Source: an uncultured Ignavibacteriota bacterium
GTDB lineage: Bacteria > Bacteroidota > Ignavibacteria > UBA10030 > UBA8401
Reading direction: 5' to 3'
DNA length: 64,000 bases
NCBI GenBank assembly: GCA_903861125.1
Contig: CAIOTF010000015.1
Coordinates: forward strand, 186,001 to 250,000
Positions 1 through 64,000 of this stretch are shown here, piece after piece; position 1 is the stretch's first letter; each line of letters begins with the position of its first letter. The notes beneath the pieces were generated by a model. It had not been told where the DNA came from, ran no database searches, and saw nothing but the letters and a program-made list of their open reading frames with translations. The translations under genes and the position numbers were made by a program.

Positions 1-2039
1 TCAATAATCTCCCGTTTTGCTGTCTCATAAAGCCGGGAATTCTCAATTGCAATGGAAGATAAATTTGCAATTGTCCGGCCCATATCAATCTCTGATACAG
101 TAAGCATCCTCGGCTCACCAATATGAGCCACAATAAGAACGCCAATTACATTTTCTTTAACGATAATCGGCAGGTAAAGAATAGAACGTAATCCCCGTTG
201 CTCGCTGATGATCCGTTCCGCCGCAGTGAGATCGACAACGGCCGTATCGTGGATGAAGACAGGCTGCGCAGTGGTGATTGCTTTTTCAATGTGAGGATGG
301 TCTTTCAGCGGCGCGCGGCGCAATTCTTCCGGAAACTGTGCAGGGAGTGCAGGCGAGGTTGCCCCAAGATATAACATCTCTCCCTCAATCAAGTAAATAG
401 CAGCACTCTTTAGATCTGATAATTCGATAATACTATCGGTGGTCGTTTGGAATACCGTATGCATGTCCAACGACGTGGAAAGGTTTTGGCTGGACTTTAA
501 CAAGGCCCTTAACTGTTGTGCATGGAGACGAAATTCGTTTTCAGCATTCTTGCGTACGGTAACATCGCGCGCAGCAGCATAAATCAGTTTCCCGGCAGAC
601 ACCGAATTCCACTCGATCCATTTGTATGAACCGTCTTTACAGCGATAACGATTCTCAAAATTTAAGACGGGCTTTTGCTCATCCAAATGCTTTATGGCGG
701 CTATCGTCGCATCCAAATCCTCGGGGTGAACAAAATCTAAAAACCTGCTTCCATCCAGATCGGCAAGAGAATACCCCAAGGTTTTTTCCCATTGAGGATT
801 TAACCGCCGGAAATACCCATCAGTATCAGATATGCAAAGAAGGTCAAGACTGGAAGAGAAATAACGATCAAGTTCTTCCTTCTTTTCATGCAATTCATCC
901 TCCACTTGTTTGCGTTCGGTAATATTTCTATGAAATGTTTGAATAATTTTTTCATCACCAATAGTCACAAGACTCGATGCTACTTCCAATTGAAGTATGC
1001 GTCCATCTTTATGATAATGTTCCACATTGAAGAAGAGTGTTTCACCGGACATCAGGTGCGACATTCTTTCAGATACCCGTTGCGATGTTTCGGGTGTATC
1101 TAAATCCTGAATGCTCATGTTCTGCATTTCTTCGACTGTGTATCCATGCATTTTTGCAAATGACTCATTCACCTTTATAATTTTTGCGTTGACCGATAAA
1201 AACATAATACCATTGATTGCTTTTTCAAACAGCGTTTGATAGTGCATTCCACTTTTGCGCGATTCTTCTTCCGCACGCAATCGTTGATTAATCTGCCGCA
1301 ATAGAATCACAAATGATAATCCGAACATGCCTATAATAACAATGATGACCGCTCCTAACGCTATCAGCAAATTGACCGAACGTTTTTCGTACGTATTGAC
1401 AGCCTGCGCGGTGCGTTTTGACAGCATACCGTAGAACTCGTCAATCGGCCTCATAATGTTGTATTTCATCTGATGGTACGCGTCGTTATTCATTAACCTG
1501 ATACCCATTTCACGATCAGGTTTATTTTTAATCGTAAATTTTCCGGTACTGTCGGCAAATATTCCTTTCACAGCATTCATCGCAATAATTTCCGTATTAA
1601 TCAATTCGTCGGAATATGCCTGCGCTTTGGATAATTTTTGGAATTCTTCGTCGGTGAAACCTTCCTGTTTCATCAGATCCTTCAGAGGTATTGCGCTTCC
1701 ATCGGGACGCGGTTTCCGGTTTTGCGGCAGGACAAGATCCCAGTAGATCCGGTTGTATTCTTCGGGACGGGGAATATTACCATTACGGATATTTACGATA
1801 GCCCAGTATCGTCGCTCATATTCTGCGTTTCCGGTAGCAACAAAACTTCGCGCCATTCGTGTTAGATCATCAGAACTTTGACGCAGTTCATCTGCCAGCA
1901 GATATGTTCGGTAGTGAACATCCCGATTTTTACTTAGTTCTCGTTGATTCAAAAACAATAAGACGGTAAGAATTACCAGGCCAATACCTAACGCAAATTG
2001 TATTCCCAACAGGTTCCGGAACATTTTTTTTAGAGACAT
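1..2039 (-). CDS. Membrane-anchored PAS-PAS-GAF sensor protein, 3' end outside window
   Basis: Open frame running off the left edge; 679 residues are visible. Start is ATG at 2039 (MSLKKMFRN), with AAGGA about 10 nt upstream. A first membrane segment (about residues 11-32, IGLVILTVLLFL) and a second (about 220-245, AVIIVIIGMFGLSF) enclose a mostly helical extracytoplasmic segment. A cytoplasmic PAS domain (about 262-385, ending HRNITERKQ), a second PAS (about 390-510, DVTVRKN) and a GAF domain (about 515-679) follow. This order is typical of sensor histidine kinases, so a kinase domain probably lies outside the window, but that cannot be seen; a cyclase or phosphatase output is also possible. 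The first PAS closely resembles one PAS of the hybrid kinase at 57324 (both contain LDTPETSQ), which suggests module duplication. Ligand unknown. Confidence 0.85.
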   Translation of the reverse strand, partial: MSLKKMFRNLLGIQFALGIGLVILTVLLFLNQRELSKNRDVHYRTYLLADELRQSSDDLTRMARSFVATGNAEYERRYWAIVNIRNGNIPRPEEYNRIYWDLVLPQNRKPRPDGSAIPLKDLMKQEGFTDEEFQKLSKAQAYSDELINTEIIAMNAVKGIFADSTGKFTIKNKPDREMGIRLMNNDAYHQMKYNIMRPIDEFYGMLSKRTAQAVNTYEKRSVNLLIALGAVIIVIIGMFGLSFVILLRQINQRLRAEEESRKSGMHYQTLFEKAINGIMFLSVNAKIIKVNESFAKMHGYTVEEMQNMSIQDLDTPETSQRVSERMSHLMSGETLFFNVEHYHKDGRILQLEVASSLVTIGDEKIIQTFHRNITERKQVEDELHEKKEELDRYFSSSLDLLCISDTDGYFRRLNPQWEKTLGYSLADLDGSRFLDFVHPEDLDATIAAIKHLDEQKPVLNFENRYRCKDGSYKWIEWNSVSAGKLIYAAARDVTVRKNAENEFRLHAQQLRALLKSSQNLSTSLDMHTVFQTTTDSIIELSDLKSAAIYLIEGEMLYLGATSPALPAQFPEELRRAPLKDHPHIEKAITTAQPVFIHDTAVVDLTAAERIISEQRGLRSILYLPIIVKENVIGVLIVAHIGEPRMLTVSEIDMGRTIANLSSIAIENSRLYETAKREII

Positions 2040-2096
2040 AGCAGGTTATTCCTTCAATTATGTATCAATTCCTCGTGGAAAAGAATTAACAGATGT

Positions 2097-2160
2097 GACA
2101 TCTGAATAATCTCACATCAATGTCAGAATGACAATGGACAAGCTATTTTTCTGATGTTTC
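2097..2160. repeat. Inverted-end intergenic repeat (GACATCTGA family), copy 1
   Basis: A 64-bp element whose ends are imperfect inverted repeats (GACATCTGAATAAT at 2097-2110, ATTTTTCTGATGTTTC at 2145-2160). The core (CTCACATCAATGTCAGAATG) nearly matches the copy at 57255-57316. It lies just upstream of the sensor gene that starts at 2039. Other copies are at 6995-7230 and 31025-31153. Confidence 0.75.
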
Positions 2161-2645
2161 AACATATAAGTTTTGCCGTGTTTTTTTAAACAAAAAACAG
2201 CGGTTCATTCTAAAATGCCTCTCAAGCACAGTTTATATATAAGTGGAAAGTAATTAAAAAAGGTAAGATTAACACTGTTAATTTATCTGTACGGTATTTA
2301 TGTTAATATTTTTCTTAGTGTTTCAGCAGATATTAACGGGCATATATAATTGCAATTTACATACAGTGCGGTAAGGCTCTCGCCTTTCCCTCGTAACCAC
2401 AGAACGTAACAGTTTTTACGGCGGGGGACTTTGCGAAGACTCGAGGTGCAATAAACGATTTCTTTTATCCATACATACTATTCACCGAAAGCATGGCTGC
2501 ATTCAGGATTTGTTCCAGTGGTTACGCCGAAAGGCGCACTTGAATGGGGTGAGGTTCCGTCATCGACTGAATCTATTGTGGGGTCAATATTTTGTTCCAC
2601 TTTTCCAGGACCCTGATTTAACTTCCCGAAGAAGACAATCTGTGT
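2161..2645. other. Intergenic region with a possible structured leader
   Basis: About 485 bp between two minus-strand genes without a credible ORF. Read on the minus strand (the direction of the sensor gene at 2039), positions 2363-2452 can form several helices: AAGGC-GAGA-GCCTT with a GNRA-type loop (2371-2384), CGTAA-N6-TTACG (2405-2420), and an enclosing CCTCG/CGAGG pairing. This could be a regulatory leader of the PAS/GAF sensor. It is a single copy, so there is no covariation support, and no known riboswitch class is convincingly matched. Confidence 0.3.
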
Positions 2646-5600
2646 TCACAGATCGTTCGAAACAATCTCCATCACCCTTTGTGCAAGTGTTTCCGGTTTG
2701 TACGGCTTTTGGAAAAATCCCATCGGACGCTCTTTTTCAAAGTGCAATAACGTCTCTTCTTCGGTGTATCCTGAACAGAGAAGCACCTTTACGTTTTTAT
2801 TGATCTGAATGAGCTGCTCAAAAACATCTTTTCCGTTCATATGCGGCATTGAAAAATCAAGAATCACCATTGAGACATTCTGGAATTCCTGACGATAATA
2901 TTCAATCCCTTGTACCGGATCTGATGAACCTATAACCGTAAAGTGGTATTCGGTGAAAATATCTTCAAGCAGTTGAAATACAAAAGGATCATCATCAATA
3001 ATTAAAATGGTTTTCCCCTCCCCTGCCAACACTAACGATTTTTCCTTCTCAGGAACATTCATAATCTGGGAAGTATCTACTAATGGTAATACAACCTCAA
3101 ATTGTGTTCCTGTTCCTACTGTACTCTCGATTCGCATTCCACCTTTATGCCCTTTGATAATACCTAATACTGCGGAAAGCCCAAGACCACGACCGGTGAA
3201 TTTAGTCGTGAAAAATGGATCAAAAATACGAGTGAGTGTTTCTTGAGACATACCACTGCCGGTATCGCTCACTTGTAACAATGCATACCTACCCGGTAAA
3301 AGCGGATGATGTGTATACTCACAATATTTATTGTCATCGTGTGCAAGCTCAATGCTGTTTGTGCGTACGGTTATTACTCCCGGTTTTGTTTCCATTGCAT
3401 CGCTGGCATTGATAATAAGATTCATAATTATTTGTTGAATCTGGCCGCTATCAGCTATGATACACGGCGCCGGAGTACATAGTTCGTATCGTAATTCTGC
3501 ATTCTTGGCAACCGAAACTTCGAGTATGCTGATATTTTCTCTGACTAACAGATTGAGATCAATTCTTTCCATCAAAAACTTTCCTCTTCCGGAATAGGCG
3601 AGCAATTGCTTGGTAAGATCAGCAGCATGTTCGGATGCTTTTATTGCTTTATTGATATTACCAATGGCTGGATTCTCTTCGGGAATTTTTTTGAGTGCAA
3701 GAGATGATTGTCCCATAATTGCATTCAGAAGATTGTTGAAGTCGTGCGCAATACCCCCGGCCAGCGTTCCGATACTTTCAAGTTTCTGTGCGTTACGGAG
3801 TGCTTGCTCCATTTGCTTGCGCTCGCTAATGTCTACAAACGTAGCAAGCGAATATTCTTCACCGCCAAATTCCAACGTTTCCCAGGAGCCAGAGGCGGTA
3901 ATGATTTTTTTATCCTTTGAGTAAAATCGAACTTCAATGTTTCTCAACAGAGAGTCTTTTTTCATTAGTTCAACCAACAGTTTTTCACGCTCATGAAGGT
4001 CAACCCAAAGTCCCTTTTGAAAAACTGTGGACCCAATGACTTCATCGCGACTATAACCGAAGATGTTCGTAAAGGATTCATTTACTTCCATGAGCATTCC
4101 ATCGCTGATTCGTGTTAATGTGATCGCCGATGGGTTTGAACTGAACAATTTTACATATTTTTCTTCGGATAGCTTCAGCGCATTCTGTGCCCTCTTCTGC
4201 TCCGTGACGTCGCGTTCGATGACTATAGACAAGTGCTTGCCTCCAATCATCATCTCCTGGGCTCTGACCTCAGTGTCGAAGAACGAGCCGTCTTTGCGTT
4301 TGTGACGAATTTCGAAATCCGGAGTCTGCTTTTCATTGCCCCCCCGCTGTCTGGCTTGCACTATGTGCGCTCTGGTTTGAGCCGTTTCCAAAGACAATTC
4401 CGGCTCCACAAATGAGGTCGTCTTACCAAGAAGTTCCTCACGAGAATAGCCGAACGATTGGAGTGCCTTGTTATTGGCGTCTCTGATCACCGGTTGTTCA
4501 TCCGGAAATAGTTCGAGTATCAGGATCAAATCACTCGCATGCTCGAAGAGAGAGCGATATTGTCCTTCACTCTCATGAAGTTTTTCTTTGGCATGTTTCT
4601 GCTCCGTGATATCTATCATCGAGGACATAAGATACAGCGGTTTGTTTTGTTGATCACAGCGTAATGATGAGCTTAAATCTACCCAAATAATGGAACCGTT
4701 TTTATGAACAAACCTTTTTTCGAACCGGACCGATTTTTTTTTGCCAGAACTGATAGCGTCAATATGGTTTTGTGTCAACTCAATATCGTCGGGATAGGTA
4801 ATCTCCTGCCATTTTTTTTCTTGCATTTCCTGATGAGAATAGCCCAGCATATCGCAGAGCGCTTTATTCACATTAATCTTACCGTTGAAATAGGTGATTG
4901 AATTTCCAATCGTGGAATATTCAAACATATATTTAAATCTGTCTTCACTTTCAATCAATGCATGTTCTGCCAACTTGCGTTCGGTGATGTTGCTGCAAAT
5001 AGTGAGTATTCGTGTCTCTTCCCCTTCCCCTTCTACCGTAGCACTGATCTCAACCGGAGTAATCCGGCCTGCACCATCAACGTAATCAAGCACTAGGTTT
5101 CTGATAAATCCGTCCTTCGCACATCGAGCTACCGCTTCTGCATTTCTCTGCTTTTCATATTCGGCGGTCCATTCTAAAACATTTTTTCCCAGAATTTCGC
5201 GAAGTTCATTATGGCCGCTGAGCCGCACATATTCTTCGTTCGCGTCTATAACCGCACCATTCGAATCAATAATAAGATACCCGGTCCCCGTATTCTCGAT
5301 GAGGGTGCGATACTTCGATTCACTCTGTTTTAGATTATCTTCCGCCCGTTTTCGTTCCGTAATATCCGTCGATATTCCGCAGATACCTTTGACAGTATTA
5401 TTATTGTCCCATAAAGGAAACTTAATAGAAAGGTAATAATTATTTCCCGTCGCATTTTCAAGTTGTTCTTCTTTTTCTTCAACAACACCAAGTTCCATAA
5501 CCTCGATATCATGTGTACGGAAATTCTTCCCAGTGTCGCCTGGAAACATTTCTATATCTGTTTTTCCAATGAGCATCTCACGATGGTAACCCGTTGATTC

Positions 5601-6611
5601 TTCAAATTTTTTATTCACGAGTTCATAACGGCCTTCTCTATCTTTCACATAAATGAGCGCACCGTTATTCTCTATGATGTCGGATAAAAATTGCTCGTTC
5701 TCCTTTAATTTATTTTCCACGCGTTTACGCTCGGTAATGTCTTGAAGAAAAACAACTAATCGTCCGCCTTCGATCTGCCGATACTGAACACTGACTTCGA
5801 CGTTAAAAATAGATCCATCTTTTCGGCGATGTTTCGATTCGAAACGATCTTCTCCTTGATCGATAACTTTTTTAATATGATCTACTGTGGCCACACGTGT
5901 TTCTTTACACTCTACATCGGATATTCGCATGGACAGCAACTCGAGCATGGTATATCCGCTCATCCGACAATACGCTTCATTTACTTGCAATAATTTTCCG
6001 TTAACATCTGTCAACCAAAACCCATCCATTGCTGTTTGAAGAAGTGTTCGATAACGCTCGTCGTCTTCAAGTATCTTCTTCCGAGTCTCGATCTCTTTCA
6101 GATTCTTTAATCCCATTCCGGATATCACTTCTATCAATCCTTTTATGAAAAATAGATAGCTCTTTAATTGTTCCTGTGTCCAAATTGGCACCTTCTTTAC
6201 CGCTTCGATATATTCATTCTCGTCAAAACCATATTGTTTGGCTTGTGCCCTGAAAAAATCAAGATTTGGCTTTTCCAAAAAAAACTGCCCGGTGAAAAAA
6301 TTGCCATAGTGAATCCCTTCGATGACAATGGGAGTTGCATTATCAACAAGCCCGTGAGGACAACGATAACTTACGGCCGGGTTAGCTTCTGATAGATGAT
6401 CTTTAATGTATTGGTCACTTTTGATGCATTCTTTTTCGCATTCTTTATTCGCCCTATGAAATTTCGTGCAAACGTCTTGCCATGCACTAGCGGTAAGAAT
6501 ATTGCCGTCATTATCAATGATTGCTGAAGGAAAGGTATATATATCATTCAGTCTGTCCTGCAACATTTGGAATTGTTGCACATCAATAAGATCTTTTAAT
6601 GTGTATTTCAT
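2646..6611 (-). CDS. PocR-PAS(6) hybrid histidine kinase with C-terminal receiver
   Basis: A soluble 1321-residue hybrid kinase. ATG at 6611 is chosen over the upstream in-frame GTG (6617) because AGGGG sits 5 nt before the ATG. The N-terminal ~165 residues resemble the PocR ligand-binding domain (LKDLIDVQQFQMLQD, CP.GLVD and GQFF signatures; Cys-rich HRANKECEKECIKSD). Six PAS domains fill about residues 182-930, each ending in a DITERK-like linker. The HisKA phospho-acceptor is about His956 (IAHDFNN). The HATPase shows N- and G-box motifs (NLIINASDAM, DTGSGM, GRGLGLS). The receiver has its phospho-acceptor at about Asp1252 (VILDFSMP) and the conserved Lys (QKPY). PocR domains usually bind small organic ligands. 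With no membrane segment the signal is presumably cytosolic. No output domain is present, so a partner regulator or phosphotransfer protein is expected. The gene at 57324 has the same kinase/receiver layout. Confidence 0.93.
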   Translation of the reverse strand: MKYTLKDLIDVQQFQMLQDRLNDIYTFPSAIIDNDGNILTASAWQDVCTKFHRANKECEKECIKSDQYIKDHLSEANPAVSYRCPHGLVDNATPIVIEGIHYGNFFTGQFFLEKPNLDFFRAQAKQYGFDENEYIEAVKKVPIWTQEQLKSYLFFIKGLIEVISGMGLKNLKEIETRKKILEDDERYRTLLQTAMDGFWLTDVNGKLLQVNEAYCRMSGYTMLELLSMRISDVECKETRVATVDHIKKVIDQGEDRFESKHRRKDGSIFNVEVSVQYRQIEGGRLVVFLQDITERKRVENKLKENEQFLSDIIENNGALIYVKDREGRYELVNKKFEESTGYHREMLIGKTDIEMFPGDTGKNFRTHDIEVMELGVVEEKEEQLENATGNNYYLSIKFPLWDNNNTVKGICGISTDITERKRAEDNLKQSESKYRTLIENTGTGYLIIDSNGAVIDANEEYVRLSGHNELREILGKNVLEWTAEYEKQRNAEAVARCAKDGFIRNLVLDYVDGAGRITPVEISATVEGEGEETRILTICSNITERKLAEHALIESEDRFKYMFEYSTIGNSITYFNGKINVNKALCDMLGYSHQEMQEKKWQEITYPDDIELTQNHIDAISSGKKKSVRFEKRFVHKNGSIIWVDLSSSLRCDQQNKPLYLMSSMIDITEQKHAKEKLHESEGQYRSLFEHASDLILILELFPDEQPVIRDANNKALQSFGYSREELLGKTTSFVEPELSLETAQTRAHIVQARQRGGNEKQTPDFEIRHKRKDGSFFDTEVRAQEMMIGGKHLSIVIERDVTEQKRAQNALKLSEEKYVKLFSSNPSAITLTRISDGMLMEVNESFTNIFGYSRDEVIGSTVFQKGLWVDLHEREKLLVELMKKDSLLRNIEVRFYSKDKKIITASGSWETLEFGGEEYSLATFVDISERKQMEQALRNAQKLESIGTLAGGIAHDFNNLLNAIMGQSSLALKKIPEENPAIGNINKAIKASEHAADLTKQLLAYSGRGKFLMERIDLNLLVRENISILEVSVAKNAELRYELCTPAPCIIADSGQIQQIIMNLIINASDAMETKPGVITVRTNSIELAHDDNKYCEYTHHPLLPGRYALLQVSDTGSGMSQETLTRIFDPFFTTKFTGRGLGLSAVLGIIKGHKGGMRIESTVGTGTQFEVVLPLVDTSQIMNVPEKEKSLVLAGEGKTILIIDDDPFVFQLLEDIFTEYHFTVIGSSDPVQGIEYYRQEFQNVSMVILDFSMPHMNGKDVFEQLIQINKNVKVLLCSGYTEEETLLHFEKERPMGFFQKPYKPETLAQRVMEIVSNDL

Positions 6612-6994
6612 AAACACCCCTAATTTATAAAATCACTTTGTTTGATGAATATATTCTTATCTATGGTGAATAACAATATATCCTCGTGAAGGTATTGAAC
6701 CACAGCGCAAATTTATCCTGATGATGGAGAGTTCACTATTTTTGAGAATCTCTTTATGGTAAAAGAAAGGCTCGCACCTTCTTTTTGTATACTTACCTTT
6801 TGTAGCGAGGATTTTGCGGAGGTATTGGACAGACTATCTATACGTTCATCATTGCGTGTTCGCCAATCCACTACGGTATGGTGGCAAAATCAGAATAAGG
6901 ATCGACATTTAGACGGTTTGATAGAATTATGTCTCATTATCGAAGTAGCAAAGTATTAAAGTTTTATTATGGTGAAATAAAAGAAAATGACGTA
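6612..6994. other. Intergenic region, no gene recognised
   Basis: Upstream of the hybrid kinase. Short open frames (for example 6756-6959, 67 codons) lack a ribosome-binding site, recognisable motifs or gene-like composition. This stretch should contain the kinase promoter, but I could not assign one. Confidence 0.4.
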
Positions 6995-7232
6995 GAGATA
7001 TCTGATAAATTGGTTACCCATTGTCATTCTGAACGAAGTGAAGGATCCAGTTTCTGGATTCTTCAGTCGCTTCGTGCACGACTGACGCCCGCCAGAACGC
7101 GAAGCGGACTGGTCGGTCAGGTCCAAAGGATTCCACGGCCCTTTGGGCCTTCGGAGCAGGCGCTCCTTCAGACTGATGCTTTGTCATCCTGACATTGATG
7201 TGAGTTTTTTCAGATGTCTCACGTAATAAAAA
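6995..7232. repeat. Inverted-end repeat copy 2, interrupted by a second repeat
   Basis: The left end (GAGATATCTGATAAAT, from 6995) and right end (GTTTTTTCAGATGTCTC, to 7220) match the repeat family at 2097 and 57255. The element's middle is split: TGTCATTCTGA (7022-7032) and TGTCATCCTGA (7182-7192) flank about 150 bp of foreign repeat. That insert begins with the widespread ACGAAGTGAAGGATC-type motif. Its positions 7120-7162 are the reverse complement, with 2 mismatches in 43, of 48440-48482 inside a T9SS-tail pseudogene. The near-identical 11-mers look like a target-site duplication of a nested insertion. Confidence 0.65.
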
Positions 7233-7372
7233 CATCATACGGAAACTCGGTGTCATTCAGGTTTGGGGGTTAGTTTTTCGGTGTCGAGAGGATCAGGCGG
7301 CACGAAGCGAGCCGCCGTGTTTGGTTTAGACTCTTTTTGCTCACATATTCTAATGGACAGCAGCCGACAACA

Positions 7373-8971
7373 TTATTCTGTCTTTTTTTTCAGTATCCGT
7401 TCAGCGTGTCCGGGAAAATATTTCCCCACACAATCCGGACAAAATCCATGCGAAAATTTGGCATTGGTATGTTTTTGCACGTAAATTTCAACCTGATTCC
7501 AAAATCCTTCGTCATCCCTGATCTTTTTGCAGCCCGAACAGATCGGCACAATTCCTTTTAATGTTTTCACTTCGACAAGCGCACTTTGCAGACCTTTAAT
7601 CAATCGTTCTCGTTCTATTTCGTTTTTTTTGCGGTCGGAAATATCGGTATGGGTGCCAAACATCTTTAGAGGCTCACCTTTGGCGGAACGCGTAACAATC
7701 CGGCCGCGGTCCTGTACCCAAACCCAGTGCCCCTGTTTATGCTTAATCCGGCATTCGCAGATGTAGTACGGCAGTTCACCCGCCAAATGGCGTCCGAGTA
7801 ATTCTGCCGATTTTTTCAGATCGTCGGGGTGTACGAGCTTTTGCCAGGTTGAAATGTTGGAGGAAGAAAGTTCATTAAGACGATAACCGATAATTTCGGC
7901 CCATCGCTCATTGTAGACTGTTTCACCGGTCTGAATATTCCATTCCCATGTACCAACATTGGTACCTTCAATGATCCCCTGAAGCCGCACGCGCTTATCC
8001 ATCAGTATCACTTCGGCCCGCTTACGTTCGGTAATATCAATGACAAACACGGATAATCCCCTGATGATGTTATGCTCATCATATATTGGATTATATCTGT
8101 TTTCATAGAAAGTTCTTTTCAATTGTTCAGATCCATATTCTTCTTCATTAACAAACGATTTTCCTTGCAGCGCACTATCAAAATTATGTTTCGCTTTTTC
8201 ACGATCATCTTTATTGGCAATAAGTTGAAGCATGTTGGTGCCGACAGTAATATCAACCCCCCATAATTCTTTCATTGTGTCCTTATGCAGCTTTGAAAAA
8301 TCCATGTAGCAATACTCTTTATCCAACGCAAAGAATATCATTCCCTGAGGACTTTCCAGTATTGAATTTTTCAACAACGATATCTTTTTATATTTTTCTT
8401 TGGATTCATTAAGTTTTTCTTCAGCCGTAATGCGTTCGGTAATATCTACCGCACTGACAAAACATTCACCTGATTTCTTGTTGGAAATACCGATACACTG
8501 AACGGTCATCCGTTCTTTGTTACTCCGAACCAAAGTCACATCGCATAATTGTTTAACGTTGCTGGAGAATACTTTTTCAAGAAACTCATTGAATGCAGGC
8601 TTTGTTTCATCGGTAACAAAAAATCCAAACCGCGCATTCAGCAATTGAGAGCGTTCCTTACCGAGCATCCCCGCACCAATATGATTAATTTCTCGTATTT
8701 CACCTTCATTGGAAAGGGTAAAATAGCCCGCCGGTGCAAAATCGTACAATTCACCATATTTTTCTGCAGCCTCTTCTGCCCTCTCTTTTGCCCGCATCAG
8801 TTCTTCATTCTGCATTTCCAATTCGATTTGGTGCACTTCAAGTTCGTGAACAATTTTCTGCATTTCAATTTCCGAAAGTTTCGCATCGGTTTTCGATGCT
8901 TTCATTTTCAGCAGATCTTCTGCTCTTTGGCGGAGAAGAGCGGCGTCTATTTTGCTTGGAGTATTTTTCAT
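7373..8971 (-). CDS. Triple-PAS protein with C-terminal Cys4 motif, no kinase domain
   Basis: A 532-residue soluble protein. The N-terminal helical segment (residues about 1-60, with HELEVHQIELEMQNEEL) and first PAS (about 70-185, DFAPAGYFTLS) closely match the N terminus of the hybrid kinase at 57324. Two further PAS domains follow (about 200-320 and 325-450, ending TDISDRKK), then a short coiled coil. A C-terminal motif has paired cysteines at about 478/481 (PICSGCKKIRDD) and 511/514 (FCPDC). This C-terminal module recurs in bacterial PAS and receiver proteins and looks like a metal site; its function is not established. There is no HisKA, HATPase, GGDEF or EAL domain, so the protein may act as a signalling adaptor or redox/metal sensor. 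ATG at 8971 is the only good start; its ribosome-binding site is weak. Confidence 0.85.
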   Translation of the reverse strand: MKNTPSKIDAALLRQRAEDLLKMKASKTDAKLSEIEMQKIVHELEVHQIELEMQNEELMRAKERAEEAAEKYGELYDFAPAGYFTLSNEGEIREINHIGAGMLGKERSQLLNARFGFFVTDETKPAFNEFLEKVFSSNVKQLCDVTLVRSNKERMTVQCIGISNKKSGECFVSAVDITERITAEEKLNESKEKYKKISLLKNSILESPQGMIFFALDKEYCYMDFSKLHKDTMKELWGVDITVGTNMLQLIANKDDREKAKHNFDSALQGKSFVNEEEYGSEQLKRTFYENRYNPIYDEHNIIRGLSVFVIDITERKRAEVILMDKRVRLQGIIEGTNVGTWEWNIQTGETVYNERWAEIIGYRLNELSSSNISTWQKLVHPDDLKKSAELLGRHLAGELPYYICECRIKHKQGHWVWVQDRGRIVTRSAKGEPLKMFGTHTDISDRKKNEIERERLIKGLQSALVEVKTLKGIVPICSGCKKIRDDEGFWNQVEIYVQKHTNAKFSHGFCPDCVGKYFPGHAERILKKKTE

Positions 8972-9656
8972 ATCACGAATTGTAATGTTGTAATACAGTA
9001 AACGGGAAATAGATATTTATCTGTTGCTTGTTTGGTCGATGCGAAATTAAATACGGAATCGAAACCCGTAATCATAGTAGATAATCGAACACGATTAACG
9101 GCGGAGTGCGGTGTAGACATAGTGTGCGAAGAGTGTGCCAAGTACCGACCCCAAATGATATCCTAAATTGCCGCAAATACTTGGTATAAATATATTATTT
9201 TAATTATTAATGTTCTATAAAATATTTTATCGATTTACGCTGCGTGAATTCGTAAAAATTTATTTAAGATACCTCGGGATTTTTTCGATATTTGAATTAA
9301 GAATGGTTGGTACGAGTTTTGAAACGAAAATGATAAGGTTTGCATTGATGCGGGCATTCTTAAGGTGGTTTCGCTCTTTTCTTTTTAGATGTGCGCCCCA
9401 CCAACATGTCTTTTAGTATTCTCTTCTCTTGATCGGGGAGCAAATTTAAGATGTAAATATTCTTTATGTCTTTTATTGCCGAGGATGAATTGAGCACAAA
9501 ACCGTCGGAAGTAGTTCGCGATAGTCTCAGTTGCAGAGCTTTATGTTATTATACCAACAAAAATAGCTCCCTTCAGAAACGGAACAATTAGTATGACATG
9601 ATTTATCTTGATTCTTCACTTTGGAAAGTATACATTTTTATAAGTTCATTTGATTA
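8972..9656. other. Long intergenic region, nothing recognised
   Basis: About 685 bp of AT-rich sequence between divergently oriented genes (8971 minus, 9678 plus). No convincing ORF, RNA gene or repeat of the families found elsewhere in the window is visible. It should hold promoters for both flanking genes, but no clear TTG-N20-TAnnTTTG pair was found. Confidence 0.4.
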
Positions 9657-9677
9657 TTGAAGATAAAGGAATCGGTA

Positions 9678-10043
9678 ATGGCGGGTGCTGCATTTATTGA
9701 GTATGAAGGAAAACAAATTCTGTCGATTGATTTTGCCAACGCAGAATTGGAAGAAATTGCCAATATTTCAAAACAGGTGAAACTCCTTATGGCAAAGCAG
9801 CCGTTTCAATCTGTACTCACCATTACCAATGTCAGCGGAATTCGTATCGGATTCGGAACGGTAAAAGTATTAAAAGACCTTGCCGTATTCAATAAGCCGT
9901 ATGTGAAGGCAAGTGCAGCGATCGGATTGAACAGTGTGCAGCAAATTGAACTCGACATCATCATGAAATTTTCGAACCGGACCTTTCCGACGTTCAACAG
10001 TTTTCAAGAGGCTGCGGCGTGGCTCGTCAGCCAGAGTGCATAA
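9678..10043 (+). CDS. Small STAS/SpoIIAA-like protein
   Basis: A 121-residue soluble protein. ATG 9678 is preferred over upstream TTG 9657 because AAGGA lies 7 nt before it. The beta-alpha pattern (LSIDFANAELEEI, SVLTITNVSG, KPYVKASAAIG, then SFQEAAAWLVSQ) resembles small STAS-fold or SpoIIAA-like proteins seen beside Bacteroidota signalling genes. No enzymatic residues are evident. It lies 58 bp upstream of the secreted deacetylase-like gene on the same strand and may share its transcript. Function unknown; a regulatory protein-protein contact is an inference from the fold type only. Confidence 0.75.
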   Translation: MAGAAFIEYEGKQILSIDFANAELEEIANISKQVKLLMAKQPFQSVLTITNVSGIRIGFGTVKVLKDLAVFNKPYVKASAAIGLNSVQQIELDIIMKFSNRTFPTFNSFQEAAAWLVSQSA

Positions 10044-10101
10044 CTGACGAGTTGCCGACAAAAGAGACACGCACTGCAATAAGAACTATCCCTCAACAAC
10101 T

Positions 10102-12786
10102 ATGAAACAGTCCCTCACGCTATTTTGCATCTTTCTTCTCGCCTCAGCGTCACTTTCATCACAGGGTAAAGTATACATCGTTCTCGGATCGGATACAGCA
10201 ATCTGGGACGGATTGGATGTCAATAAATATTATTGCACATACAATCTCGGTTTGTATACCGATGTAACACAAAATGCGTATACGGTTATGGATCCTGCGT
10301 TCCGGAATCAGTTCAAGGATTCGTACGGACAATCGATGAAAATGACCTGGTGGATGATGGCGGGAAATGTGTACCGTTTTGCAACAAACAATGATATTCC
10401 TGTCCCGAATACCATGACACTTCATCTGATGAAACAATATCACGGCACCAATGTAAAACTTCTCGGCGACGAACTGTCGCTGCATTATCATACGTTTACG
10501 TGGACAGATTATAATAACGACGGATTATTTTATTGGAATCAGGCAAAATCGTTTAATGAATGCAGAGAAGATTTTGATGTAACCCTGGCGCAATTTCTGC
10601 TGGACGAAAATACATTTCCCGTATCGTATCGCAGCGGATGGCATTACATGGATAACGGATGGCAGAACCGTATCGACAGCCTGCTTCCCTATTCGCTGCA
10701 TAATGATTATCCGGCCAAACGAAACAGCGTTGCTGAACCGATCGACAATGTGTTCGACTGGTCGCGCTCTTCAAAAGAGTTCGTGCCGTTTCATCCTTCC
10801 CTTTCCGATTATCAGGTTCCGGGAAACGGAAAAGGGTGGAACACTCGCTCCTATTATATGGCAAGCATGCAGCAAGCTGATATGGATGCGCTCTTCATCA
10901 AAGCAATGAACGGTGTAGACCAGGTGCCATGTTTATGGGCGCACTTGCCGGAAGCTGATTTTCCGTACAACATGAAACGTATCGACAGTCTGGCGCACAA
11001 TGCTGCGGCAAAATATCCGTCGGTAAAGTTTTTGTACTGTTCCGCAACAGAAGCAATGCAGCGCTGGAGGAACGGAAAGGATACTACCTCTCCCGTCTTG
11101 TCGATACAGGAAGTATCATCCGGCGAAAATGTTTCTTTTACCATCCAAACGAACGAACGTATCTTCCAGGCAGAGCCATTCGTAGCCGTGAAAGATATTA
11201 ACGAGCATTATACGGTTTTGCACTGTGCAGCCGTTTCGGCCAATCAATGGACAACAATCGGTACGCTGCCGAAAGCAACCATTGCAAAAGTCGGCGCAGC
11301 GGTAACCGATACAATGGGAAATCTTTCAACGCAATTTTTGAACTACCGGGCAGACGATATTTTTATTGATAATCTCGACGACGCTTACAGCGAAATAAGC
11401 GGTACATGGACAACAAGCACCGCTAAAGCGTGGGGAATCAATTCGCGGCAATCACTTCTGGGTGTGAAGGATTCTGCTGCGGCACAATGGAAGCCCGGAA
11501 TAAAAAAAACCGGTCTGTATAATATTTTTCTGCAAATTCCGCCGGTGAGTAACCGCGTGCAGACATTCACAGTAAAAACAATAGTGAACGGCCAGCTGCT
11601 TGATAGTGTTCTCGTCAATACTCCCATGACCGAAAAAAACTGGAACTATGTTACAACCGTGCAGCTGCCGGAAAACGGGAATACGGCCATTCAGATGACC
11701 GCGTACGGAAAAAACCAGGCAGGAAAGATATTTTGCGCTGATGCCGTGAAACTCTCCGGTCTGGTAAAAGACCGGCAGATCTATACTGCAGCGAAACAGA
11801 TTCTGCTTGGGCCGATCAGTGAGGGGGATACGATCACCTATCTGCTGCCGTTAGAAAATCATGGAATTAATGATCTATCGGTCAGCGGAATCGTTTCAGT
11901 TAACAACCATCTTCTTGCCCGGGTTCAGACACCGCTGACGATTCCGGGAATGAAAAAAATATCAATCCCTTTTTCGTTCACTGCAAAGAATGCCGGAACT
12001 TTTTACGATACGGTGACCGTGAAAAGTAATGATCCGTTTACACCAACGCTGACAATTCCGGCAACACTTTCAGTGCTCCCCTATTTTTCCATTATCGACA
12101 ATGAAGACAGTGTGCAGTATGCCGAATACGGTCCATGGTCAAAAAGCAATGCTCAGATCTGGGGCACAAGCAGCCGGTATGCTTTGTCCGGCAATAATGC
12201 ACGCGCAACATTTACAACACATGTAAAAAAGAACGGATCGTATGAGATCTTTGAAATTGTTCCGACCACCGTTAATGCACTGAAGAATGCCCTCTATGTT
12301 ATTCAAAACGGCACCGACACTCTCGGCACTGTAACCATCGATCAGAATATTGGAAGCGGGGCATGGGTTTCCATCGGCCAATATCCGCTCACAACCGCAT
12401 CTGCCGTTACCGTTACGGTGATGGATAAAGGACCGGCATCCGCTTTTGTGCTGAGAGCTGATGCAGTAAAGTTTCAGCTTCTGCTCCCAGCAAGTGTAGA
12501 GCGAACGCCTCAATATGGCATCAGTAATTTTGCACTGGAACAAAATTATCCTAATCCCTTTAATCCGGCAACGACAATATGTTTTTATCTTCCGTATGAG
12601 ATGCCTGTAACGATTACTGTGTATGATATGCTTGGCCGCGAGGTCCGGACGGTTGTGCGGGAAGTCCGGCAGGAAGGGATGCATGCCGTTCAATTCAACG
12701 GGGGTGATCTTTCGAGCGGAATGTATGTGTACAGAATCACCGCCGGAACCCGCATTGAATCCAAAACAATGATGTTATTGAAGTAA
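10102..12786 (+). CDS. Secreted polysaccharide-deacetylase-like protein with two golvesin-like domains and T9SS tail
   Basis: 894 residues: signal peptide (about 1-20); a catalytic-type domain (about 22-335); two related beta-sandwich domains (about 420-565 and 662-797, each with a WGxxSR motif and an ADAVK ending) resembling the golvesin C-terminal domain; and a T9SS sorting tail (about 805-894, ALEQNYPNPFNPAT and YDMLGREV). The N-terminal domain has the Asp/His-rich look of polysaccharide deacetylases or related carbohydrate-active barrels (GDELSLHYHTF, WAHLPEADF), but the assignment is by resemblance only. The substrate is probably an extracellular or cell-surface polysaccharide. Expected location is the cell surface or medium, after Sec export and T9SS. 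The tail is more divergent (TICFYLPYEM) than those of the downstream cargo genes. Confidence 0.75.
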   Translation: MKQSLTLFCIFLLASASLSSQGKVYIVLGSDTAIWDGLDVNKYYCTYNLGLYTDVTQNAYTVMDPAFRNQFKDSYGQSMKMTWWMMAGNVYRFATNNDIPVPNTMTLHLMKQYHGTNVKLLGDELSLHYHTFTWTDYNNDGLFYWNQAKSFNECREDFDVTLAQFLLDENTFPVSYRSGWHYMDNGWQNRIDSLLPYSLHNDYPAKRNSVAEPIDNVFDWSRSSKEFVPFHPSLSDYQVPGNGKGWNTRSYYMASMQQADMDALFIKAMNGVDQVPCLWAHLPEADFPYNMKRIDSLAHNAAAKYPSVKFLYCSATEAMQRWRNGKDTTSPVLSIQEVSSGENVSFTIQTNERIFQAEPFVAVKDINEHYTVLHCAAVSANQWTTIGTLPKATIAKVGAAVTDTMGNLSTQFLNYRADDIFIDNLDDAYSEISGTWTTSTAKAWGINSRQSLLGVKDSAAAQWKPGIKKTGLYNIFLQIPPVSNRVQTFTVKTIVNGQLLDSVLVNTPMTEKNWNYVTTVQLPENGNTAIQMTAYGKNQAGKIFCADAVKLSGLVKDRQIYTAAKQILLGPISEGDTITYLLPLENHGINDLSVSGIVSVNNHLLARVQTPLTIPGMKKISIPFSFTAKNAGTFYDTVTVKSNDPFTPTLTIPATLSVLPYFSIIDNEDSVQYAEYGPWSKSNAQIWGTSSRYALSGNNARATFTTHVKKNGSYEIFEIVPTTVNALKNALYVIQNGTDTLGTVTIDQNIGSGAWVSIGQYPLTTASAVTVTVMDKGPASAFVLRADAVKFQLLLPASVERTPQYGISNFALEQNYPNPFNPATTICFYLPYEMPVTITVYDMLGREVRTVVREVRQEGMHAVQFNGGDLSSGMYVYRITAGTRIESKTMMLLK

Positions 12787-12823
12787 ATTCTTCACCAGCA
12801 GCGCATTCTTTAAAATTTTATTC

Positions 12824-12854
12824 TTGCGTTCAATTCTTTCCTGCCGTAGATTTA
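12824..12854 (+). promoter_or_regulatory. Predicted promoter of the FKBP gene
   Basis: TTG at 12824-12826, a 20-bp spacer, then TAGATTTA at 12847-12854. This fits the Bacteroidota TTG-N20-TAnnTTTG pattern with one mismatch. A transcript from here would pass through the terminator-like hairpin at 12893-12920 before reaching the FKBP gene. Confidence 0.5.
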
Positions 12855-12892
12855 GTATATTATTATGGGTTTTGAAGTATCCCGTACAATAA

Positions 12893-12920
12893 AGCCTCCA
12901 ACAATGGAGGCTGTTTTTTT
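12893..12920 (+). terminator. Rho-independent terminator
   Basis: AGCCTCCA (12893-12900), loop ACAA, TGGAGGCT (12905-12912), then G and seven T. It terminates the deacetylase-like gene. It may also act as an attenuator for the FKBP gene, because the only promoter-like sequence I see for that gene is upstream of it. Confidence 0.85.
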
Positions 12921-12973
12921 GAATTTTCACCAACATTAAATCTCACAATCAATTACCAAGTAGAAAGATCTCT

Positions 12974-13660
12974 ATGAAACACGTTCTCATTGCAACAACC
13001 TGCCTTCTTCTGATGTCATGCGGCGGAGGCAAAAAAGCAGAATTAAAAACCGATAAAGACAGCGTCAGCTACAGCATCGGACTGGATGTCGGAAACACAT
13101 TCCAGCGCCAGGGAATTGATGTAACTCCCGAAGCATTCCTTCAGGGATTAAAAGATGCCGCGGATACATCGGGAAAACATCTTTTAACCGAAGATCAGAT
13201 CCGAGCCACCATGATGGCCTTCCAGCAAAAGATGATGGCAAAACAGCAGGAAAAAATGATGAAGCAATCCGGACCTGCAGCAGCCGAAGGAGCAAAGTTC
13301 CTGGCTGAGAACAAAACAAAACCGGGTGTTGTAACAACCGCAAGCGGTCTGCAGTACAAAGTGATCAGTGCCGGAAAAGGTAAAAAACCGTCGGCATCGA
13401 ATGAAGTGAAAGTACACTATCGCGGAACATTGATCAACGGAACTGAATTCGATAATTCCTACAAACGGGGAGAACCGATCTCACTGCCGGTCAGCGGCGT
13501 TATTCCCGGCTGGACGGAAGCACTGCAATTAATGCCGATCGGTTCGAAATGGGAATTGTATATTCCTGCTAATCTCGGATACGGCAACAATCCTTCCGGA
13601 CCGATTCCGCCCGGATCAACATTGATTTTTGAAGTAGAACTGCTGGGTATTGTAAAGTAA
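12974..13660 (+). CDS. FKBP-type peptidyl-prolyl cis-trans isomerase lipoprotein
   Basis: 228 residues. Lipoprotein signal with lipobox LMSC (Cys16), then an N-terminal helical dimerisation domain of the FkpA/Mip type (about 22-115, DSVSYSIGLDVG, QGLKDAAD) and a C-terminal FKBP domain (about 122-228: SGLQYKVI, VHYRGTLINGTEFDNSY, VIPGWTEALQLM, IPPGSTLIFEVELL). Length and layout match periplasmic FkpA/Mip proteins, which catalyse prolyl isomerisation and act as chaperones for envelope proteins. It is plausible as a folding factor for the exported proteins encoded nearby. Start ATG 12974 follows GAAAGATCTCT. Confidence 0.93.
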   Translation: MKHVLIATTCLLLMSCGGGKKAELKTDKDSVSYSIGLDVGNTFQRQGIDVTPEAFLQGLKDAADTSGKHLLTEDQIRATMMAFQQKMMAKQQEKMMKQSGPAAAEGAKFLAENKTKPGVVTTASGLQYKVISAGKGKKPSASNEVKVHYRGTLINGTEFDNSYKRGEPISLPVSGVIPGWTEALQLMPIGSKWELYIPANLGYGNNPSGPIPPGSTLIFEVELLGIVK

Positions 13661-13686
13661 TTGTAAGAAACTCGATCCGATCAACG

Positions 13687-13722
13687 ATCCCGTCTCCATT
13701 CACTGAGACGGGATTTTTTTTT
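13687..13722 (+). terminator. Rho-independent terminator of the FKBP gene
   Basis: Ten-bp stem ATCCCGTCTC (13687-13696) / GAGACGGGAT (13705-13714) followed by eight T. It overlaps the stop codon of the convergent minus-strand gene at 13721. Confidence 0.9.
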
Positions 13723-14539
13723 ATTCGATCCACTTCACAAAATCGATGACCGGAAACAAGTGCCATTGTCCGCCGAACGGATAATCGCCGTACGTTAGCT
13801 TGAATCCGGGCGACAACCTGGATGTCTCCGTGATCTTCCATAGAATATTTCCGGTCGTTTCCGAAAATATATCCTGCTGACCCAATGTATATTCGTTGTC
13901 ATACCGTTTTGACGGAAACGGAAAAAGGAAAAGCTCAATCTTCATGTGATAGTCAAAAATTGCGCTGATCTCCCCTTCGGATGCAACAGCAGCCGTGAAA
14001 CCGGCATTCTTATAATAGATGGCGTCGCGCGGAGCTATCAGCGGCAGGTCGATGGACGATCCCGGTTCGAGCGAAGAATTGTTGAGTGCACATTCGAACA
14101 GAACTGAACCGCTGATGAAGTGCTGCTCGCCGAGCGGAAGCGTAGCAACAACACCACTCCGTACCGAGAACATGTGAGGAATTGTAAATTCCGGAGAGAT
14201 GAATCCTCCAATTCCCTTTGCCGCAACAAGTCTCATCAGGAGTGTCGGATAACTGATGCCGGAAACACCCGCAACGGAATACTGATCCGATGTCATCAAA
14301 GTGTATTTCACATCTACGGAGGGTGAAAGAAAGAATATAACGGGATGAGCAGAGATCTCAACCGCATCGCTGATGCCGTACGTTGTCTGGCCGAAAATGG
14401 AATACTTCAAAGTTCCTTCTCCGGAAGCGATACCGTTAAGATCATAAAAACGGTGACTCTTTTTCATTTCGCCTTCACCGGCAAACAACAGAAATGCGGA
14501 ACAGAACATCAGCATGAGGACGATCGGCAGTTTTTTCAT
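13721..14539 (-). CDS. Predicted outer-membrane beta-barrel protein
   Basis: 272 residues from ATG 14539, with GAGG 5 nt upstream; longer upstream frames overlap the preceding gene and are unlikely. Signal peptide (MKKLPIVLMLMFCSAFLLFAG), then amphipathic beta-strand-like segments rich in aromatic residues (FGQTTYGISDAVEISAHP, GLGQQ-like turns), typical of a small barrel. No enzymatic motif seen. Its ATG overlaps the TGA of the upstream EEP-family lipoprotein gene (ATGA at 14536-14539), so the two are translationally coupled and presumably co-function at the outer membrane. Confidence 0.7.
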   Translation of the reverse strand: MKKLPIVLMLMFCSAFLLFAGEGEMKKSHRFYDLNGIASGEGTLKYSIFGQTTYGISDAVEISAHPVIFFLSPSVDVKYTLMTSDQYSVAGVSGISYPTLLMRLVAAKGIGGFISPEFTIPHMFSVRSGVVATLPLGEQHFISGSVLFECALNNSSLEPGSSIDLPLIAPRDAIYYKNAGFTAAVASEGEISAIFDYHMKIELFLFPFPSKRYDNEYTLGQQDIFSETTGNILWKITETSRLSPGFKLTYGDYPFGGQWHLFPVIDFVKWIE

Positions 14540-15678
14540 TTCAACCTCACCAGTGCTGTTACGGGTGCGTGATCCGAATGGATACGCAGATTCTGATGCG
14601 CCGTGTGTGAATTTGCGACCCACGGACGGTTGGAGAACAAATGATCGAGTGTCCTGTCCCAATAATATTTCGGATCGGTGGTATGCGTGTAATATTTCCG
14701 CTGGTCCGCTTTGTAGATGTTCAGCGGAAGCGACGGATAATATGCGGCAAAGACAGGAGCAAGCCACTCAATTTCCGGTGCATAGTTGCTTCCATCCTTA
14801 TGGAGCGGCGAGTCGCCGGCAGAATGGAAATGTTCGTTCGGACATTTATCTTTGTCGCAATAATCAAGCGTATCGGAATTCGGCGGGAGAAGATTATAAT
14901 CGCCGCCGGTAACGAACGGTTTCCCTGCAGCATTCCACTCGTCCAGAACGGAAAGATATTTTTCAAACTGACGTCGTTTTGTATCATCCGTAGAGAATGC
15001 CGAAAGGTGCGTGTTGGCAATATTCAAATCCATTCCCGGCGCGGATATTCTGCAGGTCATGACGTTCTCACGCACATAAAAATAACGCGTCAGTGCATCG
15101 ATATCCCCTCTCAACGGCAGCGGCAGAAGTTGTGTTTCAACAATCGGCCAGCGGGATAATACGGCATTCCCTTCGTCGATGCGTCCGATACCATCACTCG
15201 GAATGAATTGCACTTTCCAGTTTGTTGCGTATGAACCGTAACGGAAGTACGATTTGTCCATAATGTAGCGCATCTCATCGATGTATGCCGAGCGTTTGCT
15301 GGGCCTGTCGACCTCCTGCAGCATCACAATATCGGGTTTGATCCTGTTGATCTCTTCGATGATCCTGTCCAACCCTACTAAGATTTCTGTCCGCTTCAGT
15401 ACTGTCCGGTTTCCGCACGCGTCTCCGAACCAGAGTATCTGACTTCCGCATCCGAACCTGATGTTCCAGCTCATGATCAGCAGAGTATCTTTTACAGCCG
15501 GCACGCTGTTGGATTCGTTATAAAAAAGCTCGGTCTCTCTCGGCTCATCGATCGTATCGACAAACGGATCACAGGAACTGAACAGCAGCGCAGAGGCGAT
15601 GATGTATGCAGAACGGATCAAAATATTTTTTAGGAAAACAACGTGCGGGTTCGGGGGAATGAGTGTTGGATTTTTCAT
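14536..15678 (-). CDS. Endonuclease/exonuclease/phosphatase-family lipoprotein
   Basis: 380 residues from ATG 15678 (AGG 10 nt upstream; an in-frame TTG at 15699 is less likely). Long n-region, then a hydrophobic stretch ending in lipobox LFSSC (Cys36), so probably membrane-anchored. EEP-fold motifs appear in order: MSWNIRFG, MLQEVDRP, GNAVLSRWPI, NTHLSA, GGDYNLLP and a C-terminal SDHAPV. These supply the metal-binding Glu/Asp/Asn and catalytic His of this superfamily. The substrate could be extracellular nucleic acid, a phosphodiester or a phospholipid; the sequence does not decide. It is coupled by a 4-nt overlap to the barrel gene downstream. Confidence 0.88.
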   Translation of the reverse strand: MKNPTLIPPNPHVVFLKNILIRSAYIIASALLFSSCDPFVDTIDEPRETELFYNESNSVPAVKDTLLIMSWNIRFGCGSQILWFGDACGNRTVLKRTEILVGLDRIIEEINRIKPDIVMLQEVDRPSKRSAYIDEMRYIMDKSYFRYGSYATNWKVQFIPSDGIGRIDEGNAVLSRWPIVETQLLPLPLRGDIDALTRYFYVRENVMTCRISAPGMDLNIANTHLSAFSTDDTKRRQFEKYLSVLDEWNAAGKPFVTGGDYNLLPPNSDTLDYCDKDKCPNEHFHSAGDSPLHKDGSNYAPEIEWLAPVFAAYYPSLPLNIYKADQRKYYTHTTDPKYYWDRTLDHLFSNRPWVANSHTAHQNLRIHSDHAPVTALVRLK

Positions 15679-15838
15679 ACAAAAATAACCTGTACACAAT
15701 ATGATTGAAATACCGGCTGGTATTTTTTTGAACGCATACTGAAGAACGATATTGTGAAGGTACTAAAACAGTGAGATCAAATTCAAGCATTTTCCCGAAC
15801 GCCGCTGATTCCACATCCGTTCAAGAATCTGGTATCCG

Positions 15839-16450
15839 CTATTTCCCTGTTTCAATCTGTATCTCATTCCGCCTCATAAACCAAGGCATAAACGGAGGAT
15901 CGTAGCGCGCAATGACCGGAATACCGGCCGCAGAATATCCGTTATTCTTCATCCATTGTATCAGTTCCTGTTCGTGTTCCGTCATTGAGGATTCGGTCCA
16001 CCGGCCGGAGAAGCGAATGACGGCAACAATACGGGATGCAATCTCACGAATGCGAATGGTGGTATCGTTTGGTTGCGGCGTTGTTGCGAGGGTAAATTGT
16101 AACGGCATAACGAAGGCGATTGTATAACCGTCGGACGACCGCATTGTGGTGACCGGTGCTGTCATCTCAATTTTTTCGGAGCGCGTTGTCGTTACCGGTG
16201 CGGTCATGGTAATACCGGAATTGGAGGTGTTGTTTCCCGAAATATATTTGAAGAGTTTTTTGAATCCTGCATTCGCAGCATCATCCATCTCTGCCGCAGC
16301 GATGAATGTTTCGGCTACGATGTACGACTGATATTCACGTATCTCTATTGCCCCGTCGGACTTGATTACTTTATATGCTGGTTCATCTATTGCCATACAG
16401 ACCGATCCCAAATTCATTATTAAGAACATTGATAATATTATATGTTTCAT
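15839..16450 (-). CDS. SOUL family heme-binding protein, exported
   Basis: 203 residues with a signal peptide (about 1-20). SOUL-family signatures: YKVIKSDGAIEIREYQSYIVAE near the start, two copies of MTAPV (about 82-100), FVMP and a final RNEIQI. SOUL proteins bind heme or hydrophobic ligands. Bacterial members are mostly uncharacterised, so a role in heme handling is inferred from the family. It stands alone on its strand. Confidence 0.9.
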   Translation of the reverse strand: MKHIILSMFLIMNLGSVCMAIDEPAYKVIKSDGAIEIREYQSYIVAETFIAAAEMDDAANAGFKKLFKYISGNNTSNSGITMTAPVTTTRSEKIEMTAPVTTMRSSDGYTIAFVMPLQFTLATTPQPNDTTIRIREIASRIVAVIRFSGRWTESSMTEHEQELIQWMKNNGYSAAGIPVIARYDPPFMPWFMRRNEIQIETGK

Positions 16451-16806
16451 GTCTTATGTTTCTCTCCATAACTTCTCATTCAAATTATTATGACATACAT
16501 AATCAGTCACGGCAAACTTGCCTGCACTAACAGAGTGACTTCGAAGCGACCATCATTCTAACTGATGTTACGAAAATAATAAATGCTGTTCATGGTGAGC
16601 AAGGGCAAACTTAATATATTAGTTCATCCTTCGGCGCATGCAGATAAACAACATCGGCATTTGCTCAGGTCCGCCACAAAGTGGTCCCCTTGGGAAAGGA
16701 CTCCTACGGAGATGAACATGGTTGTTGCGCCGCGCCTCACGAAGTAATGCCTAAGGCAGATCCATTTTTTACTACTTTCATACTTTCTGCGTAACATTAT
16801 TTCTAA
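16451..16806. other. Intergenic region with a REP-like inverted repeat
   Basis: No gene seen. Positions 16660-16715 are palindrome-rich (TCCGCC ... CTACGGA, with inner GGTCC/GGAC pairing around CCCCTTGGGA) and look like a dispersed intergenic repeat, but I found no second copy in this window. The remainder is AT-rich. Confidence 0.4.
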
Positions 16807-17595
16807 TTATTTTTTCTTGAACCACGGAATGAACGCGCTCGTCGTTCTTTGGTATTCGCGATATAGTTCCCCTCTGTTTCTGATTGCATTCTCTTCGGTG
16901 AGCGGAATTCCGGTAACTCGCAGCAGCAGGAACAACATGACCGCAGGTGCAAAGAGCGCAATCCATCCACCATCGGATGCCAGTGCAAAGATGAGATAGG
17001 ACATCCAGATAAGCCATTCAAAAAAATAATTTGGATGACGAGAATAATTCCACAGACCTACCCGGCATACTTGTCCTTTGTTTGCTTCATTATTCTTAAA
17101 TGAATTCAGCTGCGCATCTGATACTGTTTGCCCGATCACTGAAATACACCAGATACCAATTCCAATATATTCTAATAACGCTATGCCCGGGGCAGGATTG
17201 TTTGCGATGACGATGAATTGAACCGTCACAAATACAATGGCCAATGCCTGATATTGATAGAAGAGAAAATAACGGAACGGAATATTCTTCTTCCATTCTT
17301 TTTCCAGCATATCATACCGCGCATCGTGATGACGACCAAGCACGCGCGTAAAGAGCAGATATGATCCGAGACGAATTCCCCAGATTGCCGTCATCGCTCC
17401 GATGATCATTCTTCGCGTGATGTCACCGTCACCGAGATAAGCGTAGAACATTCCGATAACAGCAAGACCGAATCCCCAGCCGGCATCAACGATCATCGGT
17501 TTGTTGGTTGCGCGGTAGATAAGCCAGAGAATACACATCATCGAGAAGACGAGTGCGTAGCCATAAAGAGATGTTCCCAGAATCTGTACCAACAT
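16807..17595 (-). CDS. DUF1295 / steroid 5-alpha-reductase-like membrane protein
   Basis: 262 residues from ATG 17595, with AGGA 7 nt upstream; an upstream in-frame start would lack a ribosome-binding site. About seven hydrophobic segments. The C-terminal motif (VGLWNYSRHPNYFFEWLIW, then EENAIRNRGELYREYQ) is characteristic of DUF1295 and isoprenylcysteine/steroid-reductase-like proteins, which modify lipids using NADPH or SAM. The exact reaction is unknown. The small membrane gene 141 bp upstream on the same strand (17737-18066) often accompanies such genes, so the two may form a lipid-modification unit (inference). Confidence 0.88.
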   Translation of the reverse strand: MLVQILGTSLYGYALVFSMMCILWLIYRATNKPMIVDAGWGFGLAVIGMFYAYLGDGDITRRMIIGAMTAIWGIRLGSYLLFTRVLGRHHDARYDMLEKEWKKNIPFRYFLFYQYQALAIVFVTVQFIVIANNPAPGIALLEYIGIGIWCISVIGQTVSDAQLNSFKNNEANKGQVCRVGLWNYSRHPNYFFEWLIWMSYLIFALASDGGWIALFAPAVMLFLLLRVTGIPLTEENAIRNRGELYREYQRTTSAFIPWFKKK

Positions 17596-17736
17596 TTTTT
17601 GTTCCTGTCTTTTATCATCTTTCGGCACATTCGTCCCGATTACATCGGGACTCATTTGCTCAAGATGAACAGTAGGTTATCTCCATCCTCAGATGACGAG
17701 TCCGCTCTTTAAGCGAGCACACCAAAGGATGAATAT

Positions 17737-18066
17737 TTATTTACGCACTAAAATTTTTTCCAGACCTTCGCCTTTTTTTAATGAAAGGATCTGAATCAGA
17801 ACGTATCCCGTTACGGCAATACTTCCCAAACCGATGAACAACACGGTCCACAATCCTTTCACGACAATATTCGTTTCTCTGTAATATACCCACATTAATA
17901 ATACAAAGATATTGGCATAAAAGTCCCAAAGCGTCGCCCGCATCCAAGGAATGCTCAGCAAATAGTTCCACTCCTTAAAAAGATTGCTTTGAACGCTGGT
18001 ATCAACGACGATATACATCATCCAGATGCAAACAACGGAAAATAGTATTATGAAAAAATTTTTCAT
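17737..18066 (-). CDS. Small DUF1475-like membrane protein
   Basis: 109 residues from ATG 18066, with AGGAG 6 nt upstream. Three predicted transmembrane segments: residues about 4-22, the middle (IFVLLMWVYYRETN) and the C-terminal part (LFIGLGSIAVTGYVLIQIL). The WMRATLWDFYANIF segment resembles the DUF1475 family as I remember it. No catalytic residues can be named. It is probably transcribed with the DUF1295 gene. Confidence 0.75.
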   Translation of the reverse strand: MKNFFIILFSVVCIWMMYIVVDTSVQSNLFKEWNYLLSIPWMRATLWDFYANIFVLLMWVYYRETNIVVKGLWTVLFIGLGSIAVTGYVLIQILSLKKGEGLEKILVRK

Positions 18067-18265
18067 CGATATCTCCTTTTTGTGCAATGATAACAATGGA
18101 ATTAAGAATAAAGTTCAATCTTTTACAGTGTAAAGGATCGAAGTATAGGATTTTTGTTGCACTTTCCAATTTTCCATACAAAGAGAGAGTAATATCAATA
18201 ATGCTGGTTGACAGTACACATATTAATTGTTATACTCAAAAAGTTCTTAAACAAGATAATTTTGT

Positions 18266-21200
18266 ATGATGAAAATCAGTAATCAAACATTGAACTTTCT
18301 TGTCTTCTGGTTTTTAATACTCCCCAGTGCTATATCTTCTCTCTATTCCAAAACACTATTTGTACCGAATCAATATCGAACAATCCAATTTGCCATTAAT
18401 GGTGCACGCACCGGTGATACTGTTCTGGTCGATGATGGCATATATTACGAAAATCTTCGCATCAACAAGAATATCGTACTCGCCAGCCGCTTTATTATAG
18501 ACAGAGCCCCTTCCCATGTTTCCAAAACAATTATTGACGGGAGTAAACCGAGCAATGTACTCAAAGCAAGTGTAATCTATATTAGCGGTACAACAGACAC
18601 CAATTGTGTTATTGTAGGATTTACGCTTAGGCGCGGGACTGGTACATATCTGCATGTTCCTCCAGACCCTATTTGGAATTCCATACCGTACGGTTTTAGT
18701 GTACATAATATCGCCGGAGGGGGAATCCTCATCGATAATGCAAGCGCACGTATTGCTTATAACATTGTTACAGAAAACTCACTTTCCACACGATACAAAA
18801 ATAATTTTTCATTTGGAGCCGGTATTGGATCCAACGATTCAACCTACGGCATAAATATTCCACCGTATATCATTATAGAACATAATACGGTCATTCATAA
18901 TATTTCGGATGGAGATGAATTCGCTGAAGGGGGAGGTGTTGATATCGGGCAGCCGGGAATTATTCGCTTTAATACGATCACCGATAATCGTACCACTTCG
19001 CACAAGCGATCGGTAGGCGGCGGCGTTAATCTTTGTCAAAATTCAAATTTTGATCTTCTCCTCGATGGAAATTATATCTGCGGCAATTATGCAGACATTG
19101 GTGCCGGGATGATCGTTTCTTCCGGTTTTATCAGACGCGGGCGGTCGATTGTAACGAACAATATCTTTGTTGACAATGAGGCGTTTGAAGTTGGAGGCGG
19201 AGTGCATGTCGGGGGAGATTCGTATGTTCTCTTTATTAACAATACCGTTGTACGAAATACTGCGCTGGCAAGTGGCGGCGGAATCTTTGTGGAAAAAGAA
19301 TCTCATTGTAGTCTTATCAATAATATCATTTGGGGAAATAATGAAGAAGAGTTATCTGTTCATGGTGATTTCCATGCGATCTCAAATTTAATTGAAGGAG
19401 GACATACAGGACGAGACAACATTCGTGACGATCCGAAATTCCTTCCGGACGATTCACTTTATCGACTCTCACCCAATAGTCCATGTATTGGAACAGGAAC
19501 CGGCCGCATTTCGATCATAGAAAAATCATTTCCAATGCCGGATCATGATTTTTTCGGCCGCCAACGTCCTGTTCCGTACGGCACGTCGTGCGATATCGGA
19601 GCGATGGAATCGTCGTTTGAACCTTCTTTTACCGCAACGAAGATTCGGGAAACACGGAATGCGTCGAGTGATTCTAAATTTAAATTCACAATCGTTATTG
19701 ACCAAATCACTTTAGGTGATCGTGATCCGGTTACTTCCAAAATTATCCGTGCCGGGAAAATGCATACTGTACTCATCGTCAACGATTCCATCCGGTATAT
19801 ACTGAACGATTCTCTGCCTGTTCCTGCATTTGTAATTTCACCGGAGAATAATCTTATAGAACTGGAACTCATCGGCAGGGCAATGCAAAGGAATAAAGGG
19901 ATCAATGTCTCTTTCTGGATTGAAGGATTAGATTCTTATGTTTCGTTATTACCTAAAGCGCACGAAGTAATATACCGATGCTATTCAGAATTAAAACCTG
20001 GAAAGTATAAACTGTTTTTCCAGCCGCAGGATCAGGAAAACATTATTAGATATACCAACAAATTTTTCATAGAAATTATTGTCCAGCCGTACTGGTATCA
20101 ACGATGGTGGGCGTATGCCGTGTTTGGACTCGGCGTCATAGGTATCACCATCGGATTCTATCAAATGCAGGTTGCGCGAATACGGCTGGCTCAAAAACTT
20201 TCACGTGAGCAACTGCAAGCCGACAAGATCACGGAAATGAGCAATGTAAAATCCCGTTTTCTTGCAAATATCTCGCATGAACTGCGGACGCCGCTTACTC
20301 TGATCATCGGACCGATCGATGCATTGATCGCGCAGACAAATAATCAGGAATTCAAGGAACAATTAGGATATATTCAGCGAAATAGCCGAAAGCTGCTCCG
20401 GCTGATAGAACAGCTGTTACAATTTTCCCGGCTCGAATCAGGGAAAATTAAACTTCGTGTGTCGCCGATGAATGTTATACCGTTCCTCAGAAGAATCACC
20501 GGATACTATATAAGCCAGGCGGCAAAAAATCAGATCGACCTGCAGTTCGTCTCTTCTGTTGATACGATTCACGGTATGATCGATGCGGAAAAGATCGAAC
20601 ATATCCTGCAAAACTGTATTTCGAATGCGCTGAAATACACGCACTCCGGAGGGTCCATTACCATTCGCGCATGGCAGGAGAAAAATGAACTTGTCTTTTC
20701 CGTCAAGGATACCGGTGACGGGATCGCACCGGAACATCTGCCGCATGTGTTTGACCGCTTTTATCGTGTCGATCCGACGCACAAAATGGAAGGAACAGGG
20801 ATCGGCCTTTCTCTTTCAAAGGAACTGGCAGAGGTTCACCGTGGATCGATATTTTTGGACAGCGAACTCAGGAAAGGGACAACAGTCACAGTTCGCCTAC
20901 CGCTCTCAGGGTATACTGAAACGGAATTTTCATCAATACCGTATGTCCCTCAGGAGATTGAAACCATGAACAGTACGTCTTCTCCTCTTCCCGATCCCCC
21001 TTCCGGTGAAAAGGATGAGTTACCGATAATTCTGATTGCTGAAGACAATAACGATGCGAGGGGATTTATCCGGTTACAGCTTTCAAAACAATATACCGTG
21101 ATTGAGGCGTTGGATGGCGAAGATGCGCTGAATAAAACAAAATTTCAGATACCGGATATTGTGATCAGCGACGTGATGATGCCGAAGAAGAACGGATGGG

Positions 21201-21775
21201 AACTTTGCCGGGAATTGAAAAAGGATGAACGGACATCTCATATTCCGGTCATTTTGTTGACCGCCTTGGCCGAGAAAGATGATAAATTGAAGGGGCTTGA
21301 TTCCGGAGCTGATGATTATCTTATCAAACCGTTCGACGCCAAGGAACTGCTCACACGCGTACGGAATCTTTTGGAGATTAGAACTAAGCTCCGCGAGTCG
21401 TACGGAAAGACGGTTACGCTGAAACTGGGAGAAGTCTTTGTAACATCGCTCGACGATGCATTTCTGTATAAAGCATTCGGCATCGTTGATGCACATCTAT
21501 CGGAATCCGAATTCAGTGTTGAGGCATTTGCGCACGAGATGTTCCTCAGCAGAACACAACTGCAGCGTAAAATTAAAGCAGTCACAAATTTTTCTCCTAG
21601 TGATTTTATCCGGCACCTCCGGTTGCAGCGTGCAAAAGAACTTCTGGAAAAAAATGCCGGTACGGTGGCCGAGATCGCGGACCGTGTCGGATTTAACAAT
21701 CATTCATACTTCGCAAAATGCTTTCAGGAACAATTCGGAATCCTCCCCAATCACATTCGCAATCCTCATAAATAA
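18266..21775 (+). CDS. HTCS-like hybrid regulator with extracytoplasmic right-handed beta-helix sensor
   Basis: 1169 residues. Signal peptide (about 1-29). Right-handed parallel beta-helix ectodomain (about 30-450; repeated coils such as GGGILIDN, GGGVDIG, GGGVHVGG, GGGIFVE with NN/NT turns). A Y_Y_Y-like segment (about 540-605, SELKPGKYKLFF). Transmembrane helix (about 613-635). HisKA with His about 671 (ISHELRTPL). HATPase (NALKYT, DTGDGI, GTGIGLSL). Receiver with Asp about 969 (VISDVMMPKKNG). AraC-type HTH (about 1065-1165). In Bacteroidota, hybrid two-component systems usually carry beta-propeller sensors and control polysaccharide-use genes; here the sensor is a beta-helix. Its N terminus (VPNQYRTIQFAINGA, HVSKTIIDGS) is homologous to the secreted proteins at 21927 and 46134. 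The likely target is the adjacent secreted gene (inference). Confidence 0.92.
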   Translation: MMKISNQTLNFLVFWFLILPSAISSLYSKTLFVPNQYRTIQFAINGARTGDTVLVDDGIYYENLRINKNIVLASRFIIDRAPSHVSKTIIDGSKPSNVLKASVIYISGTTDTNCVIVGFTLRRGTGTYLHVPPDPIWNSIPYGFSVHNIAGGGILIDNASARIAYNIVTENSLSTRYKNNFSFGAGIGSNDSTYGINIPPYIIIEHNTVIHNISDGDEFAEGGGVDIGQPGIIRFNTITDNRTTSHKRSVGGGVNLCQNSNFDLLLDGNYICGNYADIGAGMIVSSGFIRRGRSIVTNNIFVDNEAFEVGGGVHVGGDSYVLFINNTVVRNTALASGGGIFVEKESHCSLINNIIWGNNEEELSVHGDFHAISNLIEGGHTGRDNIRDDPKFLPDDSLYRLSPNSPCIGTGTGRISIIEKSFPMPDHDFFGRQRPVPYGTSCDIGAMESSFEPSFTATKIRETRNASSDSKFKFTIVIDQITLGDRDPVTSKIIRAGKMHTVLIVNDSIRYILNDSLPVPAFVISPENNLIELELIGRAMQRNKGINVSFWIEGLDSYVSLLPKAHEVIYRCYSELKPGKYKLFFQPQDQENIIRYTNKFFIEIIVQPYWYQRWWAYAVFGLGVIGITIGFYQMQVARIRLAQKLSREQLQADKITEMSNVKSRFLANISHELRTPLTLIIGPIDALIAQTNNQEFKEQLGYIQRNSRKLLRLIEQLLQFSRLESGKIKLRVSPMNVIPFLRRITGYYISQAAKNQIDLQFVSSVDTIHGMIDAEKIEHILQNCISNALKYTHSGGSITIRAWQEKNELVFSVKDTGDGIAPEHLPHVFDRFYRVDPTHKMEGTGIGLSLSKELAEVHRGSIFLDSELRKGTTVTVRLPLSGYTETEFSSIPYVPQEIETMNSTSSPLPDPPSGEKDELPIILIAEDNNDARGFIRLQLSKQYTVIEALDGEDALNKTKFQIPDIVISDVMMPKKNGWELCRELKKDERTSHIPVILLTALAEKDDKLKGLDSGADDYLIKPFDAKELLTRVRNLLEIRTKLRESYGKTVTLKLGEVFVTSLDDAFLYKAFGIVDAHLSESEFSVEAFAHEMFLSRTQLQRKIKAVTNFSPSDFIRHLRLQRAKELLEKNAGTVAEIADRVGFNNHSYFAKCFQEQFGILPNHIRNPHK

Positions 21776-21926
21776 TACCTTTTTGTCCTGTTTTGTTTAA
21801 CCCCTCATTGGTAAAGAATGCATCATCAGTGGTATAGTTTGCACCACTGGTGTTAACGCATTGCACTCATCATTTAATATTTTTGGTCAGTTTTGAAATA
21901 CTCATCACCAACCATTGGAGGCTAGC

Positions 21927-24896
21927 ATGCGTAAACATGTCGTTGTCGATGTTACATTCCTGCTGTTCGCTTTTCTTTTTATTTCAAATGCAACAACACG
22001 TAAGGTCCCGCAGGATTATGCAAAAATACAATCGGCGATCAATGCGGCGGTGAATGGTGATACGGTGCTTGTAGCGGAAGGAACATACATCGAAAATATT
22101 GTTATCAATAAAAAAATCATTCTTGCAAGCCAATTCTATTTGGATAAAGATACTTCACACATATCAAAAACAATCATCGATGGCAGTACACCAACACATG
22201 CGGACAGTGGAACGGTGGTTGTCTTTACTGCGGGAACTGACTCTACAACACTGGTAACCGGATTTACCATCACTAACGGAACCGGTATGAAACTCATTTG
22301 GGCGAATTATAACTGCCGCTATGGAGGTGGGGTTGCATATACAGAACTTGGCGGAGGAATTATAAGAAATAATATTATTTCAAAAAATACTGTCACGGTT
22401 CCTGCTGGTTTTTATGGCGGAGCAGCAGGCATTGCTGCGTGGGGATCAAATCTACAAACGAGACCACACAAAGCAATCATTGAGAACAATATCATCGAGA
22501 ATAATATGGTTGTGCCAACGGGAGCAACCAGTTTCACCGAGGTAGGTGGCATAGGAGTATGGGAGGGATATTGCAGGATCACGGGAAACGTTGTTCGAAA
22601 TAACACGGTTCAATGGCTTCATCAAACAGGTTCTTGTACGGGCGGCGGGATATTGGTAGATTCTGAAAACGGTGGGAACGATTCAATGATCGTCATCGGC
22701 AATACTGTTGTCGGAAACAAGTCGCGTCAGGGAGGCGGTATCACGGTCGCTGGCAACGGGAACCGAGCATTAATCCAAAGCAATACCGTCATTGGAAATA
22801 CTGGGGATATTGCGGGAGGAGGAATCTTCCTTTTTTATAAACTGGTTAATGCAAAAGTAATAAACAATTATGTTTCAAAAAACATTTCTCCGCAAGGCGG
22901 CGGTATCCGGATAGATCAGGCTAGTATCTGCTATATCGCCAATAATATCATCACTCAGAATACAGCGAGCACGTCTGGAGGCGGTATAAACCTCATTTCT
23001 TCATCCAATATTCAATTGGTCAATAACACCATTGTTGGGAATAGTAATAATGGAGTTGAGGCAATCAACGGTGCATCCGCACAAGCATTCAATAATATCA
23101 TTTGGAACAATACACCATCGCCTATGACTGGTACGATATACTCATTAAATAATTTAATAAGCGATCCAAAATTTATACCAAACGATTCGCTCTATACTCT
23201 TTCAGCGTTAAGTCCGGCTATAGGCGCAGGTAGTACTTCAACAACAGTTGGCTATGTTTTGCTTACCGCACCTGCTTTAGATTATTCTGGTTCTTCCCGT
23301 CCGAATCCATCATGGAGCAATCCTGATCTTGGTTCGATGGAATCTTCTCGGGCATTCCCGGGAGGTAACGCAATTCGTGTTCCGCAAGATCAATCCACAA
23401 TTCAAAAAGGAATAAATGCGGCACAAAATGGCGATGTTGTTCTTGTTTCGGAGGGTACATATAAAGAGAATATTGTCATCACCAAAAAAATAACGGTGGC
23501 AAGTCTTTATTTCATTGATAAAGACACGTCACATATTTCAAAAACCATAATTGATGGATCTGCTCCTTCCAGTGTCGATTCCGCTGCTGTTATAACCATT
23601 GACGGATCAACAGATACAACTACGATGATCATTGGATTTACAGTCAGTGGCGGCAGAGGCAACCGAAGAGTTACTACTGATCCCTTGGTGTATCGAACAG
23701 GAACAGGCATTGACGTCGCCGGCGGAGGCGCAACAATTCGCAAGAACTCCATCACCGCCAACAATGTAACAGCATCGACAAGCGTAAGTGCCGTTGTCAA
23801 TATCTGGGATGTTACTGATATCAAAGGAATCTCATTTGTTATTGTCGAAGACAATACTATTTCAGACAATGTATTAAATGGCGCTCCATCAGTTGAGGGT
23901 GGCGCCCTTGCGATTGGTCATAGTAGCAGAATTATCGGCAACCGGATACTTCGAAATTCCATTATCGGAAAAAGCGCGGGTTTTGGTGCAGCAGCACAAA
24001 TATGGAATGGCACAATAACATTTGAAAGGAACCTTATTGCGAATAACTATGCCTCTACATGGGGCGGAGCGATACAGACAAATCTGATTGGAGGTATGAT
24101 CATTCTCCTGGACAACATTATAGCAAACAATTCCGCCGGATTGCAAGGTGGTGCAATATGGGCAAGGTGGGCAACGTCAAAAGTATTTTCAATTAATAAT
24201 ACCATAATCGGAAACACAAGTCCGGCTGGAAGCGGACTCTTTTTCAGGGATACTGCGTCGTTTACAGGAATCAATACCGTCCTTTGGAATACGGGCGGAT
24301 CGGAGATATCGAACGTAAACAATGGCCGCATTGCACTCTCCTACTCTGATATACAATTCGGTTTTGCAGGGACAGGAAATATTAACAGCGATCCACTCTT
24401 AAAATCCACTAATATTGATTCTCTCGGAATGTTGAAATCGGGCAGCCCATGCATCAATGCCGGATCAGGAAGGCAAATAGTGTCAGGCTCAGTGCTTACT
24501 GCGCCTCTCATCGATTTTTATGGAAATATTCATGGTGTTACTCAAAGACCGGATATCGGAGCAGTTGAAGATGGAACATTTATTAATGATCCTACATGGG
24601 GAGTAAAAGAGCTCCTCACCAATCGTCTTCCGGAAGCATTTGAGTTATCTCAAAATTATCCTAACCCGTTCAATCCATCAACAACAATTCGGTATGCACT
24701 CCCCTCCTCTTCACAGGTCAAACTGGTTATCTATGATCTGCTTGGACGGGAAATCACAACGCTTGTTGACGAGGAACAATCGGCGGGATGGAAGGAAGTG
24801 GAGTGGAATGCTGGCGGTGCGTCATCAGGAATTTATTTCTATAAAATATCCGCAGGTACGTTTGTTGAAACAAAGAAGATGGTGGTTGTAAAATAA
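21927..24896 (+). CDS. Secreted double beta-helix protein with T9SS tail
   Basis: 989 residues from ATG 21927, with GGAGG 4-5 nt upstream. Signal peptide (about 1-24), then two homologous right-handed beta-helix domains (about 27-475 and 483-905). Each opens with the same element (VPQDYAKIQSAINAAVNGD and VPQDQSTIQKGINAAQNGD; both then HISKTIIDGS), showing internal duplication. T9SS tail about 912-989 (ELSQNYPNPFNPST, VIYDLLGREI). Beta-helix proteins of this pectin-lyase-like type are often polysaccharide lyases or adhesins. No lyase active site can be identified, so carbohydrate binding is as likely as catalysis. It lies directly downstream of the beta-helix sensor gene, whose ectodomain belongs to the same family. 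Confidence 0.9.
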   Translation: MRKHVVVDVTFLLFAFLFISNATTRKVPQDYAKIQSAINAAVNGDTVLVAEGTYIENIVINKKIILASQFYLDKDTSHISKTIIDGSTPTHADSGTVVVFTAGTDSTTLVTGFTITNGTGMKLIWANYNCRYGGGVAYTELGGGIIRNNIISKNTVTVPAGFYGGAAGIAAWGSNLQTRPHKAIIENNIIENNMVVPTGATSFTEVGGIGVWEGYCRITGNVVRNNTVQWLHQTGSCTGGGILVDSENGGNDSMIVIGNTVVGNKSRQGGGITVAGNGNRALIQSNTVIGNTGDIAGGGIFLFYKLVNAKVINNYVSKNISPQGGGIRIDQASICYIANNIITQNTASTSGGGINLISSSNIQLVNNTIVGNSNNGVEAINGASAQAFNNIIWNNTPSPMTGTIYSLNNLISDPKFIPNDSLYTLSALSPAIGAGSTSTTVGYVLLTAPALDYSGSSRPNPSWSNPDLGSMESSRAFPGGNAIRVPQDQSTIQKGINAAQNGDVVLVSEGTYKENIVITKKITVASLYFIDKDTSHISKTIIDGSAPSSVDSAAVITIDGSTDTTTMIIGFTVSGGRGNRRVTTDPLVYRTGTGIDVAGGGATIRKNSITANNVTASTSVSAVVNIWDVTDIKGISFVIVEDNTISDNVLNGAPSVEGGALAIGHSSRIIGNRILRNSIIGKSAGFGAAAQIWNGTITFERNLIANNYASTWGGAIQTNLIGGMIILLDNIIANNSAGLQGGAIWARWATSKVFSINNTIIGNTSPAGSGLFFRDTASFTGINTVLWNTGGSEISNVNNGRIALSYSDIQFGFAGTGNINSDPLLKSTNIDSLGMLKSGSPCINAGSGRQIVSGSVLTAPLIDFYGNIHGVTQRPDIGAVEDGTFINDPTWGVKELLTNRLPEAFELSQNYPNPFNPSTTIRYALPSSSQVKLVIYDLLGREITTLVDEEQSAGWKEVEWNAGGASSGIYFYKISAGTFVETKKMVVVK

Positions 24897-24926
24897 ATTT
24901 GATGGCACGAATAATGCGAGGTAATA

Positions 24927-25127
24927 ATGTTAAAACCGGGTATTGCCACAATCGTCACGTTATTTAAGACATCATGCTGCCGTGCTGTATTGATAATCAT
25001 CTTTGTTTCCTCACTGTTGCTTATTCCTTACGAATTATTTTTTATCAATGCTGTCATCGTTTTGATCATACTACGGTTTTTAATGAAAAATGTACGAACG
25101 TCTTCCACAGAACTTTCACAAGAGTGA
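24927..25127 (+). CDS. Small membrane protein with LLLxPYELFF motif (paralog 1)
   Basis: 66 residues; GAGG sits 5 nt before ATG 24927. Two hydrophobic segments (about 19-36 and 40-52) are separated by a short PYELFFINA turn. The core (CC..., SSLLLIPYELFF, LRFLMKNV) matches the protein at 30571 (SLLLLPYELFF, LRILEKNI), so both belong to one unrecognised family. Function unknown. It follows the secreted beta-helix gene by 30 bp and could be cotranscribed. Confidence 0.65.
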   Translation: MLKPGIATIVTLFKTSCCRAVLIIIFVSSLLLIPYELFFINAVIVLIILRFLMKNVRTSSTELSQE

Positions 25128-25279
25128 TTGGACAACCTTGGGACCTTTAATATCCCGGATGAAGTGAAATTGATCGTCATCGGATTGTTCATAGCAATCC
25201 GATGGCTGAACAATTGTTATTTTCTGCCCAATGAGCCGTGATCTTTGTAATAACATTTGAGAACTATATATTTTTTTAC

Positions 25280-25310
25280 TTGATTCAATAATATTATCAA
25301 CGTACGTTTG
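25280..25310 (+). promoter_or_regulatory. Promoter of leader element A
   Basis: TTG (25280-25282), 20-bp spacer, TACGTTTG (25303-25310): a full match to the Bacteroidota TTG-N20-TAnnTTTG promoter. Identical TACGTTTG boxes at the same spacing precede the leader copies at 45810 and 54931. Confidence 0.75.
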
Positions 25311-25450
25311 TTCCGTTAAAACTGAAATTCGGCGGCTCTTGCCACGAATTGGATCCTGGGAGTCGTACAAAATATTCAGATCCATCATCTTCCCCCTTTC
25401 CATCCTCCGGCACAGCCGAAGCGATAAATCCGATACATTCAAGACATTTT
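25311..25450 (+). ncRNA. Structured 5' leader element, copy A
   Basis: Transcribed leader of the TlpA-like gene. Hairpin 1: ATTCG (25327-25331) ... CGAAT (25345-25349) around GGC-TCTT-GCC. Then TTGGATCCTGGGA, a spacer, and the pyrimidine run TTCCCCCTTTCCATC that can pair with it. Hairpin 2: CGGC-ACA-GCCG (25408-25418). The tail is AAATCC...CAAGAC. The same order of elements occurs at 31222, 41990 and 45810 with base-pair-preserving changes. Confidence 0.65.
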
Positions 25451-25485
25451 TATCCTTTATTTCCCATTGCGTAAACACTGCTTAT

Positions 25486-26004
25486 ATGAACATTTGCAAT
25501 ATTTTAAAAAAGTGTCTGTTCCTCATGTTTCTGCTCTTTGCCGGAATTCCTAACCTTAATGCACAGGAACAGACTACTACAAACTTCAGCGCCGAAACAA
25601 TGAACGGCGAGATCGTTTCTCTCTCCGACTATCTGAAGAACGGTCCGGTCTATGTAAGTTTCTGGACAACGTGGTGCGAACCGTGTAAGGCAGAGCTGAA
25701 GATGTTAAAAGCTTTGGCTGATACATACCGTCCCCGCGGACTGACAATCCTTGCTATCAACAAGGATGATCCAAAAACAGCGGCAAAGGTGAAGGCATAT
25801 GTTCGCTCTCAAAAATTCACTTTTCCCGTTCTTGTCGATCCGGATGAACGGATCTTTAAGCAACTGAACGGGTCACAGGTTCCTTATTCTCTGCTCATCG
25901 ATACTCATGGAACGGTCGTACGCAGACGGACCGGATACTTGGCCGGTGATGAAAAAACCATCGCGAAGGATTTTGACGATATTCTTTCGGGAAAGACAGA
26001 ATAG
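25486..26004 (+). CDS. TlpA-like thiol-disulfide oxidoreductase
   Basis: 172 residues from ATG 25486; longer frames would translate the conserved leader and are rejected. Signal peptide ending near NLNAQ (about 1-24). Thioredoxin fold of the TlpA/ResA class: SFWTTWCEPCKAE (active Cys about 64 and 67), the insertion between strands (AINKDDPKTAAKV), and the cis-Pro region QVPYSLLIDTHG. Acts in the periplasm, reducing disulfides or supporting cytochrome or outer-membrane protein maturation. Followed within 85 bp by a predicted outer-membrane protein and then a secreted Omp28-like thiol protein, a recurrent neighbourhood that suggests a shared redox or export role. Preceded by structured leader copy A. 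Confidence 0.9.
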   Translation: MNICNILKKCLFLMFLLFAGIPNLNAQEQTTTNFSAETMNGEIVSLSDYLKNGPVYVSFWTTWCEPCKAELKMLKALADTYRPRGLTILAINKDDPKTAAKVKAYVRSQKFTFPVLVDPDERIFKQLNGSQVPYSLLIDTHGTVVRRRTGYLAGDEKTIAKDFDDILSGKTE

Positions 26005-26089
26005 ATTGAATAGAATTCATTCCTTACATCTATTTTGTTGTCATTCCAAACGGCTGCATGAACAAAGAAGTCAGGCGGAGAGTCTAGAC

Positions 26090-27730
26090 ATGACATTGAA
26101 TGGTTGCAACACCTCGACTTCGCTCGGTGTGACAATCTTGATTTTATTTTTCTTGATAAGCGTTAACCAAATTTCTGCCCAATCAGTCACAACATCCGTC
26201 AGCAATGTGATGAAATACGGACTCGGGAACGAAGTAACGATTAACGGCAAGGAGCGGAAGGAATATGTTGAGAATCTCGCCGATGTCCGTCTTGGATTCA
26301 ACAATTTAACGGTCGGTTTCCGGCTGGAGCTGAGTGATCCGCCTGAATTCGGTGTCCGGTACCGAGGACTGAAAAAAAAGTTTATCGAATTCAATACTGA
26401 AGAAGTAACGCTGCGAGCCGGCGATCTGTACGCACTGTTCAACCGCGGCACGTCGCTTCATCTGTTCGAGAACCGGACATTAGCGTACGATTCGGGGATC
26501 GAAGGAGCATATGCACAGTACCGTTCGTCGTGGTTCCGCGCCGCACTTATATCCGGCGTGCTTGATTTTGTCGACCCCGTCACGGTATATCTTCTTTCTC
26601 CGCGTCACGATCTGTATTCACTGCGCGGAGCGCTGGCGGAAATTACTCCTTTTCCATTCGTATCGATCGGAGCAAGTTTTGTTTCATCCGATGCGGAGAT
26701 ATCGAACGCCATGACGCTCGTGCCTGACAAAGTCAAAGCGGATCTTCCGGAATTGTTCATGACGGTGCGTACCGGTCCTGTGGATTTCTTTGCTTCATAT
26801 ACGATGCGGAACGTCTATAATAAGAATAAAGCAAAATGGGAAGAGGGAAATGCGTTGTATAGTTCACTGTCACACACGGGTGAGGGATACGGTGTCACGA
26901 TAGAATATAAAAATTATCGTTTCGATATCGTCGATCCGTCGGGAGCCGATCCTTTCCGCATCACGCGCATGATGCCGTTCCAGAATCCGCCGACCGTTAA
27001 AAAAGAACATTCGTATACCACGTTGTCGCGGTATCCGCATCTTGTCGATTTTAACGACGAAGTGGGTGTTCAAACGGATCTCTATTACAGTATCATGGAT
27101 GGGACTACGCTGAACCTGAGCGGATCGATGGCAAGCCGACATTACCGTTATATTCTGAACAGATCAACATTTGTCTCCGCCCGGAACGAAGCAGGATCTC
27201 CACTGCTCCCTTCGCTGGACAAATCCCGGTCGCCGTTCTGGGAAATCACCGCGGACATTGAACATTTTCTGAATGAAGAGGGATCGTATGTGAAAGCCGG
27301 ATTCGACCGCCGATGCGATTACACATTTTTTGAGTTCGGATCGACCTATATTAACATGACGGGAATTCCGATACAGGTGCAATGGATGCTGGATGAAACG
27401 TGGAGCGTAAAGACAACGGTTGAGCAGCAATGGGTGTATCACAGCGCATACCAGACAGACAAATCGTCGTTCGATCTGCTGTTCTCTCTGGAAATCTCCA
27501 AATCGCCTGAGTGGTCAGCGGGAATACGCAGAGAATCCACAACAAATCCGTTCGATCCGACCCGCCGCAGTATCTGGATCGCGGTCGACGGATCGTACCG
27601 GATAGGACGTTCTCATACGGTATATCTTTCCGTCGGCGATGAACGGGGCGGTCAGGTATGTGCCAACGGCATTTGCCGTCAGATCAATCCGTTCAGCGGC
27701 TTCAGATTTTCAATAATCAGTCAATTATAA
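26090..27730 (+). CDS. Outer-membrane beta-barrel protein of a TlpA neighbourhood (DUF6029-like)
   Basis: 546 residues from ATG 26090 (GGAG 9 nt upstream). Signal-like hydrophobic segment (VTILILFFLISVNQISAQ), then a long series of amphipathic strands (GVRYRGL, VTLRAGDLYALF, DLYSLRGALAEI, YSIMDGTTLNLSGS) ending FRFSIISQL, typical of large barrels. The family name is tentative. Oddity: the first ~18 codons contain no Lys or Arg, and the DNA there (CACCTCGACTTCGCTCGGTG) looks like an intergenic repeat, so the true start or n-region is uncertain; an upstream start adding KR-rich residues is possible. It sits between the TlpA gene and the Omp28-like gene. Confidence 0.78.
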   Translation: MTLNGCNTSTSLGVTILILFFLISVNQISAQSVTTSVSNVMKYGLGNEVTINGKERKEYVENLADVRLGFNNLTVGFRLELSDPPEFGVRYRGLKKKFIEFNTEEVTLRAGDLYALFNRGTSLHLFENRTLAYDSGIEGAYAQYRSSWFRAALISGVLDFVDPVTVYLLSPRHDLYSLRGALAEITPFPFVSIGASFVSSDAEISNAMTLVPDKVKADLPELFMTVRTGPVDFFASYTMRNVYNKNKAKWEEGNALYSSLSHTGEGYGVTIEYKNYRFDIVDPSGADPFRITRMMPFQNPPTVKKEHSYTTLSRYPHLVDFNDEVGVQTDLYYSIMDGTTLNLSGSMASRHYRYILNRSTFVSARNEAGSPLLPSLDKSRSPFWEITADIEHFLNEEGSYVKAGFDRRCDYTFFEFGSTYINMTGIPIQVQWMLDETWSVKTTVEQQWVYHSAYQTDKSSFDLLFSLEISKSPEWSAGIRRESTTNPFDPTRRSIWIAVDGSYRIGRSHTVYLSVGDERGGQVCANGICRQINPFSGFRFSIISQL

Positions 27731-27804
27731 TCAGGTTTTTTTACAAAGGGCTACACAATGTCAAAATTTTTAGTATTTTACCAAAACCTGTCAGGGAGAT
27801 CACA

Positions 27805-28842
27805 ATGAAACATACTATCATCATCTTACTCATTGGAGTTCTCTGGATCTCTTCACATCCGGCATCGGCGCAAACCCGCACGGTGCTGTGCGAACTCTTC
27901 ACGAGTACAACGTGTCCGCCGTGCGTCGGGGCAAATCAGGGTTTCGACACCTGGCTAAGTTCATATTCAAAGAAGAACCGTGTAGCCGTTATTAAGTATC
28001 ATGTCTGGTGGCCCTCACCGGGAAATGATCCGTACTATCTCGCCAATGTTACACATGTGACAACACGGAACACATTCTACGGAAACAATTATGCGCCGCA
28101 CATGTTCATCAACGGCAGTGATGCCGGATCATCGTACACAAGCTGGAACGGCGCCATCGAAACAGAACTGGCAACGACGCCTCCTCTGGACATCATCATC
28201 TCCGGTACGGTAAAGAACACTGATGCAAGTATCATGGTCCAGGTAAAAGCCGGAGCGGCAGCCATTCCTTCCGGCGTACTGAAAGTGTACGTTGCGCTGA
28301 CGGAATCCGGTCTGCTCTATACCGGTACAAACGGGGATCCCAAACACGAAAGTGTAATGCGGCAGATGGTCGCCGATGCAAACGGTGAGACCTTTTCGAT
28401 AGCGAATCAGGAAACAAAATCTTTCAAGCGCCCCTTCACATTGGACGCGGGATGGAAATCTTCAAATTGTGCAGTCGTTGCATTCGTGCAAGCGCAGGAT
28501 TCGAAAGCGATTATTCAGGCAGCGGTAAAAAATGTATCAGACATGATCAGCGAAGTGCGGCAGGAGAACACGGTACCGGATATGTTCTCACTTGAACAGA
28601 ATTATCCTAATCCGTTCAATCCATCCACCACAATACGCTATTCAATCCCCGCTTCCGGAACGGTGACACTCGCTGTCTATGATCTTCTCGGCAGAGAAGT
28701 TGCAACGCTCATCAATGGCGAACAGCCTGCCGGCAGAAGCGAAGTGCAGTGGGACGCATCGCATGCGGGGAGCGGCATCTATTATTACAAAATGCGGGCA
28801 GGCAGCTTTACGGATACAAAGAAGATGTTCCTTATAAAATAG
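27805..28842 (+). CDS. Secreted Omp28-like thioredoxin-fold protein with T9SS tail
   Basis: 345 residues from ATG 27805 (GGGAG 6 nt upstream). Signal peptide (about 1-22). The redox motif ELFTSTTCPPC (Cys37, Cys40) with YHVWWPSPGNDPYY and APHMFING is characteristic of Omp28-related Bacteroidota outer-membrane proteins. Next comes a beta-sandwich segment (about 125-245) and the T9SS tail (about 262-345, LEQNYPNPFNPSTT, VYDLLGREV). Probably a surface-exposed thiol-disulfide protein. Third gene of the TlpA/barrel/Omp28 set. Confidence 0.87.
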   Translation: MKHTIIILLIGVLWISSHPASAQTRTVLCELFTSTTCPPCVGANQGFDTWLSSYSKKNRVAVIKYHVWWPSPGNDPYYLANVTHVTTRNTFYGNNYAPHMFINGSDAGSSYTSWNGAIETELATTPPLDIIISGTVKNTDASIMVQVKAGAAAIPSGVLKVYVALTESGLLYTGTNGDPKHESVMRQMVADANGETFSIANQETKSFKRPFTLDAGWKSSNCAVVAFVQAQDSKAIIQAAVKNVSDMISEVRQENTVPDMFSLEQNYPNPFNPSTTIRYSIPASGTVTLAVYDLLGREVATLINGEQPAGRSEVQWDASHAGSGIYYYKMRAGSFTDTKKMFLIK

Positions 28843-28947
28843 TGTCCATACGTTTATTGCACCACTCGTAATAAATATTTTCGCTTGAGAGCAACACGTT
28901 CGATCGTGATGTTTGGTATGCGTGGCATTGTTCCATCGAACAAATGA

Positions 28948-29307
28948 ATGCAGGAAAGGAATGACCGGTTGAAAGGGAATGTTTGTCCGCATTGCGGTAA
29001 GCACGTTACGCCATACCGCCGCTTTTTGCGTGAAGCTGAACCAAGTAATATTTTCCGGTGCGGCAGCTGCAACGCCGGACTGAAACGAAGTCCGGTAGTG
29101 TATATCCATGTCGGGGTGATGTCTCTCCTGCTGGCTTTGATCGGCGCTCCGCTTTCTATCGCAATGATCAAAGCTCTGGTCCCGCAGGGCATAATGTGGG
29201 CAGCATTGATCTTACTGCTTGCATTTTGGGTGTTGTTGACGAACTACGCATCGTGGCGGTATATCGGGTGGGTGATCCCCGCCGAAAAAAAAGAAAATAA
29301 TAATTGA
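28948..29307 (+). CDS. Small zinc-ribbon membrane protein 1
   Basis: 119 residues from ATG 28948, or 112 from TTG 28969, which has AAAGGA upstream; the choice is open. N-terminal zinc ribbon CPHCG (after GNV) paired with FRCGSCNAGL, then two transmembrane helices (about 53-70 and 79-97). Same layout as the next gene, 11 bp downstream. Function unknown; probably a metal-stabilised membrane accessory protein facing the cytosol. Confidence 0.75.
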   Translation: MQERNDRLKGNVCPHCGKHVTPYRRFLREAEPSNIFRCGSCNAGLKRSPVVYIHVGVMSLLLALIGAPLSIAMIKALVPQGIMWAALILLLAFWVLLTNYASWRYIGWVIPAEKKENNN

Positions 29308-29318
29308 GTAGAGGAACA

Positions 29319-29654
29319 ATGACTTGTCCGTCATGCAATAAAGAAGCGACCGGATTTTATCGGTACGCGTTCACATTACAAGGAGTATCGCCTTTCAAAT
29401 CAATGCAGGGGTACCTTACATGCCAGCATTGCGGTGTACTGTTGAAGGTAAAGATGTTCAAGAAACAACTGTGGGTATTTCTTTTCGCGGCATTCATCGT
29501 TGTATTGTCGTTTGCCTACAAGTTCAGCGATTATGTTCCGAAGTTCGGATTCAATATTATGGCAGAGGTCTGGATTGCAATCGTTACCGGTTTGTTCGTC
29601 CTCTTTACAGTAGGGATGAGAAAATATTCACATGTTGAAAAAGCGGAGAAGTAA
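29319..29654 (+). CDS. Small zinc-ribbon membrane protein 2
   Basis: 111 residues from ATG 29319 (AGAGGA immediately upstream). CPSCNKEATGFYRY and LTCQHCGVLLKV form the Cys4 ribbon, followed by two transmembrane helices (about 54-72 and 82-103). It looks like a divergent tandem duplicate of the preceding gene. Both probably belong to one transcript with the lipoprotein gene downstream. Confidence 0.75.
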   Translation: MTCPSCNKEATGFYRYAFTLQGVSPFKSMQGYLTCQHCGVLLKVKMFKKQLWVFLFAAFIVVLSFAYKFSDYVPKFGFNIMAEVWIAIVTGLFVLFTVGMRKYSHVEKAEK

Positions 29655-29734
29655 ATGCAATACTAATCGACAGACCGATTGCCGATATTTCGCATTGCAG
29701 AAAATTTTTCAACAACATATATAACGGAGGTATT

Positions 29735-30415
29735 GTGGTTCGAAGTGGTCTGTTCAAAACGGCAACGATTATCTTTGCAGCAATTGCATTGATGCTGTGC
29801 AGTTCCTGCATTTCATTCCGTTCGGAAATGGCCGGAATGTACAGCTCCGATTCGCCGAAGACAAATGAACCGGCACCTGTTACAGTATTCTTTCATTTCT
29901 CTCATCTTGAGCAGGAAATAGGATTTGATGTTGTGCCTAAGATCGTACAGCCGAGACGCGGGTTCCGCGATATCTTCGGCGAATCGATGAAACAACTCAC
30001 GAATGTCCGTTCTTTTGCAACCTTCACGGATAATGACAACGACATCGACAATGTTGAACGGAGGAAATTCCGCGACAGCTTGAAAAGCACCAACGATTTC
30101 ACGATTCACATCACGTTCAGAAGAGAAAATTCGTTTGCGAAACACGTTCTCGGCACCATCTTTACGTGGGGGATGTTTGATATTGTCCCGATCGGGTATT
30201 CGTGGAATTATATTGTGAAGGCAGACGTGTGCAACCCGGCGGGGAAAGTCATCCGGTCATATTCCCGTACATCCGATCTGACCACATGGCACAATATTAT
30301 TTTTCTTTTTGTCTATCCATTCTATCCTTCCGAAATGAAGATTGAGGAAATCTATCTTGAATCGATGCAGAACATTTTCAGACAGATAGACGCGGAAGGG
30401 GTTATCACAAAATAA
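29735..30415 (+). CDS. Hypothetical lipoprotein
   Basis: 226 residues. GTG 29735 is preceded by GGAGG at 4-nt spacing, which fixes the start. Lipobox-like LCSSC (about Cys25), then a soluble alpha/beta domain with RRGFRDIFGESMKQL and a hydrophobic patch FTWGMFDIVPIGYSW. The C-terminal half resembles small envelope lipoproteins of unknown function. No enzymatic motif seen. Confidence 0.75.
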   Translation: MVRSGLFKTATIIFAAIALMLCSSCISFRSEMAGMYSSDSPKTNEPAPVTVFFHFSHLEQEIGFDVVPKIVQPRRGFRDIFGESMKQLTNVRSFATFTDNDNDIDNVERRKFRDSLKSTNDFTIHITFRRENSFAKHVLGTIFTWGMFDIVPIGYSWNYIVKADVCNPAGKVIRSYSRTSDLTTWHNIIFLFVYPFYPSEMKIEEIYLESMQNIFRQIDAEGVITK

Positions 30416-30570
30416 GAACCGAACAACGACGTCATGACAATTTAATAAGCGTGTCATTGGCTGGAGATCAACGGATCCAACACGTTCCGTTCGGCATTTT
30501 GCCTGCGGTGATTAGCAAATAAACAGGCATTCTTCGCAAGAATCTCTTCACTCAATGAATGGAGGTTTGT

Positions 30571-30999
30571 ATGAAATCGAACATTGGCGGACGAAAAATC
30601 GGCGCGCTAACCTCAGCATGCTGCTGCTGCGGGCTGCTGGCATTTTTTATTACGTCGCTACTGCTGCTGCCGTACGAACTTTTCTTTGTCAGTTCACTCA
30701 TCATCCTGTACTTTCTGAGAATTCTTGAGAAGAACATCACCGGGAACGGAATATATAAACCGTTACAAAAGAACAATGGCAAAGAGAATTCCTACCAACC
30801 GGAACCTCTTTCCGACCGTCACAACGGAATTGTTTCCGGCAATAATGCGCATGCGGTATTTCAAAATACTACGCCTGCTTTCTATGATACCGCTAAAAAA
30901 AATGAGGGGACGCAGAATACACCTACGGCGGAGAATGATGAGAAGAAACCTTATCCGTCAGATCCCGTTCACGAAGAATATTTGGTGGTGCAGGATTGA
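30571..30999 (+). CDS. Small membrane protein with LLLxPYELFF motif (paralog 2), long C-terminal tail
   Basis: 142 residues from ATG 30571; GGAGG 5 nt upstream decides against the in-frame ATG 30559. The Cys-rich first helix (SACCCCGLLAFFITSLLLL), the PYELFF turn and a second helix (SLIILYFLRILEKNI) match the 66-residue protein at 24927. A hydrophilic, probably disordered tail of about 90 residues follows, which paralog 1 lacks. Unknown family; possibly a membrane-anchored adaptor. Confidence 0.65.
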   Translation: MKSNIGGRKIGALTSACCCCGLLAFFITSLLLLPYELFFVSSLIILYFLRILEKNITGNGIYKPLQKNNGKENSYQPEPLSDRHNGIVSGNNAHAVFQNTTPAFYDTAKKNEGTQNTPTAENDEKKPYPSDPVHEEYLVVQD

Positions 31000-31024
31000 T
31001 CTCTGCGGACAAGAGGACTATATT

Positions 31025-31153
31025 CGAAACATCTGAAAACTCTCAATCAATTTCATTGCGAGACGTTTTTTGTCGAAGCAATCTCGTTTTTCGTTTGATT
31101 GAATGAGATTGCTTCGTCGCTTCGCTCCTCGTAATGACTTTTTCAGATGTCTC
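31025..31153. repeat. Inverted-end repeat (GACATCTGA family) with a different interior
   Basis: Left end GAAACATCTGAAAACTCTC (31026-31044) and right end GACTTTTTCAGATGTCTC (31136-31153). The interior instead holds a second palindromic repeat (ATTGCGAG ... AGCAATCTC and GAGATTGCTTCGTCGCTTCG) of a type common in bacterial intergenic regions. Confidence 0.65.
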
Positions 31154-31213
31154 ATACTCATTATTTGAGCAAATGAAAAAAATAATGTGCTGGACAGAAT
31201 AATATTAACACCG

Positions 31214-31360
31214 TACGTTTTTATGCGTTACGTTCAGAACTCGTCGGCATATGCCGCGAATGGAACCAGGGGAAAGTCACTACTGTTCCAAACATATCAA
31301 CCCTCCTTCCATCTTCCGGCGCAGCCGGTATTTCAATCCAGGTTTAATAAGAACTATCTA
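31214..31360 (+). ncRNA. Structured 5' leader element, copy B, with promoter
   Basis: A TACGTTTT box (31214-31221) with TGG 20 bp upstream is a weaker version of the promoter at copies A, D and E. Hairpin 1: TCG-T-CGGCAT/ATGCCG-CGA (31241-31259), with the bulged T also seen in copy D. Then GAATGGAACCAGGGG and the run CCCTCCTTCCATC. Hairpin 2: CCGGC-GCA-GCCGG (31316-31328). It leads into the sensor kinase gene at 31407. Confidence 0.65.
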
Positions 31361-31406
31361 TCCTAATAAGAATCACAAGGTATTGTTGGTACTTTTAGAA
31401 AAAAGT

Positions 31407-34400
31407 ATGAAGCGCACCGTACGATCCTTTATTTTTATTTTCCTCTTCGCCACTCTTTCCCTAACGGGTCAGTCATTATACCATTTTGAGACTATAGGGA
31501 TTGAAGATGGATTGTCGCAATCCCGCGTAATGTCGATCGTGCAGGATACAATCGGTTTCCTGTGGTTTGCAACACAGGATGGTCTGAACAGGTATGACGG
31601 CCGCCGATTCAAAGTGTTCCGCAGCGTACGGAAAGATTCTTCATCGCTTCCGGCAAATTACATCAGTTCATTGGTTGTTTCAAACAAAGGAACACTCTGG
31701 ATAGGAACATATACGCGCGGTCTGTGCCATTTTGATCCACTCACAGAATCTTTTGTCCGATGGATCTGTCCGGAACATAAGGATCGATATCTTAATGAAC
31801 TGGTTATCAGAAGTTTGTGCGAAGACACATCGGGTTGCCTATGGATGGGAACAACAGCAGGAGTTGTAACCTTCGATCCGGTGACGAAGGCCGTCCGACA
31901 TTTCCGTCATGACCCAACGAATGACAGCAGCATTTCCTCTGACGGAATTCGGGCGATCGCGCGCGACTCCTCGGGCAGAATGTGGTGCGCAACACGCAAT
32001 GGCGTGAACCGGTTCGATCCTGCCACCGGTCAATTCATCCGCTACACTCACCGGCCGAATGATGCACGAAGCATAGCAAGCAACACCGTCTGGACCGTTC
32101 AAACAGACCGGGAGGGAACGTTGTGGTGCGGAACTGCCGACGGACTCAGCCGTTATAATAGAACAACGGATGATTTTACTACATACCGGAACACACTAAC
32201 CTCATCCCCATCGTTGACAAGCAATAATTCGGGTGTGGTCTATGAAGATTCGCATAATCAACTGTGGTTTGGAATGAATGACAGATTGCACATTCTTCAC
32301 AAAGTGACCGGCGTTATAGAAGAAGTTTCCCAGAATCCGCTCGTGCCCGGAAGTTTGCCAAGCAATAACGTTGGTTATATTTTCGAGGACAGAAGCGGCG
32401 TGTTGTGGTTTGGATTTGGTTCATACGGAATTGCAAAATTCGATCCTGAATTGCTGAACTTCGGAAGCGTTTATTCCATTCCCTTCGATCAAACATCGCT
32501 GCCGAAACGAAGTGTCCGCCACTTGTTCGAAGATTCAAAGGGAACACTTTGGGTCTCAACCGACGGCGGAGGGATCAGTTACCGGTTAACCGGCGAACAA
32601 ATATTCAGACATCTTCCGTTCGATTCGGCGGGAATTCGCGGACTGCCGGTTCCGTTCGTCAACACAATTGTAGAATGGAATGGCGAGATGTGGTTCGGCA
32701 CGCGCAACAACGGAATAGTTCGTTATAATCCGGTGACAAAAAAATTCCGCACAATCTCTGCAGACACTCACGATACAACAAAACTCGCAAGCGACGTCAT
32801 CGTAGATCTTTTGGTCGACCGTCACGGTTCTCTCTGGATCACCTCCGGCAGAATTGCAGGCTTGCACCGTCTTGATTCACCGGATGGACCGTTTCACCGT
32901 TTTATGCCCGATTCTGCAAATCCGTTCGGACTCAAAACAACTTCCCTCAGTGTACTTTTCGAAGACCGGCGTGGAAGGCTCTGGTGCGGCAGTACTACTG
33001 ACGGAGCATACATGTACGACAAAACGACCGGCCGTTTCCATTCATTTCTTTTTGAACCTGCCGACGAAACATCCATAAGCGACAACGGCGTTATTTCTAT
33101 TACTGAGGATATTGACGGAACACTATGGTTCGGAACTTCGGGAAGCGGATTGAACCGGTATAACGAAAAAGAGGGGACGTTTACACGATTCACTACCGAT
33201 CAGGGGCTGCCGAACAACTACATTTATGGAATCCTCCCTGATGCGCATGGAAATCTTTGGATGAGCACGAACAGCGGAATTGCAAAACTGAATGTCAAAT
33301 CTCTCGACGTTAAAATCTATGATGTCGATAACAACCTGCAGAGTAATGAATTCAATACAAATTCCCTTAGTGCGGGACGCAGCGGACGGATGTACTTCGG
33401 CGGAATCAACGGATTCAACGAATTCCTTCCCGACAGTATCCGTGAACGGAACTATCGTCCTCGCGTGGTAATTATTCAATGCATTGTCAACGACACGATG
33501 ACGATCCCTCTCGCCGCACAGCCCGATGGATACAGATTGACATTCCCTCACAATCTGAACACAATCGAACTCGAAACAGCATCACTCGATTTTTCAATTC
33601 CTCGCCGGATTCAGTACAGATATATTCTGGAAGGATTCGAGGATGAGTTCGTGAATTCCGGAAATCGACGGACCGTGAGATATTCCAATCTTCCTCCTGG
33701 TAGTTATACATTCCGCATATTTGTCACCAACAGTGACGGTGTCTGGAATGAACAGGGAACCACGCTCAAAGTGGTCATTGAACCGGCCTACTGGCAGACA
33801 TGGTGGTTCCGCAGCATCAATATTATTTTATTCCTCAGTCTTATATTGTTGCTTTATCAGCGAGAAGTGGTTCAACTGAGGAAAGATAAACGGACCCGGC
33901 TGGAATTTTCGCGGAAACAGATCGAATCTCTGGAAGCGGAACGGAAACATCTTGCTTCCGAACTGCACGACGGACTCGGACAAAATCTGCTGGTTGTAAA
34001 CATTGAACTACAGCGGTTAATGAACGGACACACAGAACCGCAGGATGATCTTCACCGCATCGCCGAATTGGTGCAGGAATCGGTGGAGAGTGTCCGGGAA
34101 ATCTCATCCAACCTCCATCCGCACCACATCGAACGGCTCGGATTCACTACGGCGGTGAAGGCATTGACGGAAAATGTTTCACATTCAGCAAAACTAAACA
34201 TTGCTTTTTCCAGCGACATGCCGGATCATATGATTCCGAAAGAGGTGGAGATTCACCTGTATCGGATCATCCAGGAAGGTTTATCAAACATCGTCCGGCA
34301 CGCTTCTGCATCGTCGGCACGTGTTGAGATCAGAAAACATCCGCTGTATGTTGAGGTCACCATTGCGGATAATGGGTGCGGATTTAATGCATACGATTTC

Positions 34401-34556
34401 CGTGAAGACCGGAAACCGGAACCGACCGACGAAGTGATGCGCGGATTCGGATTGGCAAGCATGTCCGAGCGGGCACGGATCATCGGCGGTGCTGTCACGA
34501 TCGAATCTTCGGCTGAATCGGGGACCACTATTCACCTTACACTCCCTCTTTTATAA
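31407..34556 (+). CDS. Beta-propeller sensor histidine kinase (Reg_prop, Y_Y_Y, HisKA_3)
   Basis: 1049 residues from ATG 31407, after leader copy B. Signal peptide (about 1-22). A double beta-propeller-type ectodomain built from Reg_prop repeats (GIEDGLSQSRV, FLWFATQDGLNRYDG, LWIGTYTRGLCHFDP and many WFGT..GLNRY copies, about 25-690). Y_Y_Y domain (about 700-790, VRYSNLPPGSYTFRIF). Transmembrane helix (about 797-818). NarL-type dimerisation domain with phospho-acceptor His about 854 (ASELHDGLGQNLL), and HATPase (IIQEGLSNIVRHA, DNGCGF). The cognate regulator is almost certainly the NarL-family gene starting 9 bp downstream. Propeller sensors of this kind detect extracellular ligands, in many cases oligosaccharides; the ligand here is unknown. 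Confidence 0.93.
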   Translation: MKRTVRSFIFIFLFATLSLTGQSLYHFETIGIEDGLSQSRVMSIVQDTIGFLWFATQDGLNRYDGRRFKVFRSVRKDSSSLPANYISSLVVSNKGTLWIGTYTRGLCHFDPLTESFVRWICPEHKDRYLNELVIRSLCEDTSGCLWMGTTAGVVTFDPVTKAVRHFRHDPTNDSSISSDGIRAIARDSSGRMWCATRNGVNRFDPATGQFIRYTHRPNDARSIASNTVWTVQTDREGTLWCGTADGLSRYNRTTDDFTTYRNTLTSSPSLTSNNSGVVYEDSHNQLWFGMNDRLHILHKVTGVIEEVSQNPLVPGSLPSNNVGYIFEDRSGVLWFGFGSYGIAKFDPELLNFGSVYSIPFDQTSLPKRSVRHLFEDSKGTLWVSTDGGGISYRLTGEQIFRHLPFDSAGIRGLPVPFVNTIVEWNGEMWFGTRNNGIVRYNPVTKKFRTISADTHDTTKLASDVIVDLLVDRHGSLWITSGRIAGLHRLDSPDGPFHRFMPDSANPFGLKTTSLSVLFEDRRGRLWCGSTTDGAYMYDKTTGRFHSFLFEPADETSISDNGVISITEDIDGTLWFGTSGSGLNRYNEKEGTFTRFTTDQGLPNNYIYGILPDAHGNLWMSTNSGIAKLNVKSLDVKIYDVDNNLQSNEFNTNSLSAGRSGRMYFGGINGFNEFLPDSIRERNYRPRVVIIQCIVNDTMTIPLAAQPDGYRLTFPHNLNTIELETASLDFSIPRRIQYRYILEGFEDEFVNSGNRRTVRYSNLPPGSYTFRIFVTNSDGVWNEQGTTLKVVIEPAYWQTWWFRSINIILFLSLILLLYQREVVQLRKDKRTRLEFSRKQIESLEAERKHLASELHDGLGQNLLVVNIELQRLMNGHTEPQDDLHRIAELVQESVESVREISSNLHPHHIERLGFTTAVKALTENVSHSAKLNIAFSSDMPDHMIPKEVEIHLYRIIQEGLSNIVRHASASSARVEIRKHPLYVEVTIADNGCGFNAYDFREDRKPEPTDEVMRGFGLASMSERARIIGGAVTIESSAESGTTIHLTLPLL

Positions 34557-34565
34557 AGGATCTCT

Positions 34566-35219
34566 ATGGAATCTACCATTCGGGTAATCATCGCGGACGA
34601 TCATGAGATCTTCCGGGTCGGTCTTGTAAAAACAATCGAACGCGACACGCAATTTTCCACCATAGCACAAGCCAATAACGGAAAAGAAGCGCTTGAACTG
34701 ATCAGTTCCATGAAGCCGGACATAGCCGTTCTTGATGTTTCGATGCCGTCGATGAACGGCCTTGAAGTGGGGCGAACCATTTACCGGGAAGCGATGCCGA
34801 CTGAATTGATCTTTTTAACAATGTATAAGGACATTGCATACTTTAATGCAGCAATGGATATCGGTGCACGAGGATATCTTTTAAAGGACAATGCCAGCAC
34901 AGATTTACTTGTTTGCCTGCGTACAGTTGCTGAAGGAGACCACTATATCAGTCCCACAATGTCGCATCTGCTTGTTGAGAGATTAAAACATACGGAGAGA
35001 CTTGCACAGCAGGTCCCTACACTGCATGACCTCTCCCCTGCGGAACGCCAGATATTAAAACTTCTTGCAGATAATCTTACAAGCAAAGATATTGCCGATA
35101 CATTGTTCGTCAGTATACGTACCGTTGAGAATCACCGCATGCACATATGCCACAAGTTGGGTATTAAAGGGCACCACAGACTGTTGCAGTTTGCTCTGGA
35201 AAATAAAGAGGCGCTGTAA
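34566..35219 (+). CDS. NarL/FixJ-family response regulator
   Basis: 217 residues; AAAGGA is 5 nt before ATG 34566. Receiver (about 4-120) with phospho-acceptor Asp57 (IAVLDVSMPSMNG) and Lys of LLKDNAS. LuxR-type HTH (about 150-212, LSPAERQILKLLADNLTSKDIA, VRTVENHR-like IRTVENHRMHICHKLG). Partner of the propeller kinase immediately upstream. The target may be the tail-to-head T9SS cargo genes downstream, or promoters with the 18-bp palindrome at 35725 and 48229 (inference). Confidence 0.95.
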   Translation: MESTIRVIIADDHEIFRVGLVKTIERDTQFSTIAQANNGKEALELISSMKPDIAVLDVSMPSMNGLEVGRTIYREAMPTELIFLTMYKDIAYFNAAMDIGARGYLLKDNASTDLLVCLRTVAEGDHYISPTMSHLLVERLKHTERLAQQVPTLHDLSPAERQILKLLADNLTSKDIADTLFVSIRTVENHRMHICHKLGIKGHHRLLQFALENKEAL

Positions 35220-35230
35220 CGGTATTATTT

Positions 35231-35719
35231 GCCACAAAGACACCAAGGCACAAAAATAAACACAAATATTCATCTCAATAAATTCTTATTCCCTTCGGGT
35301 CTTAGTGCCTTCGTGGCATTATTGCTCTTCCCCTTTAATTCCTTCGTGTCTTCGTCCCTTCGTGGCATTACCGCTTTTCCCATTTATTTCCTTTGTGTCT
35401 TCGTGCCTTCGTGGCATTTCTGCTTTCCTTTTAATTCCTTCGTGTCTTAGTGCCTTCGTGGCATTTCTGCTTTTTCCTTTTAATTCCTTCGTGTCTTGGT
35501 GCCTCCGTGGCATTATTGCTCTTCACCTTTATTTCCTTTGTGTCTTCGTGCCTTCGTGGCATTATTGCTCTTCACCTTTATTTCCTTTGTGTCTTCGTGC
35601 CTTCGTGGCATTATTGCTCTTCACCTTTATTTTCTTTGTGTCTTCGTGCATCCGTGGCATTTCTGCTTTTTCCTTTTAATTCCTTTGTGTCTTAGTGCCT
35701 TCGTGGCATTTCAGCTCCT
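35231..35719. repeat. 49-bp tandem repeat array (about nine units) with an inverted flanking half unit
   Basis: About nine units of 48-50 bp run from 35292 to 35719, each with the core TGTCTTCGTGCCTTCGTGGC followed by a T-rich spacer (TTGCTCTTCACCTTTATTTC in three consecutive near-identical units). A shorter inverted version of the core (GCCACAAAGACACCAAGGCA) stands at 35231. This CACGAAGGCACGAAGACAC-type motif is common in bacterial intergenic DNA. Open frames through it in several phases are products of the repeat, not genes. Confidence 0.85.
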
Positions 35720-35724
35720 ATAAA

Positions 35725-35756
35725 ATGAGTAGTTCTACTCATACCATAATGAGTAG
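35725..35756. promoter_or_regulatory. 18-bp palindrome plus third half-site (operator candidate)
   Basis: Perfect inverted repeat ATGAGTAG-TT-CTACTCAT (35725-35742) followed by a third direct half-site ATGAGTAG (35749-35756), about 70 bp before the receiver gene at 35826. The identical 18-mer recurs at 48229-48246. A dimeric DNA-binding regulator is the likely ligand. Confidence 0.55.
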
Positions 35757-35825
35757 AAGTCTCCATTGTATCTGAACTCTGTTTGACCGACTTTGACCCA
35801 CCAAAAACAATCTTTGTGACCTTCA

Positions 35826-36182
35826 ATGACATTTCTCATTGCGGAAGATAATCTTCGTATGCGGCACTGCATCATACAATTTCTGCAGAAGCATGTGATG
35901 AATCATCACACATTTTACGAAGCGGCTGACGGCGAAGAAGCCGTGACTCTGTACGACCGATTCTTTCCCGACTGGGTCCTGATGGATATTGAAATGAAGC
36001 CGGTGGATGGATTTACCGCATCAAAAACAATTCTTGGTTCTCACCCGGGTGCAAAGATTGTTGTTGTGACGAGTTACGATGATACCGGCTACCGTAAAAC
36101 GGCGCAAGAAGTAGGAGCCATTGCTTTCGTTTCGAAAGACCGCCTTAACGATCTTCCGGAAATATTTTCAGCGTATGCTTAG
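35826..36182 (+). CDS. Single-domain response regulator (receiver only)
   Basis: 118 residues covering just a receiver domain: acidic patch AEDN, phospho-acceptor Asp54 (WVLMDIEMKPVDG), switch Thr (VVVTSYDD) and Lys (FVSKDRLND). It has no output domain, so it probably acts in a phosphorelay with the orphan hybrid kinases of this region or through protein contact. Preceded by the palindromic operator candidate and the tandem repeat array. Confidence 0.92.
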   Translation: MTFLIAEDNLRMRHCIIQFLQKHVMNHHTFYEAADGEEAVTLYDRFFPDWVLMDIEMKPVDGFTASKTILGSHPGAKIVVVTSYDDTGYRKTAQEVGAIAFVSKDRLNDLPEIFSAYA

Positions 36183-36380
36183 AAGGAGTATACACAGCTG
36201 TCTTGCAGCACGACGCTGCAGTTCAGGACGGTTTATTTTTTTAGAAATATAGTTTTCATTCGTTCATTTAAGATACAAAAGTGTGAGACACATTTGCAGT
36301 ATATCCTATTTTGATTTTGGATAAACAATCCAAAACTCCAAAATAATCCGGGCTTTATTAACAGTTACGCAGGAGGCAGT

Positions 36381-38285
36381 ATGAGACACATAACGAACAT
36401 CCTGGCGATCCTGTTTGTGTTGTCATCGCTTTGTGTTGCGCAGCAAGACACACTTACAATTCTGTTCGTCAGCGATACACATTCAAGCCTTGCTCCGGCC
36501 GGTCCGCGGTCGGTTGATCTGCAAGGGACCATCGGCGGAATCGCGCGGGCGGCCGCACTAATCAATTCTACAAAAAATACCGAGCCTAACGTGCTGACAC
36601 TCCACGGCGGCGATATGTTCATGGGTTCAATATTTTTCAATATGTATTTCGGCATCGAAGAAATGAAATTGATGGGGGCAATCGGATTCGATGTGCTGAC
36701 ACTCGGGAATCACGAATTTGATCTCGGTCCGCTGGTTTTGCAGCGAGCATTGCAATCTGCGCTGAGGGAAAATCCAATGACGATCGTCTCTTCGAACATC
36801 GAATTCCCGGAGGACGATAAAATTCGATTGCAAAAATATATTTTGCCGTATACCATCAAACAATTCGGATCGACCAAGGTCGGCATCTTCGGCCTGACAA
36901 CGCCTGAAACAAACGCATTGTCGAGTCCTTCACCTGTCTGCTTCAACGAAAATTGCTGCGAATGTGCAGCAAAGACCATTCAGATTCTCAAAGAGAATGG
37001 ATGCACATACATCATTTGTCTGTCGCATATCGGATACGCCCACGATATTATGATGGCGTCCAATCTCAACGGAGTCGATCTGATCATCAGCGCACATGAC
37101 CACAGTTCAAAAGAGATTATAGGGTTTGCAAATCCTTCGGGAAGAATAGCCTGGGTTTCACAAACAGATGCTTTCTATACCGAGATGGGAATGATACAGA
37201 TGCTCGTTTCCGGTCAAACAACGGAACTTCTTTCAGCAGATCATATCCCTTTGGACAAAAAAATTAAGGAAGATCTGACCATAAAAACCCTGGTCGACAA
37301 TATGATTGCCAGAATCGAACTTCAGTTCGGGCCGATGTTTACGAAGCAGATCGGCACGGCAACAGAAACTTTCGATGAAGTTCAGAATGATGTTACAAGC
37401 ATCGGATCGAAAGAAACTGCCGTTGGGAATCTGGTGACCGATGCATTTCGCGCTTACACGATGACCGATATCGCGATCGAGCCAGGCGGATCGACCGCAC
37501 AGCCGATCTTCAAAGGACCGATCATTGGTGATGACTTGTTCCGAGCAATCGGATATGGTTTCAATGAAAATAATAATCTGGGATTCCGTCTTGTAACATG
37601 TACCATCACCGGACAATCGTTGTTGAATGCCCTGGAAAAATGCCTTGAATATTCTCAGGTGAATGATGAGTTCTATCCGCAGGTATCCGGAATGACTTTC
37701 TCATCCAGAAGAGTCACCGAAGAAGGATCTAGGGTGAAATGGGTATTTGTCCACGGCGAGGCATTGGATCCGGAAAAGATATACAGTGTTACCACCAATG
37801 AACTTGCGCTGAATTTGCTGACATCGATGTTCGGCATTACCGTGTCGGACGTTGTTGTTGACCAGGTCACCGAATATCAGGCATTAAGTGCATATGTGGA
37901 AGCACGAGGGACTATTTCTCCGGCCGAAAGATTTTCACCGGGAGTGAAGGACAAAGGACCAATGTTGCATGCCGAAAAGGTGACATCCATGCAGGGGAAC
38001 GGCATAGCAGCCGTCATACCCGACAAATTCTCACTTGGTCAAAATTATCCTAATCCGTTCAATCCGTCAACAACCATCCGCTATGCTCTCCCTGCATCCT
38101 CACAAGTGAAACTTGTCGTGTTCGATCTGCTCGGTCGTGAAATCGCAACATTGGTGAACGAAGAGCAGTCATCCGGATGGAAGGAAGTGATATGGAATGC
38201 CGGCAACATATCATCCGGTATCTATTTTTACAAATTAACGGCAGGGACTTTTGTTGAAATGAAAAAGATGTCGCTGATGAAATAA
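36381..38285 (+). CDS. Secreted 5'-nucleotidase-family metallophosphoesterase with T9SS tail
   Basis: 634 residues; GGAGG 4 nt before ATG 36381. Signal peptide (about 1-20). Metallophosphoesterase motifs: SDTH (Asp32, His34), HGGDMF, TLGNHEFDLGP, CLSHIG, SAHDHS. 5'-nucleotidase C-terminal domain (about 310-515, ETAVGNLVTDAFR and IEPGGSTAQP). T9SS tail about 555-634. UshA/NT5E-type enzymes release phosphate and nucleosides from extracellular nucleotides. Its catalytic region is closely similar to the next gene (38453), a tandem duplicate that carries an extra beta-helix. Confidence 0.92.
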   Translation: MRHITNILAILFVLSSLCVAQQDTLTILFVSDTHSSLAPAGPRSVDLQGTIGGIARAAALINSTKNTEPNVLTLHGGDMFMGSIFFNMYFGIEEMKLMGAIGFDVLTLGNHEFDLGPLVLQRALQSALRENPMTIVSSNIEFPEDDKIRLQKYILPYTIKQFGSTKVGIFGLTTPETNALSSPSPVCFNENCCECAAKTIQILKENGCTYIICLSHIGYAHDIMMASNLNGVDLIISAHDHSSKEIIGFANPSGRIAWVSQTDAFYTEMGMIQMLVSGQTTELLSADHIPLDKKIKEDLTIKTLVDNMIARIELQFGPMFTKQIGTATETFDEVQNDVTSIGSKETAVGNLVTDAFRAYTMTDIAIEPGGSTAQPIFKGPIIGDDLFRAIGYGFNENNNLGFRLVTCTITGQSLLNALEKCLEYSQVNDEFYPQVSGMTFSSRRVTEEGSRVKWVFVHGEALDPEKIYSVTTNELALNLLTSMFGITVSDVVVDQVTEYQALSAYVEARGTISPAERFSPGVKDKGPMLHAEKVTSMQGNGIAAVIPDKFSLGQNYPNPFNPSTTIRYALPASSQVKLVVFDLLGREIATLVNEEQSSGWKEVIWNAGNISSGIYFYKLTAGTFVEMKKMSLMK

Positions 38286-38304
38286 GTATTTCCTGTTTTC
38301 ACCA

Positions 38305-38325
38305 TCCCGCCTCTATTTAGCGGGA
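38305..38325. other. Intergenic hairpin after the first 5'-nucleotidase gene
   Basis: TCCCGC-N9-GCGGGA (38305-38325), 20 bp after the stop codon. There is no T-run, so it is not a canonical terminator; it may stabilise the mRNA 3' end. Confidence 0.4.
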
Positions 38326-38452
38326 ACATAGTTACACTGCAATGACATGTAGATGCAGTTCGCTTCCCTCCAGAGAGAACTTTTACGGAGTCGATGCGGA
38401 CTGCATCCGTGATACAAAATATTCCGCAAACATTATTCTCATAGGAGGAAGC

Positions 38453-41400
38453 ATGAAATACGTATGCACAATTCTTACGATCATTATTGTCTTGTCGTCA
38501 TTTTGTTTTGCCCAGCAGGATACCCTTACGATCCTGTTCACCAGTGATACACATTCAAGTCTGGCTCCGATCGGCAGCCGATCGGATGACCTGAGGGGAA
38601 CTATCGGCGGTATTGCACGGGCGGCCTCGCTTATCGGCAGCGTGAAGATGAATGAACCAAATGTGCTGACGCTTCATGGCGGCGATATGTTCATCGGCGA
38701 TATTTTCTATAATACCTATTTCGGTATCGCGGAATTAAAATTGATGAGTGCCATCGGGTACGATGTGCTGACACTCGGAAATCATGAATTCGATCTCGGT
38801 CCTGCGATGCTGCAGATGGCCTTTGATTCTTCCATGAAGGAAAGTCCAATGAGCATTGTCTCATCGAACATCATTTTCCCGGATGATGAGAAATTTCGTT
38901 TGGACCAATATGTCCTCCCCTATACCATCCGGCAGTTCGGTTCTCTTAAGATCGGAATCTTCGGCCTGACAACGCCTGAAACAAATGCATTGTCGAACCC
39001 ATCGCCTGTCTGCTTCAATGAGAATTGCTGTGACTGTGCGGCAAAAACCGTTCAGGTCCTTAAAGACAGCGGATGCACATTCATCATTTGCCTGTCACAT
39101 ATCGGTTACACTCACGATAGTATGATGGCAGCAAACATTTCCGGAATTGATCTGATTATCAGCGCGCATGACCACAGCTCAAAAGATATTACCGGGTATC
39201 CAAATCCTTCGGGAAGAACAACCTGGGTGTCACAAACGGATGCGTTCTATACAGAGATGGGTAAGATACAGTTGCTCATTACCGATCAGTCAACACAGCT
39301 TCTTTCTGCCCGGCACATTTCTTTGGACAGCAAAATCGAGGAAGAGCCGACTGTTAAAACCGAGGTCGATAATCTGATCGCGGAAGTTGAACAGAAGTTC
39401 GGACCGATGTTCACTAAGGCTGTATCATATGCAACGGACAATTTCACCGAAACATCGGAATACCTTCCCGGCGACGGACCGAAAGAGACTGCCGTCGGAA
39501 ATCTGGTCACCGATGCTTTTCGCAAATATACCGGCACGGATATCGCCATCGAACCGGGCGGATCGACTGCACAGCCGTTGTTTAGAGGGCCGATCGTCGG
39601 CGACGATCTGTTCCGGGCGGTCGGGTACGGTTTCAACAAGAATAATTCTTTGGGATACCGTCTGGTAACATTTACAGTCACCGGAGAATCTCTCGCCGTT
39701 GCACTGGAGAAATGCGCCGCCACTATCGAAACGAACGACGAGTTCTTCCCGCAGGTGTCCGGAATGCAGTATTCCTACAGTCCGAATGCACCGGCAGGCA
39801 AACGGATCAGAGATATCAAGGTCAACGACCTGCCGCTTGATCCGGCAAAACGGTACAGCGTTACGACCAATGAACTTGCCGCGGCGTTATTGACAACGAT
39901 GCTCGGCATTAATGTATCCGACATGACCGTGTTCGAGAATATGTCGGAATATCAGGCGCTGCTCCGGTATGTTTCAAAAGAAGAATCCATCTCACCGGCC
40001 ATCGAAGGAAGAATCACGGTTGTTCCGATGACACAACTGATCGGAACTTATACCGTCGGCCAAAGCGGAAAATTTGCTACGCTCGAATCTGCTTTTTCTT
40101 CCCTGAGCAACAATGGAATTCTCGGACCGGTAACACTCTTTCTTACCGACGAACTGTATGATCTTACAACAACGGCAGCCGGTTCCCTTGTCCTCAACGG
40201 TCCGATCGCCGGCGCGTCGTCAAACAACCGCATCACCATTCGTCCGGCAGAAAATACAAACGTTACGATTAAAGGAAACGGCAAAGCGGTGATCCAGTTG
40301 AATAATGTAAGCTACTGCACGCTTGACGGCATCGGCGCGGAAAGCAAATCCGGAATGACCGTTCAGGCGCTCATCAATAAAAATTATGCAAACAATCACG
40401 GCATAGAGCTCCGCGGAAATAGTGATTTTAATGAAATAAAAAATATTACGGTCGGCACGGATGATTATGCACGGTACAATTCTTTCGCCATCTCACTGAT
40501 GAACGACAGTATTGAATCTCCCGACTATTGCACCATATCGGGAAATAATGTTACGTCGGGTGATGCAGGCATCATTATCTGGGGAACACGAGAGAAAAAA
40601 GCCATCGGAAATATCATTCGATCGAATCAGGTCGGTTCAGCTGCGCATACAACGATAGCCTTCGGCATCGTAGTTATTTTTTCCGAAGCATCATTCGTCG
40701 AGTACAACAACGTGGAAAACCTCCGGATCACATCGGATAAATACCAGGTTGGAATTGACGTGGAATACTCCAGAAATGTTATCGTCCGCAATAACAAAGT
40801 ACATAATCTTCTGTTAACCGATGCGACGATGGCAACAGCTGTCGGTATCGGAGTATTTGGCGGTATTGGGGGTACCGATATCTGGGTCTACAATAACAAA
40901 GTGTGGGATATCAAGACGGCCATATCCTCCCGTTGTGCAGTGAGAGGTATATATGCGTGGAATCAAAATTTATTGCGCATAGAGAACAATACTGTCGTGC
41001 TGACGAAATCGGATGATGCCAACGCTTCCGCGGGTTCTGATGGCATACGTCTTGCAGCTTCAAATACAAATACCACGATCCGGAACAATATCATTATAAA
41101 TACCCGCGAGGATTCTCCCGGCCTGGTGACTGCCATAACAATGCTGGCACCTCAATTACTGTCGGATTATAATGATCTTTTTGTCGGTTCAGGCGAGTAT
41201 TCGTATATCGGATTCACAAACGCGGAATGCAAAACCCTTGACCAATGGAAAACCTCGGGAATGGATATCAACAGCGTCTCGGTACTCCCCCTCTTTACCG
41301 GCCCGAATCTGCATATCGACACGACAAATATTTTATCGAATGCTCTTAACGATCTGGGAACTCCCATTACAGGAATCGCCTATGACTTTGATGGCCGTCG

Positions 41401-41749
41401 ACGCGATAAAGTTAATCCCGATATCGGCGCCGATGAATTTGATGAGGTCCTTACCGGTGTGAGCAGCACACGTCCGACGTTACCGGACAGATTTGCACTT
41501 GAACAGAATTATCCAAACCCATTCAATCCGTCAACGACAATCCGGTATGCTCTTCCCTCATCCGCGAACGTACAACTCGCGGTGTATGATGTACTCGGAA
41601 GAGAGATAGCAACATTGATCAACGAAGAGCAATCCGCAGGTTGGAAGGAAGTAACGTGGAACGCCATACATGTATCAAGCGGAATATATATTTATAAGCT
41701 CACTGCCGGTAATTTTACCGAAGTGAAAAAGATGTCGCTGATTCGATAA
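38453..41749 (+). CDS. Secreted 5'-nucleotidase fused to a beta-helix, with T9SS tail
   Basis: 1098 residues from ATG 38453 (AGGAGG just upstream). Signal peptide (about 1-21). A 5'-nucleotidase part (about 24-520) with the same motifs as its upstream neighbour (SDTHSSLAP, HGGDMF, LGNHEFDLGP, SAHDHS, EPGGSTAQP). A right-handed beta-helix (about 525-1010) introduced by GTYTVGQSGKFATLESAF. T9SS tail (about 1020-1098). The beta-helix is homologous to that of the protein at 42204 (GTYTVGMGGNFSTLDSAF). Compared with the tandem paralog, the beta-helix is inserted between enzyme and tail. This could attach nucleotidase activity to a surface or polymer (inference). Confidence 0.92.
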   Translation: MKYVCTILTIIIVLSSFCFAQQDTLTILFTSDTHSSLAPIGSRSDDLRGTIGGIARAASLIGSVKMNEPNVLTLHGGDMFIGDIFYNTYFGIAELKLMSAIGYDVLTLGNHEFDLGPAMLQMAFDSSMKESPMSIVSSNIIFPDDEKFRLDQYVLPYTIRQFGSLKIGIFGLTTPETNALSNPSPVCFNENCCDCAAKTVQVLKDSGCTFIICLSHIGYTHDSMMAANISGIDLIISAHDHSSKDITGYPNPSGRTTWVSQTDAFYTEMGKIQLLITDQSTQLLSARHISLDSKIEEEPTVKTEVDNLIAEVEQKFGPMFTKAVSYATDNFTETSEYLPGDGPKETAVGNLVTDAFRKYTGTDIAIEPGGSTAQPLFRGPIVGDDLFRAVGYGFNKNNSLGYRLVTFTVTGESLAVALEKCAATIETNDEFFPQVSGMQYSYSPNAPAGKRIRDIKVNDLPLDPAKRYSVTTNELAAALLTTMLGINVSDMTVFENMSEYQALLRYVSKEESISPAIEGRITVVPMTQLIGTYTVGQSGKFATLESAFSSLSNNGILGPVTLFLTDELYDLTTTAAGSLVLNGPIAGASSNNRITIRPAENTNVTIKGNGKAVIQLNNVSYCTLDGIGAESKSGMTVQALINKNYANNHGIELRGNSDFNEIKNITVGTDDYARYNSFAISLMNDSIESPDYCTISGNNVTSGDAGIIIWGTREKKAIGNIIRSNQVGSAAHTTIAFGIVVIFSEASFVEYNNVENLRITSDKYQVGIDVEYSRNVIVRNNKVHNLLLTDATMATAVGIGVFGGIGGTDIWVYNNKVWDIKTAISSRCAVRGIYAWNQNLLRIENNTVVLTKSDDANASAGSDGIRLAASNTNTTIRNNIIINTREDSPGLVTAITMLAPQLLSDYNDLFVGSGEYSYIGFTNAECKTLDQWKTSGMDINSVSVLPLFTGPNLHIDTTNILSNALNDLGTPITGIAYDFDGRRRDKVNPDIGADEFDEVLTGVSSTRPTLPDRFALEQNYPNPFNPSTTIRYALPSSANVQLAVYDVLGREIATLINEEQSAGWKEVTWNAIHVSSGIYIYKLTAGNFTEVKKMSLIR

Positions 41750-41829
41750 TTCATGATGGATGGTAACGGATTGCTCCGGCAATCCGTTAACCTATGGGGG
41801 TTCAATGTGATGGACCACGTTAATAAGCT
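41750..41829. other. 3' flank shared with the beta-helix gene at 46134, including an 11-bp hairpin
   Basis: The sequence after the stop (AATTCATGATGGA, then TAACGGATTGC-TCCG-GCAATCCGTTA at 41764-41789) is matched after the stop at 47828 by AATTCATGATGGA and a weaker hairpin (GGATTG/CAATCC). It forms one unit with the 66-nt element that follows. Confidence 0.6.
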
Positions 41830-41895
41830 GCGGAGTGAAGACTCACAAGTGGACGTTCTGTTGCCTATGGCGGAACGGTGATGTTTTTACTCCGC
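41830..41895 (+). ncRNA. 66-nt three-stem structured element, copy 1
   Basis: GCGGAGTGAAGAC pairs with GTTTTTACTCCGC (13 bp with two G-U), then TCAC/GTGA, a 7-nt one-sided loop AAGTGGA, and CGTTC/GAACG with apical TGCCTATGGC. Copy 2 at 47909-47974 has the same length and changes both partners in two pairs (TCAC/GTGA to ACAC/GTGT; CGTTC/GAACG to CATTC/GAATG). This supports a selected structure. Strand is assigned by the upstream gene. Confidence 0.6.
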
Positions 41896-41981
41896 GCTTC
41901 ATTGTTTCATGGAATATTTTTTTCGAACAATGAAGTATCTGCGAATACGTGATGTTACATTCTTCACCTAGTGCTTAATTT

Positions 41982-42115
41982 TATTTTTGATCAGAGTTCT
42001 CCGGCTTCTGCCGGAAATCGGACCGCGGGATCGTGCAAAAAGATTCCTTCAACACATCTTCCCTCCTTCCATCTCCGGTGCCGCCGGAACATAAATTCAT
42101 GGAAAGAAACAATGT
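41982..42115 (+). ncRNA. Structured 5' leader element, copy C
   Basis: Follows a TATTTTTG box (41982-41989; no clear TTG at 20 bp). Hairpin 1: CCGGC-TTCT-GCCGG (42001-42014). Then AATCGGACCGCGGGA and the run TCTTCCCTCCTTCCATC. Hairpin 2: TCCGG-N5-CCGGA (42074-42088). The base pairs differ from copies A, B and D but the pairing is kept. It leads into the propeller/beta-helix gene at 42204. Confidence 0.6.
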
Positions 42116-42203
42116 TCATTTTTTTCTGTTTCAGAAAAGAAGTTCTGCCTCTTAGTGCAAGATGCGGCAGCAAGATCTATCTTATTGCCGAAAGGAGCCC
42201 GCT

Positions 42204-44948
42204 ATGAAACAGTATCATTCCATATTCATACTCCTGATATTCTCACTCTTTGCTTCTCTAACACTGACGCAGCAGAATGCAATGAGCCAGACAAAATTCA
42301 AAAAGTACAGCGGTAATCCCGTATTGACCGCAGGACCGGCCGGATCGTGGGATGCGGACAATGTCGACTGCGGATCCGTGCTGTATCAGAACTCGATGTA
42401 TCACATGTGGTACACCGGACAGAATGGCTCGGAATCTTCGATCGGATATGCATTTTCAAGCGACGGCATAACCTGGACAAAATATTCCGGCAATCCGGTA
42501 CTGCTGCATGGAGCGTCGGAAGATTTCGATGCGCTGATTGGCCTTCCCTCCGTGATATATGACGCCGGTACTTTTCATTTGTGGTACACTGCATTCAACA
42601 ATTCAACAATTACCATGTTCGGCTATGCTTATTCAACAGACGGAATACAATGGACAAAACATGAGTCGCCAGTTTTTCAGCAAGGAAGCACAGGAAACTG
42701 GGATGATTATGATATTTCTGTCGGACCGGTGATCAAAGAAGATTCGGTGCTGAAGATGTTTTACGGAGGAAGAACCTCTGCCGGTTCGTGGAAAACAGGA
42801 CTGGCCGTTTCGACCGATTCAATACATTGGAGCCGTCAAAACTCCGGAAACCCTGTGCTTGCCGGTGGAGCTCCGGGCGCGTGGGATCAAATAAGTCAAC
42901 GGGCAACCTCCGCGCTTACATACGGAAGTGTATACCAAATTTGGTACAGCAACTTCCGTCCGTCACCATACAACATTGGGTATGCCACCTCCACCGATGG
43001 CGGAATTAATTGGAGCACATATCCAGGTAATCCAATCCTCACTCCGACCACGGGGGAATGGGACGCCGGGTATCTCATCTTTCCGATAGTGCTTCGGGAT
43101 CCAAACGGCCGGTATACAATGTACTATACCGGAGGAAACAGCAACTGGTCGGCGGAGAACATTGGCCTTGCGATTGACACTGCCATCACACAACTGACGG
43201 GAACATACACAGTCGGTATGGGAGGAAATTTTTCCACGCTGGATTCTGCCTTTGCCCGTTTGAACAAGGATGGTGTTCTTGGTCCCGTTACACTATTGCT
43301 GACCGATTCGTTGTACGATGCAACATCCCATGAGAGCGGTTCGTTCAGATTAACCGGTCCGATCGCCGGTGCCGGACCCGCAAGCCGCATCACCATACGG
43401 CCTGCAGATCATGTTGCATTAACAATACAAGGAAATGGCTCTGCCGCTCTGCATTTCGAACAGGTCAGTTACCTTACGCTCGACGGCATACAACTTCAGG
43501 GTGATACACGGTTGAAAGTACGTGCACTGTATAATGGAACATTCTTATACAACGATGCCATCGATTTCTGGGGGAATTGCGATCACAACATTATCCAAAA
43601 TCTTTCCGTTTGTTCGGACGACATCACGCGGCAAGGTATTGCGGTAGCACTGATCGGTTACGATAACAATTCAGGTTCTCCGGACAGTTGTTTACTGTCG
43701 GGCTTATCCATTACATCGGGAGCGTACGGAATATATCTTTATGGACCTGCCTCCATGAAATTAAAAGGAAATGTCATCCGCAATAATCATATCGGATCGC
43801 CAATCGACAGTCTTATTGCTTTGGGCATTTACAACGATTTTTCATCCGAAGGAACGGTCATTGAATACAACCACATCGAAAACCTGCGGCTGCCCGGAAT
43901 TAATGGTCCTTCATCAGTACTCATCGGCATCGCTTTGAACGGAAGCAGAAACTCCATCATTCGAAATAATATTGTCCACAATATCCGCAAGTATGACGCA
44001 AATTATGTAACAGGCATCCGCGCAACAGGTCTATCAAATGAACGGGGCTTAAACAATTGGATTTATAACAATAAAGTGTGGGATATTACGAACAGTTCTG
44101 AGCAATGCACCGAACTGGCAGGCATACTCGCGAAATATCAGGATTCTCTGAAGGTTGATTACAATACGGTCATCCTTCCGGAATCAGGTGATACACCGCC
44201 CTCCGGCGGATCGCAAGCGCTGTGGTTCCAATCAACCGCACTGTATCCGACTGTGCGCAACAACATTCTTGTGAACGCACGAACCGATTCACCTCATGTC
44301 TCTGTCGCAATAAAATTTGATACACCGGTACATCTCTCAGAACATAATGATCTCGTTGTCGGAACTTCGGGAAGAGCAAATATCGCGTCGCTCAACTCAG
44401 CGCTGTACAAAACGCTTGCCGACTGGCAGGGAACGTTGAATGACGTGCACAGTGTGAGCATATGCCCATGTTTCTGCACTATGCATATGCACATTGATAC
44501 AACAACTGCAGTTATGAACGCTCTGGAAGGAAAAGGGACTCCGATTGCAGGAATTTTTACCGACTTTGAAGGTCGGGAACGAAGTTCAACATCTCCCGAT
44601 ATCGGAGCTGATGAGTTCGACAAGACCACCGGTGTTTCATCAGACAGGACCGGCATACCGGAAACATTTTCTCTTTCACAGAACTACCCAAATCCATTCA
44701 ACCCGACAACAACAATTCGCTACGCTCTCCCCTCTTCCGCTAATGTGAAATTGAACGTGTATGATTTACTTGGAAGAGAAATTGCAACGCTCGTTAACGA
44801 AGAACAATCTGCGGGATGGAAAGAAGTGGAATGGAACGCACGCCAGACAAACGGCGGGCAGGCGTCGGCGTTCAGTTCTGGAATTTATTTTTATAAACTC
44901 GAAGTAGGAAGTTTTGCAGAGGTAAAGAAATTAATACTGCTGAAATAA
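42204..44948 (+). CDS. Secreted five-bladed-propeller plus beta-helix protein with T9SS tail
   Basis: 914 residues from ATG 42204 (AAAGGAG 7 nt upstream). Signal peptide (about 1-25). Propeller of about five blades (about 30-325) marked by repeated (Y/N)SGNPVL- and GYA.S.DGI.WT-like motifs, as in GH43/GH32-type glycosidase-like proteins; catalytic carboxylates cannot be assigned safely. Beta-helix domain (about 330-825, opening GTYTVGMGGNFSTLDSAF) homologous to that of the gene at 38453. T9SS tail (about 835-914). The tail holds a 12-residue insert (RQTNGGQASAFS) between its two strands, encoded by a repeat that also occurs in the pseudogene at 48351. Probable role: carbohydrate binding or cleavage at the cell surface. 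Confidence 0.88.
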   Translation: MKQYHSIFILLIFSLFASLTLTQQNAMSQTKFKKYSGNPVLTAGPAGSWDADNVDCGSVLYQNSMYHMWYTGQNGSESSIGYAFSSDGITWTKYSGNPVLLHGASEDFDALIGLPSVIYDAGTFHLWYTAFNNSTITMFGYAYSTDGIQWTKHESPVFQQGSTGNWDDYDISVGPVIKEDSVLKMFYGGRTSAGSWKTGLAVSTDSIHWSRQNSGNPVLAGGAPGAWDQISQRATSALTYGSVYQIWYSNFRPSPYNIGYATSTDGGINWSTYPGNPILTPTTGEWDAGYLIFPIVLRDPNGRYTMYYTGGNSNWSAENIGLAIDTAITQLTGTYTVGMGGNFSTLDSAFARLNKDGVLGPVTLLLTDSLYDATSHESGSFRLTGPIAGAGPASRITIRPADHVALTIQGNGSAALHFEQVSYLTLDGIQLQGDTRLKVRALYNGTFLYNDAIDFWGNCDHNIIQNLSVCSDDITRQGIAVALIGYDNNSGSPDSCLLSGLSITSGAYGIYLYGPASMKLKGNVIRNNHIGSPIDSLIALGIYNDFSSEGTVIEYNHIENLRLPGINGPSSVLIGIALNGSRNSIIRNNIVHNIRKYDANYVTGIRATGLSNERGLNNWIYNNKVWDITNSSEQCTELAGILAKYQDSLKVDYNTVILPESGDTPPSGGSQALWFQSTALYPTVRNNILVNARTDSPHVSVAIKFDTPVHLSEHNDLVVGTSGRANIASLNSALYKTLADWQGTLNDVHSVSICPCFCTMHMHIDTTTAVMNALEGKGTPIAGIFTDFEGRERSSTSPDIGADEFDKTTGVSSDRTGIPETFSLSQNYPNPFNPTTTIRYALPSSANVKLNVYDLLGREIATLVNEEQSAGWKEVEWNARQTNGGQASAFSSGIYFYKLEVGSFAEVKKLILLK

Positions 44949-44954
44949 AAAATG

Positions 44955-44999
44955 TAGGGACGGATGGAAATCCGTCCCTAAGGCACGGACTTTCGTCCG
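44955..44999 (+). other. Two-hairpin 3' element, copy 1
   Basis: TAGGGACGGA (44955-44964) / TCCGTCCCTA (44971-44980), then CGGAC-TTTC-GTCCG (44986-44999). The same unit follows the S41 protease gene at 51235, and the coding ends before it are also nearly identical. There is no T-run, so it is not a canonical terminator. Confidence 0.65.
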
Positions 45000-45012
45000 C
45001 GCCTACAAAAAT

Positions 45013-45120
45013 GATGAACAATCCGCCAGCGAGAAAAAAGTGCAGTGGAATGCAGTAGCACGTACCAGCGGAATATATTTTTTTACCGGCTCACAGCACG
45101 CAATGCACGAACAGCAACGG
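45013..45120 (+). pseudogene. Decayed T9SS sorting-tail fragment
   Basis: The frame from 45013 reads DEQSASEKKVQWNA, then TSGIYFF, clearly a T9SS tail half (compare EEQSAGWKEVQWNA and SGIYFYK). After the T-run near 45078 the match continues only in the next frame (FYRLTARNA), so a one-base slip in the T-run has broken it. No upstream gene body remains. Confidence 0.7.
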
Positions 45121-45129
45121 AAGTGATCT

Positions 45130-45753
45130 ATGTCGCTCGATTTTTTCCTTAAAGGAGTTGTGACGGGATTCCTGTTGGCGGCACCCATAGGCCCGATAGG
45201 GATCCTGTGCATACGGGGGGTCCTCCTCTCCGGACGACGCCGCGGATATATCATCGGGGCAAGCGGTGCATGCGGCGATATCATCTACTCCGCCGCTGCG
45301 GCATTCGGAGTGAAACTTATCTTTGATTTTGTTCTGTTACATCAACCGGCCATGCGTCTTGCCGGCGGACTCATGCTCGCCGGAGCCGGTATCGTTACAT
45401 TTCTCTCCCGTTCCGCAACATCGCTGGATGAACCACGCAGCATAGATGAGAAAGGGATCTTTGCCTCCACCTTCCTGTTGGCACTGACAAATCCCCTGAC
45501 TCTTTTTGCTTATGCGGCCGCATTTTCTGGTCTCGGCATCAGCATAATTCTTTCGGACTATTTGTCTGTCGCATTGCTTGTCGGTGGCGTCTTCTGCGGA
45601 TCGCTTCTTTGGTTCTCATTTCTTGTTTGGTTCGCACAGCGCTTCAGGAAGAAAGTAACGGCACGGAGTATCGGTATTATCAATAAAGTTGTCGGATTGT
45701 TATTGATTCTTTTTGGTGCCGTCAGTCTTATCCTGGGTTTGAGATCATCATAG
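45130..45753 (+). CDS. LysE-family amino-acid exporter
   Basis: 207 residues; GGAAG 8 nt before ATG 45130. Six predicted membrane helices. N-terminal signature of the LysE/RhtB family (GFLLAAPIGPIGILCIRGVL with the conserved APIGP) and central SLALTNPLTL-like motif (LLALTNPLTLFAYAAAF). Exports amino acids or related solutes across the inner membrane; the substrate cannot be predicted. Surrounded by T9SS cargo genes without obvious functional link. Confidence 0.92.
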   Translation: MSLDFFLKGVVTGFLLAAPIGPIGILCIRGVLLSGRRRGYIIGASGACGDIIYSAAAAFGVKLIFDFVLLHQPAMRLAGGLMLAGAGIVTFLSRSATSLDEPRSIDEKGIFASTFLLALTNPLTLFAYAAAFSGLGISIILSDYLSVALLVGGVFCGSLLWFSFLVWFAQRFRKKVTARSIGIINKVVGLLLILFGAVSLILGLRSS

Positions 45754-45778
45754 AAGATAATATCTAATAATTTTTGAC

Positions 45779-45809
45779 TTGACAAAATATATTAAACCGC
45801 GTACGTTTG
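45779..45809 (+). promoter_or_regulatory. Promoter of leader element D
   Basis: TTG (45779-45781), 20-bp spacer, TACGTTTG (45802-45809): the same box and spacing as at 25280 and 54900. Confidence 0.75.
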
Positions 45810-45950
45810 TGTCAATAATATCTGTATTCGTCGGCTCCTGCCGCGAATTGGATCCAGGGATCTTCCTGCAGATTCCGGCAACACTCCTTCCCTCCTTCCA
45901 TCCACCGGCTCGCCGGTGCAGCAAATCCAGATTAATCAAGACAGAGTCGT
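45810..45950 (+). ncRNA. Structured 5' leader element, copy D (best preserved)
   Basis: Hairpin 1: ATTCG-T-CGGC-TCCT-GCCG-CGAAT (45826-45848) with a bulged T. Possible long-range pairing TGGA/TCCA (45849-45852 with 45897-45900) and GGGA/TCCC (45857-45860 with 45889-45892). Hairpin 2: CACCGGC-TC-GCCGGTG (45903-45918). Tail AAATCC...ATCAAGAC. It precedes the beta-helix gene at 46134; about 180 nt more of leader without features follows. Confidence 0.7.
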
Positions 45951-46133
45951 CTAATATTCAAATTCTCCCGGCATTACTATGGGAACGGAAAATATTTTTT
46001 TCTGTTAATATTCGTTCTTTATGTACGGAAAGAAGCGAAACACGCAGAATTACAAATATTTTTCTTCCGGAACGACATATTTTCACAACAATAGATTTTT
46101 ACATGCTTACCATATTACATCACAGGAGGTTAT

Positions 46134-47828
46134 ATGCGTAGACACATCTCTATTGCGTTATTTGTACTGCTTTGCTCAATAATTATTTCCAACGCTGCAA
46201 CCCGCAGAGTGCCGCAGGATTATTCCAAAATACAATTGGCGATCAATGCGGCGGCCAATGGTGACACTGTGGTGATCTCTGAAGGAACATATAAGGAGAA
46301 TCTTGTTCTTAACAAAAAGATCACACTTGCCGGTTTGTATCTCCTTGACAAAGATACATCGCACATTTCTAAAACGATCATCGACGGTAGCGCGCCGACA
46401 AATCCGGACAGTGGGTCCGTGATAGCCGTTGGATCAAGTACTGATTCGACAACAGTGATCACCGGATTAACGATCACCAAAGGGACCGGAACAAAACATG
46501 CGAATACTTTTTATGGCGTAAGTATTGTCACCGGAGGAGGTATTGACGTCAATTCCGGTGGAGCAACAATAAAAAATAATATCATCCGGGGAAACACTAT
46601 TATTATTTTCCCTCCATATACAGAAGCATATGGAGGCGGAATCAGTTTTCTGAATATAGATTGGCCGGTTCCCAACAAATATTCGATCATCGAATCGAAC
46701 CTCGTATCTGAGAACAATCTTGCGGGAGGAATAAATGCAGCAGGCGGTATCGAATTCTGGAGCGTGGATGGCAGAATCGTCAACAATACTATCCTGAAAA
46801 ACAACAGTTATTCAGTAGGAGGTGTTGAGGCAGGTAATACTGGGGGATATGGTCTCAAAACGGTAACCATTCAAGGTAATCTGATCCGCGAAAATATTGC
46901 CTCGGCTTTTGCAGGCGGTATCTCTATCTCCGGCAAAGGTTCCTCCGGAACTATAAATAATAATATGATCGTCAATAATAAGGCCAACCAAATAGGCGGA
47001 ATGTTTATTCACGATTCATGTTATGCTGTTATCGATGGTAATTATGTTTCCGGCAATATTGCTCTGAATGGAAATAACGGAGGGATTTATTTTGAGCGTA
47101 ACCAGAAATATTGCATTGTTCAAAACAACATTGTCAGGAATAATAACGGATGCGGCATTGGAACGAACATGAACTCGGTTGCCCTCATTATTAATAATAC
47201 AGTTGTAGGAAACAGCAGCTATGGAATCATTGCATATACCGGTTCATATGCATCGGCAATGAATAATATTGTGAGAGGCAATACAGGTGCTGCTTTTGCA
47301 GGTTCAATATATTCATCTTCATATTTCACCCTCGATCCACAGTTCGTCACAAATGATACGTTGTACCATCTTACAGATGTAAGTCAGTGTATCGGGAACG
47401 GCACCACATCGGCAGTGCTTGGGGGGTTAACATTAAATGCACCAGAGTGGGATTATTTTAATACACTGCGGCCGAGAGCAGCAGGAACAAAACCGGATAT
47501 CGGCGCGGTTGAACATGACCTGCCATCGGTGATCGGTTCGGTTATAAATATTGCAGATATGCCTGCATTATTCTGTCTTGAACAGAACTATCCCAACCCC
47601 TTCAATCCTTCAACCACAATTCGTTACGCTCTCCCCGCTTCAGCACAAGTGAAACTTATTGTGTATGATCTGATCGGAAGAGAGATTGCGATACTTGTGA
47701 ACGAAGAACAAACGGCAGGATGGAAAGAAGTGCAATGGAATGCCGGCAGCATCTCCAGCAGCATTTATTTTTACAAATTATTCGCCGGTAATTTTTCTGA
47801 TGCAAAAAAGATGTCGCTGATCCGATAA
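46134..47828 (+). CDS. Secreted beta-helix protein with T9SS tail
   Basis: 564 residues; GGAGG 4 nt before ATG 46134. Signal peptide (about 1-21). One right-handed beta-helix (about 23-475), opening with VPQDYSKIQLAINAAANGD and HISKTIIDGSAPT, the same N-terminal element found twice in the protein at 21927 and once in the sensor at 18266. T9SS tail about 488-564 (LEQNYPNPFNPSTT, VYDLIGREI). No catalytic site is evident. Single-unit paralog of the double beta-helix protein. Confidence 0.9.
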   Translation: MRRHISIALFVLLCSIIISNAATRRVPQDYSKIQLAINAAANGDTVVISEGTYKENLVLNKKITLAGLYLLDKDTSHISKTIIDGSAPTNPDSGSVIAVGSSTDSTTVITGLTITKGTGTKHANTFYGVSIVTGGGIDVNSGGATIKNNIIRGNTIIIFPPYTEAYGGGISFLNIDWPVPNKYSIIESNLVSENNLAGGINAAGGIEFWSVDGRIVNNTILKNNSYSVGGVEAGNTGGYGLKTVTIQGNLIRENIASAFAGGISISGKGSSGTINNNMIVNNKANQIGGMFIHDSCYAVIDGNYVSGNIALNGNNGGIYFERNQKYCIVQNNIVRNNNGCGIGTNMNSVALIINNTVVGNSSYGIIAYTGSYASAMNNIVRGNTGAAFAGSIYSSSYFTLDPQFVTNDTLYHLTDVSQCIGNGTTSAVLGGLTLNAPEWDYFNTLRPRAAGTKPDIGAVEHDLPSVIGSVINIADMPALFCLEQNYPNPFNPSTTIRYALPASAQVKLIVYDLIGREIAILVNEEQTAGWKEVQWNAGSISSSIYFYKLFAGNFSDAKKMSLIR

Positions 47829-47974
47829 TTCATGATGGAGAGGAACGGATTGCCGAAACAATCCATTTACCATTGTTGCTTCTCTTTGATGAATGTCGTT
47901 GAAACGATGCGGAGTGAAAACACACAAGTGGACATTCTGTTGCCTATGGCAGAATGGTGTTGTTTTTACTCCGC
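47829..47974 (+). ncRNA. 66-nt three-stem element copy 2 and its 5' flank
   Basis: The flank (AATTCATGATGGA, GGATTG/CAATCC hairpin) repeats that at 41750. The 66-nt element itself is 47909-47974: GCGGAGTGAAAAC / GTTTTTACTCCGC, ACAC/GTGT, CATTC/GAATG with the same one-sided AAGTGGA loop and TGCCTATGGC apex as copy 1. Confidence 0.6.
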
Positions 47975-48350
47975 GCTTCATTGTTGCAATGAATATTTTT
48001 CCATATGAAGAGGTGTGCACTGTTCTCTTGATGGTGCATTGCCTATGTTGTTTTTTTTAGTCACTCCTTGTGCAAATCTGTTTTTGTCCGCTTTACCGAT
48101 CACCCAAATAGGTAATTCAAAATCAATACAAGATAGTTTTATCCTTTATTTCAATTTCCTTAACATTTTAACACAAAATTCTAGGAAGATATAACGGTAT
48201 GCATTGCGCTTTTCCGTGAAAATGCAAAATGAGTAGTTCTACTCATAGCATTTTTATTAATCTCTTTTGTATTTGCCATATCCTTGTTCTCCGTAAAATG
48301 ATAACGGATTCCATAATAATTGTTTTGAAGTAATAGTTTTTACACGCGTA
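47975..48350. promoter_or_regulatory. Intergenic region with the 18-bp palindrome, copy 2
   Basis: ATGAGTAG-TT-CTACTCAT at 48229-48246 is identical to the site at 35725. The rest is AT-rich without a credible ORF. Whatever gene this operator controlled may be lost: the next coding trace is only a T9SS-tail fragment. Confidence 0.45.
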
Positions 48351-48582
48351 AATCTTGCTTTCTGTGATCTGCTTGAGAGAGAAATCGCAACATTCGTCAA
48401 CGAAGAACAATCGGCCGGATGGAAGGAATTACAGTGGAACGCCCGCTCCGAAGTCCCAAAGGGCCGTGGAATCCTTTGGACCAGACAAACGGCGGGCAGG
48501 CGTCGGCGTTCAGTTCGGGAATTTATTTTTACAAACTGCAGGCGGACAGTTCCAAGAAACGAAGCGGATGTTATTGGTTAAA
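48351..48582 (+). pseudogene. Orphan T9SS-tail fragment interrupted by a repeat
   Basis: The frame from 48351 reads RVNLAFCDLLEREIATFVNE, then EEQSAGWKELQWNA, i.e. the second half of a T9SS tail without its NYPNPFNP start or any gene body. It is interrupted by about 66 bp of repeat (48440-48505). After the repeat the tail resumes in another frame (SGIYFYKLQAD) and shifts again before ETKRMLLVK. Two frame changes and no start mark it as dead. Confidence 0.8.
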
Positions 48583-48666
48583 TAAAGAAATAATGTTTCA
48601 CGGAATTCCACTTTATCGTTGTATTTCAAAACAGAGCGTGATCACAATAATTATGAGGAGATTCAT

Positions 48667-51228
48667 ATGAATATCTGTATCCGCATCATACTGCTTTATT
48701 TGATTTTCACTTTCGGTTTTTCGGAGATTACCCTTTCACAGAAGAATCGTTTCAAAGACTCAACGCGTTTCGTTCCCCACGAAAGAATTCTGGAGGACTA
48801 TAAATTAATGCCCGACAAAATAAACACGCTCCGGAAAGTAAATAATTATCGGTCGACAGACTGGCGGAAGGTCATCGATACGTTGTGGGGCCCGGGTCTG
48901 CCGACAGCGGAGAAACTGCGGATATTCGATGCATTTTGGGATACCACTAACCAGCAATTCGGCGGTTTCCCGAACCTGGCTGTTAATTGGGATTCCATGC
49001 GCACTCGCTACCGGCCCGAAGTAGAAGCCGGTGTGAGCAAAGGAAGATTCTACGCAATAATGACTCAGTTGTCGATGGCTCTGCAGGAAATGCATACGAA
49101 CGTTCGTGATACGGAAATTGACAATACATTTTTTTCTAATAATAATATCGGATACTGGAAAAGAAGTAAATACTGGCCGATTCCAGGAGTACCTCTTACT
49201 ACCGCCGGCGGTTGGGAAATAACCTCTACCGGATTTGGAGTCTCACCCCTGCCGGATAGTTCGCTACTGGTTTACCGTGCTGTACCGAATAATCCTTTGG
49301 GTATCAAAGCCGGTGACATTGTTCTGGGCTATGAAGGAAAGCGATGGACTCGTATTCTTGATGAACTCGATTCAATTCAGATGCCATGGTTTTTCCCGCT
49401 GATCGGCACCCATCCTGAGAGTTTCAAATATTCAAAGATGAATGCTGCGTCATTGAATTGGTTTCTTTTCGACACCATCGATGTCATCCAACAATCTACC
49501 GGAAAAACTCTTCATCTTTCAACGCAGCCGCTGGCCGATGCACTGCCCGGATGGGATACGCTGTATTGTACGGACCAACTGCTGGTCCCGGGCGTACCGA
49601 TGCCGAACGTTTGGAATAATAATTTCCTATCGTGGGGAATTATTGAAGGCACATCAATCGGCTATATCTATGTTTATAATTGGTCTTCATCCATCATACC
49701 GTATAAGTTTGCCGAGGCAGTTAGAGATCTAAAAAATAAAACAACAGGAATCATCATAGACTTTCGGTTCGTAATGGGCGGTTATCCGAATTATGCGAAT
49801 ATTGGATTTTCAGAACTCTTTAATGAAGATATTGATAAGTACTATGAACTTGTCCACCGTTCAAGTCTATCGGATCATTTTTTATTTACTCATCAATCAA
49901 TCGCTTCTTCTTCAGCTGTTTCAGGTATGGGTAGATTTACACCCGGAAATTGGATATACGATCATCCAATCGCTGTGTTGACCGGACCAGCCTGTTTAAG
50001 TGCGGGTGATTATAATGCATTCCGGATGAGATTTCATCCGATGGCGCGCTCGTTCGGCAAACGCACAAATGCTGCATTTGTTGATGGTGAAGCTTCAGAG
50101 GGAAAACTTGTGAAAGATTCATGGGAGTATGCAATCTCGAAAGGGGGTGTGTATTCAAATTATAACAACGAAGGATATTTGATACACAAAGGTTTTCCTG
50201 TCGATGAAGAGGTATGGCTGACACAAGCAGGAGTCGTAAAAGGAGAAGATGATGTGGTAAAGAAGGCAAAAGAATGGATCACGACCTTAACGTATGCTAA
50301 TAGCGCTTTGGCCGATCGTCCTTTTGTCCGTCCAGGAGTTGATACTGTCTCTATGAAAACGATCCTCTTCAATCGGCTTAACCACCAAAGCAAAATAAGT
50401 GCAATTCTCACCGACACAAGCGGGGCTATCCGTGACAGCGCAATCCTCTTTAATGATGGATTGCATGGTGATGGGAACGCCGGCGACAGCGTGTGGGGAT
50501 GCCGATTTCTTGCACCTGCGGATGAAAACATGTTTGCGGTGACCATTCGTACAGATGATATTACAAACGGTACATACCGCCAGATACCCAATGTTCGGCT
50601 CTTCACCACTGCCGGCCCGTTAAAACTGGATAGTTTAGCGAAAAGAAAATTATCAAGTTCATACTTAATAACGCCATATATAAGAAACAAAGGAAAACAA
50701 TTATCTGTAAGAGGTGCAACCGTTAATCTAAAAAGTAATGACCCGTGGGTTGTTTCAATTACTCAGTCAACACCAACACTTCCCGTTCTTGCTCCGGATT
50801 CTGCACGACCGACTGACGGATCATTTTCAGTAAAATTCGATGCGGCGACATTTTTGGGATATTTCAATTTCATAGCTGATATAAGCATAGATGGGTTCAC
50901 GTATTGGTCTGACTCTACGAAACTCGTGCTGACCGGTGTGGAAGAAAATATAACCTTCATTCCAACAGTGTACAGTTTGGAACAGAATTATCCCAACCCT
51001 TTCAATCCTTCAACAACAATTCGCTATGCACTCCCCTCTTCCGCTAATGTGAAACTAAGCGTGTACGATTTGCTCGGCCGAGAAATCGCAACCCTCGTAA
51101 ACGAGGAACAATCAGCCGGATGGAAGGAAGTGCAGTGGAATGGATCGAATGTTTCATCGGGAATTTATTTTTACAAACTGCAGGCGGAAGGTTTTGCTGA
51201 GGTAAAGAAATTAATGCTGCTGAAATAA
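48667..51228 (+). CDS. Secreted S41-family (C-terminal processing) peptidase with T9SS tail
   Basis: 853 residues from ATG 48667 (GAGGAG 7 nt upstream). Signal peptide (about 1-25). A helical N-terminal region with LSMALQEMHTNVRDTEI, a PDZ-like segment (about 205-245, NPLGIKAGDIVLGYEGK) and the S41 core (about 320-510: IGYIYVYNW, TTGIIIDFRFVMGG, LTGPACLSAGDY). Ser445 in LSAGDY is at the position of the family nucleophile. Then an Ig-like or CARDB-like beta region and a T9SS tail (about 775-853). S41 enzymes cleave unstructured or tagged proteins; a surface protease is expected here. The end of the gene and its 3' flank nearly duplicate those of the gene at 42204. Confidence 0.87.
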   Translation: MNICIRIILLYLIFTFGFSEITLSQKNRFKDSTRFVPHERILEDYKLMPDKINTLRKVNNYRSTDWRKVIDTLWGPGLPTAEKLRIFDAFWDTTNQQFGGFPNLAVNWDSMRTRYRPEVEAGVSKGRFYAIMTQLSMALQEMHTNVRDTEIDNTFFSNNNIGYWKRSKYWPIPGVPLTTAGGWEITSTGFGVSPLPDSSLLVYRAVPNNPLGIKAGDIVLGYEGKRWTRILDELDSIQMPWFFPLIGTHPESFKYSKMNAASLNWFLFDTIDVIQQSTGKTLHLSTQPLADALPGWDTLYCTDQLLVPGVPMPNVWNNNFLSWGIIEGTSIGYIYVYNWSSSIIPYKFAEAVRDLKNKTTGIIIDFRFVMGGYPNYANIGFSELFNEDIDKYYELVHRSSLSDHFLFTHQSIASSSAVSGMGRFTPGNWIYDHPIAVLTGPACLSAGDYNAFRMRFHPMARSFGKRTNAAFVDGEASEGKLVKDSWEYAISKGGVYSNYNNEGYLIHKGFPVDEEVWLTQAGVVKGEDDVVKKAKEWITTLTYANSALADRPFVRPGVDTVSMKTILFNRLNHQSKISAILTDTSGAIRDSAILFNDGLHGDGNAGDSVWGCRFLAPADENMFAVTIRTDDITNGTYRQIPNVRLFTTAGPLKLDSLAKRKLSSSYLITPYIRNKGKQLSVRGATVNLKSNDPWVVSITQSTPTLPVLAPDSARPTDGSFSVKFDAATFLGYFNFIADISIDGFTYWSDSTKLVLTGVEENITFIPTVYSLEQNYPNPFNPSTTIRYALPSSANVKLSVYDLLGREIATLVNEEQSAGWKEVQWNGSNVSSGIYFYKLQAEGFAEVKKLMLLK

Positions 51229-51234
51229 AAAATG

Positions 51235-51275
51235 TAGGGACGGATGGAAATCCGTCCCTACGGCATAGACTTTCG
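51235..51275 (+). other. Two-hairpin 3' element, copy 2
   Basis: TAGGGACGGA (51235-51244) / TCCGTCCCTA (51251-51260), then a weaker GAC-TTTC-GTC hairpin. Duplicate of 44955-44999. Confidence 0.6.
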
Positions 51276-51381
51276 TCCGCGTCAACAATATTGAAAACAC
51301 CTTTTATGCGCGGCGGTGATTTCTTTTTTTTATCAATTACACTACAAACAATAGTATGAACCAACATAAAGGAATAAGGAT

Positions 51382-52155
51382 ATGAAAAAGTCGGTATGTA
51401 TTTCATGTATCATTATTGCTTTTGCTTTTTCAGCAGTGCCTATAATTTCTGCTGTTGCACAAGAACAGATGCAGGATGTTGTCTATCTGAAGAACGGGAG
51501 CATTATTCGGGGAATGATCATTGAACAAATTCCGTTCAAGTCTATTAAGATCAAAATGGTTGATAATAGTTTATTTGTCTTTCAAATGGATGAAATTGAA
51601 CGGATGACCAAAGAACCATTGCTCACCCCGGCATCTTCAACCTCAGTATCGGTGAATACATCGAACAATATGGTGATTGGCACCAATCCTATGGGGGCCA
51701 TTCTTGGCGGTATATCGTGGATCTCTTTCGAAAAATACATCAACAATAATCTCACATATCAGATCAGAGCAGATCTTTGGCGCTATAATGAATCCGAAAA
51801 TGATCGAGGCTATTTGTATGAAGAGAAGCAGACTGGTTTTGGTTTCGGCGGATCAGTAAGAGGATATGTGGCAAGTTACCAGCCTTATAGCGGATTATTC
51901 GGGGCTATCGGTCTTGATGTAGTGAATACCAGTTGGGACTGGCAAGAACGCGTTACAAGCTATTCATTTACCGTTTCTGGCAATGGAAAAACGACGACAG
52001 TTGTGTTTTCTGCTCAGTTTGGGTATGCACTTGCAATTTCGAATGTTCGCATTGAACCTTCTGTTGTAACCGGAAACTTTATCCTTCGTGAAAAAGGTGC
52101 CGGTGTTGCCGGAGTATTTGTTGCTCCCTCAGTACAGATTGGAATATTGTTTTAA
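51382..52155 (+). CDS. Predicted outer-membrane protein with small N-terminal SH3-like domain
   Basis: 257 residues; AAGGA/AAGGAT precedes ATG 51382. Signal peptide (about 1-28). A short beta domain (about 33-75, VVYLKNGSIIRGMIIEQIP, FVFQMDEIERMTKE) that is common in Bacteroidota envelope proteins, then a transmembrane-strand region (about 100-257) ending in VAPSVQIGILF with a terminal Phe, as in beta-barrel proteins. No enzymatic motif. Function unknown. Confidence 0.72.
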   Translation: MKKSVCISCIIIAFAFSAVPIISAVAQEQMQDVVYLKNGSIIRGMIIEQIPFKSIKIKMVDNSLFVFQMDEIERMTKEPLLTPASSTSVSVNTSNNMVIGTNPMGAILGGISWISFEKYINNNLTYQIRADLWRYNESENDRGYLYEEKQTGFGFGGSVRGYVASYQPYSGLFGAIGLDVVNTSWDWQERVTSYSFTVSGNGKTTTVVFSAQFGYALAISNVRIEPSVVTGNFILREKGAGVAGVFVAPSVQIGILF

Positions 52156-52252
52156 ATAAAATACTGTTCGTCGGATCTCATCGGCCCCATACGTTTCAGT
52201 GGAAGATCCTTGCAGCAAATTGAGGAGAATTATTTTTAGGAGATAATAAATA

Positions 52253-53197
52253 ATGAAGGTCAAACAATCTCTCACGTACATTTTCGGTCCGGTCCTGATA
52301 CTTTCAACAATCGGAATGACCGTATTCAGTCTACTGCGGCTTCCCGGGGGCCATCTTTCAACCTCAGCAAGGATCATAATATATTTGATCACCGTTTCAT
52401 CTATTTCTGCCTCGCTCTGGCTTTCAAATCAGAAATCGGAAAATAAATTCATCACCTCTATATGTTTTCTCATGTTCTGGATCGGCGCAGCAGGAACGGT
52501 TGCCGTAATATCGATACTTTTTTGGGCGCATTCCTGGCTGGCCCTTAAGGATACGACAGTGCAATTTCTATTAAAGTATTCACTTCCCTTCCTTATTGCG
52601 GCAGCAGCGGCAGCTGCCGGCATCCGGCGGTATAAAAATAGTTCGTTGATTAAACTCCGTTCCGGCTTCGGATCGGCTGCTGTAATTATTTTGATCGGTA
52701 TGTTTTTCGTTGACCTCAGCTGGTTAATGTACCGCAACAAACCGGTCGATGCGCTGGCACTTAATCAGGAAGCACCGGAATTTTCTTCAACACTTCGTTC
52801 CGGTCAGACATTCTCATTAAAAGATCAGCGCGGCAAAGTGGTCGTACTCGATTTTTGGGCAACGTGGTGCGGCCCCTGCATCTCCGCACTCCCCAACGTG
52901 CAGAAAGTCTATGAAAAATATCAGAATACGGCGGATGTGACTATTATTGCCGTGAACTGCTGGGAACATTGCCCGGAGAACGAACGACGTCAGCGAATCG
53001 ATTCCATGGCGAATGAACTCAAACTAACTCTCCCTATTCTCCTGGCCGATGACGCTGTCGCGCGCCTTTACCGGGTTCAAGGGATTCCCATGCAATTTTA
53101 CATCGACAAATCCGGCATCATCCGGCACACTATCATTGGCTTTTCGAGCGACAGTATGACCGAAGAAATGTCGGCGGAAATTGAAAAACTGCGCTGA
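52253..53197 (+). CDS. Membrane-anchored TlpA-family thiol-disulfide protein
   Basis: 314 residues from ATG 52253 (AGGAG about 10 nt upstream). Five predicted membrane helices in the N-terminal half (about 8-170), then a TlpA/thioredoxin domain (about 178-314): LNQEAPEFSST, VLDFWATWCGPC (Cys206, Cys209), INVCWEHCPE-like segment NCWEHCPENERR and cis-Pro GIPMQFYIDKSG. The polytopic N-terminal half is unusual for TlpA; it could feed electrons to the thioredoxin domain or just anchor it. Next gene starts 36 bp downstream, so cotranscription is likely. Confidence 0.88.
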   Translation: MKVKQSLTYIFGPVLILSTIGMTVFSLLRLPGGHLSTSARIIIYLITVSSISASLWLSNQKSENKFITSICFLMFWIGAAGTVAVISILFWAHSWLALKDTTVQFLLKYSLPFLIAAAAAAAGIRRYKNSSLIKLRSGFGSAAVIILIGMFFVDLSWLMYRNKPVDALALNQEAPEFSSTLRSGQTFSLKDQRGKVVVLDFWATWCGPCISALPNVQKVYEKYQNTADVTIIAVNCWEHCPENERRQRIDSMANELKLTLPILLADDAVARLYRVQGIPMQFYIDKSGIIRHTIIGFSSDSMTEEMSAEIEKLR

Positions 53198-53232
53198 GCA
53201 ATAAATCTCAATAAGCGGAAAGGTCATAGTTC

Positions 53233-54723
53233 ATGGCAAATTTCAAACAGATACGGAGAACTGCCGAGAATATTATCATTTTTCTCTCGCTGGGAATGTA
53301 CGGCACCGGCGGCGGAGGAGGAGGTTGTTCGGATGGAGAAGAAAATTTCAACGACCGCATCAATTATCCTCCTATTGCACCGAGCAATCCCGTGCCGTTG
53401 AACGGCGCTGCCGGTATTTCAACCTCACCCACAATGAACTGGTCCTGCTCGGATAACAACAATGACCTGTTGACCTATGACCTGTTTTTTGATACCGTTA
53501 AACCACCGGCTATAAAAATTGCAACAATAAAGAATACAGTGATACTTTCTCCGCCTCTCATTAAGAATACAATCTATTATTGGAAGGTCAATGCATTCGA
53601 TGCAGAGGATACAACCGCAGGACCTGTTTGGAATTTTACTACCGGCAATGCGGACAATAATCCCCCGGGTATTCCGTACAATCCCGTTCCGGTAAATGCC
53701 GCGACCGGAACCGCTACCATACTTACACTGCACTGGAGTTGTTCCGAACCTGATGGTGAGGCACTTATATATGACGTGTTCTTCGGTATCAGCAATCCGC
53801 CTACTGTTCAAGTTTCATTCAGTCAAACGGCAGCATCTTTATACCGTTCCATGCTCTCGCCCGGCACAACGTATTATTGGAAAGTTAAAGCAATCGACAG
53901 CAAGGGTGCAGTTGTCATCGGTCCGGTCTGGTCATTCACAACAGACACCGGACCAATATCCCCCGTTATGCTCCCGGTCGCCGGAGGTTCATTCTCCGCG
54001 CCGGCTCAGGTAACTATTAGTAGTTTCACAATAGACAAATATGAAGTAACGTACGAGTTATGGTCCGATGTGAGATCATGGGCATTAACGCACGGCTATA
54101 CCGATTTGACGGCAGGAGAGAACGGACGTCAACCGAACGGCACAAACAATCCGGTGATGAATGTGAATTGGTACGATGCCGTGAAATGGTGCAACGCGCG
54201 GTCAGAACGGGAAGGACTCACTCCGGTGTACGGCATTAAATATACGCAGGACTCGATCTATCGGAACGGAGAGATCGATATAAATATTGAAGATGTCAAA
54301 TGGAGTGTAAACGGTTATCGTCTGCCGACAGAAGCCGAATGGGAATTTGCAGCACGCGGAGGCACCCTCGGTCACGGTTATTCGTACAGCGGCAGCAACA
54401 GTATCGGCGGCGTTGCTTGGTATTCCTTAAATTCCGGCGACAGTACACATTCCGTCGCGAAAAAATCTCCCAACGAACTTGGCGTGCACGATATGAGCGG
54501 TAATGCATTTGAATGGTGCTGGGATTGGTATGACTCGCTGGGATATAAATATTACGGAACTACCGATCCTAAGGGACCTTCAAATACCGGTTATTACCGG
54601 ATTGTGCGCGGCGGATCGTACAATAGTTTTTCCTACGATTGTCTCGTTTCAAAACGGACCTGCTTTATTCCGAAAGAGCGCTACGCATACTACGGAGTCG
54701 GTTTTCGCTGTGTCCGTAAATAA
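53233..54723 (+). CDS. FN3-FN3-FGE-sulfatase-like lipoprotein
   Basis: 496 residues from ATG 53233. Hydrophobic start, then an unusual glycine run ending GGGGGGC (Cys about 32), possibly a lipid-attachment Cys although no Leu lipobox precedes it. Two fibronectin-III-like repeats (about 50-135 and 140-230; both have SNPVPL/YNPVPVN starts and TTYYWKV ends). C-terminal FGE-sulfatase/SUMF1 domain (about 240-496): MNVNWYDAVKWCNA, RLPTEAEWEFAARGG, DMSGNAFEWCWDWY, RGGSY, GFRC. In true formylglycine-generating enzymes a closely spaced Cys pair binds copper; here the candidate cysteines (DCLVSKRTC) are spaced differently, so a binding rather than catalytic role is likely. Confidence 0.85.
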   Translation: MANFKQIRRTAENIIIFLSLGMYGTGGGGGGCSDGEENFNDRINYPPIAPSNPVPLNGAAGISTSPTMNWSCSDNNNDLLTYDLFFDTVKPPAIKIATIKNTVILSPPLIKNTIYYWKVNAFDAEDTTAGPVWNFTTGNADNNPPGIPYNPVPVNAATGTATILTLHWSCSEPDGEALIYDVFFGISNPPTVQVSFSQTAASLYRSMLSPGTTYYWKVKAIDSKGAVVIGPVWSFTTDTGPISPVMLPVAGGSFSAPAQVTISSFTIDKYEVTYELWSDVRSWALTHGYTDLTAGENGRQPNGTNNPVMNVNWYDAVKWCNARSEREGLTPVYGIKYTQDSIYRNGEIDINIEDVKWSVNGYRLPTEAEWEFAARGGTLGHGYSYSGSNSIGGVAWYSLNSGDSTHSVAKKSPNELGVHDMSGNAFEWCWDWYDSLGYKYYGTTDPKGPSNTGYYRIVRGGSYNSFSYDCLVSKRTCFIPKERYAYYGVGFRCVRK

Positions 54724-54899
54724 TCTTGGAGATTCCTGTTCTATTCAAGTCCCGATGGCCCGATATTCGACATTCCAGGAGCAGAATTTTTTGTCGGGAC
54801 GCGTCGACGATTGAACAGGAAACCGGAATTAGTAATTTGTATCACAGTTGTCCAAAATACATGCGGTTTACAATAATCAATGTTAGTAAAAACTAACGC

Positions 54900-54970
54900 T
54901 TGATTACGTACTGTTTTCCAAGTACGTTTGTTACGGCATTACTGCGTACTGCTCCGGCTTTTGCCGTAAA
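54900..54970 (+). promoter_or_regulatory. Promoter and degenerate leader element, copy E
   Basis: TTG (54900-54902), 20-bp spacer, TACGTTTG (54923-54930). The leader keeps only hairpin 1 (CGGC-TTTT-GCCG, 54955-54966) and can alternatively form TTACGGCA/TGCCGTAA (54931-54938 with 54962-54969). The rest of the element is absent. Upstream 54724-54899 shows nothing recognised. Confidence 0.6.
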
Positions 54971-55051
54971 AATCACAGTAACTTTTGGTGCCTGCAGGGC
55001 TGATCTTTTCATCTCATCATACCATCACATAATAAACCCAATGGAAATTTT

Positions 55052-57160
55052 ATGAACAATACATTAACTGCTTTTTTACTGCTGATCTGCGTTCTCGTTG
55101 CTCCGGCGCAGCAGCAAGGAAGTGACATGAACAGTCTAAATCCGTTCTACAAAGAGTTCGATACTCCGTTCGGCACACCGCCGTTCGACAAGATCAAAAA
55201 TGAACACTTTATGCCGGCATTCATTAAAGGAATGGAAGTGCAGAAAAAAGAAGTGGATGCGGTCATCACCGATACGCTCCCTCCCACGTTCCACAATACC
55301 ATCGAGGTGCTGGACAGAACCGGCGATATGCTCGGCAGAGTGAGTGCCGTGTTCTTTACACTGCAGGGAGCAAATACCAATGACGATATCCAGAAGATCG
55401 CCAATAACGTGACTCCGCTGCTCACCAAACATCAGGATGATATTAATCTGAATGAAAAATTATTCCGCCGGGTCAAAACCATCTACGATGCGCGCAGTTC
55501 GGCCGGCTTGGATGCAGAACAGTTGAAACTTCTTGAAGATTATTACTCCAATTTCGTTCGCGGCGGAGCAAGCCTTCCTGCGGATAAGAAAGATCGCTTC
55601 CGCGCGATCAACGAGGAACTCTCTCTCCTCTGTCTTAAATTCGACGAGAACGTTTTAAAAGAAGCCAACAATTTCAAACTTGTGGTCGATAAAAAAAGTG
55701 ATCTTGCTGGTCTTCCGCAATCGGTGATCGATGCAGCTGCCGAAGCAGCATCGAAAGCCGGCTCAAAAGGCACATGGCTCTTTACCGTAAAAAAACCAAG
55801 CATGCTTCCGTTCCTTCAATACGCCAAGAACCGCGCCCTCCGCGAAAAATTATTGAAAGCGTATATCATGCGCGGAGACAATAATAACGAGTCTGATAAC
55901 AAAATCATCGCCGCTAAGATCGGCGCGCTTCGTGTTGAACGGTCAAATCTGCTGGGATTCAAAACCTACGCCGATTTCTCGCTGGACCGGACAATGGCGA
56001 AAACACCGCAGAATGTGTACGACTTGCTGAACAAACTGTGGGAACCGGCGCTGAAGAACGCAAAAAAAGAATGTGAAGAAATGCAGGCGATCGTGAAAAA
56101 AGAAGGGGGCAAATTCACCATCCAGCCGTGGGACTGGTGGTATTATGCCGAAAAAGTACGCAAACAAAAATACGATCTGGACGAGAACGAACTCAGACCA
56201 TATTTCCTGATGGAAAATGTCCGGAAAGGCGTGTTTGATCTTGCCACAACATTGTACGGCATCCGGTTTACCGAACGGAAAGATATTACAACCTATTCCG
56301 ATGAAGTGACCGTCTTTGAAGTGAAAGAAAAAGATGGAACATCTATCGGCTTACTCTATACCGATTATTATCCCCGTCCCGGAAAACAATCCGGTGCCTG
56401 GTGCGGTGCATTTCGTACGCAGGAACGCCGCGGAAATGCTATGATTACACCGCTGGTGACGAACGTCGGTAATTTTTCAAGACCGGTTGGGGATAAACCT
56501 TCGTTGTTAAGCAGAGAAGAAGTAGAAACACTCTTTCATGAATTCGGACATGCGCTGAATGCACTTTTCTCCAATGTCACTTACAAAGGATTGTCTACAC
56601 CCGGTGACATTATTGAACTCCCTTCGCAGATCATGGAAAACTGGGCATTCAATCCGGACGTGATGAAAACATATGCGTTCCATTATAAGACGGGTAAACT
56701 GATACCACAAAATCTTATCGATAAAATAGAGAAAAGCAGCAAATTCAATCAGGGATTCATCACCGTGGAATATCTTGCCGCATGCTATCTTGATATGAAT
56801 TGGCATACTCTGACCTCCACAATTCCGGTAGAAACAAACGCGTTCGAAAAAGAATCGCTGAACAAAATCCGCCTTATTCCGGAGATCGTTTCGCGGTATC
56901 GTTCGGCAAATTTTCTCCATATTTTCAGCAGTTCATATTACGCTGCCGGATACTATTATTACATATGGGCCGAAGTCCTGGATGCCGATGCCTTTGAAGC
57001 ATTTAAAGAAAAAGGATTGTTCGATCAGCAGACGGCAAAAGCGTTCCGTGACAACATTCTTGCACGATTACAGGCGGATGATGCAATGAAGCAATACGAA
57101 CGGTTCCGCGGGAAGAAGCCGTCCATCGAACCGCTGCTGAAACGGCGGGGATTAGAATGA
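55052..57160 (+). CDS. dcp: M3-family peptidyl-dipeptidase, exported
   Basis: 702 residues with an N-terminal signal peptide (about 1-21, LLLICVLVAPAQQ). Start ATG 55052, GGAAA upstream. The thimet/Dcp zinc motif HEFGH (about 496-500, LFHEFGHALNALFSN) and downstream Glu of DIIELPSQIMENW match the M3 peptidase family; ~680 residues is the usual Dcp length. FNPFYKEFDTPFGTPPFDKI is the usual Dcp N-terminal sequence type. Removes C-terminal dipeptides from peptides; location periplasm or outer membrane. Preceded by the degenerate leader E and followed by a strong terminator. Confidence 0.93.
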   Translation: MNNTLTAFLLLICVLVAPAQQQGSDMNSLNPFYKEFDTPFGTPPFDKIKNEHFMPAFIKGMEVQKKEVDAVITDTLPPTFHNTIEVLDRTGDMLGRVSAVFFTLQGANTNDDIQKIANNVTPLLTKHQDDINLNEKLFRRVKTIYDARSSAGLDAEQLKLLEDYYSNFVRGGASLPADKKDRFRAINEELSLLCLKFDENVLKEANNFKLVVDKKSDLAGLPQSVIDAAAEAASKAGSKGTWLFTVKKPSMLPFLQYAKNRALREKLLKAYIMRGDNNNESDNKIIAAKIGALRVERSNLLGFKTYADFSLDRTMAKTPQNVYDLLNKLWEPALKNAKKECEEMQAIVKKEGGKFTIQPWDWWYYAEKVRKQKYDLDENELRPYFLMENVRKGVFDLATTLYGIRFTERKDITTYSDEVTVFEVKEKDGTSIGLLYTDYYPRPGKQSGAWCGAFRTQERRGNAMITPLVTNVGNFSRPVGDKPSLLSREEVETLFHEFGHALNALFSNVTYKGLSTPGDIIELPSQIMENWAFNPDVMKTYAFHYKTGKLIPQNLIDKIEKSSKFNQGFITVEYLAACYLDMNWHTLTSTIPVETNAFEKESLNKIRLIPEIVSRYRSANFLHIFSSSYYAAGYYYYIWAEVLDADAFEAFKEKGLFDQQTAKAFRDNILARLQADDAMKQYERFRGKKPSIEPLLKRRGLE

Positions 57161-57174
57161 TATAGACTGAAAAC

Positions 57175-57205
57175 AAAAAACCCTGATCACAGATCAGGGT
57201 TTTTT
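57175..57205. terminator. Bidirectional rho-independent terminator
   Basis: AAAAAA-CCCTGATC (57181-57188), loop ACA, GATCAGGG (57192-57199), TTTTTT. The symmetrical A/T runs allow it to stop both the dcp transcript and the convergent kinase transcript. Confidence 0.92.
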
Positions 57206-57254
57206 ATTTCATCCGGCACCAGTATGGCAGGACCGGTTCATACTATTTCATAGA

Positions 57255-57316
57255 GACATCTGAAAAATCTCACATTTATGTCGGGATGACAATGGACAAT
57301 CTATTTTTCAGATGTC
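57255..57316. repeat. Inverted-end repeat (GACATCTGA family), compact perfect copy
   Basis: 62 bp with perfect 14-bp inverted ends: GACATCTGAAAAAT (57255-57268) and ATTTTTCAGATGTC (57303-57316). Core TCTCACATTTATGTCGGGATG. It stands between two convergent genes, 7 bp past the stop of the hybrid kinase at 57324. Confidence 0.8.
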
Positions 57317-57323
57317 ACTCAAA

Positions 57324-60300
57324 CTAACCCTTCCCCAGCAATGTATCAACAACTGCTAATAATGTTCGGGGACTATGTGGTTTTCGAAGTATCGCGCTCG
57401 GCTTATGATCCCCCATAAGATGGACAAGTTCTTCTTCCGAAAATCCGGATGACATCAGTACTTTTACATTCGGATTTATTTTACGCAATTCAATCAGAAC
57501 TTCTCTGCCGTTCATCTTCGGCATGGAATAATCAAGAATCACCAGATCAATTGTCTGCCATTGATTTCGGTACATCTTTACACCTTCGACAGGATCGGTG
57601 GTTGACAGAAGTGTGTACGATGCATTCTTAAATATATCTTCTGTCAATTCAACAATAAATTGTTCGTCATCAATAAGAAGCGTTATGGGTTGGTGAACCG
57701 CACCTTCGGCATTCTGATGTTGAAGCGGCAGTGAATCTTTTTCGGACAGATGGAGCGGCAGTATCACCTGAAACACCGTTCCTGCCCCCTCTTTACTGTT
57801 CACCAATATACCGCCGTTATGTCCGCGGATAATACCCAGAACGGCTGATAATCCTAATCCACGGCCGACAAATTTCGTGGTAAAGAATGGATCAAACATT
57901 TTCGCTATGGTTTCCTCATTCATGCCGATACCGTTATCCGAAACTTGCAGCAGCGCGTACTCCCCGCCTGGCAGCGTTGTATTGTTCAGTCTGCCGTATG
58001 GCAATAGTTCTTCTTCGGTGAGCGTTGCCGATAATACCGAAATATTGATAATCCCCTGTTTGTCTCCTATTGCTTCTCCGGCATTAATGATCAAATTCAT
58101 CACAATCTGTTCTATCTGTCCGGGATCTCCTTTAATCGTTACCGGCGTTGATGAAAGATTCGGAACACATATTACATTTTTTACAAACGACGCTTCAAAG
58201 AGATCGATATGTTCCTGCACCACCTTCACTAAATTGATGGCAATAATCTGGAATCTTCCTTTACCGGAAAATGCAAGCATTTGCTTGGTAAGTGTTGCGG
58301 CACGTTCCATGGCAGTCATTGTTCTCTGTAAATTCTTTGCCGCCGGATGATCTGCCGGTAATCTTTGTTGCGCCAACGATACATTTCCCATCATTGCGTT
58401 AAGCAGATTATTAAAGTCGTGGGCGATGCCGCCGGCCAGCGTTCCGATGCTTTCCAGTTTCTGCATTTGGCGTTGTTTTTCTTCCATGAGCATGCGTTCG
58501 GAAACATTGCGGACGATATGTACTGCGCCGACGACGTTGTCTTGGTTGTCCCGAATGGGACTAAAATGCAGTTCGTACCAGTTCCTTTCCAGCTTTGCAT
58601 TTCCAAATTCATGCGTAACAATAAAATCTTCTCCTCCAAAAGCACGGTCCCAGAATTTTTTTGCATAGGTAAGATCATCGGGAAGATAGGACAATGCCTG
58701 CACCATCGAATCTCCAACTTTCAGATCCTGCCCAAATATTTTCTTAAATTCTTCGTGAAATGCAGAATTAAAAAGTGTATACCGGTAATCGGTGTCCATG
58801 ATTGCGATTACATCTTTGGTGCTCTCCATAACTCTGGTGAGTTGCGTGCTGATTTGTTTAATTGCATTTTCCGCATGCTTGCGCTCAGTAATATCCCGGT
58901 GAAATGACTGGATGTATTTTTCCTCTCCAATGGTGATATAACTTGCAGAGATCTCTTGTTGTATTATATTGCCGTCTTTATGGAAATGCTCTGCCTCAAA
59001 TTGCAGCTTCTCACCGCTCACAATCTTCGACATTCTTTCTTTGATTATTTGAGAGGTCTCGGGAGTATCTAAATCATGGATATTTTTATCGACCACTTCA
59101 TTGACGCTGTATCCGTGCATTTTTGCATATGATTCATTCACTCCGATAATTTTACCTTCGGTGGTCATATACATTATTCCGTCGCTCGCTTTTTCAAACA
59201 GCGTTTGATAGCGCAACTTGCTTAATCGAAGATTTTCTTCTGCTTGCCTGCGTTCGGTAATATCACGGAGCATGACAAGCGCATTCCATTTATTTTCCAA
59301 CTTAAATTTTGACAGCATCACTTCCATGTCAAATTCAGTACCGTCTTTCCGCACTCCACGGGTGATGTATGCTGTCGGAGCATCCATGCCGGCCGAACGC
59401 TTTCGCACATATTCCGTAATGCGTTCATGTTCGCCCGGAACGATGACATTCAAGATCGGAGTTCCAATCAATTCTTCCGGACTTGCGTAACCAAAAAGAC
59501 GCAATGCCGCAGGATTGCACATCTGCCAAATGCCGTTGATATGCACACCGATGCCGTCATACGAATTGTCGAGGATCGCTTGTAATTTTGATTCACTTAA
59601 CGTTAATGCTTTTTCTACCTTTTTAAGCTCGGTGATATCTTGATTGGTGCCGCGGGTACCAACAATGCGCCCCGCACTGTCGTACACAACATTGATGCGG
59701 ACAAGAATATTCCGGATTTCTCCATCACGACGCCGGATAAGGTGCTCATGTTGAATGTGGCTGATTTCTCCGGACAATAACCGGGAGACAGCATCGTGGA
59801 CGATGGATTGTTCAGCCTGCAGCAAAAATTCACGAACATACACATCGGGTGCCATATGGTAGCCCCCTTCGCGTTCAGCTGTTGTATGATAGAGCTCGTA
59901 AAACCGGTCGTTAAATGTAAATGTTCTTGTCGCTGCGTCCATTTCCCAATAGGCAAGGTGCGACTGATCCAATGCCAGAGTAAGCCGTTCTTCGCTTTCC
60001 CGCAATGCTTCCATCACCATCCTGCGTTCAGTGATGTCGTAACAATGACCAATGTAACCAACAAATTCACCATTACTGTTGTACCGTGCGGTACCGTCGT
60101 CAACGATCCACCGGTATTCCCCGTCGTGCCGTCGCAGACGATACTCCATACTGAAATTCTCGCGGCGGCCAAAAGATTCATTATAAATATCCAAACAGTG
60201 CTGCATATCGTCAGGGTGAACACCCTCAGCCCAGCCGTTCCCCAACTCCTGCTCAAGCGTTCGTCCGGTAAATCCAAGCCATACCTTATTGAAATAGACG

Positions 60301-61706
60301 CACTGTTTATCGGTTCCGGATATCCAGACCAACGTATGACCGGAATCTGCCAGCGTTCGGTAATTTTGCTCACTCTCTTTCAGAGAATCTGTTTTTAACT
60401 TGCTCTCTGTAATGTCACTCACACTGCCAATCAACGACTCCGGATTTCCCTGGCGGTCGCACGCCACAATATATTTATCCTGAATCCATCGGTACCGTCC
60501 ATCTTTATGTTTGAAACGATATTCTAAATAATGGATGCTGCCCGGCGGACTGGCCATTGATTCAGCAATTACTCTTTTTACTGCATCCACATCATCGGGA
60601 TGCATGAGATCCAAAACGATTGCGAGCGGTAATTGCTTCATTTCATCCGGAGTATATCCTGTGATACCGGCAAAAACCGGACTGAAATATTCATATTCAT
60701 TGGTTTTAATATTTCGTTTATACGGCGCATCAATCGAATTCTCTATAACTTCTCGAAATCGCAACTCGCTTTCACGTATAACTTCTTCGGTATGTTTGCG
60801 TTTTGTAATATCTAATGAAATGCCCCCTAAGTATGGTTCTTTGCCGGGTCGATCGATGAGAAACTTTTGCGTCTCGTAGGTATGCACAGTGCCATCATTA
60901 ACGGCAGGGACGCTTTCTTCAATTTTTTCATGACCCGTTTTTAATGAATGCATGTCGTCATCATACAATTTTTTACCGAACTCGTTGGGAAACACCTCGA
61001 GCATGGTTTTTCCAAGCCATTGGGAAGAACCAACGGTGTCGTTCATGTATTTATTGGTGTAGACGGTTCTTCCTTCGTTGTCTTTAATAAAGACGATGGC
61101 GGGTAAATAATCCATGAACAACGAAAATTTCTTCTCGCTCTCGCGCAGTGCTTCTTCTGTATGTTTCTGCTCGGTAATATCAACAGCCGTAATAAAACAT
61201 TCTTTTTCGTTATCGTGATTAATACCGGTCAGGTGAAGAATCTTGGCGTCACCGCCATGCACAGAGATTTTCACATCGCACGATTCTTTTGTATGGCCGC
61301 CGCATATTTTTTCAAAAAAGATATTGAAGGTTGGCCTTGTCTTTTCGCTGATAAAAGCAACAAATAAACATTCGGACACATTTGAGCGCCCTTTGCCAAG
61401 CACGTGCGCTCCAACGTGGTTTAATTCTTTAATAATCCCTTCGGCTGAAAGTATAAAATATCCTGTTGGTGCAAAATCAAATAATTCGGTGTATTTATCC
61501 GCAGCCGTTTTTGCCATTATGTTCGTTTGCAATAATGCTTCATTCTGCATTTCCAATTCAATCTGGTGCACCTGAAATTCATGAACAAGTTTTGCCATTT
61601 CTGCTTCAGAAAGCATCTTGCAATTTATTGTATTGTTCTTTTTCAGCTGCACTTCTGCTTTTCGGCGAAGAGTCGCCACAGATGATTTTTTACCGGGTGT
61701 TTTCAT
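57324..61706 (-). CDS. PAS(8) hybrid histidine kinase with C-terminal receiver
   Basis: 1460 residues from ATG 61706; the in-frame TTG at 61730 is less likely. The N terminus (ATLRRKAEVQLKK, HEFQVHQIELEMQNEAL) matches the start of the triple-PAS protein at 7373. Eight PAS domains (about 50-1060, several with PAC ends such as DITERKH), HisKA with His about 1096 (GGIAHDFNNLLNAMMG), HATPase (NLIINAGEAI, DNGIGM, GRGLGLSAVLGI), and a receiver with Asp about 1392 (VILDYSMPKMNG) and Lys of RKPH. No membrane segments or signal peptide. The unusually long PAS chain suggests integration of several cytosolic redox or ligand signals. The kinase and receiver parts are closely related to those at 2646. No output domain; needs a phosphorelay partner. 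Confidence 0.93.
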   Translation of the reverse strand: MKTPGKKSSVATLRRKAEVQLKKNNTINCKMLSEAEMAKLVHEFQVHQIELEMQNEALLQTNIMAKTAADKYTELFDFAPTGYFILSAEGIIKELNHVGAHVLGKGRSNVSECLFVAFISEKTRPTFNIFFEKICGGHTKESCDVKISVHGGDAKILHLTGINHDNEKECFITAVDITEQKHTEEALRESEKKFSLFMDYLPAIVFIKDNEGRTVYTNKYMNDTVGSSQWLGKTMLEVFPNEFGKKLYDDDMHSLKTGHEKIEESVPAVNDGTVHTYETQKFLIDRPGKEPYLGGISLDITKRKHTEEVIRESELRFREVIENSIDAPYKRNIKTNEYEYFSPVFAGITGYTPDEMKQLPLAIVLDLMHPDDVDAVKRVIAESMASPPGSIHYLEYRFKHKDGRYRWIQDKYIVACDRQGNPESLIGSVSDITESKLKTDSLKESEQNYRTLADSGHTLVWISGTDKQCVYFNKVWLGFTGRTLEQELGNGWAEGVHPDDMQHCLDIYNESFGRRENFSMEYRLRRHDGEYRWIVDDGTARYNSNGEFVGYIGHCYDITERRMVMEALRESEERLTLALDQSHLAYWEMDAATRTFTFNDRFYELYHTTAEREGGYHMAPDVYVREFLLQAEQSIVHDAVSRLLSGEISHIQHEHLIRRRDGEIRNILVRINVVYDSAGRIVGTRGTNQDITELKKVEKALTLSESKLQAILDNSYDGIGVHINGIWQMCNPAALRLFGYASPEELIGTPILNVIVPGEHERITEYVRKRSAGMDAPTAYITRGVRKDGTEFDMEVMLSKFKLENKWNALVMLRDITERRQAEENLRLSKLRYQTLFEKASDGIMYMTTEGKIIGVNESYAKMHGYSVNEVVDKNIHDLDTPETSQIIKERMSKIVSGEKLQFEAEHFHKDGNIIQQEISASYITIGEEKYIQSFHRDITERKHAENAIKQISTQLTRVMESTKDVIAIMDTDYRYTLFNSAFHEEFKKIFGQDLKVGDSMVQALSYLPDDLTYAKKFWDRAFGGEDFIVTHEFGNAKLERNWYELHFSPIRDNQDNVVGAVHIVRNVSERMLMEEKQRQMQKLESIGTLAGGIAHDFNNLLNAMMGNVSLAQQRLPADHPAAKNLQRTMTAMERAATLTKQMLAFSGKGRFQIIAINLVKVVQEHIDLFEASFVKNVICVPNLSSTPVTIKGDPGQIEQIVMNLIINAGEAIGDKQGIINISVLSATLTEEELLPYGRLNNTTLPGGEYALLQVSDNGIGMNEETIAKMFDPFFTTKFVGRGLGLSAVLGIIRGHNGGILVNSKEGAGTVFQVILPLHLSEKDSLPLQHQNAEGAVHQPITLLIDDEQFIVELTEDIFKNASYTLLSTTDPVEGVKMYRNQWQTIDLVILDYSMPKMNGREVLIELRKINPNVKVLMSSGFSEEELVHLMGDHKPSAILRKPHSPRTLLAVVDTLLGKG

Positions 61707-62231
61707 ATATTCGCTCTTTCCTTGCGGCAATATCTATGCCGCTTATTCATGTATCTATTACCTTCCGATGGGTCGTCGTTCTAAACCAACCTTTTCCAAA
61801 AAGCGATTATTGACCTAATAATAATGATTAGCCATACACACAAGCATTAGAGACCTATTGCGTTAACACGAACAAAGCCATTCATGTACTTAATATTGCC
61901 TTACAGAGCATTGAATTCCTGCATGTAAAATTCAATAATTCAATGCTATAGGCAATACGCTAAACAGCGTATTTGAATTTCATCAATATTGAAGGGTTTT
62001 TTTCTTGCAAAAACGGTCGGCGGACATACATTGTCACTTAGAGTGCGGCTTTATCAATAACGTGTAATTTGTCTCAATGGATTTCTCTTTTTCTATCTGT
62101 CGTTTTGATGCTCACTCTCCCCGTCTCATTATTTCCGTGAAATAACGAGGAAACTTTTCCGTCGGATTTGTATATTGATTCATCAAAAATATCGTACGTT
62201 CAGCACGGCTTTAATAAATAAGGGACCTTGT
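61707..62231. other. Divergent intergenic region with two nested hairpins
   Basis: No gene. ATTGCCT (61895-61901) and AGCATTGAATT (61907-61917) pair with AATTCAATGCT (61937-61947) and AGGCAAT (61950-61956), a long two-part stem. It overlaps AATACGCT / AGCGTATT (61954-61961 / 61966-61973). The two folds share bases and are mutually exclusive in part. A TACGTTCA box (from about 62194) is a weak promoter candidate for the aminopeptidase gene. Confidence 0.5.
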
Positions 62232-64000
62232 ATGAAAATGCTTTTTTTAACAATTGTTCTGTCGGTAATATCAATTTTTCCGGCGAACGCACAACCGGTA
62301 AACAGTATGAAAGATATTCACTCATTTGCAAATACGCATGAAATTGCGGTGAAGCATCTCGCCCTCGATCTCACGGTCAATTTCGATACGAAAACTCTTT
62401 CGGGGAAAGCAACGCTCACGCTCGACAATAAAAAGAAAACAAAACAACTTATTCTCGATACACGCGGCCTTGAGATTGATAAGATAACGCTGGATGAGAA
62501 GGAAACCCGCGCAAAGTTCACGCTCGGTGATGAACAAAAGATCTTCGGCAGTCCGCTAACAATTACCATTACGCCGAAAACAAAATTCGTTACAATCTAT
62601 TACATCACATCCCCTACTGCCGGCGCTTTGCAGTGGCTTGAGCCGTCGCAGACAGCCGGAAAAGGAAAACCATTCCTGTTCACACAATCCGAGGCGATTC
62701 TGGCCCGCACATGGGTCCCGTGCATGGATGGTCCCGGCGTACGGATGACCTATTCGGCTACAATTCACACACGCCCCGATCTTGTAGCGGTGATGAGTGC
62801 GTCGGGCAATTCCGGAACCAAATCGGCAGACGGGGTTTACAAATTTGAAATGAAACAGCCGATCCCTTCGTACTTGCTGGCACTCGCCGTCGGTGATTTG
62901 GAATTCCGTCCGCTCGGTATTCGAAGCGGCGTATACGCCGAACCAAGCGTTGTGGAAAAATCGGCAAACGAATTTGCCGACATCGAAAAAATGATATCGG
63001 CTGCCGAAGAATTGTACGGACCGTACCGGTGGGAACGGTATGATCTTCTTGTCCTTCCCCCGAGTTTTCCCTTCGGTGGAATGGAGAATCCGCGCCTTAC
63101 ATTTGCAACGCCAACCATTCTGGCTGGCGACCGCTCGCTTGTTGCTCTCGTAGCGCACGAACTTGCCCATTCGTGGTCCGGCAACCTTGTAACGAACGCA
63201 ACATGGAACGATTTCTGGATGAACGAAGGATTCACCGTTTATTTTGAACACCGTATCATGGAAAAAGTGTACGGCCGCGATTATTCCGAAATGCTTGCGG
63301 TTCTTACACTGAAAGATCTGAAGGAAGAAATTCAATCCATCGGACCGTCCAGCGACGACACGAAATTGAAACTGAACCTTGCCGGCCGCGATCCAGACGA
63401 CGGAATGACGAATATTGCGTACGACAAAGGATATTTTTTCCTGCGTCTGTGTGAAGAGACGATCGGCCGGGAACAATGGGATGCTTTTCTGAAACAATAT
63501 TTCGACGGAAATGCATTTAAATCGATGACGACAGAAATGTTCCTTGAACATCTGCAGAAACAATTCAAGATCAAGCAAAATAAGGAGCTCTCATCGGCTC
63601 TGTCGATCAATGACTGGGTATACACAGCCGGACTGCCGGCAAATTGCCCGAATCCGCAGTCGAATGAATTTGAGAAAGTAAAGAGTCAGGTAAATGCGTT
63701 TATGAACGGCACCCCCGCATCGCAATTGAGTACACAGGGCTGGACAACGCATCATTGGCTCTATTTCCTCCGTAATATTCCAGATTCCATCCGCCTGGAA
63801 AAGGTGATCGAACTTGACTACGCATTTTATTTTACCCGCTCCGGAAACTCCGAAATCCTGTGCGAGTGGTTCCTGCGCGCCATAAAATCGGACTATGAAA
63901 CAGCCTACGGCCCCATGAGAGGATATCTGATGAATGTCGGACGCAGAAAGCTTGTCAAACCGCTGTATACTGAACTGGCAAAGACCGAAAAAGGAAAAAC
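62232..64000 (+). CDS. M1-family aminopeptidase, exported, 3' end outside window
   Basis: 589 codons are visible from ATG 62232 (AGGGA 7 nt upstream) to the right edge. Signal peptide (about 1-21, FPANAQ). N-terminal beta domain (SGKATLTLDN), exopeptidase motif FGGMENPRLTF (about 283) and zinc motif HELAHSW (His309, Glu310, His313) with the third ligand in WMNEGFTVYFE. PFGGMENP and the overall pattern resemble leukotriene-A4-hydrolase-like bacterial aminopeptidases. Cleaves N-terminal residues from peptides in the periplasm or at the surface. Together with Dcp it suggests peptide use as a nutrient. The C-terminal helical domain is cut by the window edge. Confidence 0.93.
   Translation, partial: MKMLFLTIVLSVISIFPANAQPVNSMKDIHSFANTHEIAVKHLALDLTVNFDTKTLSGKATLTLDNKKKTKQLILDTRGLEIDKITLDEKETRAKFTLGDEQKIFGSPLTITITPKTKFVTIYYITSPTAGALQWLEPSQTAGKGKPFLFTQSEAILARTWVPCMDGPGVRMTYSATIHTRPDLVAVMSASGNSGTKSADGVYKFEMKQPIPSYLLALAVGDLEFRPLGIRSGVYAEPSVVEKSANEFADIEKMISAAEELYGPYRWERYDLLVLPPSFPFGGMENPRLTFATPTILAGDRSLVALVAHELAHSWSGNLVTNATWNDFWMNEGFTVYFEHRIMEKVYGRDYSEMLAVLTLKDLKEEIQSIGPSSDDTKLKLNLAGRDPDDGMTNIAYDKGYFFLRLCEETIGREQWDAFLKQYFDGNAFKSMTTEMFLEHLQKQFKIKQNKELSSALSINDWVYTAGLPANCPNPQSNEFEKVKSQVNAFMNGTPASQLSTQGWTTHHWLYFLRNIPDSIRLEKVIELDYAFYFTRSGNSEILCEWFLRAIKSDYETAYGPMRGYLMNVGRRKLVKPLYTELAKTEKGK

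Follow-up and report, generated by a model that had tools for sequence, protein, structure and literature searches.

The window analysed here is a 64,000-nt stretch from the genome of an uncultured Ignavibacteriota bacterium (G000; 4.19 Mb in 54 contigs). It holds a gene for a hybrid two-component (HTCS) regulator, directly followed by a gene for a secreted T9SS protein (Table 1), whose start is most likely the ATG at 21927 rather than the TTG at 21915. The N-terminus of the regulator is hydrophobic, and behind it come, in order, a beta-helix, a Y_Y_Y-like domain, a membrane helix and the relay domains.

Table 1. Features of the regulator/cargo locus and a related gene in the window
Feature	Position	Strand	Basis
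HTCS regulator with beta-helix ectodomain, 1169 aa	18266..21775	+	ORF, Pfam, full-length kin
Beta-helix sensor domain, residues 30-448	18353..19609	+	profile match, structure model, Z 32 to Pel9A
Membrane-proximal Y_Y_Y-like Ig domain, residues ~518-609	19817..20092	+	hhalign against Y_Y_Y of propeller HTCSs
Single transmembrane helix, residues ~614-632	20105..20161	+	sequence; helix in model
HisKA (662-726), HATPase_c (773-881), receiver (922-1033), AraC HTH (1089-1166)	20249..21763	+	Pfam
Predicted HTCS operator, 21-bp direct repeat GCATCATCAGTGGTATAGTTT/GCACCACTGGTGTTAAC	21820..21857	+	conserved in G004, G005, G083
Putative -7 element, TAnnTTTG-like, TATTTTTG	21878..21885	+	same place in G004, near in G587
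Predicted target: T9SS cargo with a C-terminal sorting domain behind two beta-helices	21927..24896	+	Pfam/NCBIfam, homology
Cargo beta-helix half 1	21996..23342	+	profile, model
Cargo beta-helix half 2	23370..24569	+	profile
Third family member, single beta-helix T9SS cargo	46134..47828	+	Pfam, homology

Pfam places HisKA, HATPase, receiver and AraC HTH domains in one polypeptide, behind a membrane helix seen in both sequence and model. The Y_Y_Y domain is absent from a single-sequence Pfam scan at E 0.1, and was recovered by profile-profile comparison of seven beta-helix with eight propeller sequences (hhalign, probability 96.6%, E 6.9e-10). Reg_prop propellers (PF07494) were found in this protein neither by Pfam nor in a genome-wide Reg_prop search; the sister HTCS of G005 does carry them. 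Since BT1754 lacks propellers, we take Reg_prop as usual among HTCSs, not universal, and hence not as defining. The protein is a bona fide HTCS in which a beta-helix stands where propellers usually sit, with the Y_Y_Y domain, membrane helix and relay kept.

Pfam gives just a weak NosD match to the ectodomain, and its structure was therefore modelled. The AlphaFold2 model of residues 30-640 has a mean pLDDT of 75.9, with the beta-helix part mostly above 90; the Ig region is poor (pLDDT blocks mostly 27-68), for which reason the hinge geometry was left unused. In VIA-align, the ectodomain matches the pectate lyase Pel9A (Z 32.0, 319 aligned, 2.4 Å), AlgE6 (Z 29.6) and a rhamnogalacturonan lyase (Z 27.2), while its top Foldseek match is Rhombotarget A (E 3.7e-6). 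Model and fold matches alike bear out the right-handed beta-helix that had been proposed from the letters, and the scores of 32.0 and 29.6 assign it to the Pel9A/AlgE fold. Rhombotarget A and the PL9/AlgE beta-helices are the nearest solved folds, the PL9/AlgE-type ones being only 16-22% identical to the ectodomain. The motif D[PN]H[ED], which we take as a crude catalytic signature of Pel9A/AlgE-type enzymes, occurs, by motif count, in 0/7 sensors and 0/20 secreted domains.

The first 450 residues of the regulator have six matches in the genome at E <= 0.001, itself included, all inside the window: one in the second half of the neighbour (E 3.7e-49), two in its first half (E 8.7e-35 and 4.6e-24) and two in the product of 46134 (E 1.6e-37 and 1.5e-10). 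Identities to these relatives are 37-40%, far above chance. The shared opening that first suggested the relationship does recur in similar form in both neighbour halves and in 46134; alone it is not specific, since proteins of this class share it across several phyla, and close kinship is therefore taken from the tree (below) and not from the motif. The modelled first half of the cargo (mean pLDDT 76.9, pTM 0.81) has beta-helix structure matches like those of the ectodomain, so that the folds of regulator and neighbour agree, supporting a single fold family for sensor and cargo. Residues Y61, N69, C114, R122, R248, E308, G338 and N358 are invariant in sensors only (6/6 sensors, the near-copy in G004 left out, and at most 20% of 20 secreted domains), and are candidate ligand-contact positions.

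The neighbour ends in a type A sorting domain (TIGR04183, E 3.1e-12; Por_Secre_tail, E 2.4e-9). The genome as a whole has a large cargo set, with at least 150 T9SS type A tails (150 of 232 candidates scored). In another T9SS cargo of the window, at 42162-44948, a bladed domain of GH130-like type and a beta-helix are fused; its counterpart in G004 (C57; L041 5408-8248) has a beta-helix of the sensor/cargo family.

The nearest named relative with this regulator gene is an uncultured Ignavibacteriae MAG (L080), whose ectodomain is 97% identical. The 450-aa ectodomain matches 25 of 60 related genomes, its own counted. At order level, the ectodomain profile matched 39/98 genomes at 1e-10, reaching full length to the membrane helix in four of these (G000, G004, G056 and G083); the remaining matches are partial, to the beta-helix or the Y_Y_Y region. 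Across the class, 15/391 genomes have a match at 1e-40, and, with at most three candidates scored per genome, full-length regulators were found in 7/391, namely those four plus G381, G587 and G654. A sample of the phylum matched in 2/395 genomes, both within the seven. A scan of a species-genome collection yielded 53 loci, three of which encode such a regulator (L080, L081 and L082, the genomes of G004, G083 and G056, respectively); as it depends on two peptide patterns, distant cases may be missed. Two further features were noted in G056: an N-terminal remnant, apparently of a second sensor-type beta-helix ectodomain, that ends in a TAG stop (C95; L031/L037), and, directly adjoining the beta-helix regulator, a 170-aa frame like a shrunken GH130-like T9SS cargo with start and tail kept (L035 3211-3720).

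The seven sensor domains form one clade (100/99.8) in a tree built from 47 beta-helix domains, apart from the 40 secreted ones; this rules out that the sensor is a recent duplicate of the neighbour. Together with 20 further rows, all secreted and sharing their own node (90/88), the sensor clade makes up a clade of 27 rows (100/99). These 20 come from nine genomes, six of them with a sensor and a seventh, G005, with the sister output module. Since the ectodomains stand as one clade, beside secreted beta-helices drawn mostly from the genomes that carry them, the sensor belongs to an old lineage and is not a copy of its neighbour. The sister cargo occurs in 6/7 sensor genomes vs 3/384 others (p 1.2e-10, ignoring relatedness; counts from the 1e-40 class matches and the beta-helix tree).

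The output modules tell a different history from the ectodomains. A 10-row clade (100/99) unites the seven beta-helix regulators with three propeller ones nested among them, from G005, G083 (C169) and G017 (C55), and the beta-helix label needs four changes on this tree. The AU test rejects a single beta-helix clade of output modules (p 1.7e-6 for 27 rows, Prado070 alone being left out; p 1.0e-51 for 16 rows, a motif filter having dropped G381, G654 and Prado070), and thereby the view that the regulator arose once as a whole and exchanged no parts. In the tree, kinase and DNA-binding halves from beta-helix and from propeller HTCSs lie mingled, so the sensor unit was exchanged just behind the membrane helix. 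The two regulators of G083, with their different sensors, illustrate this: they are 22-35% identical where they align ahead of the kinase, 65-85% per block along the kinase itself, 40-52% in the segment that follows, and 80-95% in the last 209 residues compared, the last 169 of these being 88-95% identical per block. Similarly, the output modules of G000 and G005 are 66% identical, against 8-36% in the 120 residues before them, and windowed identity between the two regulators climbs behind the transmembrane helix. The Y_Y_Y domain travels with the sensor, and the joint falls between membrane helix and HisKA. With monophyletic ectodomains, the history that needs fewest events has a single gain and some three subsequent substitutions by propellers; that one beta-helix cassette moved several times is a possible alternative. 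At the level of sequence, these comparisons establish the sensor unit as an exchangeable cassette, with sister regulators carrying a propeller cassette on the same output type.

The predicted operator between regulator and cargo consists of two GCAnCAnCAGTGG-like half-sites 21 bp apart, then TTAAC or CTAAC. G004 and G005 conserve its 38 bases, and in G083 (C169) the site can still be recognised. When the pattern was searched with up to three mismatches in 382 class genomes, four sites appeared in three genomes, those before the neighbour in G000, G004 and G005 plus one on another contig of G000 (C50:32411-32448), while the reversed pattern gave 0; the G083 site is too divergent for the pattern. 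The second half-site ends 74-98 nt before the start codon at five sites (G000, G004, G005, G083 and C50). An operator-like site was not found upstream of the paralogue 46134. Taken alone, the repeat is not striking (best 11/15; p 0.065 in G004 and 0.090 in G005), and the best repeat of the G000 intergenic region is a different one, of period 22 (p 0.030). Repeats reaching p 0.005 occur only in G083 (12/15), G381 (15/15) and G587 (15/15). The repeat statistics of G000, G004 and G005 being weak, the G000 site rests on conservation.

Downstream of 51 HTCS genes, where 24 spacings were compared, 21 was the sole clear peak (mean 10.5/15 vs 8.2-8.9). At this period 12/51 regions reached at least 12/15, compared with 0-2 for each of the 23 other periods and with 17/373 other genes (Fisher p 2.8e-5); 39/51 HTCS genes lack a strong period-21 repeat within 350 bp. 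Weaker matrix matches (15.3-20.4; shuffled maximum 14.9), with other letters, were seen in L278, L265, L256, L162 and L289, the first three behind other HTCS genes and that in L162 being the G381 repeat. TAnnTTTG, which we take as the -7 element consensus, has no like element near the site in G005, G083 or C50; a fixed distance for it was rejected, since among 17 sites just those of G000, G004 and G587 have it 25-27 nt downstream. Reconstructed motifs of Bacteroides HTCSs are direct repeats averaging 21 bp apart (PMC3878776), and a direct-repeat operator of about this spacing before the target gene is what we predict here. The conserved site between the two genes supports the proposed regulator-target pairing, and on such sequence grounds the predicted control of the neighbour by the regulator is well supported. 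The further supposition, that sensor and effector must share a fold, finds no support: in G005 the HTCS upstream of this site and this type of cargo has a propeller sensor, so a shared fold is not required for control.

Three of the four such regulators whose downstream side is readable adjoin a beta-helix cargo gene (G000, G004 and G587); the contigs of G056 and of G083 (C222) end inside the regulator. The exception is G381, a closed genome of a single contig, with regulator and cargo cluster ~2.1 Mb apart. In G587 the 15/15 repeat lies directly behind the regulator, and an apparent separation from the cargo was rejected when a 99-bp exact contig-end overlap showed that a two-half cargo follows; by eye, the G654 contig end resembles the start of this repeat. 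The G083 regulator on C222 has a beta-helix cargo two genes upstream. A perfect 21-bp repeat in G381, in letters that differ from those of the G000 site, precedes the first cargo gene by ~375 nt; an ATG 74 nt behind it was rejected as the cargo start.

From the C50 site to the start of its first gene there are 75 nt, compared with 74 nt for the site in the window. The C50 site heads a tight row of five T9SS genes, all on the same strand, with SBBP repeats (propeller), esterase plus FGE, beta-lactamase-fold and alpha/beta hydrolase domains in four, and the tail alone in the fifth. This run may be a secreted polymer-attacking set, its target perhaps an esterified polymer. The pattern search found no counterpart of the site in G004.

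A match between sensor and cargo recurs with another fold. Two further HTCSs (G047, C47; G071, C248) have a GH130-like bladed ectodomain (PF04041), with T9SS cargos of the same GH130-like domain one or two genes away; Pfam scores one of two such cargos above its cut-off and the other just below. In a tree of bladed domains, the sensors and cargos of G047 and G071 share one clade (98/99); in the output tree these two complete HTCSs occupy two separate positions elsewhere. Thus two or more folds show the match, neither of them always adjacent. A third kinase of this kind, in G055, is cut by the contig end. The GH130-like ectodomain also occurs on kinases of another type, as called by a short motif, in G057 (two) and G071 (one); no GH130-like cargo was seen in the stretches examined around the two G057 genes. 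We also note two sensor kinases that differ from each other in output type, both GH130-like, at one locus with same-domain cargos (L259 and L315, G071 C248).

The reading we favour, and hold to be probable with some reserve, is that the beta-helix HTCS senses a polymer fragment through an exchangeable cassette and activates the neighbour and the remote run via the 21-bp repeat. In the periplasm, the beta-helix would bind an extracellular polymer's fragment, and the ligand, by analogy with studied HTCSs, would strain the Y_Y_Y/transmembrane unit of the regulator dimer; BT4663 changes between unbound and bound forms (PMC5121618). The phosphorylated AraC-type output would bind the direct repeat and switch on the secreted beta-helix protein, and in G000 the same output may turn on the remote five T9SS genes, three of which have hydrolase-type domains. 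Fold kinship makes it plausible that sensor and cargo share a polymer ligand; the replacement of the beta-helix by propellers in sister regulators argues that the sensor need neither touch the cargo nor share its fold. Perhaps the sharing is incidental, beta-helices being common as periplasmic or surface domains in this class and an HTCS having acquired one for an unrelated ligand while still controlling its neighbour. The age and separateness of the ectodomain clade (100/99.8), the same-family cargo genes behind propeller HTCSs in G005 and G083, and the many beta-helix cargos without an HTCS beside them would all suit this; we nevertheless consider it rather unlikely, with the sister cargo clade nearly confined to sensor genomes and the second fold repeating the match in two genomes. 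The sequence-only reading had the receptor report ligand while the secreted copies compete as decoys or scavengers. Sensor-cargo homology alone would allow it, but breakdown of a polymer fits the hydrolase-type domains of the predicted second target run better than competition does, and we give this version very little chance.

Sensor domain and T9SS cargo both pass the periplasm, where the beta-helix might contact homologous cargo between Sec and the T9SS translocon, giving feedback on export backlog or cargo level. Homologous beta-helices could stack or compete there, and the co-occurrence of sensor and sister cargo agrees with this, but the propeller regulators of G005 and G083 have a like site and cargo type, so that like-fold contact is not needed for control, and cargo sensing seems improbable. 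Just as much a long shot is the broader proposition that Ignavibacteria HTCS sensors are plug-in cassettes that repeatedly take on the fold of the T9SS proteins they govern, with the beta-helix monitoring its own cargo and coupling transcription to export. The intergenic element, on which the favoured polymer-sensing reading depends for its operator, could also be a hairpin or terminator, or a short reverse-strand coding remnant. By eye, the element of G000 and G004 reads as an inverted repeat too, and a 14-residue reverse-strand peptide is alike between species with several third-position changes; yet the inverted repeat is broken in G005, G083 and C50 while the direct repeat stays, and 21 is the only period to stand out across the 51 HTCS regions, which makes a non-operator role quite improbable.

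The propeller HTCSs BT4663 and BT4673 of Bacteroides resemble the regulator in relay, Y_Y_Y-type domain, AraC output and direct repeats of 21 bp on average; here, a beta-helix replaces the two seven-bladed propellers, and T9SS cargo adjoins. The fructose HTCS BT1754 likewise has a non-propeller sensor, of periplasmic-binding-protein type (PMC3243724, PMC3878776), that differs in fold, and the passages on it in these two papers state no likeness to the controlled protein. In Clostridium thermocellum, the GH10 sensor of RsgI6 is 57% identical to Xyn10D, whose promoter SigI6 recognises (PMC4711584); RsgI6 differs in being an anti-sigma factor, and in serving the cellulosome, not the T9SS. The sensor of BlaR1 has structural homology to class D beta-lactamases, and the protein mediates control over the expression of beta-lactamase (PMC5957439), by a protease relay and covalent antibiotic sensing in its case. 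PorZ of Porphyromonas gingivalis, a surface component of the T9SS whose own T9SS signal is potentially functional, has the build of an HTCS periplasmic sensor (PMC5121618), and is a mirror case, an exported protein with a sensor's propellers, where here the sensor has its cargo's beta-helix. As RsgI6/Xyn10D and BlaR1/class D beta-lactamases precede it, the arrangement is not the new signalling principle it had been thought to be; with PorZ and the non-propeller sensing of BT1754 also on record, it is better called a variant. None of the literature matches listed describes a beta-helix histidine kinase or HTCS, which excludes no fold family.

The locus adds a polysaccharide-lyase-type fold to the HTCS sensor repertoire, and its chief interest is natural sensor exchange over a conserved site. 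HTCS evolution by domain swapping has been proposed (PMC11253607), and this family of sensor/output loci makes it directly testable by giving natural pairs in which the sensor is exchanged and the output module kept (within G083, and in G005 with the same cargo kind and site under a propeller). The predicted operator offers testable targets. If sensor and cargo do bind the same polymer, HTCS ligands could be suggested from genome reading alone.

Other sensor genes near T9SS cargo were noted in passing. The window has at 31251-35219 a sensor kinase of canonical propeller/Y_Y_Y-type build and a different kinase type. A response regulator adjoins it, and T9SS genes follow closely at 36381 and 38342; the latter has 5'-nucleotidase and calcineurin-like domains. 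In L171, L173 and L182, other beta-helix T9SS genes have directly upstream a response-regulator-like gene, called by weak profile matches of 40-42 bits, and a gene of 365-391 aa, perhaps a further type of two-component partner.
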